A stretch of 45,110 nt of DNA from Bacteroidota bacterium. GTDB taxonomy: Bacteria; Bacteroidota; Bacteroidia; Chitinophagales; Chitinophagaceae. The translations under genes were made by a program, and so were the position numbers. Shown in pieces: positions 1-45,110 of this stretch; positions within the stretch are counted from its first letter, which is position 1, and the number at the start of each line of letters is the position of its first letter. Where the stretch lies: NCBI GenBank assembly GCA_016868455.1, contig VGGV01000018.1, positions 1 to 45,110 on the forward strand. The letters run 5' to 3'. The notes below the pieces were generated by a model. The model was not told the DNA's origin. It searched no databases and was given only the letters and a program-made list of their open reading frames with translations.

Positions 1-60
1 AGTGATTTTTTTGACCAAGAAAGGTTATTTAAGATTGATAGGATGGGATTTGTCAAATAA
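1..60 (+). CDS. possible 3' end of a truncated plus-strand gene
   Basis: Frame 1 is open from the first base to a TAA at 58-60 and encodes 19 residues ending in DRMGFVK. A terminator-like hairpin on the same strand follows at 128-156, which suits the end of a transcript. The fragment is too short to assign to a family and may be chance. Confidence 0.25.
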   Translation, partial: SDFFDQERLFKIDRMGFVK

Positions 61-127
61 TTACTTAATTGTTTTGTACTCAATCATCGCATTATAGCTG
101 CATCCTTTGTCAATAAGGGGAGCTAAA

Positions 128-156
128 GGCGCTGACATTCAGCGTCTTTTTATTTT
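128..156 (+). terminator. rho-independent terminator, possibly bidirectional
   Basis: An 8-bp stem (128-135 with 139-146, one G-T pair) closes a CAT loop and is followed on the plus strand by a T-rich run (TTTTTATTTT). It would end transcription entering from the left. On the minus strand it lies just after the Rieske gene and may also stop that transcript, although its T-run is poorer in that direction. Confidence 0.55.
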
Positions 157-512
157 AACCATCCAAACAGCCCACCGCTTTCTTCCATCCCCACATATAC
201 TGCCTCATCTTTTATCTCTACGGGCCAGTGTTTCAGGTAATAACCTTCACCGCTGACATTTCTTCCGTTTTCCATATTGTATTTATACCGGTGATGGGGA
301 CATACCACATTGCCCAGCGCATCAATATACCCATCAGCCAGTATGCCGCCGGCATGCGGACATTTATAAGCAAAGGCAAACACCTGCTCATTCCACCGGG
401 CAATGCATATCTTTTTGCCTTTTACTTCAGTTACGGCAATATTGTTATCAGCAAAATCCAGCTCGTTGATGTGATCGGCTACCTTGTGCCATATATAATT
501 TTTTCCGAACAT
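150..512 (-). CDS. Rieske [2Fe-2S] domain protein
   Basis: This 120-residue cytosolic protein is a single Rieske domain. Cluster ligands are visible as C51-x-H53 and C71-x2-H74, with the second set in the CPHHRYKYN context typical of small Rieske ferredoxins (NirD-like or dioxygenase-ferredoxin-like). There is no signal peptide or membrane segment, so it is not the cytochrome bc subunit. Its ATG overlaps the stop of hflX as TGATG, so the two are probably translationally coupled. No oxygenase or reductase partner lies nearby, so the electron-transfer partner is unknown. The domain call is secure; the role is not. Confidence 0.85.
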   Translation of the reverse strand: MFGKNYIWHKVADHINELDFADNNIAVTEVKGKKICIARWNEQVFAFAYKCPHAGGILADGYIDALGNVVCPHHRYKYNMENGRNVSGEGYYLKHWPVEIKDEAVYVGMEESGGLFGWLK

Positions 513-1702
513 CAGTAAAGAAATTCTGTTTTGTAAGGATATCGTACCCGGTACATCGCCCTTACTTTATCCAGTATGGTTTTACGCAACTGATCAATAT
601 TTCTTTTTTCAATGGCCGAAACAAAAACGGCATTGCCGCCAGTTTCATTTTGCCAGCGTTCATACAAATCTTCCAGTATCTCGTTTTTGGTGCTTTCTTC
701 CAGCCATTCATCAAAAGTGTTTTTTTCATACAGGTCCATCTTGTTAAAAATGGTCAGCACAGGTTTGTCGTGGGCATTCAGCTCCTGCAGGGTTTTGTTT
801 ACCACCGCTATCTGTTCTTCATACGCCGGGTGCGAAATATCCACCACATGCAGCAGGATATCGGCTTCCCTCACCTCATCAAGTGTGCTTTTAAAACTTT
901 CCACCAGGTGGTGGGGCAGTTTGCGGATAAAGCCCACCGTATCGCTTAACAGGAAGGGTGTATTTTCAAATATTACTTTGCTGGTAGTGGTGTCAAGTGT
1001 GGCGAAGAGTTTGTTTTCAGCAAAAACATCTCTTTTGCTCAGCAGGTTCATAAGGGTGCTCTTGCCCACATTGGTATAGCCCACCAGCGCCACCCGGATG
1101 TACGCACCCCTTTCCTTTCGCTGGGTGAAAGATTGTTTGTCTATTTCAGCAAGCCGTTTGCGGAGCAATGAAATTTTATCCCGTACAATCCTCCGGTCAG
1201 TTTCAATTTCCGTTTCACCCGGTCCCCGTGTGCCAATACCGCCGCCCAATCTTTCCAGGTGTTTCCACATGCCCCGCAGCCGTGGTAAAATATATTGATA
1301 CTGGGCCAGCTCCACCTGTGCCTTTGCCTGGGCAGTTTTGGCACGGCTGGCAAAAATGTCAAGGATCAGATCGCTGCGGTCAATGGTTTTTATATCCAGC
1401 ACCTTTTCAATATTGTTGATCTGCACTCCATTCAGTTCATCATCAACTATTACTATACGGATATTTCTGCCCTGCACATATTGTTTTATCTCTTCCAGTT
1501 TACCCTTGCCGATAAAAGTGCGGCTGTCAGGATGCGGCAGTTTTTGGGTAAACCGTTTTACGGCACGGGCGCCGGCAGTTTCTGCAAGAAAAGCCAGTTC
1601 ATCCAAATATTCTTGTAATTGTTGTTCCGTCTGGTCTTTATGAACAAGGCCAACAAGTACAGCCCTTTCTTCTTTTTGTACTTTCTTTTTTTTATCAAGC
1701 AT
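512..1702 (-). CDS. hflX: ribosome-associated GTPase HflX
   Basis: HflX binds the large ribosomal subunit and splits stalled or stressed 70S ribosomes. The 396-residue protein has the N-terminal HflX domain (about 15-200) with the glycine-rich linker GGGIGTRGPGETEIE at 153-167. The GTPase domain follows, with P-loop GYTNVGKS (208-215), switch DTVGF (254-258) and NKMD (320-323). Length fits the family. The ATG at 1702 lies only 12 bases after a terminator-like hairpin, so the mRNA leader must be very short or contain that hairpin. The 3' end overlaps the Rieske start by one base. Confidence 0.96.
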   Translation of the reverse strand: MLDKKKKVQKEERAVLVGLVHKDQTEQQLQEYLDELAFLAETAGARAVKRFTQKLPHPDSRTFIGKGKLEEIKQYVQGRNIRIVIVDDELNGVQINNIEKVLDIKTIDRSDLILDIFASRAKTAQAKAQVELAQYQYILPRLRGMWKHLERLGGGIGTRGPGETEIETDRRIVRDKISLLRKRLAEIDKQSFTQRKERGAYIRVALVGYTNVGKSTLMNLLSKRDVFAENKLFATLDTTTSKVIFENTPFLLSDTVGFIRKLPHHLVESFKSTLDEVREADILLHVVDISHPAYEEQIAVVNKTLQELNAHDKPVLTIFNKMDLYEKNTFDEWLEESTKNEILEDLYERWQNETGGNAVFVSAIEKRNIDQLRKTILDKVRAMYRVRYPYKTEFLY

Positions 1703-1704
1703 CG

Positions 1705-1739
1705 CAAAAATAAAACTCCCCCGATGTTGCCGGGGGAGT
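1705..1739 (-). terminator. terminator of the barrel-protein gene, abutting hflX
   Basis: A 9-bp GC-rich stem (1715-1723 with 1731-1739) with a 7-base loop is followed on the minus strand by TTTTATTTTT. It is a textbook intrinsic terminator for the gene at 1779-2507. Its T-run ends about 3 bases before the hflX start codon. Confidence 0.75.
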
Positions 1740-1747
1740 CAAAATTA
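1740..1747 (-). promoter_or_regulatory. candidate -7 box for hflX
   Basis: TAATTTTG on the minus strand matches the Bacteroidota -7 consensus TAnnTTTG exactly. Transcription would begin inside the hairpin at 1715-1739. No clear -33 TTTG is seen at the right distance. Confidence 0.35.
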
Positions 1748-1778
1748 GGTAATCAGCAGTCTAAAGAAAGTTTACGGG

Positions 1779-2507
1779 TCATAATCCGCTTAAGGTGATG
1801 CCAACGGTGAAAGGCCTCGCCACAGGGCCTTCGCCATCTTTGAACAAAGTGGTTACCTGGTAACTGCCAAACAGGCTGAAGTAGCTGTAACCGGCACGGG
1901 CTGTAAGGCACAGCCGGTTACGGTTAAAGAATTTCTTGCTGGATTCTTTAAGCACATGATCACCAAGGCTGTTGCCGCTTTTATTTTCATACTTTACGTT
2001 GCGGGTATGGGCGTTCAGCATGGTGCCAACCTTTATACCCACTGCTGCTTTAATACCCTTTCCGCTCAGCGGATCGGATGAAAAACGTAATTCAATAGGC
2101 GCTTCGAGGTAAGTAGTGGCCAGTTTTGTTTTTTGATAGTGATCGGTATCAGAAACATTAGCAAAGGGAATCGCGGCGGTTTGGTCCTTAATTCCCACAC
2201 GGGTATCAGCAAAAAGAATATGATCGCTGGATATGCCAAGGCCCGCTGCAATACTCAGTTTGGGATTGGTTTTAAAAGGAAAATCAAAAAGGAAATACAC
2301 ATTAAAGCTTTTCGAAAATCCTTTTTTATTAATGGTATCGGGTATACCGGCCCAGCCGGTATAGCCAAACTGGATCAAAAAGTGATCATGAGGCCGGTTG
2401 CTCATATCTACCGGCGGTTTTTTCTTTTTTTCAGGTTTGGGTTCTTCCTGAGCTAAGGCAACAACTGCCGGTAACACAAAAGCAAACAGGCATAAGATAT
2501 TCTTCAT
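1779..2507 (-). CDS. outer-membrane beta-barrel protein, PorT-like type
   Basis: The 242-residue protein has a Sec signal peptide (about 1-19, ending near ALAQ), then a short lysine- and proline-rich linker (PKPEKKKKPP). The remainder has alternating hydrophobic and aromatic strands typical of an 8-stranded outer-membrane barrel. Its function is not recognisable; such barrels are abundant in Bacteroidota. It appears to be monocistronic, with a -7 box at 2525-2532 and an intrinsic terminator at 1705-1739. Confidence is high that it is an exported barrel and low for any role. Confidence 0.8.
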   Translation of the reverse strand: MKNILCLFAFVLPAVVALAQEEPKPEKKKKPPVDMSNRPHDHFLIQFGYTGWAGIPDTINKKGFSKSFNVYFLFDFPFKTNPKLSIAAGLGISSDHILFADTRVGIKDQTAAIPFANVSDTDHYQKTKLATTYLEAPIELRFSSDPLSGKGIKAAVGIKVGTMLNAHTRNVKYENKSGNSLGDHVLKESSKKFFNRNRLCLTARAGYSYFSLFGSYQVTTLFKDGEGPVARPFTVGITLSGL

Positions 2508-2524
2508 AAGTGTTGTTAAGGTCG

Positions 2525-2532
2525 CAAATATA
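2525..2532 (-). promoter_or_regulatory. candidate -7 box for the barrel-protein gene
   Basis: TATATTTG on the minus strand lies 17 bases before the ATG at 2507. It matches TAnnTTTG exactly, but no convincing -33 element is visible. Confidence 0.4.
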
Positions 2533-2580
2533 TTTTTCTTTGGGTTAAAGATTGGTTAAGAAGGGCTAATAATTATTTGC

Positions 2581-2588
2581 TACTTTTG
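2581..2588 (+). promoter_or_regulatory. candidate -7 box of the tRNA(CAU) gene
   Basis: TACTTTTG matches TAnnTTTG exactly and sits 30 bases before the mature tRNA 5' end. This is a sensible distance for a precursor leader. Confidence 0.45.
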
Positions 2589-2618
2589 CCGCTTTGGTTC
2601 CGGTAACTATCGGGATCA

Positions 2619-2692
2619 GGACCCTTAGCTCAGACGGTTAGAGCACCTGACTCATAATCAGGGGGTCGTTGGTTCGATCCCAACAGGGTCCA
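2619..2692 (+). tRNA. tRNA with CAU anticodon, probably tRNA-Ile2 (lysidine-modified)
   Basis: A complete 74-base cloverleaf is visible. It has a 7-bp acceptor stem (GGACCCT with AGGGTCC), D-stem GCTC/GAGC, anticodon stem CCTGA/TCAGG with loop CTCATAA, and T-stem GTTGG/CCAAC. The discriminator is A and CCA is not encoded. CAU can be Met or Ile2. The body (CCCTTAGCTCAG, CTCATAATC, GGTCG) resembles E. coli tRNA-Ile2, which reads AUA after TilS modifies C34, so Ile2 is preferred. The acceptor starts with a G-C pair, so it is unlikely to be an initiator. Confidence 0.93.
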
Positions 2693-2720
2693 CAAACAGG
2701 ATACTACACCTTAATCTCGC

Positions 2721-2954
2721 TTATTTCACTTCCTCAAATTCGATATAGTCTCCCGGGTTAATTTTTTGTCCGGGCTTTTGTTTGGCAGACGGGTTGGTAA
2801 AATCCTGTTGCTGACGCATTTGTTCCACCACTTTATCCTGCATCTCCCTGAACCCTTTCTTTATTTTCCGGCTGGCCAAATAAACAGGTATTACCAGCCT
2901 GAAAACAAACTGGTAGGCCAGGTATATCAGTATGGCATATAAGAGATATTTCAC
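2721..2954 (-). CDS. DUF4834-type small membrane protein
   Basis: This 77-residue protein has one N-terminal hydrophobic helix (about 3-27) and a charged, helical cytoplasmic tail ending in IEFEEVK. The pattern fits the short DUF4834 proteins of Bacteroidota, whose function is unknown. The start is GTG, since the bases at 2952-2954 read GTG on the minus strand. A -7 box TATCTTTG ends four bases upstream, which supports this start and a leaderless mRNA. It is divergent from the rimP operon and convergent with the tRNA. Confidence 0.75.
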   Translation of the reverse strand: MKYLLYAILIYLAYQFVFRLVIPVYLASRKIKKGFREMQDKVVEQMRQQQDFTNPSAKQKPGQKINPGDYIEFEEVK

Positions 2955-2958
2955 GGCA

Positions 2959-2966
2959 CAAAGATA
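2959..2966 (-). promoter_or_regulatory. -7 box 4 bases before the GTG start of the DUF4834 gene
   Basis: TATCTTTG on the minus strand matches TAnnTTTG exactly. Only four bases separate it from the GTG, so transcription should start at or next to the start codon. Confidence 0.5.
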
Positions 2967-3041
2967 GCCAGGGGCAGGAGGCGCCGGTCTTTTTTCCCGT
3001 TGATTTACCGAATGTATAAGATTAGATTTTCATAAAGCATA

Positions 3042-3074
3042 TTTGGAAGATAAGGCCTAATTCCATTACATTTG
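3042..3074 (+). promoter_or_regulatory. promoter of the rimP-nusA-infB operon
   Basis: TTTG (3042-3045), a 21-base spacer and TACATTTG (3067-3074) match both Bacteroidota promoter elements at an acceptable distance. The predicted start point is near 3080, giving a leader of about 50 bases that is mostly the hairpin at 3090-3117. Confidence 0.65.
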
Positions 3075-3089
3075 CAGCGGAAAAGCAGA

Positions 3090-3122
3090 AAGAAGGGAAC
3101 GGAGCCGTTCCCTTCTTCTTTT
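3090..3122 (+). promoter_or_regulatory. leader hairpin, possible attenuator, upstream of rimP
   Basis: A perfect 12-bp inverted repeat (3090-3101 with 3106-3117) closes a 4-base loop and is followed by CTTTTAT, the shape of an intrinsic terminator. It starts about 10 bases after the predicted transcription start and ends 12 bases before the rimP ATG. No plus-strand gene precedes it closely, so it is not simply the end of an upstream transcript. A role in attenuation or translation control of the operon is inference. Confidence 0.6.
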
Positions 3123-3129
3123 ATACCGC

Positions 3130-3600
3130 ATGAACAGTGAAGGACCTATACAGGCTATTGAAGAAAAAGTAAAGACACTGATAAGCCCCGAACCCGAACT
3201 TTTTCTGGTGGAAGTAAGGATAAGGCCCACCAACAATATTAAGGTGTTTATTGATGGCGACCGGGGCATCAGTATTGAAAAACTGGTTCATTATAACCGG
3301 AAACTGTACAACGAAATTGAAAAGGCAGGGATCTTCCCCAATGGTGATTTTTCGCTGGAGGTTTCATCGCCGGGACTGGATGAACCGCTGAAAATGCACC
3401 GCCAGTACCTGAAAAATATCGGCCGCTATGCCGAGGTGCTGGATAAGGAAGGGGTAAAAAAAGAGGGCAAGCTGGTGAGTGTGGCGGAGCGGGAACTGGT
3501 GCTGGAAGAAATAAAAGGCAAAGGTAAAAAAGCAGAAACCGTACAGCACACGGTTTCTTTTGAAAATATTAAATCAACTAAAATTCAAATTAAATTTTAA
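3130..3600 (+). CDS. rimP: ribosome maturation factor RimP
   Basis: RimP assists 30S subunit assembly. The 156-residue protein has the expected two parts. The N-terminal alpha/beta domain contains VEVRIRPTNNIKVFIDGDRG (about 28-47) and EVSSPGLDEPL (77-87). The C-terminal SH3-like domain (about 95-156) follows, with KEGKLVSV and a C-terminal IKSTKIQIKF strand. It is the first gene of the conserved rimP-nusA-infB order, which supports the assignment. The ATG at 3130 follows the leader hairpin directly. Confidence 0.95.
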   Translation: MNSEGPIQAIEEKVKTLISPEPELFLVEVRIRPTNNIKVFIDGDRGISIEKLVHYNRKLYNEIEKAGIFPNGDFSLEVSSPGLDEPLKMHRQYLKNIGRYAEVLDKEGVKKEGKLVSVAERELVLEEIKGKGKKAETVQHTVSFENIKSTKIQIKF

Positions 3601-3601
3601 G

Positions 3602-3657
3602 ACAGCCGTAAGCCATCAGCCATGATATGAGCCGCCAGCTAAAGGCAAAAAGCAAAA
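3602..3657 (+). repeat. 7-base-period repeat in the rimP-nusA spacer
   Basis: AGCC-type words (AGCC, AGCC, AGCC, then AGCC, AGCT, GGCA, AGCA) begin at 3604, 3611, 3618, 3630, 3637, 3644 and 3651. That is a strict 7-base step apart from one 12-base jump. The words fit AGCYNNN, as in the arrays around 42371-42816 and inside cysS. The unit fills nearly the whole spacer. Confidence 0.6.
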
Positions 3658-3667
3658 CGCTATCACT

Positions 3668-4915
3668 ATGGCAAGTATTAATCTTATAGAAGCTTTCCGT
3701 GATTTTAAGGAAGCCGAGAATATTGACCGCCCTACCATGATGAAGGTGGTGGAAGATGTATTTAAAACCCTGCTGAGAAAAAAATTCGGCAGCGATGAAA
3801 ATTTTGATGTGATCGTTAATGCCGAAAAAGGCGACCTGGAAATTATCCGCCGCCGGATGATTGTGGAGGACGGGCAGGTGGAAGACCCGCTCTCCCAGAT
3901 TGCTTATTCCGATGCCACTAAAATAGAACCCGATTTTGAAGTAGGCGAAGAATTATACCAGGAAATAGACCTCTATGATTTTGGCCGCCGTGCCATCCTG
4001 GCCGCCAAACAAACACTGGCCAGCCGCATCAGCGATCTGAAGAAGACTGCCCTGGCCAAAAAATACGGCGACCGCATCGGAGAAATTGTAAGCGCCGAAG
4101 TGTACCAGGTATGGAAAAAAGAGATCTTGCTGCTGGATGAGGAAGGGAATGAACTGATACTTCCCAAAAGCGAGCAGATACCACAGGATTACTTTAAAAA
4201 GGGGGAAAGCATCAGGGCTGTGGTGAAAAAAGTGGATATGAAAAACAATAATCCGGTCATCATTCTATCCCGAACTTCACCTGAATTTCTGGCCAAGCTC
4301 CTGGAAATTGAAGTACCGGAAATTTTTGACGGGCTTATTGTAATTAAAAAAATTGTAAGAGACCCGGGCGAAAGAGCCAAAGTAGCTGTAGAATCTTACG
4401 ATGACCGTATAGATCCTGTTGGCGCCTGTGTGGGGATGAAGGGTAGCCGTATCCATGGCATTGTAAGGGAACTGAAAAATGAGAACATTGACGTCATCAA
4501 CTGGACCAGCAATAATCAGCTGCTGATTCAGCGTTCGCTGACCCCCGCCAAGATCACCAGCATGGAATTGGACCATGAAAATAAGCATGCCAATGTGTAC
4601 CTGAAACCAGACCAGGTATCGCTGGCTATCGGCCGCCGGGGAGTCAACATTAAGCTGGCCTGTGAACTCACAGGATATGAAATTGATGTTTACCGGGATA
4701 ACGAAGGCGATGAAGAAGGTTTTGATATTGATCTGGATGAATTCAGCGATGAAATTGATACCTGGGTGATCGACGAGCTGAAAAGAGTTGGCTGCGATAC
4801 AGCCCGCAGTGTGCTGGACCTTACACCCGAGGAACTGGAAAGAAGAACCGATCTGGAGAAAGAAACAATAGCCGAGGTAAGAAAAGTGCTGAAAGAAGAA
4901 TTTGAAAAAGAATAA
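3668..4915 (+). CDS. nusA: transcription termination/antitermination factor NusA
   Basis: NusA binds RNA polymerase and modulates pausing, intrinsic termination and antitermination. The 415-residue protein has the N-terminal polymerase-binding domain (about 1-125), an S1 domain (about 130-200), and two KH domains. The first KH contains VGACVGMKGSRIHGIVREL and the second AIGRRGVNIKLACELTGYEID. A short acidic C-terminal part with one helix-hairpin-like segment (about 365-415) follows. It lacks the two acidic repeats of the longer E. coli protein, as expected for this phylum. It is the second gene of the operon. Confidence 0.97.
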   Translation: MASINLIEAFRDFKEAENIDRPTMMKVVEDVFKTLLRKKFGSDENFDVIVNAEKGDLEIIRRRMIVEDGQVEDPLSQIAYSDATKIEPDFEVGEELYQEIDLYDFGRRAILAAKQTLASRISDLKKTALAKKYGDRIGEIVSAEVYQVWKKEILLLDEEGNELILPKSEQIPQDYFKKGESIRAVVKKVDMKNNNPVIILSRTSPEFLAKLLEIEVPEIFDGLIVIKKIVRDPGERAKVAVESYDDRIDPVGACVGMKGSRIHGIVRELKNENIDVINWTSNNQLLIQRSLTPAKITSMELDHENKHANVYLKPDQVSLAIGRRGVNIKLACELTGYEIDVYRDNEGDEEGFDIDLDEFSDEIDTWVIDELKRVGCDTARSVLDLTPEELERRTDLEKETIAEVRKVLKEEFEKE

Positions 4916-4918
4916 TGA

Positions 4919-5013
4919 AAAGTCAGTAAGTCATACAGGTCATATAAGTCAAATGAAAATTCCATGACTTTTTTGACAATATGGCTTATGTGACCGATTT
5001 GACTCATTTGACT
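4919..5013. repeat. 9-base-period palindromic element between nusA and infB
   Basis: GTCA words start at 4922, 4930, 4939 and 4948. Their complements, TGAC or TGGC, start at 4965, 4974, 4982, 4991, 5000 and 5009. The steps are 8 or 9 bases. The two halves form an imperfect hairpin with arms of about 35-45 bases around GAAAATTCCA. It fills the 109-base spacer. Confidence 0.65.
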
Positions 5014-5024
5014 AAATTTTTTGA

Positions 5025-7817
5025 ATGGCAGAATTAAAACTTCCGAGATTACTGGCTGCAGCCAAAGAGTTTAACATTGGTCAGGATACGCTTATTGATT
5101 TTCTGGCAGGCAAAGGTTTTTCCAAAGATGACCTGAAACCCACCTCGAAGCTTACAGAGGACATGTACCGTGCCCTGCAGCAGGAATTTTCCGGTGATAA
5201 GGCGGCAAAATTGAAAAGCGATCAGCTGGAACTGCCCAAAGGAAGTACCGCCGAAAGCAAGAAGAAAAAAGAAGAGGAGGAAATCCTCTTTAAAAAAGAA
5301 GATAAAACCGCTGCCCGGGCCAAAAAGGAAGAAACGTCCAAAGAAACCGAAGAAAAACCCGCAAAAGCCAAAAAAGATAAAGAAGAAGCGCCGGCAAAAG
5401 AAGAAATAGTAAAGCCGGAAGTGCCTGAACTGGAAGGGCCAAAAGTGGTAAAGAACATTGACCTGTCGGCCATTGACTCTTCTACACGGCCCAAAAAAGG
5501 CGTCCATGCAAAAAAGGAAGAGGCTTCCAAAGCAGCCGCAGAAAAACCCGCAAAAGCAAAGGGGAAAAGAACAAAGAAGGACGAGGTTCCTGAAGAAACC
5601 AAAGCCAAAGCAGGAATACCTGCCGCCACGGAAGAAGAACAGCCTCCCGTGATTGAAAATATTGAAGTGGAAAAATTAACCGGCCCGAAAATCCTCGGTA
5701 AAATAGAATTGCCGGTAGACAGTGACACCCGGCCGGTGAAAGACGCAAAGAAAAAGAGGAAGAGAATACCTATTGAGAAAAAAGAAAGCAAACGGGAAAT
5801 CTTCATTAATAAAGAAGGCGATGCCAAAAAAGGCGGTGGTTTTGGAAGAGATCAGGGCCGTGGCCGCCGTGATGGGCGTGGCCGCAGGGAAGAAAAACTC
5901 ATTGACGAAAAAGAGATTCAGGAAAAAATCAGGGAAACCCAGGCCAAGCTGGCCGGCGCCAGCGGAAGAGGCAAGAGCCTGAAAGCAAAACTGCGCCGGG
6001 AAAAAAGACAGGAGCTTGCCGAGGCCCAGGGAGAGGTGGCGGATGACAACAAACTGCAGGTGACCGAATTCATCAGCGTAAGCGAACTGGCCAACCTGAT
6101 GGATGTAAGTTTTGCCGATGTGATCAGCAAGTGTATGAGCCTTGGCATCATGGTGTCTATCAACCAGCGGCTGGATGCAGAAGTAATCGAACTGGTGGCA
6201 AGCGAATTCGGTTATGATGTGGCGTTTATTGATATGGAAAAGCAAATGGAAATGGAAGAGGAAGAAGATGAGGACGACAGCGAAGCGCATCTGCAGCACC
6301 GTTCACCCATTGTTACCATCATGGGCCATGTGGATCACGGTAAAACCTCCCTGCTCGACTACATCCGCAATGCCAATGTGGTGGCAGGTGAAGCCGGAGG
6401 CATTACCCAGCACATTGGCGCTTACCAGGTAGAACTGTCTGGCGGAAAAGAAATCACCTTCCTGGATACACCCGGCCACGAAGCTTTTACCGCTATGCGG
6501 GCCCGGGGCGCCAAGGTTACGGACATAGCCGTAATAGTAATTGCAGCCGATGATGCGGTGATGCCGCAAACCCGTGAGGCCATAAGCCATGCCCAGGCAG
6601 CCGGAGTACCCATGATCTTCGCCGTTAATAAAATAGATAAAGACGGGGCCAATCCTCAAAAAATATATGAGCAGCTTTCACAGATGAACCTGCTGGTGGA
6701 AGAATGGGGCGGTAAATACCAAAGCCAGGAAATATCTGCCAAAAAAGGACTGAATGTAGATAAGTTGCTGGAGAAAATATTGCTGGAAGCCGAATTGCTG
6801 GAACTGAAAGCCAATCCCGGCAGGGAAGCTTCAGGCACTATCATAGAAGCTTCGCTGGATAAAGGCCGGGGGTATGTGGCCACCCTGCTGGTGGAGAACG
6901 GAACATTGCATCACGGCGATTTAATTGTCAGTGGCCAGTATTTTGGAAGGGTGAAAGCCATGTTCAACGAACGGGATAAAAAAATGGATGAAGCAGGCCT
7001 GTCTGCTCCGGCAGTGGTATTGGGGCTGAACGGTGCTCCGCAGGCAGGTGAAAAATTCAAGGTGTATGAAGATGAAGCTGAAGCAAAGGGAATTGCCTAC
7101 CGCCGTGCACAGATATTGAGGGAACAGGGCATCCGTACCAAGAAACATATTACACTTGACGAAATCGGCCGCCGCCTTGCCCTGGGCAGCTTTAAAGAAC
7201 TGAAAGTAATCATCAAAGGCGATGTGGATGGTTCAGTAGAAGCCCTGAGCGACTCGCTGCAAAAACTTTCTACCGACGAAATTGTGGTGAATGTAATTCA
7301 TAAAGGGGTGGGACAGATCAATGAAAGCGATATCGCACTGGCCGAAGCCTCCGATGCTATCGTAATTGCTTTCAATGTTCGTCCTTCACTGCAGGCCTCA
7401 CGCCTTGCTGAAAATGCGGGTATTGAAATCAAGAGGTACTCCATCATCTACAATGCCATTGAGGAAGTGAAGAGCGCCATGGAAGGCATGCTGGAGCCAA
7501 AAGTGCAGGAAAAAATTGTTGCCAATGTGGAAATAAGGGAAGTGTTCAAATTTGACAAAGCCACGGTGGCCGGTTGCTATGTGATGGATGGAAAGATTAA
7601 AAGGGACTCCAAGATCAGGCTGATCAGGGATGGCATCGTTATTTACCCGGCAGCAGGCAGTGTGGCCGAACTCGGTTCACTGAAACGGTTTAAGGATGAT
7701 GTGAAAGAAGTGCAGTCGGGCATGGAATGCGGTCTTACCATTAAAAATTTCAGCGACATAAAGGTGGGTGATGTGGTGGAAGGATATGAAGAAGAAGAAG
7801 TAAAAAGAACTTTATAA
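5025..7817 (+). CDS. infB: translation initiation factor IF-2
   Basis: IF-2 is the GTPase that brings initiator tRNA to the 30S subunit and promotes subunit joining. The 930-residue protein has an N-terminal IF2_N-like helix domain, a long lysine/glutamate/alanine-rich low-complexity region (about 60-290) and a second IF2_N domain (about 345-400). The G domain has GHVDHGKT (434-441), DTPGH (481-485) and NKID (535-538), followed by domains II, III and IV. The low-complexity stretch explains long open frames on the other strand. The gene is third in the operon, separated from nusA by the palindromic spacer. Confidence 0.98.
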
Positions 7818-7920
7818 AGCACTGCACACAAGGATGAAATTCAGGATTAAATGAGGTGGCTCTCCGGCAAACTTTTGTTAAATACCCGGCTGACAGTACC
7901 TGAATATTAAAAGGGCAGAT

Positions 7921-7928
7921 TACTTTTG
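7921..7928 (+). promoter_or_regulatory. -7 box 5 bases before the SurA-like gene
   Basis: TACTTTTG matches TAnnTTTG exactly and ends five bases before the ATG at 7934 (14 before the alternative ATG at 7943). A leaderless or near-leaderless mRNA is expected. Confidence 0.5.
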
Positions 7929-7933
7929 AATTT

Positions 7934-9310
7934 ATGCGATATATGAGAAAACTTCTGGCAGGCTGCTTCGCTTTTTTTACCGTTTCAGCAATAGCACAGC
8001 CGCAGCATGCAGCCAAAGTGGCGGTGGATAAAATAGCCGGTGTGGTGGGAGACCGCATTATTCTGCAGTCTGATATCCAAAATTCATTACTTGATATTGT
8101 TCGACAGGGCGGGCAGGTGCCTGAAAACGGTTTTTGCCTGTTAATGGAGCAGGCAGTGGTTTCCAAAATCCTGATGCTGCAGGCCGAAAAGGATTCCCTG
8201 CCGGTGACCGATGAGGAAGTGGAAGCGGATCTGGATAACAGGGTTCGCAGGTATATTTTTCAGTTAGGAAGCAAAGAAGCGTTGGAAGATATTGCAGGTA
8301 AAACCATTTACCAGATCAAGGATGATGCAAGGGCTTCGGTAAAAGAGCAAAAGCTTGCAGAGGCTATGCAACGCAAAATTATTGAGAATGTGCGGATCAC
8401 CCCTACTGAAGTAAAAGCATTTTTTGACAAGATACCCAAGGACAGTTTGCCGTTTTATGAGTCTGAACTGGAAATCGGACAAATTATAATTTATCCAAAA
8501 GCCTCCCGTGAGATCGAGCAGTACATCCTCGGGGAAATGAATAATTACAAAAAGCAGCTTGAAAACAAACTTGCTGATTTTTGCCAGCTGGTCAAAGCCG
8601 TATCAGAAGATCCCGGCAGCAAAGACCGCTGCGGGCAGTATGAAGTGAACAGGAACGAAAAAAGCTGGGACCCCGTTTTTCTTTCCACTGCCTTTCGCTT
8701 GAAAGAAGGCGAAATATCAGCCCCTGTAAAATCGAAGTTCGGTTATCATCTTATACAAATGCTCCGCCGGAACGGCGATGATGCTGTAGTAAGGCATATA
8801 CTGAGGGTGCCGCCTGTTACAGACGATGAAATCAAACAGGCTAAAATAAAACTGGATTCAGTTCGGATGAAAGTTATCAACGGCACCATGTCGTTTAATG
8901 CGGCAGCGGCCAGGTACAGTGATGATGAGGCGGCAAAATTTGCCGGACCTTTTATCATCGGAAGAGATGGCTCTGTGTATGTAACCATTGATCAGCTGGA
9001 TAAAGAAATGGTAGGCATGCTCGGAAAACTGAAAGTGGGAGATATATCCCAACCAGTACCGTTTGAGGGAGAGCAGGGCAAAAAAGGTGTGAGGATCGTT
9101 TACCTGAAATCAAGAACTGAACCGCACCGGATGAATCTGCACGATGATTACAGCAAGATTTCCCAGTTTGCCCTTGAAGAAAAAAAAGCCAAAGTACTGG
9201 ATAAATGGATCCGGGGAAAGATACCCGCTTATTATATTATGATCGATAAAGGCACTGTTGATGAGTGCCCGCTGCTCGGCAAATTTTCCGGGGAGACAAA
9301 AGGATTCTGA
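7934..9310 (+). CDS. SurA-like periplasmic peptidyl-prolyl isomerase
   Basis: The protein is predicted to chaperone outer-membrane proteins in the periplasm. The 458 residues comprise a signal peptide (about 1-22, ending in SAIAQ), a SurA N-terminal helical domain (about 33-165, with VAVDKIAGVVGDRIILQSDI) and two parvulin-like modules at about 175-280 and 285-390. The first contains SEDPGSKDRCGQYEV and KSKFGYHLIQM. The ATG at 7943 (MRKLL) makes an equally good signal peptide start. A strong terminator follows at 9335. A second parvulin protein is encoded at 34433-36376. Confidence 0.9.
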   Translation: MRYMRKLLAGCFAFFTVSAIAQPQHAAKVAVDKIAGVVGDRIILQSDIQNSLLDIVRQGGQVPENGFCLLMEQAVVSKILMLQAEKDSLPVTDEEVEADLDNRVRRYIFQLGSKEALEDIAGKTIYQIKDDARASVKEQKLAEAMQRKIIENVRITPTEVKAFFDKIPKDSLPFYESELEIGQIIIYPKASREIEQYILGEMNNYKKQLENKLADFCQLVKAVSEDPGSKDRCGQYEVNRNEKSWDPVFLSTAFRLKEGEISAPVKSKFGYHLIQMLRRNGDDAVVRHILRVPPVTDDEIKQAKIKLDSVRMKVINGTMSFNAAAARYSDDEAAKFAGPFIIGRDGSVYVTIDQLDKEMVGMLGKLKVGDISQPVPFEGEQGKKGVRIVYLKSRTEPHRMNLHDDYSKISQFALEEKKAKVLDKWIRGKIPAYYIMIDKGTVDECPLLGKFSGETKGF

Positions 9311-9334
9311 ATATCTTCTTTATAAATTTTATAT

Positions 9335-9357
9335 GCCCTCTGCAAGGAGGGCTTTTT
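9335..9357 (+). terminator. rho-independent terminator after the SurA-like gene
   Basis: GCCCTC (9335-9340) pairs with GAGGGC (9347-9352) around a 6-base loop, followed by TTTTT. It lies 24 bases after the stop codon. Confidence 0.8.
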
Positions 9358-9435
9358 CATGTAAGGGCATTTCAACGGTGCACACCATACAGCCATTTAT
9401 TATTTTACCTTTACTTTCTGAGTTGAAAAAAACGA

Positions 9436-9819
9436 ATGTCTTTAGACCCCCCGATATATCAGCCATCTGAAACCAAACCATATCAGCAGCATCTTGCCGA
9501 AGAAAAAGCGAGGTACCTGGCCATGCTTATTGAACAGGTTTCCGATATCATTATATTGCGATGCAGAAATGAATATTCTGAGCTGGAACAAGGCGGCAGA
9601 AAAGGCCTATGGTTATACGGCTGAAGAAGCGATAGAACTCAGGATGTCCTCATTATTTCAATTCGAAACGGAAGGCATTACCCCCGTGAACAAATACTTG
9701 AGATAACCAATAAAACAGGCCTTTTTGATGGCAGGGTAGAAATAAATTCAGCTCCGGGAAAAGGCTGCAGGGTTACGGTGTCAGTTCCGCTGGCAGGCAT
9801 TGCTAAAGAGCGGGTTTAG
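9436..9819 (+). pseudogene. remnant of a PAS-domain histidine kinase gene
   Basis: The first frame (ATG 9436) gives an N-terminal segment running into a PAS start, LIEQVSDIII. The sequence then continues in another frame with DAEMNILSWNKAAEKAYG, a typical PAS core, so a frameshift lies near 9555. That frame stops at 9706. The original frame resumes with GLFDGRVEINSAPGKG and ends in VTVSVPL before the TAG at 9817, which is the C-terminal strand of a kinase ATPase domain. Everything between (rest of PAS, dimerisation helix with phosphorylated His, N/G1 boxes) is missing. The gene is therefore both frameshifted and internally deleted. Confidence 0.8.
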
Positions 9820-9840
9820 TTCCCCGGAAATAATTATCGC

Positions 9841-9848
9841 CTACCTTT
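9841..9848 (+). promoter_or_regulatory. candidate -7 box for purF
   Basis: TACCTTTG matches TAnnTTTG exactly and lies 40 bases upstream of the purF ATG, directly after the kinase remnant. Confidence 0.45.
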
Positions 9849-9888
9849 GCCGCTTCGCCGGTTACACCACTGGTGAAAACAGATCCGC

Positions 9889-11736
9889 ATGAGCGACCCG
9901 ATCAAACATGAATGCGGCCTTGCATTCATCCGGTTAAAAAAGCCCTTCTCTTATTACCAGCAGCAATATGGCACCGTGCTATGGGGTCTTAACAAACTGT
10001 ACCTGCTGATGGAAAAGCAACATAACCGGGGCCAGGACGGGGCCGGTCTGGCATCAGTTAAGCTGAATGTAGAACCCGGCTACCCCTTTATGAACCGGCT
10101 GCGCAGCAATGCGCCACAGGCCATTGCAGACATCTTTCAGAAAATAGGAAAAGAAATTGCTGAACTGGAAGGATATCATCCTGATATCAGGAACCACCCC
10201 GGCCTTATGAAAGGACATGTGAGTTTTCTTGGCGAGCTTATGCTGGGACATCTGCGTTACGGCACCCAGGGCAAAAACAAACTGGAGTATTGCCATCCCT
10301 TTATCAACAGGGACACGATACCCGCCCGTAACCTGGCGATGGCCGGGAATTTTAATATCGTTAATTCTGATGAACTGTTTGCCATGATCGGCAAAGAGCC
10401 GCATGATACCGTCCGCTTCAGCGACCTGGCTGCTATGATCGAACTGATACATGCTTTTTTGTGTAAAGAAGATGAGGCATCGCCCCACCACATGGACATT
10501 AAAAAAGTGCTGAGGAAAACCCTGCCCTTTCTGGACGGTGGTTTTCATGTGGGCGGATTAACCGGCAACGGTATCGGGTTTGTGTTCAGAGATGCACATG
10601 GCATCCGCCCGTCTTATTATTATATCAATGATGAGGTGGTGGTGGCTGCATCCGAAAGGGCGGCCATCCGCACCACATTCAATGTCGGTGAGAACAAAGT
10701 GCAGGAACTGATGCCCGGGCAGGCGCTGATCGTAAATGAAAAAGGGGAAATAGAAATAACACAGATACTGGAACCCAAAGAAAGAAAGGCCTGCAGTTTT
10801 GAACGGATTTATTTTTCACGGGGAAGCGATGAGGAAATTTACCGGGAGAGAATTGCACTGGGATATAACCTCAGCGAACAGGTACTCAATGCCATTCACC
10901 ATGACCTGAAGAATACCCTTTTTTCCTTTATTCCCAATACGGCCGAAACAGCTTTTTATGGCCTGCTGAAAGGGATGGAGGATTACCTGAACCGGGTAAA
11001 AATTGAACGGATACTCAGCTGGGGGAAAGATTATGATGCAGAAAAACTCAGCGAAATGATCCAGCGCCGCCTCCGTATTGAAAAGATAGCCATCAAGGAT
11101 GTAAAAATGCGGACATTCATTACTGAGGATGCCAGCCGTAATGAAATGGTGCAACACGTCTATGATATTACATATGGTACAGTGAGGCCGGGAGAAGATA
11201 ACCTGGTGGTGATTGACGACTCCATTGTAAGGGGCACCACGCTGAAAGAAAGCATCATCCGGATGCTGTCCAGACTGAAGCCCAAACGGATTGTTGTTGT
11301 TTCGTCTTCCCCGCAGATACGGTATCCCGACTGTTACGGCATTGATATGAGCAAAATGGGCGACTTTATTGCATTTAATGCCGCAGTGGAACTGGTAAAA
11401 GAAAGAAGAAAACAAAACTGCCTGAAAGAATTGCATGATAAATGCAAAGAACTGAACCGGAACAACCAGCTTCATACAGAAAATGTGGTAAAACAATTAT
11501 ATAAAATGTTTACTACAGAAGAAATATCGGCCAAGATCGCACAACTGATAACGCCGCCCGGACTTGATATACCTGTGGATGTGATTTTCCAGAGCATTGA
11601 AGACCTGCACAAATCCTGCCCCAATAATTTAGGCGACTGGTACTTTACCGGCAACTATCCCACTCCCGGCGGAAATAAAGTGGTGAACAAAGCATTTATG
11701 AATTACATGGAAGGGAAGAATGTGAGGGGCTATTGA
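9889..11736 (+). CDS. purF: amidophosphoribosyltransferase, long Bacteroidota form
   Basis: PurF transfers glutamine amide nitrogen to PRPP, the first step of purine synthesis. The 615 residues comprise an N-terminal class II glutaminase domain and a C-terminal phosphoribosyltransferase domain. The catalytic cysteine is C9 in HECGLAF, so an 8-residue propeptide must be removed. QHNRGQDGAGLA is visible at about 44-55, and the PRPP loop VVIDDSIVRGTT is at about 440-451. It is about 110 residues longer than E. coli PurF, with extra sequence before the PRPP loop and a long C-terminal tail. The usual motif after the glutaminase domain reads YFSRGSDEEIYRERIALG, so it is a divergent subfamily; a related PRPP amidotransferase role cannot be excluded. 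Confidence 0.88.
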   Translation: MSDPIKHECGLAFIRLKKPFSYYQQQYGTVLWGLNKLYLLMEKQHNRGQDGAGLASVKLNVEPGYPFMNRLRSNAPQAIADIFQKIGKEIAELEGYHPDIRNHPGLMKGHVSFLGELMLGHLRYGTQGKNKLEYCHPFINRDTIPARNLAMAGNFNIVNSDELFAMIGKEPHDTVRFSDLAAMIELIHAFLCKEDEASPHHMDIKKVLRKTLPFLDGGFHVGGLTGNGIGFVFRDAHGIRPSYYYINDEVVVAASERAAIRTTFNVGENKVQELMPGQALIVNEKGEIEITQILEPKERKACSFERIYFSRGSDEEIYRERIALGYNLSEQVLNAIHHDLKNTLFSFIPNTAETAFYGLLKGMEDYLNRVKIERILSWGKDYDAEKLSEMIQRRLRIEKIAIKDVKMRTFITEDASRNEMVQHVYDITYGTVRPGEDNLVVIDDSIVRGTTLKESIIRMLSRLKPKRIVVVSSSPQIRYPDCYGIDMSKMGDFIAFNAAVELVKERRKQNCLKELHDKCKELNRNNQLHTENVVKQLYKMFTTEEISAKIAQLITPPGLDIPVDVIFQSIEDLHKSCPNNLGDWYFTGNYPTPGGNKVVNKAFMNYMEGKNVRGY

Positions 11737-11836
11737 GAAATTATGAATTTTGATTTCCAATTTTGTGGATCAGAAATTAACCGGACGTTGAAGAAATCGT
11801 AAATCCCCAGTCGGAATTCGTAAAATTTTTATTATC

Positions 11837-11844
11837 TACCTTCA
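11837..11844 (+). promoter_or_regulatory. -7-like box 4 bases before the SixA-like gene
   Basis: TACCTTCA is a 6/8 match to TAnnTTTG and ends four bases before the ATG at 11849. The spacing is the same as for several other genes here. Confidence 0.35.
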
Positions 11845-11848
11845 ATGT

Positions 11849-12349
11849 ATGAAACAATTAATTCTTGTCCGTCATGCTAAAAGCGACTGGGGCAATCCCG
11901 GTCTTGATGACCTTGACAGGCCGCTGAATGAAAGGGGCAAAAAAGATGCCCCGGCTATGGCCCGCCGTCTCCTGGATAAAAAAATTAAGATTGATCTTTT
12001 TGTATCAAGTTCCGCCAAAAGAGCGGCCCGTACGGCCAAAGCTTTTGCTGAAGAATTTGAAGCAAAGAAGAAAAAACTTCTTTTTAAGGAAGAGCTCTAT
12101 CTCCCTGCTTCTTCGGCTTTTTATGATGTTATTGCTGAAATTGACGATAAGTTTGACAACATCGCCTTGTTTTCTCATAACAACGGTATTACTGATTTTG
12201 CCAACCAGCTTACGGATACCAGGATTGACAATATCCCCACTTGTGGTGTATTTGCTGTAAAGGCAGACTGCAGCAAATGGAAAGATTTCAGGGAGGCGAG
12301 AAAAGAACTTTGGTTCTTCGATTATCCCAAGGCAGCTCCGGAAAACTGA
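11849..12349 (+). CDS. SixA-like histidine phosphatase
   Basis: This 166-residue single-domain protein belongs to the histidine phosphatase (phosphoglycerate mutase-like) superfamily. The phosphohistidine loop is RHAKS with H9 as nucleophile. Further residues are R61 in SAKRAARTA and the second active-site histidine H110 in ALFSHNNGITDF. RHAKSDWG at the N-terminus is characteristic of the short SixA branch, which in E. coli removes phosphate from phosphohistidine proteins; the substrate here is unknown. Its last 28 bases overlap the 3' end of the convergent glycosyltransferase gene. Confidence 0.88.
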   Translation: MKQLILVRHAKSDWGNPGLDDLDRPLNERGKKDAPAMARRLLDKKIKIDLFVSSSAKRAARTAKAFAEEFEAKKKKLLFKEELYLPASSAFYDVIAEIDDKFDNIALFSHNNGITDFANQLTDTRIDNIPTCGVFAVKADCSKWKDFREARKELWFFDYPKAAPEN

Positions 12350-13497
12350 GACAAAAACTCAGCTACAGTTTTTGGCAGCAGTTTTTGACCGGTAAAAGCG
12401 GGAAAAGCATAATTAAATTGACGTGCAGCATTCAGCGCAACGGTAAGAGAAAACTCCTTTTGCGAAGCACAATAAGCTATTCCTCTTTTTATAAGATACT
12501 GACCGAGGTATTCCTGTTCTGTTTGCCCCGGTGTGGGAACGAAAATGCATTTCTTCTGTAATGCCATTGCATCCATAACGGTACTGTACCCGCTGCGGCT
12601 GATGACAAATTCCGCCTCCTGCATTTCCCGGTTCATTTCTTCAACAGCAAGGTGATTGTAAAATTTTATCATACCGGTTGATGGAATAAGTGTATTTCCG
12701 GCCGGTAACCCTCTTATAATAGTTGCGGTTCCGTTATAATGGCTGATCTCCCGGATAATGATTTCTTCCAGCAGGCTGCGCTGAGGCTCCGGGCCTGATA
12801 ATATAATAAGGAGATGCTCTTTTTTTTCTGTTATTGGTTTTGTTTCGAACCGGGAGAGATGCCCAATGTATTTTACCGGTATTTTAGGCAGGTTTACGGG
12901 GTGTGAAAGTTCCCCGGCTAAATTATCATTACCCGCAGCATCAGGGACCCAGCACTCTTTGAAACGGTTGATGTATTTGTAGTTCCGGCGCTGCAGCATT
13001 TTTTCAACCCATTTCCCGGCGGTGCTTTTTACCAGTAACTGGTGGGTGATGAATATACATGGGATGGCCGTATGATACAGGCCGTACCTGTTATCACTTA
13101 TTACAGCATCCATATTATATCTTCCCACAACCTCTTTCAGCCATTTGTGTTCTGTTGAAATAGCTCTGAATATTTTGGGGCCTTGCCGGATCATTTTCCA
13201 TATCAGACCGCGGGATGATATTGCGTAGCGAACACTGTAACCCGGAAGTTGCAGTAAGGGCAGGCCCGGAAATTCTTCTTTTAATAATTGCTCCTGCGCC
13301 CCTTCTCCGGCCAGCCAAACTTCAACACCCTGCGCCAGCAATTCCCGGATGAGGGGGATGCAACGGGTGGCATGGCCCAGCCCCCAATCAAGCGGGGCCA
13401 CCAGTATGCGGGCTGGTTCGCCCGGTAAGCGGGGTTTTTCTGGCATTTTTCCGGGGGAAAGCTGATTCATGTTATTTTTTTGACCTTTTCCACGCAA
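12322..13497 (-). CDS. MurG-like (GT28-type) glycosyltransferase
   Basis: The protein resembles the GT-B family 28 glycosyltransferases related to MurG and MJ1255. The N-terminal Rossmann half opens with ILVAPLDWGLGHATRCIPLI and the C-terminal half has FVISRSGYSTVMDAMALQKK and PTPGQTEQEYLGQYL, a nucleotide-sugar site pattern. Length is 391 residues from the ATG at 13497 or 382 from the ATG at 13470 (MNQLSPGK); the shorter form looks more likely because homology begins after it. The acceptor is unknown and no cell-wall genes are nearby. It converges with the SixA-like gene with a 28-base overlap. Confidence 0.82.
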   Translation of the reverse strand: MRGKGQKNNMNQLSPGKMPEKPRLPGEPARILVAPLDWGLGHATRCIPLIRELLAQGVEVWLAGEGAQEQLLKEEFPGLPLLQLPGYSVRYAISSRGLIWKMIRQGPKIFRAISTEHKWLKEVVGRYNMDAVISDNRYGLYHTAIPCIFITHQLLVKSTAGKWVEKMLQRRNYKYINRFKECWVPDAAGNDNLAGELSHPVNLPKIPVKYIGHLSRFETKPITEKKEHLLIILSGPEPQRSLLEEIIIREISHYNGTATIIRGLPAGNTLIPSTGMIKFYNHLAVEEMNREMQEAEFVISRSGYSTVMDAMALQKKCIFVPTPGQTEQEYLGQYLIKRGIAYCASQKEFSLTVALNAARQFNYAFPAFTGQKLLPKTVAEFLSQFSGAALG

Positions 13498-13547
13498 CGG
13501 GATACTATTTTGTTTGTAAAATAGTTTTAATTTAGAACTTCCGAATT

Positions 13548-13694
13548 ATGAATAAAGTCAGCAAAACAGCCCTGTTGCTTTTAATCGTTGCAGCATTACT
13601 TTTTACTGCCTGTAACAGGAATTATTACTCCGGAAATGGTAAGAGTAATAAGAATTGCGGCTGCCCCGGTCAAAAATCCAATGGAGGATGGTAG
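13548..13694 (+). CDS. small cysteine-containing lipoprotein
   Basis: This 48-residue open frame starts MNKVSKTALLLLIVAALL and reaches a lipobox-like LFTAC, so lipidation at about C21 is likely. The mature peptide is only some 28 residues and ends with an NKNCGCPGQ motif and a glycine/asparagine-rich tail. No known domain is recognised. The clear signal peptide and lipobox make it likely to be a real gene despite its size. It is divergent from the glycosyltransferase and is followed after 8 bases by another small open frame. Confidence 0.65.
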   Translation: MNKVSKTALLLLIVAALLFTACNRNYYSGNGKSNKNCGCPGQKSNGGW

Positions 13695-13702
13695 ATTGAC
13701 TC

Positions 13703-13939
13703 ATGACCATGAAAAGTTCCAACCGTGATATTCTGGTATTACTGAAAAGCCAAACCATAACTGATGGCGACCTGCAGAAGCTGCACAATATCTTGCATAC
13801 CATTGAATCCCCGGAACAATTCTGCAAAGCTCATGAACTGGTAAACCGTAACCGGATTACCTCAGCGCCTTCAAAAATTTTGAGAGAGGCAAGACACTAC
13901 TTTCTGCGGCCTTTCAGGTTTTTGATAAACAGGAATTAA
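13703..13939 (+). CDS. small hypothetical protein
   Basis: This 78-residue frame starts at 13703, or at the ATG two codons later. The product is charged and probably helical, with no signal peptide or known domain (VLLKSQTITDGDLQKLHN in the first third, an arginine- and phenylalanine-rich C-terminus). It begins 8 bases after the lipoprotein stop, so the two may share a transcript. It ends 5 bases before the convergent aminotransferase gene. Without comparative data it could still be spurious. Confidence 0.45.
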   Translation: MTMKSSNRDILVLLKSQTITDGDLQKLHNILHTIESPEQFCKAHELVNRNRITSAPSKILREARHYFLRPFRFLINRN

Positions 13940-13944
13940 TCCGG

Positions 13945-15207
13945 TCAGCAAACCTGTTTCAAAGCTTCTCTTAACTTCCCCGTCATTTCCTCAATTTCAT
14001 CTTTCTTGCAGGTGCCCACACTCAGCCGGTACCAGGGTGAATTTCTGGCGGTTCCAAAAGCATAAAAAGGCACAACGGCCAGACCGGCAGTATTTAAAAT
14101 ATAGGCAGTTACATCACTTTGGGTTTCCAGTTTCTTTCCGCCAGGGGTAGTTTTGCCAACCAGGTCAATTTTTATAGTAAGGTAGATGGCTGCTTCCGGA
14201 GCAATGGCGTCAATGGCATAGCCTTTGGCTTTCAGGTGCATGAAACCCTCATAGATGCGGCGAAGCCGTTCTTCGATCTCACCCTTAAAATGACTTAAAT
14301 ATTTCTTAATCCCCCCCCGGTTTTGTAAATAATGAGCCACGGCTTTTTGCTCTGCCATAGGCGCCCAGGCGCCGATATGCGTTAGGATAGCTTTCATTTT
14401 ACTGATGATAGTGGCAGGGCCCATGCCCCAGCCTACCCGTACACCGGTGGCGGCAAATACTTTACTGATGGCGTCAATAAAAATGGTGTATTCCCGCATG
14501 GCAGGGAGCAATGCAACGGGATTATAATGCTGTATATTGCCGTAGGTAAGATGCCAGTACATCTGATCATACATCACATACAGTTTCTTTTCACCTGAAC
14601 CCCTTCTGTTGTTTTCTTCAATCACCAGATCACAAATCGCTTTCAGTTCTTCCCTGCCGAAAGTAGTGCCGGTTGGATTTTGAGGAGAACAAAGGGAAAT
14701 CAATGTAGCCTGCTGCACAAACGGACGGATCTCGTCTGCCGTCGGCATAAAATTATTTTCTGCCTTTGCTTCAATGACGATATGCTCACCGCCTACGAAA
14801 TGGGTGTAATGGTTATTATTCCAGCTGGGCACTGCGTAAATTATTTTGTCTCCTTTATCGCATACAGCCCTGAATACGGCATAAATAAGCGGACGGCCGC
14901 CGGAAGCAACCAGAATTTCATTGGTACCATAATCAAGCCCCTCCTCATCTTTAATGAATGAATGCAACGCTTCTCTCAGATCAAGATTGCCTTCTGCCGC
15001 CGGGTAATTGGTAAAGTGTTTCCGGTAAGCCTCCACAATGGCATCTTCCAGTTCTTTGGGAATTGGAAAAATGGAAGGGTCAAAATCACCAACGGTAAAA
15101 TTATAAATGCGTTCGCCCTGGCGGATCTTCTCCCTTATTTCACCCCCTAATTTTACTATTTCAGAACCTATAAGCGTTTCGGAAAGCTGAGATAATTTCA
15201 TACCCAT
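13945..15207 (-). CDS. class I/II PLP-dependent aminotransferase
   Basis: This 420-residue fold-type I aminotransferase carries NFTVGDFDP near the N-terminus, SPQNPTGT (cofactor and substrate region), YDQMYW and the PLP lysine in AISKVFAATGVRVGWG (lysine at about 255). These motifs place it in the aspartate/aromatic aminotransferase group; the donor substrate cannot be fixed. A second in-frame ATG two codons downstream (15201) is an equally good start. A -7 box TACATTTG lies at 15218-15225. It is the last gene of a run of minus-strand genes. Confidence 0.9.
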   Translation of the reverse strand: MGMKLSQLSETLIGSEIVKLGGEIREKIRQGERIYNFTVGDFDPSIFPIPKELEDAIVEAYRKHFTNYPAAEGNLDLREALHSFIKDEEGLDYGTNEILVASGGRPLIYAVFRAVCDKGDKIIYAVPSWNNNHYTHFVGGEHIVIEAKAENNFMPTADEIRPFVQQATLISLCSPQNPTGTTFGREELKAICDLVIEENNRRGSGEKKLYVMYDQMYWHLTYGNIQHYNPVALLPAMREYTIFIDAISKVFAATGVRVGWGMGPATIISKMKAILTHIGAWAPMAEQKAVAHYLQNRGGIKKYLSHFKGEIEERLRRIYEGFMHLKAKGYAIDAIAPEAAIYLTIKIDLVGKTTPGGKKLETQSDVTAYILNTAGLAVVPFYAFGTARNSPWYRLSVGTCKKDEIEEMTGKLREALKQVC

Positions 15208-15217
15208 CCGTTTGCAG

Positions 15218-15225
15218 CAAATGTA
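15218..15225 (-). promoter_or_regulatory. candidate -7 box for the aminotransferase gene
   Basis: TACATTTG on the minus strand matches TAnnTTTG exactly and lies 10 bases before the first ATG, 16 before the second. Confidence 0.45.
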
Positions 15226-15251
15226 GGGAAATGGAGATGATGAAAACCATA

Positions 15252-16031
15252 TCAGGAATGATCCAGCACCACTCTGCTGTTATGATAAAAATCATATTTC
15301 ACAAATATTTCCTGACCCGGCTGATACTTCTGTAAAGAGGCTTCCGCCATAACACCTCTTGCCTTTCCGCTGAAGGAAGGGGAGTTTTCCGGCAATACTT
15401 CCAGTTCCAGCTCCACATAGGGATTATTGCCATTGACATAAGCACCCAACCACGTATATTTTTTGACGATGGCCCTTGCCGGTCGGCCCGATGCAGCAAT
15501 GGCATTATTTTCTTCCTGCAATTTTTCAAGTTCTGCCTTTAATGTATCTGTATTTAGCGCTGAGGAAAGCTGTTGTGAACTGGCGGCACTGCCTGAAAAA
15601 TCAATCACTACATTTTTTTCATTTTTCGGGTCAATTTTTACCGGCACTTCCATACCCGGCTGGTAGGCCCGTGGGTGTAATCTTGAAACCAGTACCCGGC
15701 ATTGTGCGTTGTATTTCTGCCCGAAACTGTTTTTTACTTCCAGTACCAGTTTTACCTGCGGATTGTTATTGATGGTAACGCCAGTGTCTCTTAGTTCAAG
15801 AATTTTTGCTTTGCCCGTAAAACCGGTTTTTTGTAAACGGGCAGCATGGAGCATAGGTTTAAAAATGAGGCGGTAAAACAAGTAGAAAATTCCGGCAAAG
15901 AATAAAAGCATGGCCAGGCTGATATAAATTCCTGTTTTTCCGCCCGTCAGCAGTACTACCACAATGGCAGTGAGCAATCCAATGATTCCCCCAATAATAC
16001 CAATCCATATGCCAGCATTCATTTTCATCAT
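15252..16031 (-). CDS. membrane protein with a duplicated C-terminal domain
   Basis: The chosen start is the ATG at 16031 (259 residues). An AAGGAA lies a few bases upstream, whereas extending the frame would need a TTG start and would run towards the tRNA. Two membrane helices (about 7-26 and 32-52) are followed by two similar soluble repeats. The first runs from TGKAKILELRDTG to VPVKIDPKNEKNVVID, the second from RAIVKKYTWLGAYVNG to IFVKYDFYHNSRVVLD. Both share a YQPGxE motif before the last strand. No named family is recognised. Its position between tRNA-Thr and the aminotransferase gives no functional clue. Confidence 0.7.
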   Translation of the reverse strand: MMKMNAGIWIGIIGGIIGLLTAIVVVLLTGGKTGIYISLAMLLFFAGIFYLFYRLIFKPMLHAARLQKTGFTGKAKILELRDTGVTINNNPQVKLVLEVKNSFGQKYNAQCRVLVSRLHPRAYQPGMEVPVKIDPKNEKNVVIDFSGSAASSQQLSSALNTDTLKAELEKLQEENNAIAASGRPARAIVKKYTWLGAYVNGNNPYVELELEVLPENSPSFSGKARGVMAEASLQKYQPGQEIFVKYDFYHNSRVVLDHS

Positions 16032-16129
16032 AAATTCCTTTTTATTGTAAAAAAACAACCCGGGCCGCCTTCGGCTTTTAACCCCTCCGTAAAATCTGGG
16101 TTTGTTTTCCAAATCCCAGTCCTTCGCTG

Positions 16130-16202
16130 AGCCATCTAAGGGACTCGAACCCCCGGCCTGCTATTTACGAAACAGCTGCTCTACCAGCTGAGCTAAGATG
16201 GC
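16130..16202 (-). tRNA. tRNA-Thr (CGU anticodon)
   Basis: A 73-base cloverleaf on the minus strand has acceptor stem GCCATCT/AGATGGC, D-stem GCTC/GAGC, anticodon stem GCTGT/ATAGC with loop TTCGTAA, and a T-arm with TTCGAGT. CGT in the loop reads ACG (Thr). The T-stem has two G-T pairs and the discriminator is U. CCA is not encoded. It begins 9 bases after the stop of the upstream SRPBCC/GyrI gene, so it is probably transcribed with protein genes. Confidence 0.93.
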
Positions 16203-16211
16203 AGAAAATTT

Positions 16212-17237
16212 CTATTCTACCAGGTACACAATCCTGGTCAGCCATTTGGCTGTATCCTTTTCATTGGCCGGACCGCTGATGTATTGTTCAATCACAGGCG
16301 CTTTTTGAGTCAGGCTGTTTTCGGCTAGGTACTTATCCAAACGGGTGTGTGCTTCAGCAATTTTATCATAACCGCCGCTGTAGTTCACATATACGGCTTT
16401 TGATGCCGCAATGTCCTGAATACGGACAATGCTGCTGTTTTCCATTTTAGAACCTGCAGGCACCGGTACTGCTGCTGCCATCTCTGTTTGCTGTTTTTTT
16501 TCATCCCATACAAAATATAAACCGGCGGCAGGGCCTGCATTAATATTGTTCTTGCGGGCTTCATCGTATAAAATGGAAAGGTGCTGCTGATAGAAGGATG
16601 TAATATCCGCCCATTTTACCTGTTGCCGGATAATGGCAAAACGGGTAGCGGGGAAATCCATCATCATCACTTCATAAGTTTTTACCGGGGCAACACCTGT
16701 TTTCATTTCGGTCAGTTCTTTTAAAGCGATCAAACCTTTTTCAAAATCACGGCCCATTTGTTTTTCCATACTATAAAAAAGGTTGAAGATATTCCAGGGC
16801 CGGGGGGTGGCCCTTTCAAAATTCCATAGAACGGTAGTAAGCCCATTTTTTTCATTCAGGGTAAATACAGATTTTCCTTTAGCCTTTCTTGGCTGTGTTA
16901 AATGCAACAAATGGGTTATTTGCCGGCCGGGTTCCAGGGCTGTAATTTCCAGTTTTCCTTCTCCGGAAATATCGGGATCTCCCTTCCATGAACTGGCTGC
17001 CCCCACGGTACCATCCGTACCCGTGATAGAGTATTTTGCAGAAGAATCCTGGTTGCTCCATACAGACCAGTTATTAAAGTTTTCCAGCATTGACAATTGA
17101 TGATATACTGCCCAAGCCGGGACATTGATAGTGATTGATTTCTCAAGTTTTTGACTGACAGGCAGCAGAAAGGATAATATCACGCCTGATATCATAACAA
17201 ACAGCAGGAAAACAAAAAATGGCTTCAGCAACTTCAT
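16212..17237 (-). CDS. SRPBCC domain plus GyrI-like effector-binding domain protein
   Basis: The 341-residue protein has one N-terminal membrane helix (about 6-26). An SRPBCC/polyketide-cyclase-like domain follows (about 32-180; KSITINVPAWAVYHQLS, NFNNWSVW), then a GyrI-like small-molecule-binding domain (about 185-341; GPAAGLYFVWDEKK, AEAHTRLDKYL). Both modules bind hydrophobic small ligands in other proteins. This combination with a membrane anchor is common in Bacteroidota but uncharacterised. It starts 15 bases after the M16 peptidase and is followed within 9 bases by tRNA-Thr. Confidence 0.85.
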   Translation of the reverse strand: MKLLKPFFVFLLFVMISGVILSFLLPVSQKLEKSITINVPAWAVYHQLSMLENFNNWSVWSNQDSSAKYSITGTDGTVGAASSWKGDPDISGEGKLEITALEPGRQITHLLHLTQPRKAKGKSVFTLNEKNGLTTVLWNFERATPRPWNIFNLFYSMEKQMGRDFEKGLIALKELTEMKTGVAPVKTYEVMMMDFPATRFAIIRQQVKWADITSFYQQHLSILYDEARKNNINAGPAAGLYFVWDEKKQQTEMAAAVPVPAGSKMENSSIVRIQDIAASKAVYVNYSGGYDKIAEAHTRLDKYLAENSLTQKAPVIEQYISGPANEKDTAKWLTRIVYLVE

Positions 17238-17252
17238 GTGCAGAAAATGGCT

Positions 17253-20090
17253 TTAAAAAGGTTTCCGTGATTTATCAGGATTTTTTTCCGGCTGCAGCAC
17301 GGCCCGGATATAGCTGTTGAGGTTGATGTATTTTTTAGCAGCATCCTGTATCATTTTGGAATTGAGCCCGTCAATTTGTTTTTGTTTTTTCAGGATATCG
17401 GCGGGGTTATAGCCGGTATAATATGCATCAAAGAGGCTGTTCATCCAGAACATATTCTGCTTCATATCTACTTCCAGTTTTCTTTTTTGCTGTTCTTTAA
17501 TCTTATCCAGGTCATCGGCTGATACGCCGTTGCTGATGATTTTTCGCAACTCGTCCAGCGCCGCTTTGCTCAGTGAATCGGCGTTTTCAGGTGCACAGGG
17601 AAATGTAATGATGAAAGTGGAATAGGAATAGGGAATTTTGGAGAGGTTCCCGAATGCCCCCACCCCGTACACACCGCTTTTTTCTTCCCGCAGTTTTTCC
17701 ACCAGCTTAATGTCCATCAGTTCGCCCAGGCTGCGGAGTGCATAGTTATCATCTGCGCTGTACACTGCCGGGGCGGTAAAAACCATGTTCACCATACTCC
17801 TGGGTTCGCTTCCTTTTACAATTACCGTGTCAATCATACGGGCAGGCAGACGGATGCCGAGGTCTTTATAGTTTTCTTTTTTAGGCTGTGCCGGCAGGCT
17901 GCCGATATATTTTTCCAGCAGCGGTTTAATCGTTTCTTCGTTAACTGCCCCGACAAACAGAAAAGTAAAATCACCTGCATTGGCAAATCGTTCTTTGTAC
18001 AACTGGCTGCTCCTGTCCAGGTTGATCTTATCAAAATTTTCCGCTTTGGGAATGCCTCCGCCGCGGGGGTGGTTTTGGGTCATCAGTTTCTGAAACTCCA
18101 CACTGAAATAAATTTGCGGATCGGCGCTCAGATTAGAGTAGAGTTGTTTTTGCCTTGTTTTAAACGATTCAAACGCATCTTTATCCTTACGTGGCGCTGT
18201 AAAATAAAGATGTACCAGCTGCAGCAATGTTTCTGTTTCTTTGGGGATGGTGCTGCCGTTCATACCCTCGCTGTAGGGGGCGATATTGGCGGATAAAGAG
18301 GTGCTTTTTCCTTTCAGCATATTGGAAAGATCAATAGCAGAGAAACCCGCCACGCCGCTTTGATTGACGAGGCTGGCCGCATAGCTGGCCGAATAATAGT
18401 CGGCATCCTTAACAAGGGAATGACCGCCTTTGCTAAAAGACCGGAAGACTATTTCACCATTTTTAAAATTGGTGGGTTTAATAATTACCGTGGCGCCATT
18501 TGAAAGTTTATATGTGGTAATGCCCAGTTCCTCATCGGTTTTGGAGCCGGTAATTTTTCCCGGTTTTAGTTTGTCGGCATCCATCAGCGAAGAAGCAAGC
18601 GCCTTTTGTGCATAGGGTTTCATTTTGGCTGTTTCTACCACTCCGATTATTTCATTCACTTCTTCAGCAGAAGGTATTTTTACCCCTTCTTTTTCCGGGG
18701 CATTCATGGTGATCACCATGTTGTCTCTGGTGATCCATTTGGCAGCCAGCGCATTGATATCATCCAGTTTTACAGTGGTGAAGTACTGTTTTACAAAATC
18801 ATATTCCCATTCAATACCGGGGGTGGATTCATTGATCAGGAAATTATTGATGTATTCATCTGCATACTTGTACGATTCTTCTTTCTCCCTTTCATTAAAG
18901 ATGCGGTCATAAAAACTTTGTAGCTGCTTTTTCTGGAGCTCAAATTCAGACTGGGTAAACCCGTACAGCAATACCCGCCTGTTCTCCTGCAACAAAGCAT
19001 GTAATGTTCGGGTCATACCGGTATCGCTGCTGTTCGCAAAAAGCTGGTACACATCTTTGGTGCGGGCATAGCTGCTTCCGTAAAATGAGCCGGCGCCTAC
19101 AAAGGGCGGGTTGGATTTCAGTGTCAGTTCACGCAGGCGGTTATTCAGCATACCGGTGCAAAGCCTTGTGTTAATATAGCGGCAATAGTCGCCGATGGTG
19201 GTTTGCGGCATAGGGTTCTTTTTGTACATGATCTGTACAGAAGGGAAGGCCGTTTCCCTGTCTTTGGCTACCACGGATAAAGTTTCATCATGGCTGGGAA
19301 CCACAAAACTTTCCCTTTGCCGGGGGTAGGCCGGGGCGGGTATTTTGCCAAAAGTCTCTTTGATTATTTGTTCAATTTCATTTACATCAATATCTCCTAC
19401 TACCACTACAGCCTGCATGTCGGGGCGGTACCAATCTTTATAAAACCGCTTCAGCGCATCATGCCTGAAATTCTCCAGTGAAGCCCTTGTACCAATGGGT
19501 AAACGATCGGCATATTTTGAACCGCGGTACTGCACCGGAAGGGTTTGTTTCATCATCCGCTCACCGGCGCCGCGGCTCAGGCGCCATTCTTCAATCACCA
19601 CGCCTCTTTCTTTTTCTATTTCCAGTGAATCAAGTAATGCATTATGGGCCCAGTCTTCCAGTATCTGGAGCCCTTTTTCCACCAGCCCGGGTTTGTCGGT
19701 TGGCACAGGCAGTATATATATGGTTTCATCAAAACTGGTATAGGCGTTCAGGTCGGCGCCAAATTCTACACCAATGCTCTGCAGATAGCTTACCAGTTCG
19801 TTTTTGGGAAAACGTTTGGTTCCGTTAAAATTCATGTGTTCCATGAAATGAGCCAGGCCCAGCTGATCCTCATCTTCCAGCACCGAACCGGCGTTTACCA
19901 CCAGCCGCATTTCCACCCTTTTTTCAGGCAGGCCGTTATGCCGGATATAGTAAGTAAGGCCATTGGGCAGACGTCCGATCCTCACTTTCGGGTCCACAGG
20001 CATCACCTGATCGGGGTTAATTTGCGCTACTGTAAATGACTTCAGCACAAGCAGCCCCAACAGAAAACAACAGAGCTTTTTAACCGTCAT
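17253..20090 (-). CDS. M16 family zinc metallopeptidase (pitrilysin/PqqL type)
   Basis: This is an exported 945-residue double-length M16 protease with a signal peptide (about 1-22, ending TVAQ). The inverted zinc motif HFMEH gives ligands H81 and H85 and catalytic E84. The third ligand is probably the glutamate in EKERGVVIEEWR some 75 residues later. Four M16 domains fill the chain, the C-terminal half lacking the zinc motif, as usual. It probably degrades peptides in the periplasm or at the outer membrane. It begins a minus-strand run with the SRPBCC protein. Confidence 0.93.
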   Translation of the reverse strand: MTVKKLCCFLLGLLVLKSFTVAQINPDQVMPVDPKVRIGRLPNGLTYYIRHNGLPEKRVEMRLVVNAGSVLEDEDQLGLAHFMEHMNFNGTKRFPKNELVSYLQSIGVEFGADLNAYTSFDETIYILPVPTDKPGLVEKGLQILEDWAHNALLDSLEIEKERGVVIEEWRLSRGAGERMMKQTLPVQYRGSKYADRLPIGTRASLENFRHDALKRFYKDWYRPDMQAVVVVGDIDVNEIEQIIKETFGKIPAPAYPRQRESFVVPSHDETLSVVAKDRETAFPSVQIMYKKNPMPQTTIGDYCRYINTRLCTGMLNNRLRELTLKSNPPFVGAGSFYGSSYARTKDVYQLFANSSDTGMTRTLHALLQENRRVLLYGFTQSEFELQKKQLQSFYDRIFNEREKEESYKYADEYINNFLINESTPGIEWEYDFVKQYFTTVKLDDINALAAKWITRDNMVITMNAPEKEGVKIPSAEEVNEIIGVVETAKMKPYAQKALASSLMDADKLKPGKITGSKTDEELGITTYKLSNGATVIIKPTNFKNGEIVFRSFSKGGHSLVKDADYYSASYAASLVNQSGVAGFSAIDLSNMLKGKSTSLSANIAPYSEGMNGSTIPKETETLLQLVHLYFTAPRKDKDAFESFKTRQKQLYSNLSADPQIYFSVEFQKLMTQNHPRGGGIPKAENFDKINLDRSSQLYKERFANAGDFTFLFVGAVNEETIKPLLEKYIGSLPAQPKKENYKDLGIRLPARMIDTVIVKGSEPRSMVNMVFTAPAVYSADDNYALRSLGELMDIKLVEKLREEKSGVYGVGAFGNLSKIPYSYSTFIITFPCAPENADSLSKAALDELRKIISNGVSADDLDKIKEQQKRKLEVDMKQNMFWMNSLFDAYYTGYNPADILKKQKQIDGLNSKMIQDAAKKYINLNSYIRAVLQPEKNPDKSRKPF

Positions 20091-20142
20091 CTTATTTTTA
20101 TTTTCGGAATGTAAATTTATCGGAATACCGTTGCTTTGGAAA

Positions 20143-20175
20143 ATAAAAAACCCCTTTCAGTTTGAGAGGGGTTTT
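20143..20175 (-). terminator. rho-independent terminator of msrB
   Basis: A 10-bp stem (20149-20158 with 20164-20173) closes a 5-base loop. On the minus strand it is followed by a T-run ending in TATTTT. It lies about 20 bases after the msrB stop and separates msrB from the M16 gene. Confidence 0.8.
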
Positions 20176-20194
20176 GGCAAATCCTGTCCTCAGG

Positions 20195-20773
20195 CTATTG
20201 CCGGTTCTTCTCATTATAATTCTTTTCGGCTTCCTGGGCTTTCTTGAAATCCAGCACCACGCCATTAATGCAGTACCGGAGGCCAGTGGGCGGGGGACCG
20301 TCATCAAAAACATGGCCCAGATGTGCTTTGCAGCGACCGCACTGGGTTTCAGTGCGGGTCATTCCATGTGTATGATCCGGTGTATAGATAATGCTTCCTT
20401 TGCTGATGGGTTCATAAAAGCTGGGCCATCCGCAACCGCTGTCGAATTTAGTATTGCTCTTAAACAACGGGTTGCCGCAGGCGGCACAGTAATAGGTGCC
20501 TGTATCGTAGAAATTTTCGTACTTGCTGGTCCAGGGTCTCTCTGTGCCCTTCATCCGGGCAATGTAGTAAATATCAGATGGAAGAATCTTTTTCCACTCT
20601 TCTTCACTCATGGTTACCTGGCTGGTGTCGGTGTTGGAATAAACAGGGTTGTTTTTCTTGGAGGTATCCATTATTGCTGATTTTTTGTCAGTAGGTTTGT
20701 TTTGAGAATAAGTGCATTGCTGCAATGTGCCGGTCAATACCAGCAGAACTATTAGTTTGAATGGAGGGTTCAT
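20195..20773 (-). CDS. msrB: peptide-methionine (R)-S-oxide reductase MsrB, exported
   Basis: MsrB reduces methionine-R-sulfoxide in oxidised proteins. The 192-residue protein has an N-terminal signal sequence with a possible relaxed lipobox ending at C20 (LQQC), so it is periplasmic or membrane-anchored. Zinc ligands are C96, C99, C145 and C148 (CAACG, CGRC); the catalytic cysteine is C168 in RYCINGVVLDF, and C114 may resolve it. The gene has its own -7 box (4 bases before the ATG) and its own terminator, so it is probably monocistronic. Confidence 0.95.
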   Translation of the reverse strand: MNPPFKLIVLLVLTGTLQQCTYSQNKPTDKKSAIMDTSKKNNPVYSNTDTSQVTMSEEEWKKILPSDIYYIARMKGTERPWTSKYENFYDTGTYYCAACGNPLFKSNTKFDSGCGWPSFYEPISKGSIIYTPDHTHGMTRTETQCGRCKAHLGHVFDDGPPPTGLRYCINGVVLDFKKAQEAEKNYNEKNRQ

Positions 20774-20777
20774 ATAG

Positions 20778-20785
20778 CAAATTTA
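20778..20785 (-). promoter_or_regulatory. -7 box 4 bases before msrB
   Basis: TAAATTTG on the minus strand matches TAnnTTTG exactly and ends four bases before the ATG, predicting a leaderless mRNA. No obvious -33 element is seen. Confidence 0.5.
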
Positions 20786-20904
20786 CGCAGCTTGAATTTG
20801 GCCGGATTGTCTGCCCGGCGACAGGCCGGATTCTTTAACATTTTATGATTTGGAAACCTCTTTTGAGGCTGCAGGACGGCAGGAATAATATAAGCCTTGT
20901 ACAT

Positions 20905-20912
20905 TATATTTG
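20905..20912 (+). promoter_or_regulatory. candidate -7 box for adk
   Basis: TATATTTG matches TAnnTTTG exactly, 26 bases before the ATG at 20939. It also argues against an upstream in-frame start at 20897, which would lie before the promoter. Confidence 0.45.
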
Positions 20913-20938
20913 TCTGCTCACCAAGACTGACAGCGCTT

Positions 20939-21529
20939 ATGTTTAATTTGGTTTTATTTGGCCCCCCCGGCAGCGGAAAAGGTACGCAGTCTGAAAAACT
21001 GGTAGAAAAGTACAGGGTAGTGCATTTATCAACCGGCAACCTGTTGCGGGCTGAACTTGCAGCGAAAACCCCGCTTGGGCTTGAAGCCAGCAGTTTTATT
21101 GACAAAGGCCAGTTAGTTCCCGATGAGGTGGTAATTGGGATGGTGGATTCTTATTTCGACCAGCATAGGGATGCAAGGGGTTTTCTGTTTGACGGCTTTC
21201 CCCGAACTGTGGCACAGGCCAAGGCACTGGATAAACTGCTGGGCTTAAAAAAAACAGGGATTTCTGCTGTACTGGCACTGGAAGTGAATGAAGAAGAGCT
21301 GATAAAAAGACTGCGTAACCGCGGTAAAACCTCAGGACGAAGTGATGATACGGATGAGAAGGTCATAAGAAAAAGATTCAGCGTTTACAATCTTGAAACC
21401 TCACCTGTGGCGGAATACTACAAAAAGGTAAAAAAATTCTATGCAATTAAGGGTGAAGGCACAGTTGAAGAGATATTTGAAAGACTTTGCGAAACCATTG
21501 ATAAAAAGCTGAAAAAAGAACAGGAATAA
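20939..21529 (+). CDS. adk: adenylate kinase, short form
   Basis: Adk interconverts ATP + AMP and 2 ADP. The chosen ATG gives 196 residues starting MFNLVLFGPPGSGKGTQ, with the P-loop at about 8-15. STGNLLRAEL (AMP site) and FDGFPRTVAQA follow. The lid is short (RGKTSGRSDDTDE) and has no zinc cysteines, as in the short adenylate kinases. It is followed closely by a DinB-like gene on the same strand. Confidence 0.95.
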   Translation: MFNLVLFGPPGSGKGTQSEKLVEKYRVVHLSTGNLLRAELAAKTPLGLEASSFIDKGQLVPDEVVIGMVDSYFDQHRDARGFLFDGFPRTVAQAKALDKLLGLKKTGISAVLALEVNEEELIKRLRNRGKTSGRSDDTDEKVIRKRFSVYNLETSPVAEYYKKVKKFYAIKGEGTVEEIFERLCETIDKKLKKEQE

Positions 21530-21547
21530 CCTGTTATTTCCTTTGCT

Positions 21548-22021
21548 ATGACAATCGAAAAAGAAAATTTCCTCCGGACCAGGCTGATTCCCTGCCTGCA
21601 AAAAATTGATGCGGCTACCCCAGCCAAATGGGGCAGGATGACATTGCACCAGATGATTGAACATCTTGCTGATGTGATGAAAGTGGCCAATGGTAGGCTG
21701 CAAATGGAGGTAGTAACTCCGGCGGAAAAATTACCCCTGTACCGGGAATTTATGATGAGTGACAAACCATTTAGGGAAAATACCAAAAGCCCGGTGCTGC
21801 CCGAAGAACCACTGCCGCTGCGTACGCATACTGTTCAGGCCGCTATCGGCAAACTACAGGAAGAGATCATTGCTTTTTTTGAGACATTTGATACAAATCC
21901 CGCTTTAAAAACAACGCACCCGGTATTTGGCGAACTGGATTTTAACGAAAATGTACAACTGCTTTACAAGCATACACTGCACCACTTAAAGCAATTCGGA
22001 GCGGAGCCGCTCAGCCTTTAA
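21548..22021 (+). CDS. DUF1569/DinB-like protein
   Basis: The 157 residues have the layout of DinB/DUF1569 four-helix proteins. WGRMTLHQMIEHLADVMK supplies one histidine-bearing helix and ENVQLLYKHTLHHLKQFG a C-terminal helix with several histidines, so a metal site is likely. HPVFGELDF before the last helix is typical of the family. DinB-like proteins include thiol-dependent transferases; the substrate here is unknown. It starts 18 bases after adk and ends 2 bases before the convergent lipoprotein gene. Confidence 0.75.
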   Translation: MTIEKENFLRTRLIPCLQKIDAATPAKWGRMTLHQMIEHLADVMKVANGRLQMEVVTPAEKLPLYREFMMSDKPFRENTKSPVLPEEPLPLRTHTVQAAIGKLQEEIIAFFETFDTNPALKTTHPVFGELDFNENVQLLYKHTLHHLKQFGAEPLSL

Positions 22022-22023
22022 AG

Positions 22024-22488
22024 CTATTTCTTTAAAAGCGAATCCGCTTTACTGAGGCTGTTCAGAATGGCGTCTTTTACTTTACCCACTTTTATTTTTT
22101 CATCCAGTAAATATTGGATTCTCGTCTCCATATTGTCCTTGGCAGAGTCCATGTTAAATTCTGTCATCCATTTATCCATTGCAAAATCTGCATAACTAAG
22201 ATCTTTTACCAGTTCTTCCAGATTTGCTTTCAATGCCGCAGCTTCTGCTTTAGCTTTTTCAGGCAGGGCTTCGATGGAATCAATAAGCCGCCGGGCTTCT
22301 TTTTGAGCCCCCCTCACTTTTCCCATTTTAGGCATTACTTCATCATGTCCGTCCATTACATCGGCCATCAGGCTGTCTTCCCGGGTTTGCGGTACGGATT
22401 TTTTATGGCCTTCATGTTTTTTATCGTTGTTGTTACAGGCAATAACCGCCAATGATAAAAAAGCGGCGCTGAAAATTTTACACTTCAT
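22024..22488 (-). CDS. helical lipoprotein of unknown function
   Basis: The ATG at 22488 was chosen because it starts a clear lipoprotein signal (MKCKIFSAAFLSLAVIAC) with the lipidated cysteine at 18. The longer frame would add a non-signal extension overlapping the upstream gene. The mature part (154 residues in total) is charged, alanine/lysine/glutamate-rich and probably coiled-coil, with a histidine-rich start (KKHEGHKK). It starts about 19 bases after the preceding secreted-protein gene, so the two form a pair. No named domain is recognised. Confidence 0.7.
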   Translation of the reverse strand: MKCKIFSAAFLSLAVIACNNNDKKHEGHKKSVPQTREDSLMADVMDGHDEVMPKMGKVRGAQKEARRLIDSIEALPEKAKAEAAALKANLEELVKDLSYADFAMDKWMTEFNMDSAKDNMETRIQYLLDEKIKVGKVKDAILNSLSKADSLLKK

Positions 22489-22507
22489 TGTTACAGGTTT
22501 AAGTATC

Positions 22508-22894
22508 CTAATGCTCCCATTTTTCCACAATCTCATGAAAAATATTATGCAGTTCAGTTAGCTGTTCTTTGATATCTGCATCGGATGCAGATTTCCTTAC
22601 AAGGTTATCAACTTTTTTAGCTCCTTTTACCAGCTTTCCCAGATTTTTTTGAACGGCTGCCTGGTCATAACCAGCCGGTGCTGTTGAATTTTTCCAGGCA
22701 ACAGCTTTGTTTACCATTTCTCCGCTCCCGGCTTTAATGGGTTCCAGTTTTCCTTCTTCAGCAGGATGAAAGGTTTTGCTCATCACTTCATGAAATTCTT
22801 CCATTTCTTTCCATTTTGCTTTTTGCTGGGACACAGCCGGGAGCGCCATCAGCATCAGGGCTGAAAACAGGGTAAGTGAAAGAATATTCTTCAT
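22508..22894 (-). CDS. small secreted helical protein
   Basis: The 128-residue protein has a Sec signal peptide (about 1-22, ending PAVSQQ) and a mature helical domain containing FHEVMSKTFHPAEEG and HNIFHEIVEKWEH. The regularly placed histidines could bind metal or haem (cytochrome b562/c'-like folds are all-helical), but this is speculation. It is co-oriented with the lipoprotein downstream. A -7 box TATTTTTG lies at 22914-22921. Confidence 0.7.
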   Translation of the reverse strand: MKNILSLTLFSALMLMALPAVSQQKAKWKEMEEFHEVMSKTFHPAEEGKLEPIKAGSGEMVNKAVAWKNSTAPAGYDQAAVQKNLGKLVKGAKKVDNLVRKSASDADIKEQLTELHNIFHEIVEKWEH

Positions 22895-22913
22895 ATTTCA
22901 GTTTTTTGAGGAA

Positions 22914-22921
22914 CAAAAATA
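22914..22921 (-). promoter_or_regulatory. candidate -7 box for the two small exported-protein genes
   Basis: TATTTTTG on the minus strand matches TAnnTTTG exactly and lies 19 bases before the ATG at 22894. Confidence 0.4.
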
Positions 22922-23013
22922 ACTTTGGACAAAAGAGCCGGGAATGATAAAAATCATACACTGAATGATCTTTTATTTTAAGGTATTTTCGTATAATAAA
23001 TGGAACTGATTAT

Positions 23014-25086
23014 ATGACCAAGCTGGAAAATTTTGTTACAGGTAAATGGGTAACCGGCGATGGGGAGGGGCAGGTTTTGTACAATGCTGTAACGGCTGAG
23101 CCTGTTGCTGCTGCCACCACAAAGAGTCTTGACTTTAAAAGCATTATTGAATACGGAAGAAAGGCGGGTAACCCGGTCTTGCGGGAAATGACTTTTCACC
23201 AGCGGGGCAATATGCTGAAGGCGCTGGCATTGCATTTAAGGAAACACTTGCCCAAGTTTTACGACATAAGCTATAAAACAGGTGCCACCAGGGCAGACAG
23301 CTGGGTGGATATTGAAGGGGGGATCGGGAACTTATTCGCCAACGCATCGCTGCGCAGAAAATTCCCGGATGATGTGCTTTGTATTGACGGGGAAAGCCAT
23401 AATCTGGGGAAGAACAATACGTTCATGGGCACACATATCCTTGTTCCCAAAGAGGGAGTGGCCATTCATATCAATGCTTTCAACTTTCCGGTATGGGGTC
23501 TGCTGGAAAAAATTGCGGTAAACCTGCTGGCGGGGATGCCGGCTATTGTTAAACCAGCCACTGTTACTTCTTACCTGACTGAAGCGGTGGTGAAAGAGAT
23601 CATCGCTTCAAAAATTTTACCCGAAGGGGCGCTACAGCTTATCTGCGGCAGTGCCGGCGATCTGCTTAGCCATGTTACCAGCCAGGATGTGGTGACATTC
23701 ACGGGCAGTGCTTCCACCGGATTAATGCTGAAAAAAACTCCGGCCATTTTAGAAAACAATGTGCCGTTCAACATGGAGGCAGACAGCCTGAATTGTATTG
23801 TACTTGGTGAAGGTGTAACACCGGACCAGCCGGAGTGGGATATTTTTATCAGAGAGATCAGGAAGGAAATGACCCTGAAAGCCGGGCAGCGCTGTACGGG
23901 TATCCGCCGCATTTTTGTACCGGCCAATAAAATGGAAGATATATGGAAAGCCATTTCTGCTTCCTTATCACAAACCGTGATTGGCAACCCGCTGAATGAA
24001 AAAGTGAGGATGGGAAGTCTTGCGGGAGAAAATCAGAGGTCAGAAGTCAGGGGCCAGATTCAAAAGCTTCTTGCATCTTCTCAAATTGTTTATGGCTCGA
24101 TGGAAAGTGTTGAAGTAGTGGATGCTGATCCGGTAAAAGGGGCTTTTATGTCGCCTGTACTGCTGATGAATGATAAACCGCACAAATCAAAAGAACCGCA
24201 TGAGGTGGAAGCCTTTGGCCCGGTAAGCACCATTATGCCTTATAAGAATATGGATGATGCTATTGCATTGAGTAAACTGGGTAAGGGTAGTTTGGTTACA
24301 ACTATAGTAACAGCCAATTACCAGGAGGCAAGAAAATATGTAATTGGGGCTGCAACCCATCACGGAAGAATACTGGTGCTGAATAACGAATGTGCGAAAG
24401 AAAACACAGGTCATGGCTCACCATTACCATTACTGGTGCACGGCGGCCCCGGCCGTGCGGGCGGCGGCGAGGAGATGGGGGGCGTAAGGGGAGTGAAGCA
24501 TTACCTGCAACGCTCCGCATTACAAGGTTCTCCCACGATGATTACTGAAGTGACAAACGTCTATCAAACCCATGCAAAGGGAAAAGACCCCGGCAAGCAC
24601 CCGTTTAAAAAATATTTTGAGGAACTGCAGATCGGCGATCAGCTCATCACTGAAAAAAGAGTTATTACTGCAGATGATATTGACCGTTTTGCAGATCTGA
24701 GCGGCGACCATTTCTATGCTCATATCCGAACAACCGATTTTACCGGAACTATGTTTGAGCAGCAGGTGGCGCATGGATATTTTATTATGAGCCTTGCTGC
24801 AGGTTTGTTTGTGGACAGCTATGAAAAAAATCCCGTGTTGCTGAATTATGGTATTGATGAACTGCGGTTTACCAAACCCGTTTACCCCGGGGCTGAAATT
24901 CATATCCGCTTTACCTGCAAGGAAAAATTACCGAATGATAAACGTTTGTTACAACCCGGCGACGAACCAAAAAGAGGTGCTGATATTGAAAAAGGGATTG
25001 TGAAATGGTTAGTTGAAATGATTGATGAAACAGGAGAGGTAACTGGTGGGGCAACGATAGTAACGATGGTGGCAAGGAAGAACTAA
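23014..25086 (+). CDS. paaZ: PaaZ-type bifunctional aldehyde dehydrogenase / enoyl-CoA hydratase
   Basis: PaaZ cleaves the oxepin-CoA ring and oxidises the resulting aldehyde in aerobic phenylacetate breakdown. The 690 residues comprise an ALDH domain (about 1-520) with the catalytic cysteine in AGQRCTGIRRIF, and a MaoC-type hot-dog hydratase domain (about 540-690) with FADLSGDHFYAH. Length and domain order match PaaZ closely. The next gene is an enoyl-CoA hydratase 14 bases away. No paaABCDE epoxidase or paaK genes are in the window, so the pathway context is incomplete here. Confidence 0.9.
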   Translation: MTKLENFVTGKWVTGDGEGQVLYNAVTAEPVAAATTKSLDFKSIIEYGRKAGNPVLREMTFHQRGNMLKALALHLRKHLPKFYDISYKTGATRADSWVDIEGGIGNLFANASLRRKFPDDVLCIDGESHNLGKNNTFMGTHILVPKEGVAIHINAFNFPVWGLLEKIAVNLLAGMPAIVKPATVTSYLTEAVVKEIIASKILPEGALQLICGSAGDLLSHVTSQDVVTFTGSASTGLMLKKTPAILENNVPFNMEADSLNCIVLGEGVTPDQPEWDIFIREIRKEMTLKAGQRCTGIRRIFVPANKMEDIWKAISASLSQTVIGNPLNEKVRMGSLAGENQRSEVRGQIQKLLASSQIVYGSMESVEVVDADPVKGAFMSPVLLMNDKPHKSKEPHEVEAFGPVSTIMPYKNMDDAIALSKLGKGSLVTTIVTANYQEARKYVIGAATHHGRILVLNNECAKENTGHGSPLPLLVHGGPGRAGGGEEMGGVRGVKHYLQRSALQGSPTMITEVTNVYQTHAKGKDPGKHPFKKYFEELQIGDQLITEKRVITADDIDRFADLSGDHFYAHIRTTDFTGTMFEQQVAHGYFIMSLAAGLFVDSYEKNPVLLNYGIDELRFTKPVYPGAEIHIRFTCKEKLPNDKRLLQPGDEPKRGADIEKGIVKWLVEMIDETGEVTGGATIVTMVARKN

Positions 25087-25100
25087 TAAAATGATTTGTT

Positions 25101-25859
25101 ATGACAGAAGCATATGTAAAAAGCGAACTGCACAAAGGAATAAAGACCATTGAATTTTTCCACCCGCAAAGCAATTCATTGCCCGGAAGAATTTTACAGG
25201 AACTCGCCGCGGCCATCAACCATGCCGGCGATGATCCTGATGTTGCAGTAATTGTTCTTTGTTCGGCAGGCGACAAGGCTTTTTGTGCCGGCGCATCATT
25301 TGACGAACTGGTGGCAATACAAAATGAAAAAGAAGGGCTGGCGTTTTTCAGCGGGTTCGCCAATGTAATTAATGCAATGCGTATCTGTCCGAAATTTATC
25401 ATTGGCCGTATTCATGGAAAATGTGTGGGTGGAGGTGTCGGGCTTGCTGCTGCGGTTGATTATGCTATTGCCACCGAAGCCGCGGAAGTAAAACTCAGTG
25501 AACTGGCCGTTGGTATCGGCCCTTTTGTGGTAGGGCCTGCCGTGGAGAGAAAAATCGGCACATCCGCTTTTTCACAACTGGCCATTGACGCCACAATGTG
25601 GCGCAGCGCCGAGTGGGCAAGGAGAAAAGGATTATTTGCAGAAGTACATGAGAATACAGCAGGTATGGATGAATCGATTGGCCGGTTGTTACTAGCATTG
25701 TCCCTTTCCTCACCTGCTGCAATGGCAGAAATGAAAAAAACATTCTGGAAGGGAACCGAGCACTGGGAACAATTACTTCCTGAAAGGGCAAAAATCAGCG
25801 GGCGGCTGGTTATAAGTGAATTTGCCAAAAATGCGATAGCAAAATTCAAGGCAAAGTAG
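25101..25859 (+). CDS. enoyl-CoA hydratase/isomerase family protein
   Basis: This 252-residue crotonase-fold protein has the CoA-binding and oxyanion segment DKAFCAGASFDEL, then GKCVGGGVGLAAAVDYAIA. Glutamate in VKLSELAVGIGP is a likely catalytic residue. The gene starts 14 bases after paaZ, so it probably acts in the same CoA pathway, possibly as the PaaF- or PaaG-like step; which one cannot be decided from sequence alone. Confidence 0.88.
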   Translation: MTEAYVKSELHKGIKTIEFFHPQSNSLPGRILQELAAAINHAGDDPDVAVIVLCSAGDKAFCAGASFDELVAIQNEKEGLAFFSGFANVINAMRICPKFIIGRIHGKCVGGGVGLAAAVDYAIATEAAEVKLSELAVGIGPFVVGPAVERKIGTSAFSQLAIDATMWRSAEWARRKGLFAEVHENTAGMDESIGRLLLALSLSSPAAMAEMKKTFWKGTEHWEQLLPERAKISGRLVISEFAKNAIAKFKAK

Positions 25860-25865
25860 CCGTTG

Positions 25866-26456
25866 TTAATCCCCCATCGCTACAATTGCTTCCAGTGAAG
25901 CCACTTTTTTATTAACAAGCCGGAATACAAGTTGTTTATCCCATTTATCATCGCTTATATAGATAAAATAGTTGGTCTTGCTCAGCGCCCAGATAGTGTC
26001 GTTCACCATTACACTTTCCGGGCCCATGTTTATGGGGTTGTCTTCATAGGCAGCCAAAATGGCTGACCTGTCATCGCCCACACCAAGGCCGGTTTCAGTT
26101 TTACAAAGGGGGCTGCTGGTGCCGAGCCCGTAAAGTTCCATTTCGTTGGCGGGCTCCTCCGAATACATTTTCTGAAAATATAAATCAATATCTATTTCAC
26201 CATATTTGACAGTGGCCGTATCCACCCAAATCTCACCGGTATCATTGGCATGGTTCATGACTAAAGACTGCTTCAGCAGTTTTTCAAGGTCAGTCGTTGT
26301 CATGCCGATTTTTAAATCACCGATACCATCTTTGGAGATAAGGTATTTTTGATCGGTTGGCCCTTTACCTTTTTTTACGGAAGTTTTTTCATTGTCACCC
26401 TGGCTGCATCCGGTAACGAGCAGCGCCGGAATCAATAGAAAAAGCAGACTTTTCAT
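25866..26456 (-). CDS. lipoprotein, copy B of a tandem paralogous pair
   Basis: The 196-residue protein has a lipoprotein signal with lipobox LVTGC (C17). The mature domain opens with LISKDGIGDLKIGMT and has the conserved block SSPLCKTETGLGVG followed by MGPESVMVNDTIWALSK. The neighbouring gene at 26517 encodes a clear paralogue with the same blocks in the same order. The DGIG-GMT opening recalls domains in which a strand-turn-helix precedes a small sandwich, but no function is recognised. It is convergent with the hydratase gene, 6 bases away. Confidence 0.75.
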   Translation of the reverse strand: MKSLLFLLIPALLVTGCSQGDNEKTSVKKGKGPTDQKYLISKDGIGDLKIGMTTTDLEKLLKQSLVMNHANDTGEIWVDTATVKYGEIDIDLYFQKMYSEEPANEMELYGLGTSSPLCKTETGLGVGDDRSAILAAYEDNPINMGPESVMVNDTIWALSKTNYFIYISDDKWDKQLVFRLVNKKVASLEAIVAMGD

Positions 26457-26516
26457 AAAATAGGTTTGGTTTAATATAATGAATGAAGATAATAAATTGG
26501 TCTCTTGGTAACCTGG

Positions 26517-27095
26517 TCATTCTTCATCGTCGTAAAATGTCCCCACCTCGATGGCATAAACCTTATTGTCCTTTAAATAAAAAACGATTTGCGGCCCTTC
26601 CCGTGCCTCCCTGACCATTATGGAATAAAGGGTTTTACTCCGTCCCCAGGTCGTATCATTGATCATGATATACTCAGGGCCCATATAAATGTTATAATCA
26701 TCAAAAGCATTAATAACCTGCTGTTTGGTGAGGCCGATGCCGGCACCTCCTGCCGTTTTGCAATGCGGGCTGCTGGTTGTTATATCGTATACCCGCATGT
26801 GAAAACTGTCCAGATCTTTGTAGGCGTAGGTTCTGACAAAACTCAGATCCAGCTCTGCATCCTTCCATTTAACAACGGCTGAATCCATCCAGGAAACGCT
26901 AATAGAATGGGTCGGATTTGTTAGTGGTATTTTCTGGTTCAGTACTTTTTCCAGTTCCCCCTGCGACATACCCGTTTTTACAGGACCAATGCCATCCAGG
27001 CTTACGAGATAATCTGTATTTTCATTTTTATTATTATCCTGTTTGTTTCCGAAGGCAGCCGGGAAAAACAAAAAAAGAAGCAACAGCTTTTGCAT
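26517..27095 (-). CDS. exported protein, copy A of a tandem paralogous pair
   Basis: The 192-residue paralogue of the gene at 25866 shares LVSLDGIGPVKTGMS, SSPHCKTAGGAGIG and MGPEYIMINDTTWGRSK. It has a Sec-type signal (about 1-16) but, unlike its partner, no lipobox cysteine (PAAFGN), so the two probably sit in different places: free in the periplasm versus anchored. The C-terminus ends in an acidic YDDEE. A 60-base gap separates it from copy B and no terminator is seen between them. Confidence 0.75.
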   Translation of the reverse strand: MQKLLLLFLFFPAAFGNKQDNNKNENTDYLVSLDGIGPVKTGMSQGELEKVLNQKIPLTNPTHSISVSWMDSAVVKWKDAELDLSFVRTYAYKDLDSFHMRVYDITTSSPHCKTAGGAGIGLTKQQVINAFDDYNIYMGPEYIMINDTTWGRSKTLYSIMVREAREGPQIVFYLKDNKVYAIEVGTFYDDEE

Positions 27096-27177
27096 GGCAG
27101 ATGTGGTTAATGCCTTCCTGGCTACGGTAGGTAAACCGGCAGGCAGGTTTACTGAAAGTTTAATAATAATCCGGATG

Positions 27178-27822
27178 TCATCGGTTCAATTTGTGTTTGA
27201 TTCAACCAATTTTTCAAAATTGTGTGATAAGCTGGCAAAAAAGGACGCTGATCTTGCCCGTATCATTAAAGAACATGGATATCCGCCCATGTGGACAAGA
27301 CCAGCTACGTTTCAGTCGCTTATCCTTTTTATCCTTGAACAGCAGGTATCGCTGGCATCGGCCTATGCAGCATTCAGGAAACTGAAAGAAAAGACAGGAT
27401 TTGTGACACCGTTAAAAATTCTTTCATTATCTGACACTGAATTAAGAGCATGTTATTTCAGCCGCCAAAAAATCGTTTATGCAAGAGAGCTGGCAACAGC
27501 GGTTCGTAAAAGAAAACTTATTTTGAAGAACCTGCACCATGCACCTGAGGATGAAGTGCGCCATGAACTGAAAAGGATAAAAGGCATCGGCGACTGGACG
27601 GTGGATGTGTTCCTCATGCATTGCCTGCAGCGTTGTGATTTATTCCCGCTGGGGGATATTGCATTGGTGAACAGCCTGAAAGAAATTAAGAAATTACCCC
27701 AACATGTGAGCAGGAAAAAAATGCTGGGAATTGCCGAGCCCTGGCGACCTTACCGGACAATAGCATCAATGATTTTATGGCATCATTATATCAGGAAAAG
27801 AAACCTCAAATTACAAGGTTAA
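27178..27822 (+). CDS. AlkA-type DNA-3-methyladenine glycosylase (HhH-GPD)
   Basis: The protein is predicted to remove alkylated bases in base excision repair. The start at 27178 gives 214 residues; a longer frame would overlap the divergent gene. The HhH-GPD fold is clear: EQQVSLASAYAAF (about 55-67), hairpin LKRIKGIGDWTVDVF (132-146) and the catalytic aspartate D161 in FPLGDIALVNS. There is no iron-sulphur cysteine cluster. Its last 4 bases overlap the end of convergent fabG. A second, truncated AlkA-like gene lies at 44398. Confidence 0.87.
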   Translation, partial: SSVQFVFDSTNFSKLCDKLAKKDADLARIIKEHGYPPMWTRPATFQSLILFILEQQVSLASAYAAFRKLKEKTGFVTPLKILSLSDTELRACYFSRQKIVYARELATAVRKRKLILKNLHHAPEDEVRHELKRIKGIGDWTVDVFLMHCLQRCDLFPLGDIALVNSLKEIKKLPQHVSRKKMLGIAEPWRPYRTIASMILWHHYIRKRNLKLQG

Positions 27823-28574
27823 ATATTTAAGCCCCCGCAAACACTGATTGTCTGCCCTGTAATATAAGATGACAAATCTGAAGCAAGGAACAATGCTGTA
27901 TTAGCGATATCCTCTGCCGAAGCAAATTTTCCCAGCGGGATTCCGGATTTGTATTTATCAGCGGCATCACCGTCTTTCAGGTAACTGGTCATATCTGTTT
28001 CCACAAATCCGGGCGCAATGGCATTACACCGGATATTTCGGCTGCCGAGTTCTTTGGCTACTGATTTGGTGAACCCAATAATACCGGCTTTACTTGCTGC
28101 ATAACTGCTTTGTCCTGCATTGCCGATTTCACCAATAATGGAACTCATATTGATGATAGAACCGCTTTTTGCTTTCATCATCGGGCGGATGACCTGCTTG
28201 GTCATATAGAACACACTGTTGAGATTTACCTGTATCACATCATTCCATTGTTCCGGGCTCATGCGCAGCAGCAGGTTGTCTTTGGATATGCCGGCATTGT
28301 TAACGCAAACATCAAGAGTGCCAAATTCTTTCAGCACATCATTTACCAATGCTTCGCATTGGGTAAAATCGCCGGCATTGCTTTTATACGCCTTGGCTTT
28401 TACGCCCATAGCAGTAAGTTTTGCTTCCAGCACAGAAGCCTTTTCAGCGCTGCTGTCGCTTACATAGGTAAAAGCCACATGAGCGCCATGTTCGGCAAAT
28501 TTGAGTGCAATGCCTTCACCGATGCCCCGGGCTGCGCCGGTTACAATCGCAACTTTTCCGTCAAGCAGTTTCAT
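27819..28574 (-). CDS. fabG: 3-oxoacyl-[acyl-carrier-protein] reductase FabG
   Basis: This 251-residue classical short-chain dehydrogenase starts MKLLDGKVAIVTGAARGIG with the NADPH-binding TGAARGIG motif at about 12-19. NNAGIS follows, and the catalytic set is S in SSIIGE with YAASK (Tyr-x3-Lys). The C-terminal LSSYITGQTISVCGG matches FabG. The ATG at 28574 was chosen because the longer frame would run back into the GH3 gene. It is last in the lptB-HAD-add-GH3-fabG cluster. A non-ACP substrate is possible. Confidence 0.9.
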   Translation of the reverse strand: MKLLDGKVAIVTGAARGIGEGIALKFAEHGAHVAFTYVSDSSAEKASVLEAKLTAMGVKAKAYKSNAGDFTQCEALVNDVLKEFGTLDVCVNNAGISKDNLLLRMSPEQWNDVIQVNLNSVFYMTKQVIRPMMKAKSGSIINMSSIIGEIGNAGQSSYAASKAGIIGFTKSVAKELGSRNIRCNAIAPGFVETDMTSYLKDGDAADKYKSGIPLGKFASAEDIANTALFLASDLSSYITGQTISVCGGLNI

Positions 28575-28588
28575 GTATCGTTTGTTTG

Positions 28589-30112
28589 TTATTTGGCAAA
28601 TGTAGCGGTATTCAACTGCAGAATCTCTTCCAGGAATTTTCTTTCGTTTGAAAGTCTCGGCACTTTGTGCTGTCCCCCAAGTTTTTCCCTCAGCCGCAGC
28701 CATTCGTTGAAGGTTCCTTTTTGCAAAGCATGAACTACCGGCATCCGTAAGGCGATATTTTTATACCGCTTGGCCTCATAATCACTGTTGATACTCTTCA
28801 ATGCATTGTCAAGCTCAGTGATAAATGTTTCCAGGTTCTCTGGGTCTTTTTCAAACTCAATCAGCCATTCATGGGCCCCGTTGGATGTTTCAGAAAAATA
28901 AACAGGCGCTGCTGTATAATCGTTGACTACTGCTCCTGTCTTTACACAGGCGATGGCCACAGCCCTGTCCGTATTATCTACGATTACCTCTTCTCCAAAA
29001 GCATTGATATAATGCTTCAGCCTGCCGGATACTTTTAAGCGAAAAGGGCTGAGTGATGTAAACTGAACAGTATCTCCCAGCAGGTATCTCCACAACCCGC
29101 CATTGGTACTGATAACAGGCGCATAGTTCTTACCCAGTTCCACTTGTTGCAGCCCGATTGTTTGCGGTTCTTTTTTCCCATATTCACCCACGGGCATAAA
29201 TTCATAGAAGATACCATGATCGGTGAAGAGCAGCAAGCCATCATCACCCGGCTGTTCCTGGGCTGCACAAAACCCTTCGCTGGCATTGTACATTTCCAGG
29301 TAATTGATGTTCTTTCCGATCAGCTTCTGAAATTGTTCTTTATAGGGCGTAAAAGCAACTCCGCCATGCATGTAAAGTTCCAGCGCCGGCCAAACTTCAC
29401 TGATGGTGCTTTTACCGGTTATCTCCAGTATGCGCCTGAACAATACCAAAGTCCAGGTAGGCACACCGGATACAGAAGTAACCACTTCTTTAATGGTGGC
29501 TTCTGCAATCTTTTCAATCTTACTTTCCCACTCATCCATTAATGCAATGCTGAGATCGGGGGTGCGGAGCCAATGTGCCCAGAAAGGGGAGTTCTGGAAA
29601 AGAACAGCGCTCAGGTCGCCATAATGCGCCTCATTGTTTACCGGGTTGATGCTGTGGCTGCCGCCGATCACCAATCCCTTTCCGGTCAGTAATTCAGAAT
29701 CGGGTTTGTACTGGTAATACATGCACAGCACATCCTTGGAGGCTTTATAATGACAGTCTTCGAGGCTTTCATTACTGATGGGGATAAACTTGCTTTTATC
29801 GCTGGTGGTACCGCTGCTTTTGGCAAACCAGTAAATGGGGGTATTCCATAAAATATCCTGTTCACCGTTCATGATACGCTCAATGTAAGGCTTCATATCA
29901 TTGTATTCATGCACAGGCACGGCAGCCTTAAAGTCACGAACATTAAAGAGATTGGAGAATTGATACTTTCGGCCAAACTCGGTGTATTGGGCTGATGTCA
30001 CCAGTTCCTGCAATACTTCCCGCTGTGCATCCAGCGGGTTGTTTTTCCATGCTTTGATGCGCCAGTGCCGCATACGGGCCAGGGAGGATATGGCAGGTGA
30101 TAAAATCTTCAC
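28589..30112 (-). CDS. GH3-family acyl-adenylating enzyme
   Basis: The 507-residue protein has the adenylate-forming fold of the GH3 family, named from plant auxin-amino acid ligases. Visible family features are YWFAKSSGTTSDKSKFIP (the ATP-binding Ser/Thr-rich loop), EMYNASEGFCAAQ, and WRYLLGDTVQFTS before the C-terminal domain. Bacterial GH3 proteins have unknown substrates. The start is GTG at 30112, 16 bases after the adenosine deaminase stop, and fabG begins 14 bases downstream. That suggests, by inference, work on an acyl group. Confidence 0.88.
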   Translation of the reverse strand: MKILSPAISSLARMRHWRIKAWKNNPLDAQREVLQELVTSAQYTEFGRKYQFSNLFNVRDFKAAVPVHEYNDMKPYIERIMNGEQDILWNTPIYWFAKSSGTTSDKSKFIPISNESLEDCHYKASKDVLCMYYQYKPDSELLTGKGLVIGGSHSINPVNNEAHYGDLSAVLFQNSPFWAHWLRTPDLSIALMDEWESKIEKIAEATIKEVVTSVSGVPTWTLVLFRRILEITGKSTISEVWPALELYMHGGVAFTPYKEQFQKLIGKNINYLEMYNASEGFCAAQEQPGDDGLLLFTDHGIFYEFMPVGEYGKKEPQTIGLQQVELGKNYAPVISTNGGLWRYLLGDTVQFTSLSPFRLKVSGRLKHYINAFGEEVIVDNTDRAVAIACVKTGAVVNDYTAAPVYFSETSNGAHEWLIEFEKDPENLETFITELDNALKSINSDYEAKRYKNIALRMPVVHALQKGTFNEWLRLREKLGGQHKVPRLSNERKFLEEILQLNTATFAK

Positions 30113-30128
30113 AAGACTGCCAATTTAA

Positions 30129-31133
30129 TTAATTTTTTCCGTCAGGGCTGTTATAAACTGTCAGTACTTTTTGTTTCAATTTTTCCTTTAAATCCCCGGA
30201 ACAAAAAGCATGCTGGATGGCTTCAAGGGTGCAGTAGAGAAAATGATCCTTTTGCCAGTTAAACCCTGAAGTCATTAAAGCAAACTCGCTGCTGAGCGTA
30301 ACATCAGAAATGGTGCGGCAATCAGTATTCAGGCTCATGGAAACCCCATGCCGGTAAATTTTATCAGCCGGATGGCTTTTGATAGTATCCACCACATTGG
30401 TTTGTACATTGCTGGTGGGGCAAATTTCAAGATGTATACTTTCTTTTTTCAAAGAATCAAGCAACCTGTCATCTTCAGCGCTTCTTACCCCATGGCCGAT
30501 CCGTGAAGGATGAAAATGCTCCAGTGTTTCCCAAACGCTTTCTGGTCCTTTGGCCTCACCGGCATGCGCCGTGCAGGGGATGTTGTTCTCCCGGGCATAT
30601 ACAAAAGCGGCGAGATGTGAATCAATGGGAAAACCCGCTTCATCACCCGCTATATCCAGGGCCACAACATTTGTTCCCCTGAACGTTTCAACCAGCCTTA
30701 CGGTTTCCATACTTTGCCCTTCATAATAATGCCTGAGTGTGCAAAGAATGAGCCGGGCTTCTATGCCGGTAGTGGCTATTCCCTCGCTTACAGCATCGTT
30801 TACTGTTTGCACCACTTCCTGCGGGGTGAGCCCATTGGCTATATGCAGTAATGGGGCAAAACGTATTTCAGCATATATCACATTATCAGCTTTCAATTGA
30901 TCAAACAGGTCCAGTGTTACCAGCTTCAGCTGTTCTTTTGTCTGCATCAGTTGAAAACCTTTCACAGCCCTTTTCAGGTAGTCATTAAGATCTGTGCATT
31001 TGGGCGGAGCTACAAAAGATTGCCTGTATTCTTCAAAAGAAATAGTAGGGTCAATCTGCTGCACTGCTTTATAACTGAGGCTGCAGTCGAGATGAAGATG
31101 CAATTCTATTTTGGGAAGCAAACGGTGATCCAT
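30129..31133 (-). CDS. add: adenosine deaminase family protein
   Basis: The 334-residue amidohydrolase TIM barrel has zinc ligands in ELHLHLD (HxH), AHAGE (histidine plus catalytic glutamate context), IGHG, and the aspartate in SLNTDCRTISD. Classic adenosine deaminases read NTDDP at the last site and LDGS after the HxH; here these are NTDCR and LDCS, so it belongs to a variant branch and may act on a related nucleoside or thio-nucleoside. It sits between the HAD hydrolase and GH3 genes on the same strand. Confidence 0.85.
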   Translation of the reverse strand: MDHRLLPKIELHLHLDCSLSYKAVQQIDPTISFEEYRQSFVAPPKCTDLNDYLKRAVKGFQLMQTKEQLKLVTLDLFDQLKADNVIYAEIRFAPLLHIANGLTPQEVVQTVNDAVSEGIATTGIEARLILCTLRHYYEGQSMETVRLVETFRGTNVVALDIAGDEAGFPIDSHLAAFVYARENNIPCTAHAGEAKGPESVWETLEHFHPSRIGHGVRSAEDDRLLDSLKKESIHLEICPTSNVQTNVVDTIKSHPADKIYRHGVSMSLNTDCRTISDVTLSSEFALMTSGFNWQKDHFLYCTLEAIQHAFCSGDLKEKLKQKVLTVYNSPDGKN

Positions 31134-31180
31134 AATACACAGGCCTTTTCAGAAAAATGAACCGCAAAATAACCGAAAGA

Positions 31181-31870
31181 TCAGAAAAGCAGGTGTGGAA
31201 GAATGGCTTTTAAATTCTCCACCTGCCGGAAATTGATGTGCTCCACCGGGCTGCTTACTTTTTCATGTTCCCAGGTGGTATGATAAGGTACATGAATAGC
31301 ATGGCCGCCAATGGCCAGCACCGGCAGGGCATCCGATTTTAGTGAGTTGCCAGCCATCAGGAATTCTTCCGGGCTTATATCCAGGTGACGGATCAGTTTT
31401 CGGTAATCCGCTTCCTGTTTGTCGCTCATGATCTCAATATGATGGAAATAGCTTTCGAGTCCTGATCTTTTCAGTTTCCGTTCCTGGTCAAGCAGGTCAC
31501 CTTTGGTGGCCATAACAAGCCGGTATCTGTCTTTCAGGTGGCGTAGTGTTTCTTCCACGCCGTCCAGCAGTTCGATGGGTTTATCCAGGAGGTCTTTACC
31601 ATATTGTATGGCTTTTTCAACTACAGTGTGGGGAACTGTATTATTGGAAACCCGCAGGGCTGTTTCCATCATGCTGAGAATAAAACCTTTTATTCCATAA
31701 CCATAAAGCGGAATGTTCTGGAGCTCAGTTTTGAACAGCTCCTTTGTTACCGAATGATGCGGCAGGTAATCTTCCAGCAGGGTGCTGAACTTATCTTCCG
31801 CCTCCCGGAAGTAGGGCTCATTTACCCAAAGGGTGTCATCGGCATCAAAGGCGATTACTTTGAGGGGCAT
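31181..31870 (-). CDS. HAD-superfamily hydrolase
   Basis: The 229-residue protein has all four HAD motifs: DADDT with nucleophile D9 near the N-terminus, MATKGD (motif II threonine), the lysine in DKQEADYRKLI, and the acidic motif in MAGNSLKSDALP. The helical cap lies between motifs I and II (about 20-100). It is probably a small-molecule phosphatase of the YjjG/phosphoglycolate phosphatase type with unknown substrate. It starts 2 bases after lptB ends, so the two are almost certainly co-transcribed. Confidence 0.85.
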   Translation of the reverse strand: MPLKVIAFDADDTLWVNEPYFREAEDKFSTLLEDYLPHHSVTKELFKTELQNIPLYGYGIKGFILSMMETALRVSNNTVPHTVVEKAIQYGKDLLDKPIELLDGVEETLRHLKDRYRLVMATKGDLLDQERKLKRSGLESYFHHIEIMSDKQEADYRKLIRHLDISPEEFLMAGNSLKSDALPVLAIGGHAIHVPYHTTWEHEKVSSPVEHINFRQVENLKAILPHLLF

Positions 31871-31872
31871 GA

Positions 31873-32655
31873 TTACTCGGTTGAAGCATTGTGTTCTTTT
31901 ATAGCCTCTTCATGCAAATAGTCCTTCCGCCTCAGCTCAAAATTCCTTCCGAGGTATAATCTTTTCACCTCTTCATCCACGGCCAGTTCTTCAGCGGTGC
32001 CGTGTTTGTAAATCTTTCCTTCAATCAGCAGGTAAGCCCGGTCGCAAATGGAAAGAGTTTCTGTTACGTTATGATCAGTTATCAGAATACCAATGTTTTT
32101 ATATTTCAGCCTGGCCACAATAGCCTGAATGTCTTCCACGGCAATGGGATCAATACCCGCAAATGGCTCATCCAGCAGGATGAACTTGGGGTCAACAGCC
32201 AGCGCTCTCGCTATTTCAGTTCTTCTGCGTTCACCGCCGCTCAGCACATCGCCGTTGTTTTTGCGCACATGCTGCAGCCGGAGTTCATTCAGCAGGGTCT
32301 CAAGTTTATTTCGTTGTTCTTCTTTGGATAGTTTTGTCATTTCCAGCACGGCTGCAATATTATCTTCAGCACTCAGCTTGCGGAATACGGAGGCCTCCTG
32401 CGGCAGGTAACCAATGCCCATCTGCGCCCTTTTGTACATGGGCAGCGAAGTAATATCCTGATCATTTAGAAAAACTTTGCCCTCATCCGGTTTTACCAAT
32501 CCCACCACCTGGTAAAATGAAGTGGTTTTTCCGGCGCCATTGGGCCCCAGCAAGCCGACTATTTCGCCCTGTTTAACCTCAAAAGAAACATGGTTGACCA
32601 CCGTCCGGCTGCCATATTTTTTTACCAGATTATCCGTTCGTATCGTAAGTTTCAA
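31873..32655 (-). CDS. lptB: LPS export ABC transporter ATPase LptB
   Basis: LptB powers extraction of LPS from the inner membrane with LptFG. Walker [10 protein letters not shown], signature LSGGERRR and Walker [14 protein letters not shown] are present and the start [12 protein letters not shown]-type is characteristic of LptB. No ATG is available: the frame begins with TTG codons. The TTG at 32655 gives a 260-residue protein with [10 protein letters not shown]. The TTG at 32688 lies upstream of the TACATTTG -7 box at 32671-32678 and is unlikely. It heads a five-gene minus-strand cluster. Confidence 0.93.
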
Positions 32656-32670
32656 ATTATGCTGTTTGCA

Positions 32671-32678
32671 CAAATGTA
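32671..32678 (-). promoter_or_regulatory. candidate -7 box for the lptB cluster
   Basis: TACATTTG on the minus strand matches TAnnTTTG exactly and lies 15 bases before the proposed TTG start at 32655. It helps decide the start codon. Confidence 0.5.
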
Positions 32679-32759
32679 AATGAAACAACCAAAAGGAGGG
32701 GAATTGGTAAACCGGTATTAACAGGTCTCAAACAAAACTTTTCTGCCGGGGCTGCCTGG

Positions 32760-32767
32760 TAATTTTG
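32760..32767 (+). promoter_or_regulatory. candidate -7 box for the lipoprotein gene
   Basis: TAATTTTG matches TAnnTTTG exactly, 32 bases before the ATG at 32800. Confidence 0.4.
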
Positions 32768-32799
32768 TATTTTGTTGCCCTTTCAGCAAGCTTTGTTTA

Positions 32800-33408
32800 A
32801 TGCAGAATTGTTCAGTTTATAACCGGGTAATACCGGCAATAGTTTTAAGCTTCCTGTTATGGGCCTGCCAGAAGGATAATGATGGCGGAGGAACGCCCCC
32901 GCTACAAAAACCAAAGGGGGGAACCACCTGGATATTTTCGTATTATACCTATTCTACGAATGGCGGCGTTGCTTCTTCCAAAACGATAACCTGGAAGGCC
33001 GTCAGCAAAGAAACTTTAAGCGGGGAAAAATGGCTGAAGATTAATGAGCAGGGAGTGGATACTACTGTATATTACCTGCGGGAAAAGAGTGATGGTTTGT
33101 ACCAATATTCAAATAACAGCGCCAACTTGTTTTGTAAAGACCCTGCAACAGCCGGTCAAACCTATAACAGCTATAATGCCGGAGGCTTAGAGGATTTTAC
33201 TGTTATCAGTGCCGGAACCACACTGGCCACCAACCTCGGGGATGTCAGGGTAAACTTTTATGAAGGGAGAAAGAACAGCAACCTGATTGATGAGATCTGG
33301 TTCAATGCCAATGCCTGGATAGTGAAGCACCAGGTGTACCGGAAATTTCTGCTGGGAATTGATTATTATAAATACAGCGCTTTATTCATCCGGGATATTA
33401 CCTATTAA
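32800..33408 (+). CDS. lipoprotein of unknown function
   Basis: The 202-residue protein has an N-terminal hydrophobic signal (about 9-22) ending in LLWAC (C23), followed by an acidic/glycine tether (QKDNDGGG). The mature part is rich in tyrosine, asparagine and threonine and looks all-beta. No named domain is recognised. The signal and the upstream -7 box support a real, monocistronic gene. Confidence 0.7.
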   Translation: MQNCSVYNRVIPAIVLSFLLWACQKDNDGGGTPPLQKPKGGTTWIFSYYTYSTNGGVASSKTITWKAVSKETLSGEKWLKINEQGVDTTVYYLREKSDGLYQYSNNSANLFCKDPATAGQTYNSYNAGGLEDFTVISAGTTLATNLGDVRVNFYEGRKNSNLIDEIWFNANAWIVKHQVYRKFLLGIDYYKYSALFIRDITY

Positions 33409-33416
33409 ACTGCAGT

Positions 33417-33447
33417 TTTGATAATCCTTCCCGGCTTTATATGTTTG
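33417..33447 (+). promoter_or_regulatory. promoter of metF
   Basis: TTTG (33417-33420), a 19-base spacer and TATGTTTG (33440-33447) match both Bacteroidota promoter elements with near-ideal spacing. The -7 box ends 16 bases before the metF ATG. Confidence 0.65.
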
Positions 33448-33463
33448 CACAGTTTTTATTAAA

Positions 33464-34414
33464 ATGAAAGTAACCGATCATATTGCACAAGCCAGCGGCA
33501 CTATTATGTCTTTTGAAGTGCTGCCGCCCCTGAAAGGAAAGGGAATTGAAGCTTTGTATAAACATCTTGACCCGCTGATGGAGCTCAGCCCGGCTTATAT
33601 CAATGTAACCTATCATCGCAGCGAACATGTGTTTAAAAAAAGAACCGACGGTAGTTTTGAAAAAGTGGTGATACGTAAAAGACCGGGAACCGAAGCCATT
33701 TGTGCGGCCATCATGAACAGGTACAATGTAGACACTGTTCCGCACCTGATTTGCGGCGGTTTTTCATTGCCGGACACAGAGGATGCACTGCTCACCCTGA
33801 GTTACCTGGGTATTGACAATGTACTGGTTTTGCGGGGCGATGCAGCTAAAAACGAAACAGCCTTTGAACCTGAGCCCGGGGGGCATAAATATGCCAGCGA
33901 ACTGCTGAAACAGGTGGCGAACCTGAATGCCGGTGTTTACCTCGAAGATGAGCTGCAGGGAACCAATAAAACGGATTTCTGCATCGGGGTGGCGGGCTAC
34001 CCCGAAAAACACTTTGAGGCGCCCAATATGCAAACTGATATGCATTACCTGAAAAAGAAAGTGGATGCAGGTGCCGACTATATTGTTACACAAATGTTTT
34101 TTGACAATGCAAAGTTTCATGCTTTTGTAAAGGCCTGCCGGGATATGGGCATAACTGTCCCCATTATACCGGGGTTAAAACCGGTAACCAGTAAAAAGCA
34201 GCTGACCATGCTTCCCCAAACATTTTATATTGACCTGCCTGCAGAATTAAGCAATGAAATTCTGAAGTGCAAAACAGACGAAGAAGTGGAAAAAGTGGGA
34301 GAGCAATGGCTGCTGCAGCAATCCATTGACCTGCGGGAAGCCGGTGTGCCGGTGCTGCATTACTATACGCTTGGCAAACCGCATGTAGTAGCCAATGTAG
34401 TGAAACGGTTTTAG
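33464..34414 (+). CDS. metF: 5,10-methylenetetrahydrofolate reductase
   Basis: MetF reduces methylene-THF to methyl-THF with FAD, feeding methionine synthesis. The 316-residue TIM-barrel protein shows SFEVLPPLKG (catalytic glutamate region), NVTYHRSEH, PHLICGGFS, VLRGDAAKNE (FAD region) and TQMFFDNAKFHAFV, all in MetF order. Length fits the short bacterial form without a regulatory domain. It has a good promoter of its own. It converges with the PPIase gene 18 bases later, with no visible terminator. Confidence 0.93.
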   Translation: MKVTDHIAQASGTIMSFEVLPPLKGKGIEALYKHLDPLMELSPAYINVTYHRSEHVFKKRTDGSFEKVVIRKRPGTEAICAAIMNRYNVDTVPHLICGGFSLPDTEDALLTLSYLGIDNVLVLRGDAAKNETAFEPEPGGHKYASELLKQVANLNAGVYLEDELQGTNKTDFCIGVAGYPEKHFEAPNMQTDMHYLKKKVDAGADYIVTQMFFDNAKFHAFVKACRDMGITVPIIPGLKPVTSKKQLTMLPQTFYIDLPAELSNEILKCKTDEEVEKVGEQWLLQQSIDLREAGVPVLHYYTLGKPHVVANVVKRF

Positions 34415-34432
34415 GGTCCGGGCTGCAGCTGT

Positions 34433-36376
34433 TTATTTCAAAATATCTGCCAGCACTTTTTGATTAATTACTACGGGATATTTTTTTCTGAGCTCTTCAT
34501 CCCACCGCTTTTCCAGTACTGCCTGGTAGTCATTTATCACCATCCCTTTTGCATCATTAAAGCTGCGCTGTGTTGGCTCAGGGTATATTTTTATGATATA
34601 TGCAAACGATGCTGTGTTGTCCGTCGTATTAAGCAAAGGATTGGTAAGCATGCCCGCCTTTGGAACAGTTTTATTCAGATTAGGGATCTGCTCCCACTCA
34701 AACCTGGAAGAATCGGTAACTGTTTTTTCAGGGTATTGGGCCGCCACTTTTCTCCAGCCGGGCAGGTTAGCTTTAACGTCTTTGTAAACGGCATTGGCGG
34801 TATTCATATCAGCGCAGAAAAACAAAACTGCATCGGCGCTTTGCTTCCATAAATAGTTCTTTTTATTCTGCTCATACAGGCTCAGCAGTCCCGCCGTATC
34901 GGTTTGCGATTTGTTCCATACCTCCTGCTGCATGATTTCAAAAAACAGGTTGCCTTCTTTAAACTCCTGCATCTGGTAGCGGAATTCATCGTTAAACTCC
35001 TCCAGATGGTTTTTGTAATATTCCAGCAGGGAATGTTTGATCCATTCTTCCCGTACCTGCTCCCAGGGTTTCACGCCGGAGCCATCCTCCTTATAGCGGT
35101 ACATGTGGGCATAGTTTACCCAATGATTGGCATTGTAAACAGAATCGCCGATGGAAAAAAGCGGGGTGTGGGCGGTAATGGCCCATCCGGAAGTCATGGG
35201 TTTGCTGTCGAGCACACTGTCAGTCATATTCCATAGAGCTGCATCCTCGTATGGGATTTTTTTAAAGCCTTTTTTCTCCGTCACTTTTTTGTAAACGAAA
35301 TCACGGGCATTTTTCCAGCGGCTGTCGGCAATGATCCGCTGTTTCAGCTCATCCTGGTAGGGTTTGTCTTTGGGATTGGTTACAACCGGTTTCAGCGAAA
35401 GCCGCTTTACAATATGCCAGCCATGCGAAGTAAGAAAGGGCTTACCCACTGCTCCGTCTTTGGTCAGCGACCATAAAACTTTTTCAAAAGCCGGATCATA
35501 CTGCCCTACGCTGATATCGGGCATCATCCCGCCGGAAGCGGCGCTGATATAATCATTGCTGAAATCAGCAGCCAGCCGGTTAAAGTTATCACCCGCCAGG
35601 ATGCGTTTATACAATGAGTCAGCCCTGCGGGCAATTTGTTCTTTGATCTCCTCATCTGAACCGGGAGGGATGGCCAGTAAAATCTGCTGCGCCTTTATTT
35701 TCCCTGCCGCTTTTCTCTCTCCCAGGTTTTTGAAAATATGATAACCGATTTTTGATTTAACAACAGGAGCGTATTTACCGGCGGGGGTACTGTAAATGGC
35801 ATTTTCAAACTCATAGGGTAATGTAAAAACGGTAATGTACCCGATATCACCGTTATTAACCCGTGCAGTGGTATCATCTGAAAAATGCCGGGTCAGTTCA
35901 GCAAAATCTTGTCCTTTGCTTAGCCTTTGCAAAATATCATCCCGTTTCTTTTGAGCGACAGCCGTATCAATAAAACCGCCGGCATTTCTGAAAGAAATAA
36001 AGATATGCGCCACATGAACATTCTTCTGGCTTCGCTGAAAGGCTTCTGTTACCATGCGGGCCGTCCTTTCCGGATCAGTCATGTAGTTTTCGGTAACCTG
36101 GCTGCGCAGGTTAGCCAGCTCAGCCATGATGTAAGGCAGGGTGTCGAGCTTCCGTTCATAAGCCTCCTGAATTTTCAGTCTTGATTTGATGTACAGGTCA
36201 AGATAATCGCTGATGGATCTGGCTTTATCTTTTATTTGCTGCGTATTGTTTTTATTGTAAGCCCGTAAAAAATCATTTGCATCCACGGCATGGGCTCCGT
36301 AGGTAAAAAGCGTTTGCGCTTTTGAAACCAATCCCGCAACAAAACTGACAGTAAGGAGGATAATAAACTTTTTCAT
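34433..36376 (-). CDS. periplasmic double-parvulin peptidyl-prolyl isomerase
   Basis: The 647-residue exported protein has a signal peptide (about 1-20, ending SKAQ). Two parvulin (PpiC) domains follow, the first at about 120-215 (VHVAHIFISF, RHFSDDTTA, KSKIGYHIFK) and the second at about 225-325 (AQQILLAIPPG, DFSNDYISAASGG, SHGWHIVKR). A long helical C-terminal region (about 350-647) has no clear domain. It is probably a SurA/PpiD-like chaperone for outer-membrane or secreted proteins. It lies 30 bases downstream of the TlpA-like gene on the same strand. Confidence 0.88.
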   Translation of the reverse strand: MKKFIILLTVSFVAGLVSKAQTLFTYGAHAVDANDFLRAYNKNNTQQIKDKARSISDYLDLYIKSRLKIQEAYERKLDTLPYIMAELANLRSQVTENYMTDPERTARMVTEAFQRSQKNVHVAHIFISFRNAGGFIDTAVAQKKRDDILQRLSKGQDFAELTRHFSDDTTARVNNGDIGYITVFTLPYEFENAIYSTPAGKYAPVVKSKIGYHIFKNLGERKAAGKIKAQQILLAIPPGSDEEIKEQIARRADSLYKRILAGDNFNRLAADFSNDYISAASGGMMPDISVGQYDPAFEKVLWSLTKDGAVGKPFLTSHGWHIVKRLSLKPVVTNPKDKPYQDELKQRIIADSRWKNARDFVYKKVTEKKGFKKIPYEDAALWNMTDSVLDSKPMTSGWAITAHTPLFSIGDSVYNANHWVNYAHMYRYKEDGSGVKPWEQVREEWIKHSLLEYYKNHLEEFNDEFRYQMQEFKEGNLFFEIMQQEVWNKSQTDTAGLLSLYEQNKKNYLWKQSADAVLFFCADMNTANAVYKDVKANLPGWRKVAAQYPEKTVTDSSRFEWEQIPNLNKTVPKAGMLTNPLLNTTDNTASFAYIIKIYPEPTQRSFNDAKGMVINDYQAVLEKRWDEELRKKYPVVINQKVLADILK

Positions 36377-36406
36377 GTGATTGGTTCAGGTTTCAGAAAG
36401 GGGCCG

Positions 36407-37840
36407 TCAGTTACCTTTTCGTTTTATCTGCAGCACATCATCGGTTTGCTCTGCCGTAAGTTTTTTGGCAACAATTCTTTTATCCCTGTCCAGCAAATAT
36501 ACTGTGGGAAAACTCTGTACATCATACAGCTGCGAATAACCGGGTATGCTGTTGTCAATCCTGGTTTTGTCTTCCGCTTTTGAATAATATACATGGGTCC
36601 ATTCCTCCAGTTTATTTTCCCGGATAAAATTCAGCCAGTCTTTCCGGGTGCCGTCAATTTCTTTGGCAATGGCAAACATCTTTAAGCCGGCCTCCTTCCA
36701 TTTGGCATGATAAAAAGAATCAAGCCGGGGCAGCACCTCTTTGCAATGGCTGCAGGCGGGGTCCCAAAAAACTACCAGGGTATAATCGGCTTTCAGATCG
36801 TACAGCCCGGTAATATTGCCGCTTGTATCCGGCAAAACAATATCTGAAGCAGGGGTTCCCATAATATTGGCCATTAAACTATAGGCCCTGTCGGTAATGG
36901 TTTTTTTGCCTTTATCCGTAAGCCAGGAGTAGTTTTTATTGGAAAAGTATTTTTCAAAGAGGTGAACAAACACCGCATCTTCCCACATAAATTTCTGGTT
37001 GAGGTAGCGGTTCACAAATTTTATCAGCAAAAACCGGGTCATTTCTTCATTGATGCTGGCAAAGCCCAGCATGTAGTCAATTTCTTTGATCACTGAATCA
37101 GGGTGTGGTACCACCAGCTGGTTAAAGTATTTATCCAGCTTTTCTTCAAAGAAAGTGGTATAGGCAAGACGGCCGTCCCAAAAGTTAACGCCATCCCAGT
37201 ACTGCCCCTTATAATTATTATAAGCCGCCAGCGAATCTTCTTTGGTTTTGGGGTTTTTCAGGCTGCCAGTGAGCTCAGGTTCTCTCATTGCTACCAGTAA
37301 GACCGCCAGTAAACTGCCAGAATTTTTTTTAATAAGGTCTTCCCTGAAATCCCTCACCTCCTTATCAGCTTTGGTGAGTTCAGCAATTAAACGGGCGGAG
37401 TCTGTTTTGCCGGCAGCGTTTTTCAGCTGTTGTTGCAGGTCGCTGATCCGTTTCCCCGTACTGCCCATTTGTTGCTGGTATTGATGAAACAGGGTATTAT
37501 CCGGCGAATTTTCAAAATCAGCCCCGTTGGCAATAGTGCCGGTATCGGCTTTAACGGCAAACTTTTGATTTTTGTCCACCAGTATTTCAAAAAAACCGGC
37601 CTTATTGGGGTAGCCGATAAGATAAATACCTCCGTTTATTTTTTTAGTTCCTTTAAAAACGGCTTCGCCTTTATCATTCAGCAAGGCAGAATCAATGATG
37701 GGATAAGTTTTGCCGAAATAATGGCCGAGATAGATGTACTGATTTTTAAATGGCTTAAATGTTACCTTAATTTCATAGCCTTCCTGTGAAAAAGCTACCG
37801 CTGAAATCAGCAATAAAGAGATCATTGATAATCGTTTCAT
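36407..37840 (-). CDS. TlpA-like thioredoxin-fold protein with DUF4369-type N-terminus
   Basis: The 477-residue exported protein has a signal peptide (about 1-19, ending AFSQ). A DUF4369-like beta domain (about 20-120) and a helical middle region (about 130-320) precede a C-terminal thioredoxin domain. The redox motif is C363-S-H-C366 in VFWDPACSHCKEVLP. This layout is typical of Bacteroidota thiol-disulfide proteins of the periplasm; CSHC replaces the more usual CxPC. It precedes the PPIase, so the pair may serve folding of exported proteins. Confidence 0.87.
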   Translation of the reverse strand: MKRLSMISLLLISAVAFSQEGYEIKVTFKPFKNQYIYLGHYFGKTYPIIDSALLNDKGEAVFKGTKKINGGIYLIGYPNKAGFFEILVDKNQKFAVKADTGTIANGADFENSPDNTLFHQYQQQMGSTGKRISDLQQQLKNAAGKTDSARLIAELTKADKEVRDFREDLIKKNSGSLLAVLLVAMREPELTGSLKNPKTKEDSLAAYNNYKGQYWDGVNFWDGRLAYTTFFEEKLDKYFNQLVVPHPDSVIKEIDYMLGFASINEEMTRFLLIKFVNRYLNQKFMWEDAVFVHLFEKYFSNKNYSWLTDKGKKTITDRAYSLMANIMGTPASDIVLPDTSGNITGLYDLKADYTLVVFWDPACSHCKEVLPRLDSFYHAKWKEAGLKMFAIAKEIDGTRKDWLNFIRENKLEEWTHVYYSKAEDKTRIDNSIPGYSQLYDVQSFPTVYLLDRDKRIVAKKLTAEQTDDVLQIKRKGN

Positions 37841-37876
37841 AAGTCAGAATGCTGCCCTGTAGCAGGCAGTAACCGG

Positions 37877-37990
37877 TAAAGTTAAGCGGTACAATTCAAA
37901 TGGTATAAGAGGTTCTGCTGCCCTAAAGGGTTGGTTACTGCATGAACTTCTTTAACTTTTAGAACTTATTGAACCCCTTCAACTTATTTT
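37877..37990. repeat. 9-base-period repeat with inverted counterpart upstream of rlmD
   Basis: AACTT or AACCC words begin at 37945, 37954, 37963, 37972 and 37981, exactly 9 bases apart. The left half (37877-37918), read on the other strand, also shows AACC/TACC words at 9-base steps. A perfect 9-base inverted pair (GCAGTAACC near 37866 and GGTTACTGC near 37932) flanks it. The last word overlaps the rlmD -7 box. Confidence 0.55.
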
Positions 37991-37992
37991 TG
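37985..37992 (+). promoter_or_regulatory. -7 box 4 bases before rlmD
   Basis: TATTTTTG matches TAnnTTTG exactly and ends four bases before the ATG at 37997. It overlaps the last 9-base repeat unit. Confidence 0.5.
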
Positions 37993-37996
37993 CCCG

Positions 37997-39436
37997 ATGG
38001 CCAGAAAAAGAAAGAAAGTAAGAGTATTGGAGCGGATAAAGGTGGAGGATTATGCCGCCGAAGGCCGATGCCTGGCCCGCTGGGACGGGAAAGTGGTTTT
38101 TATTGAACGTACCATACCGGGGGATGTGGTGGATGTTTATCTTTTTAAGAACAAAAAAGACTGGGCCGAAGGCTATCCGCTGGTGTTTCATGAGCTGTCG
38201 CCCCGCCGGGTTACTCCTTTCTGCAGCCATTTTGGTGACTGCGGCGGCTGCCAGTGGCAGATGGTGCCATATGAAGAACAGCTTTCCTTCAAGCAGCAGC
38301 AGGTGGTGGATGCCCTGCACCGGATAGCTAAAGTGCCATTGCCGCGGATACCACCGATACTTGGCGCCAAAGAGGACAGGTATTTCAGGAATAAATTGGA
38401 ATATACATTTGGGACCTATAAATATATTTCGGAGTCTGAGTTTCAAAAAAGAAAAATGGAACAGGCTGAATCTTCTAAATTCCTCCCTGAGAAGAGCTGT
38501 GCCGCCGGCTTTCATGCCAAAGGTTTGTTTGATAAGATAGTGGATATTTCGCATTGTTATTTACAACCCGGGCCATCCAACCAGGTGAGGGAAGCCATTC
38601 GCAGCTATGCCATCACCAACCAGCTTGCATTTTATGATGTGCGCCACCATACCGGTTTCGTCAGGAATGTACAATTGCGGGTTTGCACTACAGGTGAGGT
38701 AATGGCCAATTTGATTGTTGGAGAACCAGATGAAAAAAAGATCCATGCACTGCTGCAATATCTGAAGCAGGAGGTTCCGGAAGTCATCACCTGGGTGTAT
38801 ACTGTAAACACCAAGAAAAACGACAGCCTTCATGACCTGCATCCCGTTACTTTTTCCGGCAAGGGTTATGTAATAGAAAAACTGGAGGATTTTCAGTTCA
38901 AGATAGGGCCGAAATCTTTTTTTCAGACCAATACCCGGCAGGCAGAGCAGTTATACAGGGTGGCAAGGGATTTTGCAGAGCTCAGCGGCAATGAAGTTGT
39001 GTATGATTTATACTGCGGCACGGGCAGCATCGGGATTTTTGTAAGCAGGAAAGCTGGAAAAATAATAGGCGTGGAAATGATTGCTGCAGCAATTGAAGAT
39101 GCTAAAGAAAATGCAGCATTAAATAACCTGGATAGAGCCCAATTTTTTACTGGCAATGTGATTGATATCTGCAATGATGATTTTTTTGCGGCACATGGCC
39201 GGCCCGATGTAATTATTACGGATCCGCCGCGGGCAGGCATGCATGAAAAATTAGTAAGGAAGATACTGAACATTGCTGCGCCGGTGGTGGTATATGTAAG
39301 CTGCAATCCCGCCACCCAGGCCCGTGACCTTCGCCTGCTCGATGAAAAATATGAGGTGACCAAAGTGCAGCCGGTCGATATGTTTCCCCACACCCATCAT
39401 ATAGAAAATGTGGTGCAGTTAAAGCTCAGGGGTTAA
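37997..39436 (+). CDS. rlmD: 23S rRNA (uracil-1939-C5)-methyltransferase RlmD
   Basis: RlmD (RumA family) methylates U1939 of 23S rRNA using SAM and carries a 4Fe-4S cluster. The 479-residue protein has an N-terminal TRAM domain (about 10-68), cluster cysteines C76, C82, C85 and C187, SAM motif YDLYCGTGSIGIF (about 334-346) and the nucleophilic cysteine C436 in VSCNPATQARDL. The closely related RlmC/TrmA branches cannot be excluded, but the four cysteines and TRAM domain favour RlmD. The ATG is only 4 bases after the -7 box. Confidence 0.92.
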   Translation: MARKRKKVRVLERIKVEDYAAEGRCLARWDGKVVFIERTIPGDVVDVYLFKNKKDWAEGYPLVFHELSPRRVTPFCSHFGDCGGCQWQMVPYEEQLSFKQQQVVDALHRIAKVPLPRIPPILGAKEDRYFRNKLEYTFGTYKYISESEFQKRKMEQAESSKFLPEKSCAAGFHAKGLFDKIVDISHCYLQPGPSNQVREAIRSYAITNQLAFYDVRHHTGFVRNVQLRVCTTGEVMANLIVGEPDEKKIHALLQYLKQEVPEVITWVYTVNTKKNDSLHDLHPVTFSGKGYVIEKLEDFQFKIGPKSFFQTNTRQAEQLYRVARDFAELSGNEVVYDLYCGTGSIGIFVSRKAGKIIGVEMIAAAIEDAKENAALNNLDRAQFFTGNVIDICNDDFFAAHGRPDVIITDPPRAGMHEKLVRKILNIAAPVVVYVSCNPATQARDLRLLDEKYEVTKVQPVDMFPHTHHIENVVQLKLRG

Positions 39437-39529
39437 AAGAGATTCTTCGGCAAGCTCAGAAGGAAATAAAGAGTGAATGACCATCTAAAAAACTCCTTTT
39501 CTCTTTCCCCCTCTTTTAATCTCTTAGCC
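39437..39529. repeat. purine/pyrimidine imperfect inverted repeat between rlmD and the rhomboid genes
   Basis: A purine-rich left half (from AAGAGATT at 39437) faces a pyrimidine-rich right half in which CTC words start at 39493, 39501, 39511 and 39521 (steps 8, 10, 10) and end with AATCTCTT. The arms pair imperfectly. It resembles the other periodic spacers here but is less regular. Confidence 0.4.
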
Positions 39530-39537
39530 TAATTTTA
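39530..39537 (+). promoter_or_regulatory. -7-like box 5 bases before the first rhomboid gene
   Basis: TAATTTTA is a 7/8 match to TAnnTTTG and ends five bases before the ATG at 39543. Confidence 0.35.
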
Positions 39538-39542
39538 CCGCC

Positions 39543-40247
39543 ATGAGCAATTTCAGGTTTACCAGGATGGACCGTTTTCCGCCGGTAGTAAAGAATCTTA
39601 TCATTATCAATATACTGGTTTTTGTAGCGCAACTTGTTTTTGAAAAGGATTTGGGCGTTACCGCCAAAATAGGGCTTTGGCCGGTGGAGTCAGTTCATTT
39701 TAATCCTTACCAGGTGGCTACACATATGTTTGCTCATTCACCGCAAATCATTTTTCACATCCTTTTTAATATGTTCACCCTTTGGATGTTTGGCCGGGTA
39801 CTGGAGAATGTGTGTGGGCCCAAAAGATTTTTATTTTTTTACCTCACCTGTGGCGTAGGCGCTGCATTAGCTCATCTTGGAGTGGACTACTATCAGTACA
39901 GGGAAATAGTCACGGCAATTAATGAATTCAAAGCCCAGGGACAGGATGACCTGGCCCGTCAGCTGGAAGATTTGCCGGGATATGCAGTCGGGGCGTCGGG
40001 GGCCGTTATGGGTGTGATGGTTGCTTTCGCCTTTTTATTTCCGAACACAGAATTGTTTATTATGTTCATCCCTGTACCTGTAAAAGCCAAATGGGCAATC
40101 ACAGGGTTGGTGCTTTTGGATCTTTTTGGGGGCATCACACCCACCAAAGGAGATAATATCGCCCATTTTGCCCACCTGGGCGGCGCCCTCACCGGTTTTT
40201 TAATTGTATTTTTCTGGAACAAAACGAACCGGCGGACCTTATACTGA
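39543..40247 (+). CDS. rhomboid intramembrane serine protease
   Basis: Rhomboids cut transmembrane helices inside the membrane. The 234-residue, roughly six-helix protein has the oxyanion-side motif FHILFNMFTLWMFG, the catalytic serine S152 in VGASGAVMG and the catalytic histidine H211 in HFAHLGGALTG. All catalytic features are present, so it is expected to be active. A second rhomboid-like gene follows after 4 bases, so they are probably translated together. Confidence 0.93.
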   Translation: MSNFRFTRMDRFPPVVKNLIIINILVFVAQLVFEKDLGVTAKIGLWPVESVHFNPYQVATHMFAHSPQIIFHILFNMFTLWMFGRVLENVCGPKRFLFFYLTCGVGAALAHLGVDYYQYREIVTAINEFKAQGQDDLARQLEDLPGYAVGASGAVMGVMVAFAFLFPNTELFIMFIPVPVKAKWAITGLVLLDLFGGITPTKGDNIAHFAHLGGALTGFLIVFFWNKTNRRTLY

Positions 40248-40251
40248 GGTT

Positions 40252-41193
40252 ATGAATTACCAGCAACAAGAATACCGTAAAAAAATCTTATACGGCCGCA
40301 GCAATAACGACCTGCTGCTGCTGATGGCCATTTGCCTGATTGTGTTTGTCGGGCTGGCATTTGTAAAAGCCCTCTGGTATTTCAATAATACCGATAATAA
40401 GGTGCTGGCCAAAGCATTGTTCAATACTAATGTTCTGGGATTGTTTGCTCTTCCGGCAGATGCCGGACAACTGATGAACAAACCCTGGACAATCCTGACC
40501 AGCATGTTTATTCATGAGAACAATGATGTATGGAAAGTATTTCCGAACATGTTCTGGCTCTGGTCATTTGGCTACATACTGCAGGACCTCACCGGCGGTA
40601 AAAAAGTAATACCGGTATTTATTTACGGCGCTCTTGGAGGTTCCCTGGCCTTTATCCTGGCGTATAATGTTATTCCTTCATTGCATACGCTGCGATCTGA
40701 TGCCACGCTGGGCGGGGCCTCCTGCGGTGTAATGGCGGTAGCGGTGGTAACCACTTTTATTGCCTCCAATTACCGGCTTTTCCCCATGATAGGAGGAGGG
40801 ATCCCTTTGTGGGCCATTACAGCATTGTATCTTATTACCAGCTTTGCCACCATATCAGTAAGCGATACAGGCACACTGATTACTTTGGCCGCAGCGGGTT
40901 TTACAGGCATTCTGTTCTTTTTCTCTTTCCGGCGGGGATATGACTGGAGCGAATGGATGAATAATTTCTTTGACTGGGTCAACAACCTATTTAACCCCGA
41001 CAAACCCAAAAAGGGGGAACAACTGAAAGACGAATTGTTTTACCGTTCTTCATCTGAGCCGTATACCAAAACCCCCAAACTGACCCAAGAAAGGGTGGAT
41101 ACTGTTTTGGATAAAATCAGCCAGCAGGGATATAAATCGCTGACGGATGAAGAAAAAGAAATACTGAAGCGGGCCAGCAAAGAAGATATCTGA
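40252..41193 (+). CDS. rhomboid-like protein lacking the catalytic histidine
   Basis: From the ATG at 40252 the product has 313 residues, six or so membrane helices and a soluble C-terminal tail (about 235-313) ending in a helical segment. It keeps NMFWLWSFG and the serine loop GGASCGVMA (S157). In the position of the first protein's HFAHLGG it reads TLITLAAAG. The only histidines in the protein are elsewhere (FIHENN, SLHTLRS). It is probably a proteolytically dead pseudo-rhomboid working with or regulating its active neighbour 4 bases upstream. Confidence 0.88.
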   Translation: MNYQQQEYRKKILYGRSNNDLLLLMAICLIVFVGLAFVKALWYFNNTDNKVLAKALFNTNVLGLFALPADAGQLMNKPWTILTSMFIHENNDVWKVFPNMFWLWSFGYILQDLTGGKKVIPVFIYGALGGSLAFILAYNVIPSLHTLRSDATLGGASCGVMAVAVVTTFIASNYRLFPMIGGGIPLWAITALYLITSFATISVSDTGTLITLAAAGFTGILFFFSFRRGYDWSEWMNNFFDWVNNLFNPDKPKKGEQLKDELFYRSSSEPYTKTPKLTQERVDTVLDKISQQGYKSLTDEEKEILKRASKEDI

Positions 41194-41245
41194 ATCTTAT
41201 CTGCCTCATTACTAATTCGATTTTATTAGTGAAATTCGTGAAATC

Positions 41246-42367
41246 ATGGCCAGCCGGTTCCGGATCTTCACCAAGAAGGTTTTCATCATTTCCAACATCG
41301 TATTGGTGTTTCTTTTCCTGTTGTCATGCCTGGCGCCCTACACCAACCCCCAAAAAGGATGGGTGATAGCTTTCCTGGGGCTGGCATTTCCTTTATTACT
41401 GCTGCTGAGCCTGCTTTGTATTGCAGGCTGGATTATCATCCTGCGGCCCCGCTATGCATGGATCTCAGGCATTTCTTTATTGTTCAGCATTAAAAGTGTA
41501 AGCGTATTTTTTGCCTTTCATGGCGGCAGCGGGTTTGATTACAAAAAGCAACCCGGCACCCTGCGGGTGGCAACCTGGAATGTGGCCCGGTTCATTGAAT
41601 TAAAAAGGAATAACAATAAGGGAAGCCAGAAGCGTTTGCAGATGTTTGAGCTCATCCGCCAGCAACATGCGGATGTGCTCTGCCTGCAGGAGTTTTATAC
41701 TTCCATGGATTCAAATTATTATAATAATATTCTTCCCCTACAAAAAGACCTCGGCTATCCGTACTTCTACTTTTCTTTTGATGAAGACTGGGATAATTAT
41801 TATTACAGTTCCATTATTTTTTCCCGCTACCCTTTTATTGACACCGGCCGTACCCGGTACCCCCGCCCCAGTTTGCCCGATGTGCTGCTGTATGCAGATA
41901 TTAAAATGGGTGATGACACAGTAAGGATATACACCACCCACCTGCAGTCAAACCAGCTGGGCAAATTTGATTACGACCGTATACGCAAAATCAAAAGCGG
42001 TGAAGACAGCCTGGTGGCAAATTCCAGAAGCATACTGGGGAAGGTCCGGAAAGGATTCTCCCGCCGCAATATCCAGGCCGGGGTGGTAAAAGAGGTAATA
42101 ACAAACAGCCCCCATCCCTACCTTTTATGTATTGACATGAACGATGTGCCCAACTCCTATACCTACTCCACGGTGGGGTCCGGCCTGCAGGATGCATTCC
42201 TTAAAAAGGGTTTTGGCATCGGCCGCACTTTTACCGGATTGTCACCTACCCTCCGGATTGATTACATCTTCGCCGACAAACATTTCAGGATAAAACAGTT
42301 TAACAGGGTGGCGAAATTCCTGAGCGACCATTTTATGCTGGTGGCAGATGTGGAGTTGAGGGAATAG
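41246..42367 (+). CDS. membrane-anchored endonuclease/exonuclease/phosphatase family hydrolase
   Basis: The 373-residue protein has three hydrophobic helices at the N-terminus (about 13-30, 38-70, 75-92) and a C-terminal EEP domain (about 105-373). EEP motifs are TWNVARF, VLCLQEFY (metal-binding glutamate), YTTHLQSNQ, LCIDMNDVP and the final DYIFADK with SDHFMLVADV (catalytic Asp-His). The substrate may be a nucleic acid, phospholipid or inositol phosphate; the active site appears to face the periplasm. It lies 52 bases after the second rhomboid, behind a spacer with two GTGAAAT words 9 bases apart. Confidence 0.88.
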   Translation: MASRFRIFTKKVFIISNIVLVFLFLLSCLAPYTNPQKGWVIAFLGLAFPLLLLLSLLCIAGWIIILRPRYAWISGISLLFSIKSVSVFFAFHGGSGFDYKKQPGTLRVATWNVARFIELKRNNNKGSQKRLQMFELIRQQHADVLCLQEFYTSMDSNYYNNILPLQKDLGYPYFYFSFDEDWDNYYYSSIIFSRYPFIDTGRTRYPRPSLPDVLLYADIKMGDDTVRIYTTHLQSNQLGKFDYDRIRKIKSGEDSLVANSRSILGKVRKGFSRRNIQAGVVKEVITNSPHPYLLCIDMNDVPNSYTYSTVGSGLQDAFLKKGFGIGRTFTGLSPTLRIDYIFADKHFRIKQFNRVAKFLSDHFMLVADVELRE

Positions 42368-42370
42368 CCT

Positions 42371-42397
42371 CAAACTACAGGCTGTCGGCTGCATGCA
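42371..42397 (-). repeat. left inverted copy of the 7-base-period repeat (AGCYNNN)
   Basis: On the minus strand, words AGCC, AGCC and AGTT are spaced exactly 7 bases (plus-strand starts 42387, 42380, 42373). Read in this direction, 16 of 22 bases match the right-hand copy at 42794-42816. It follows the EEP gene stop and lies about 30 bases before the four-helix-bundle gene. Confidence 0.55.
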
Positions 42398-42411
42398 AAA
42401 AACGTTTCATT

Positions 42412-42419
42412 TATCTTTA
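42412..42419 (+). promoter_or_regulatory. -7-like box for the four-helix-bundle gene
   Basis: TATCTTTA is a 7/8 match to TAnnTTTG and ends seven bases before the ATG at 42427. Confidence 0.3.
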
Positions 42420-42426
42420 ATCAAAA

Positions 42427-42780
42427 ATGAAAAATTTTAAACGATTGCTGATTGGGCAAAAAGGATTTGAAATTGCAGTGCAATCATTCAAACTTGTTGA
42501 AACTTTCCCAAAAGAAGAAAAATTTGGTCTTTCCAGCCAAATTACAAGAGCTTCCGTTTCTATTCCATCCAATATTGCAGAAGGAAGCAGCCGGACAAGC
42601 GAAAAAGAGTATAACAGGTTCGTTGAAATATCGCTTGGTTCTTCTTTTGAACTGGAAACCCAATTGTTGATAGCAGAGACAGTAAAATATGGTGATGAAA
42701 AAGTAAGATTGAAAATGTTACAGTCCGTAAGCGATGAACAGAAAATGCTTGTTTCTTTTATGACTAAGCTGAACAAATAA
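42427..42780 (+). CDS. four-helix-bundle protein (23S rRNA intervening-sequence protein family)
   Basis: The 117-residue helical protein matches the family first seen in intervening sequences of 23S rRNA genes (S23/IVP, Pfam PF05635), related to the Avd accessory protein of diversity-generating retroelements. Diagnostic segments are FKLVETFPKEEKFGLSSQI, RASVSIPSNIAEGSSR and FVEISLGSSFELETQL. Such genes are scattered among Bacteroidota chromosomes; their role outside retroelements is unknown. Here there is no reverse transcriptase, and the gene is bracketed by inverted copies of the 7-base-period repeat (42371-42397 and 42784-42816). Confidence 0.92.
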   Translation: MKNFKRLLIGQKGFEIAVQSFKLVETFPKEEKFGLSSQITRASVSIPSNIAEGSSRTSEKEYNRFVEISLGSSFELETQLLIAETVKYGDEKVRLKMLQSVSDEQKMLVSFMTKLNK

Positions 42781-42783
42781 TTC

Positions 42784-42816
42784 AGCTTGCAGTTTGTAGC
42801 TAAAAGCCTGAAGCTT
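42784..42816 (+). repeat. right copy of the 7-base-period repeat, upstream of cysS
   Basis: AGCT, AGTT, AGCT, AGCC and AGCT start at 42784, 42791, 42798, 42805 and 42812, exactly 7 bases apart. The last 23 bases match 20 of 23 bases of the arm inside cysS (43925-43947). The array begins 4 bases after the four-helix-bundle stop and runs into the cysS -7 box. Confidence 0.7.
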
Positions 42817-42823
42817 ATTTTTG
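42816..42823 (+). promoter_or_regulatory. -7 box 5 bases before cysS
   Basis: TATTTTTG matches TAnnTTTG exactly, directly joins the repeat array and ends five bases before the ATG at 42829. Confidence 0.5.
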
Positions 42824-42828
42824 TACCA

Positions 42829-44322
42829 ATGGACGAACTAAAAATTTATAACTCGTATTCAAGACAAAAGGAGGTTTTCAAACCCATCACCCCCGGCCAT
42901 GTGGGCATGTATGTGTGCGGGACCACGGTAAGCGGCGAAAGCCACCTGGGTCATGCTAGGCCTTACATCACTTTTGATGTTATTTACCGCTACCTGATGC
43001 ACCTCGGGTATAAAGTGCGGTATGTGCGCAATATTACCGATGCGGGTCATTTTGAAGAAGAAGGCCGTGAGGCAGAAGATAAAATTTCAAAGAAAGCCGT
43101 GCTGGAAAAACTGGAGCCAATGGAACTGGTAACCAAGTACACCAATCTTTTTCACTGGGCAATGGAGCAGTTCAATACGCTGAAGCCCAGTATTGAACCC
43201 ACCGCCACCGGTCATATTGTGGAGCAAATTGAAATGATTAAAAAAATCATTGATGCGGGTTATGCGTATGAAGTAAATGGCTCAGTATATTTTGATGTAA
43301 AGAAATATGCCGCCTCCCATGATTACGGGAAACTGAGCGGCCGGGTGCTGGAAGACCTGCTGGAAACCACCCGTGAGCTGGATGGCCAGGAAGAAAAAAG
43401 AAATACTGCCGATTTTGCCCTATGGAAAAATGCGTCACCGGAACATATTATGCGCTGGCAAAGCCCCTGGGGTGTGGGCTTCCCCGGCTGGCATATTGAA
43501 TGCTCGGCCATGGCGACAAAATACCTGGGAGCTCAATTCGATATTCACGGCGGAGGCATGGACCTGTTGTTCCCGCATCATGAAAGTGAGGTTGCACAGA
43601 GTACCATCTGCAACCATTCGGCTCCGGTGCGGTACTGGATACATAACAATATGATCACCATTGACGGCCGCAAGATGGGCAAGAGTTATAACAATGTGAT
43701 CAAACTGTCCGAGCTGTTCACCGGCGATCACCCGATGCTGGCCAAAGCCTATCATCCCATGGTGATCCGGTTCTTCATCCTGCAAACGCATTACCGCAGC
43801 ACACTCGATTTTAGTAACGATGCGCTGCAGGCGGCAGAGAAGGGATTGAAGCGGTTGTGGGAAGCATATGAGAAGCTGCGAGCCATTAGCTACAAGCCAC
43901 AAGATGGTTCAGTAGATAAGGAGCTTGAAGCTAATTGCCTGAAGCTTGTAGCTGAATTCGATGAATTCATGAATGATGATTTTGGAACAGCGAGGGTGCT
44001 GGCCAATATGTTTGAACTGGTTCCATTTATCAATTCCATGAAGGATAATATCATTCCGGTTTCGGCAATCAGCAAAGAAACATTTGAACTGCTGCAAAAG
44101 CAGATGAAGGTATATGTGGAAGATATTCTTGGATTGAAGAGTGTGACCGAAGCCAATAATGAAAAACTGAAAGGGGTGATGAACCTGCTGATTGAAATCC
44201 GGAAAGAGGCAAAGGATAAAAAAGATTTTGCTACCAGCGATAAAATAAGAAACCAGCTTCAGCAGATGGGTATTTTACTTAAAGATGAGAAAGACGGGGG
44301 AATGAGCTGGACGGCCTTCTAA
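42829..44322 (+). CDS. cysS: cysteinyl-tRNA synthetase
   Basis: CysRS charges tRNA-Cys. The ATG at 42829 gives 497 residues. Zinc and signature elements are [21 protein letters not shown] (HIGH motif), [26 protein letters not shown] and KMGKSYNN (KMSKS motif). The C-terminal helical anticodon domain contains an in-frame stretch (about residues 349-375, [20 protein letters not shown] and the preceding LRAISYKP) encoded by two inverted arms of the 7-base repeat. The frame stays open and the rest of the domain is normal, so the enzyme is expected to work. Confidence 0.97.
43873..43955. repeat. inverted pair of 7-base-period repeats inside cysS
   Basis: Arm 1 (43873-43898) has AGCT/AGCC words at 43874, 43881, 43888 and 43895. 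Arm 2 (43922-43955) has AGCT/TGCC words at 43922, 43929, 43936, 43943 and 43950. Arm 1 read on the minus strand matches arm 2 at 20 of 26 positions. Three 7-base units equal seven codons, so the array encodes a seven-residue (helix-compatible) period. Confidence 0.7.
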
Positions 44323-44397
44323 ATCCCCCGAAGGGGGACTTATCAACCCTACTGTTTGTTATCCTGTTTAAATTTTTTATTTCCTGATAATTCCATG

Positions 44398-44787
44398 CAT
44401 TACATCTCCCATCTTTCCAAAGACAAAAAACTTAAGAACCTGGTTAAGCAGCACGGTTCTTTCAAATTGAAGAAACAGAAGAACCTCTGCCTTTATCTCT
44501 GCTATTCCATCATGAGCCAGCAGCTGAGCACTAAAGTAGCTGATGTAATTCAAAACCGTTTTCTTGCTTTATATGACGGAGAGCCAACTCCTCAGCAGAT
44601 TTTGGATACGCCTTTTGAAAAACTCAGGGGTATTGGCATGAGTAATGCCAAGGTTAGCTATGTACAAAATGTGGCCAGGTTTGAACTGGAAAAAGGCATG
44701 AACCACGCAAAACTGGCAAAGATGAGCAATGAAGAAGTGATTGAATACCTTACACAGATAAAAGGGGGGCCCTTCTGGTCGGGCTGA
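44398..44787 (+). pseudogene. truncated AlkA/HhH-GPD DNA glycosylase gene
   Basis: The 129-residue frame starts with MHYISHLSKDKKLKNLVK and contains the family segments SIMSQQLSTKVADVIQNRF and LRGIGMSNAKVSYVQNVARF. It reaches LTQIKG, the first half of the helix-hairpin-helix, then reads GPFWSG and stops. The expected GxGxWT hairpin, catalytic aspartate and last helices (about 70-80 residues) are absent. The next 320 bases do not encode them in any frame I can read, so the 3' half seems to be replaced. A product would lack the catalytic residue. Confidence 0.75.
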
Positions 44788-45110
44788 TTGACAAAAGGCA
44801 AAAGAGAGTCAGGCAGTCTTTTTAGTTGTGCAGCTGTTTTGAACTTGGAATGCGAAGCAACAGGAGTCCCTGACTTTTAATTTGGAACCCGTGTATGGAA
44901 TTTTACTAGCCTTTCTGGTGTATAGGAAGGATCAATTACTTAATAAGTGGTTTTATATTGGCTTTTGTTTGATAATGGCAGCTCTTCTTGTGCATTTGTT
45001 GCTAACTCAGCAAAGGAGAGTAAAGTTTGAATCCAAACCCACGCTTTAAAATTCAATAATAAACCCAATAGTGGGGATCGGTGTTCCCTCGTCATTTGAT
45101 AAAATAAAGG
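44788..45110. other. right-end stretch with no confident gene
   Basis: These 323 bases follow the truncated glycosylase. I see a 7-base inverted pair (AGTCAGG at 44807, CCTGACT at 44869) spanning 69 bases, and one weak open frame (44891-45049). Nothing else is recognisable: no RNA gene, terminator or mobile-element gene. Confidence 0.5.
44891..45049 (+). CDS. possible small membrane peptide or gene remnant
   Basis: From a GTG at 44891 the frame encodes 52 residues with two hydrophobic segments (YGILLAFLVY and WFYIGFCLIMAALLVHLLL) and a basic end (QQRRVKFESKP). A TTG three codons upstream is also possible. There is no ATG and no recognised family; it could be a true small membrane protein or the tail of a decayed gene. 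Confidence 0.3.
   Translation: MYGILLAFLVYRKDQLLNKWFYIGFCLIMAALLVHLLLTQQRRVKFESKPTL

Follow-up and report, generated by a model that had tools for sequence, protein, structure and literature searches.

Inverted, in-register arrays of seven-base words around genes of the IVP (PF05635) family in Bacteroidota and other bacterial groups

The locus between an EEP-family gene and cysS

The window, by which we mean the whole 45,110-nucleotide stretch of DNA that was analysed, carries between a gene of the endonuclease/exonuclease/phosphatase (EEP) family and cysS a short gene of the IVP, or four-helix-bundle, family, with one heptad-periodic array on either side (Table 1). All three genes share one strand. 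Profile searches assigned the short open reading frame to PF05635 (110 bits) and TIGR02436 (109 bits). The right array reads AGCTTGC, AGTTTGT, AGCTAAA, AGCCTGA, AGCTTAT, four AGCY words and one AGTT word, and the left array, read in minus sense (42370-42390), consists of AGCCGAC, AGCCTGT and AGTTTGA, two AGCY words and one AGTT word. The oppositely oriented AGCYNNN arrays that the preliminary description of this DNA had reported on both sides of the gene are therefore real, with one AGTT word per side. An alternative TTG start of cysS at 42787 falls within the right arm.

Table 1. Coordinates of the features of the window
Feature	Position	Strand	Remarks
Whole unit	42365..42818	+	Left arm, IVP gene, right arm; EEP-family gene 5′, cysS 3′
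Left arm, heptad-periodic	42365..42393	-	Start = stop codon of EEP gene; lag-7 identity 11/22, 17/5000 shuffles
IVP / four-helix-bundle gene, 117 aa	42427..42780	+	PF05635 E 7.8e-32; TIGR02436
Right arm, five heptads, inverted relative to left arm	42784..42818	+	Lag-7 identity 16/28, 0/5000 shuffles
Upstream host gene, EEP family	41246..42367	+	PF03372; stop codon 42365-42367
Downstream host gene cysS	42829..44322	+	TIGR00435; likely in-frame ATG 42829 read from sequence
Left arm of ORF-less heptad hairpin within cysS	43874..43901	+	Inverted match, 2/2000 shuffles as good
Right arm of ORF-less hairpin within cysS	43922..43956	+	AGCY array
Single AGCY array, three words	3604..3624	+	

Each arm repeats itself every seven bases well above chance. 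The match of one arm to the other is weak at this locus: 16 of 20 bases agree, which 82 of 2000 shuffles equalled, and the arm-pair score of 20 is under the threshold of 28 used below; the predicted fold of the unit pairs part of its two arms. When AGCY arrays were counted across the window as at least four words with one gap permitted, we obtained four rows, corresponding to three places of which one matched on both strands, and the simulated mean was 0.0 (40 simulations for each of three Markov orders). As the preliminary description had noted, the AGCY repeat also occurs within cysS; there it forms both arms of a hairpin. The array at 3604-3624 is likewise present, at what would be the rimP-nusA site of that description. 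The genome from which the window comes (2.64 Mb) has 13 PF05635 matches, and by eye nearly every one is flanked by inverted arrays, with words unlike each other.

It had been proposed that syntenic EEP-cysS spacers be compared for the exact ends of an insertion. Among 41 relatives with a cysS match, the IVP gene is absent from the junction in all 29 whose locus was fetched, so that it was most likely gained in the window's lineage, and all of the relatives' spacers except that of L090 are too short for an IVP gene. The ends themselves did not emerge: no target site duplication or excision product was found, and the nearest empty sites, L083 and L084, are too diverged at the junction. The spacer of L090, from the same genus, holds GATGTAC-type heptad arrays without an IVP match. 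Nine of 30 spacers, each of at least 148 bases (L086-L090, L092-L094 and L096), contain 5′ of cysS a short ORF in which several Cys codons follow one another (e.g. MYAAYLHTCCCPSRD, MSYYFIHTCCCCPFRG); no such ORF was found in the window, whose spacer is occupied by the IVP unit. This ORF looks like a Cys leader peptide, and it could regulate cysS.

Inverted word arrays around IVP genes

Arm pairs were scored by comparing the 200 bases left of each gene with the reverse complement of the 200 bases to its right, with a threshold of 28. An initial set of 81 loci from the window's genome and its relatives covers 82 of 93 PF05635 matches, two pieces being joined as L080; many of the 11 matches outside it are near contig ends or fragmentary, and in some of the 81 loci the gene is interrupted by a stop (e.g. 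L003, L018, L021, L022, L032). The mean score was 35.0 for own arm pairs versus 17.9 for mismatched ones, and the permuted mean never exceeded 20.5 in 5000 permutations. A score of at least 28 was reached by 54 of the 81 own pairs versus 1.5% of mismatched pairs (1.8% of the 654 mismatched within one genome), the own partner took the top rank in 42 of 81 rows, and in direct orientation eight of 81 loci scored as high. Arms match their own partner and mostly not those of other copies, so that these loci share no conserved terminal inverted repeat sequence of the kind that insertion sequences carry.

The same arms were found in named genomes, for which we used the best 80 of 287 relatives, a set that leans to kin of its two query proteins. 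After two loci that were too short had been left out, 69 of 78 reached the threshold versus 3.3% of mismatched pairs. With groups assigned from record titles, and within these best 80 of 287, this held for Bacteroidota (35 of 40), Pseudomonadota (8/8), Desulfobacterota/Geobacter (3/3), Spirochaetota (2/2), Acidobacteriota (5/5), Planctomycetota (5/6), Cyanobacteria/Melainabacteria (3/3), Patescibacteria (3/3) and others (5/8), that is, for Bacteroidota and no fewer than seven further groups. Other open reading frames seldom have such arms: 18 of 370 control ORFs at the named loci reached 28, as did three of 171 short ones and none of 36 in the window. No rRNA match was found in the 33 non-Bacteroidota loci scanned; on one Gemmataceae contig a group II intron match (RF00029, L141:3637-3736) lies about 2 kb from the gene.

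Leaving out the two too-short loci and three records identical to other loci gives a set of 156, of which 123 have clear arms and 33 score under the threshold. With one locus per site, in sets compiled by hand, 84 of 113 reached 28 versus seven of 1130 shuffles. The preliminary description had staked its link between PF05635 genes and heptamers on an enrichment of heptamer arrays beside these genes, and for heptad arrays in general that enrichment is seen. Overall, across many phyla, the majority of the IVP genes examined lie between inverted, in-register arms of 7- or 8-base words, and the window's locus is one case of this wider pattern.

The anatomy of the arms was read from the 123 loci in which they are clear. 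Self-identity was 0.59 at lag 7, versus 0.33 after shuffling, and 0.57 and 0.41 at lags 14 and 8, and the best period was 7 or 14 in 88 loci and 8 in 28; the 8-base period is also rarer in the genome tables, which sum to 84 AGT-type matches versus 2478 with period 7. The two arms of a locus are ordered copies, with an identity between them of 0.88 in register versus 0.64-0.65 one word off (94-95 gapless arms), so that both rhythm and register describe a stem of complementary degenerate heptamers. The aligned arms mostly have three to six words (mode 4), and the loop between them has a median of 422 bases. On the gene's strand the left arm contains 9% C and 28% G; G exceeds C in 103 of 123 loci and falls below it in 13 (72 and 12 of 87 with one per site), giving a predominant polarity with the G-rich, C-poor arm 5′ of the gene.

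The words themselves differ from site to site. At the nuoC-nuoD spacer (names read from flanking sequence) of four Pseudomonadota loci, the words differ while own arms match, with own scores of 38-52 and a cross mean of 22.8. In L008/L033 and L143/L148 the cross pairs equal or exceed the own pairs, and when all same-site sets are pooled the cross score of 34.3 comes near the own score of 40.3, partly an effect of words common to species that are close relatives. Among L120, L122 and L126, the left arm of L126 is apparently two words shorter than that of L122 and the right arm is unchanged, as expected of whole-word indels in one arm. A Flavobacterium unit (L156:4890-5600) shows an apparent tandem partial duplication of the gene's 3′ part followed by a second right arm.

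The AGCYNNN word that the preliminary description had singled out lies beside just ten of the 156 PF05635 genes, and nearly each site has its own word. AGCYNNN is thereby rejected as a specific target, and the link of the protein family holds for heptad arrays in general and is wrong for this word in particular. The suggestion that the heptamer marks nucleic acid on which the protein acts is not supported: below 70% protein identity, word likeness bears no useful relation to protein identity (Spearman 0.03; 7021 pairs from 119 of 123 proteins, the other four having internal stops), and such proteins have unrelated words, which speaks against word-specific binding by the IVP protein.

Units sit predominantly in sense between co-directional genes. 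Among 144 assignable loci of the 156 (12 were unassignable), both neighbours lie on the strand of the IVP gene in 110, both on the opposite strand in eight, and 26 are mixed; with one locus per site (n = 113), 51 are on the same strand, six opposite, 11 mixed, 40 ambiguous and five too short.

Dispersed arrays and the IVP protein

Heptad arrays also occur away from IVP genes. Counted as four successive AGTNNNN words in 42 genomes of the genus, they are present in 27 of 30 PF05635-bearing versus none of 12 gene-less genomes (Fisher 4e-8), and in a phylum sample of 148 genomes in 99 of 116 gene-bearing versus nine of 32 gene-less ones (Fisher 1.3e-9; the gene-less status of 12 of the 32 was inferred from the array list). 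Of the gene-less phylum genomes with arrays, G142 has 281 matches, G152 has 41 and the others 1-14. A search with TIGR02436 of nine gene-negative genomes, including G142 and G152, found no hidden IVP gene above the cut-off; arrays without the gene in these two possibly reflect recent loss or another array maker. Genome size is a possible confounder, as the gene-less genomes of the genus are 1.5-2.6 Mb, and size and lifestyle may account for part of the co-occurrence. Small gene-bearing genomes also have arrays, of AGT type in G023, G007, G029 and G043 (one match) and of backward type in G046 and G048. In G046, G048, G023 and G007, which are small and have one or two IVP genes, TGANNNN backward arrays outnumber AGT arrays.

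Short ORF-less hairpins of AGT words follow the order of the arms (AGT..ACT) in 118 matches from 12 of the 42 genomes, all with IVP genes; many of these matches are repeat hits to a single hairpin, on either strand or in different registers. In the opposite order there were two matches, in one genome. TGA-type words, used as control columns, gave seven matches in arm-like and five in opposite order, so that the polarity of ORF-less hairpins is established for AGT words only. Beyond the common word, no pairing by word order was found in these hairpins by the register test (identity 0.39 in register, 0.37 shifted) or the own versus cross test (21.7 versus 21.5). Among 14 of the non-IVP array sites listed for the window's genome, two have an inverted second AGT array nearby and the remainder mostly have no clear partner.

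The hairpin within cysS is present in altered form in L083, weakly in L085 (equalled by 70 of 2000 shuffles) and is absent from L084, and cysS has the same length in the window, L083 and L084 despite this presence and absence. By eye, the last base of most words differs between the window and L083 in both arms. Template switching is known to homogenise the arms of inverted repeats, and these differences fit an origin of the hairpin by rewriting, not insertion, in agreement with template switching between inverted arms.

The arms could also be no more than a mutational by-product, template switching and slippage having spread heptad hairpins in certain genomes, among which IVP genes lie by chance. 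The unchanged length of cysS favours this account, as do the arrays in G142, G152 and the seven further genomes without the gene. It is at odds with how seldom other genes at the same loci are armed, with the predominant polarity of the arms relative to the gene and with the lack of AGT arrays in all 12 gene-less genomes of the genus, and we consider it unlikely.

The protein in the middle of the unit is under purifying selection in the two same-site sets tested, with dN/dS of 0.062 in Flavobacterium (36 pairs) and 0.064 in Chryseobacterium (10 pairs). A structure model from a 46-sequence alignment of the window's protein and its relatives has a mean pLDDT of 95.7 and is a four-helix bundle; a single-sequence model (pLDDT 39) was set aside in its favour. 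The best PDB matches of the model are 2gsc and 2rld, followed by the diversity-generating retroelement (DGR) complexes in 8ub8 and by Avd in 4dwl, so that an Avd-type fold is predicted, at weak E-values (8ub8_C, TMq 0.78, E 0.036; 4dwl_D, TMq 0.75, E 0.13). A weak profile match to Avd was also seen (phrog_3206, E 0.0026). Avd is a pentamer in solution and binds nucleic acid. Five chains are present in each of 2gsc and 2rld; one word per subunit of a pentamer is nevertheless unsupported by the arm lengths given above. PF05635 is the sole Pfam match, with no further, catalytic domain found in the IVP protein by Pfam. The family has earlier been described as Avd-like (PMC10053308).

The nature of the unit

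Several known systems resemble the unit in part. The intervening sequences of 23S and 16S rRNA genes with an S23p/IVP ORF, which have complementary borders and are suspected to be mobile, share with it the PF05635 family, an ORF within complementary ends, a size of about 430 nt and a sporadic distribution (PMC4990558). The layout of an ORF between terminal inverted repeats is seen family-wide, at the 84 of 113 sites, and is weak when the window's locus is taken alone. Unlike rRNA intervening sequences, the present units lie between protein genes, as in the EEP-cysS spacer, and not in an rRNA helix, and their arms are locus-specific arrays of 7-base words without a sign of selection for pairing in the sense RNA. 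REPIN/RAYT systems are alike in having repeats beside a gene and many dispersed ORF-less hairpins per genome, although the hairpins seen here recall the gene's flanks in the order of AGT words and not in that of TGA words or in word-order pairing; they differ in that RAYTs are single-copy tyrosine (Y1) transposases (PMC3116915), whereas the IVP gene matches only PF05635, occurs in many copies per genome and has words that differ among the copies of one genome, with a period of 7 and no conserved repeat sequence shared by flanks and dispersed copies.

The closest likeness to the arms themselves is the P6b stem of the Nostoc tRNA-Leu intron (TDNGATT / NNTGAGT), whose hairpin arms are complementary degenerate heptamer arrays with whole-word indels and class replacement; it sits inside a group I intron, and no link to an IVP gene was found in the available text of that study (PMC4476775). 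The TAACTGA repeats of Beggiatoaceae, Cyanobacteria and some Bacteroidetes are likewise dispersed intergenic heptamer arrays, unlike the present ones in being direct repeats of one fixed word, with no gene link in the part of the source available (PMC4679880). Our literature search, with subscription papers and preprints outside its scope, found no link of the PF05635 family to heptad or inverted repeats; two genome papers, in the text available, merely list the gene (PMC8700078, PMC5524665).

Given the resemblance to rRNA intervening sequences, the unit could be their mRNA version, its arms preserved as an RNA stem of the operon transcript that has the gene as its loop and that RNase III would cut or the IVP protein would bind. 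The unit has the protein family, the stem-loop architecture and the size known from rRNA (PMC4990558), the units lie in sense, and in predicted folds 83% of the bases of left arms pair with the right arm versus 14% with swapped right arms, a test that is partly circular because the 123 arms were picked for complementarity. Sense RNA tolerates G.U and only antisense RNA tolerates A.C, and mutation should yield both equally, so that a sense stem under selection should favour G.U. The mismatches counted were 104 G.U versus 136 A.C in the 123 arms, and 68 versus 85 in the 87 arms with one per site. G.U is not above A.C, which argues against a sense-RNA stem under selection and weakens the simple mRNA form of the explanation to the point that we think it unlikely; we therefore place the arms, tentatively, at the DNA level.

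That the IVP protein is instead a post-transcriptional regulator of transcripts with heptad arrays, to which it would bind, and that the flanks of its own gene serve for autoregulation, strikes us as improbable: the many dispersed arrays in gene-bearing genomes would suit such a role, and TAACTGA heptads have been proposed as regulatory (PMC4679880), but IVP genes of a single genome have different words, shared words are rare among proteins under 70% identity, and the inverted, in-register second arm is left unexplained. That a reverse transcriptase copies the unit via an RNA intermediate, the IVP protein doing what Avd does in DGRs, is very improbable, since the fold match to DGR complexes and Avd, the weak phrog_3206 match and the sense orientation are set against a reverse transcriptase domain (PF00078) in five of 30 gene-bearing versus one of 12 gene-less genomes, no association of a resident enzyme with IVP genes, and none at all in the window's genome.

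There is good support for the unit itself, its period, its predominant polarity and sense placement, and its tendency to occur together with dispersed heptads. The explanation that we prefer, tentatively and as somewhat short of an even chance, is an element akin to the rRNA intervening sequences that lives outside rRNA, with DNA-level ends set by period and self-complementarity and not by sequence. The IVP gene and its two arms would then form one element of about 450-550 bp, kin to the 23S rRNA intervening sequences, whose habitat would be the spacers between protein-coding genes. Its arms would work at the DNA level, the ends being recognised through their period and self-complementarity. 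As to mechanism, we hold with the same reserve, and by inference, that the Avd-like protein may bind the folded arms, as hairpin or single strand, and once bound may promote host DNA synthesis that copies or rewrites them through template switching between arms; mobility belongs among these conjectures. Such rewriting would explain both the turnover of words with the two arms still complementary and the build-up of arrays in gene-bearing genomes. The unit seems to be carried on the transcript of the host operon, its gene presumably promoterless, and such a ride would explain the sense orientation.

Against this element-like explanation stand the gene-less genomes with arrays, the weak arm pair of the window and the loci under the threshold, together with the restriction of hairpin polarity to AGT words, the ORF-less hairpins unpaired by word order, the same-site sets in which cross pairs do as well as own pairs, the lack of any target duplication or excision product among the sites compared, the single Pfam domain of the protein and the possible part of genome size and lifestyle in the co-occurrence. 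The preliminary description had taken gene and arrays to be one mobile unit; the part about the unit is supported and holds well outside the original site, and the unit may be mobile. A bolder form of the same idea, which we regard as doubtful, is that of an element widespread in bacteria whose ends have no sequence of their own, only rhythm, self-complementarity and G-rich polarity, and whose Avd-like protein drives the writing and rewriting of the arms and so scatters heptad arrays and hairpins over the genome.

Earlier accounts of seven-base repeat rows in bacteria, as far as available, leave their origin unexplained (e.g. PMC4679880). Heptad repeats are now tied to a common protein family of obscure function by position, by polarity and by presence and absence across genomes, a tie that gives the repeats a candidate maker and the IVP protein a candidate substrate. 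The old question of whether rRNA intervening sequences are mobile becomes testable in many cultured organisms. If it is true, an element with sequence-less ends would explain the scattered heptamers of Bacteroidota and perhaps also those of Cyanobacteria and Beggiatoaceae. Words that vary while mirror pairing and a seven-letter rhythm stay constant point to an overlooked family of genetic elements.
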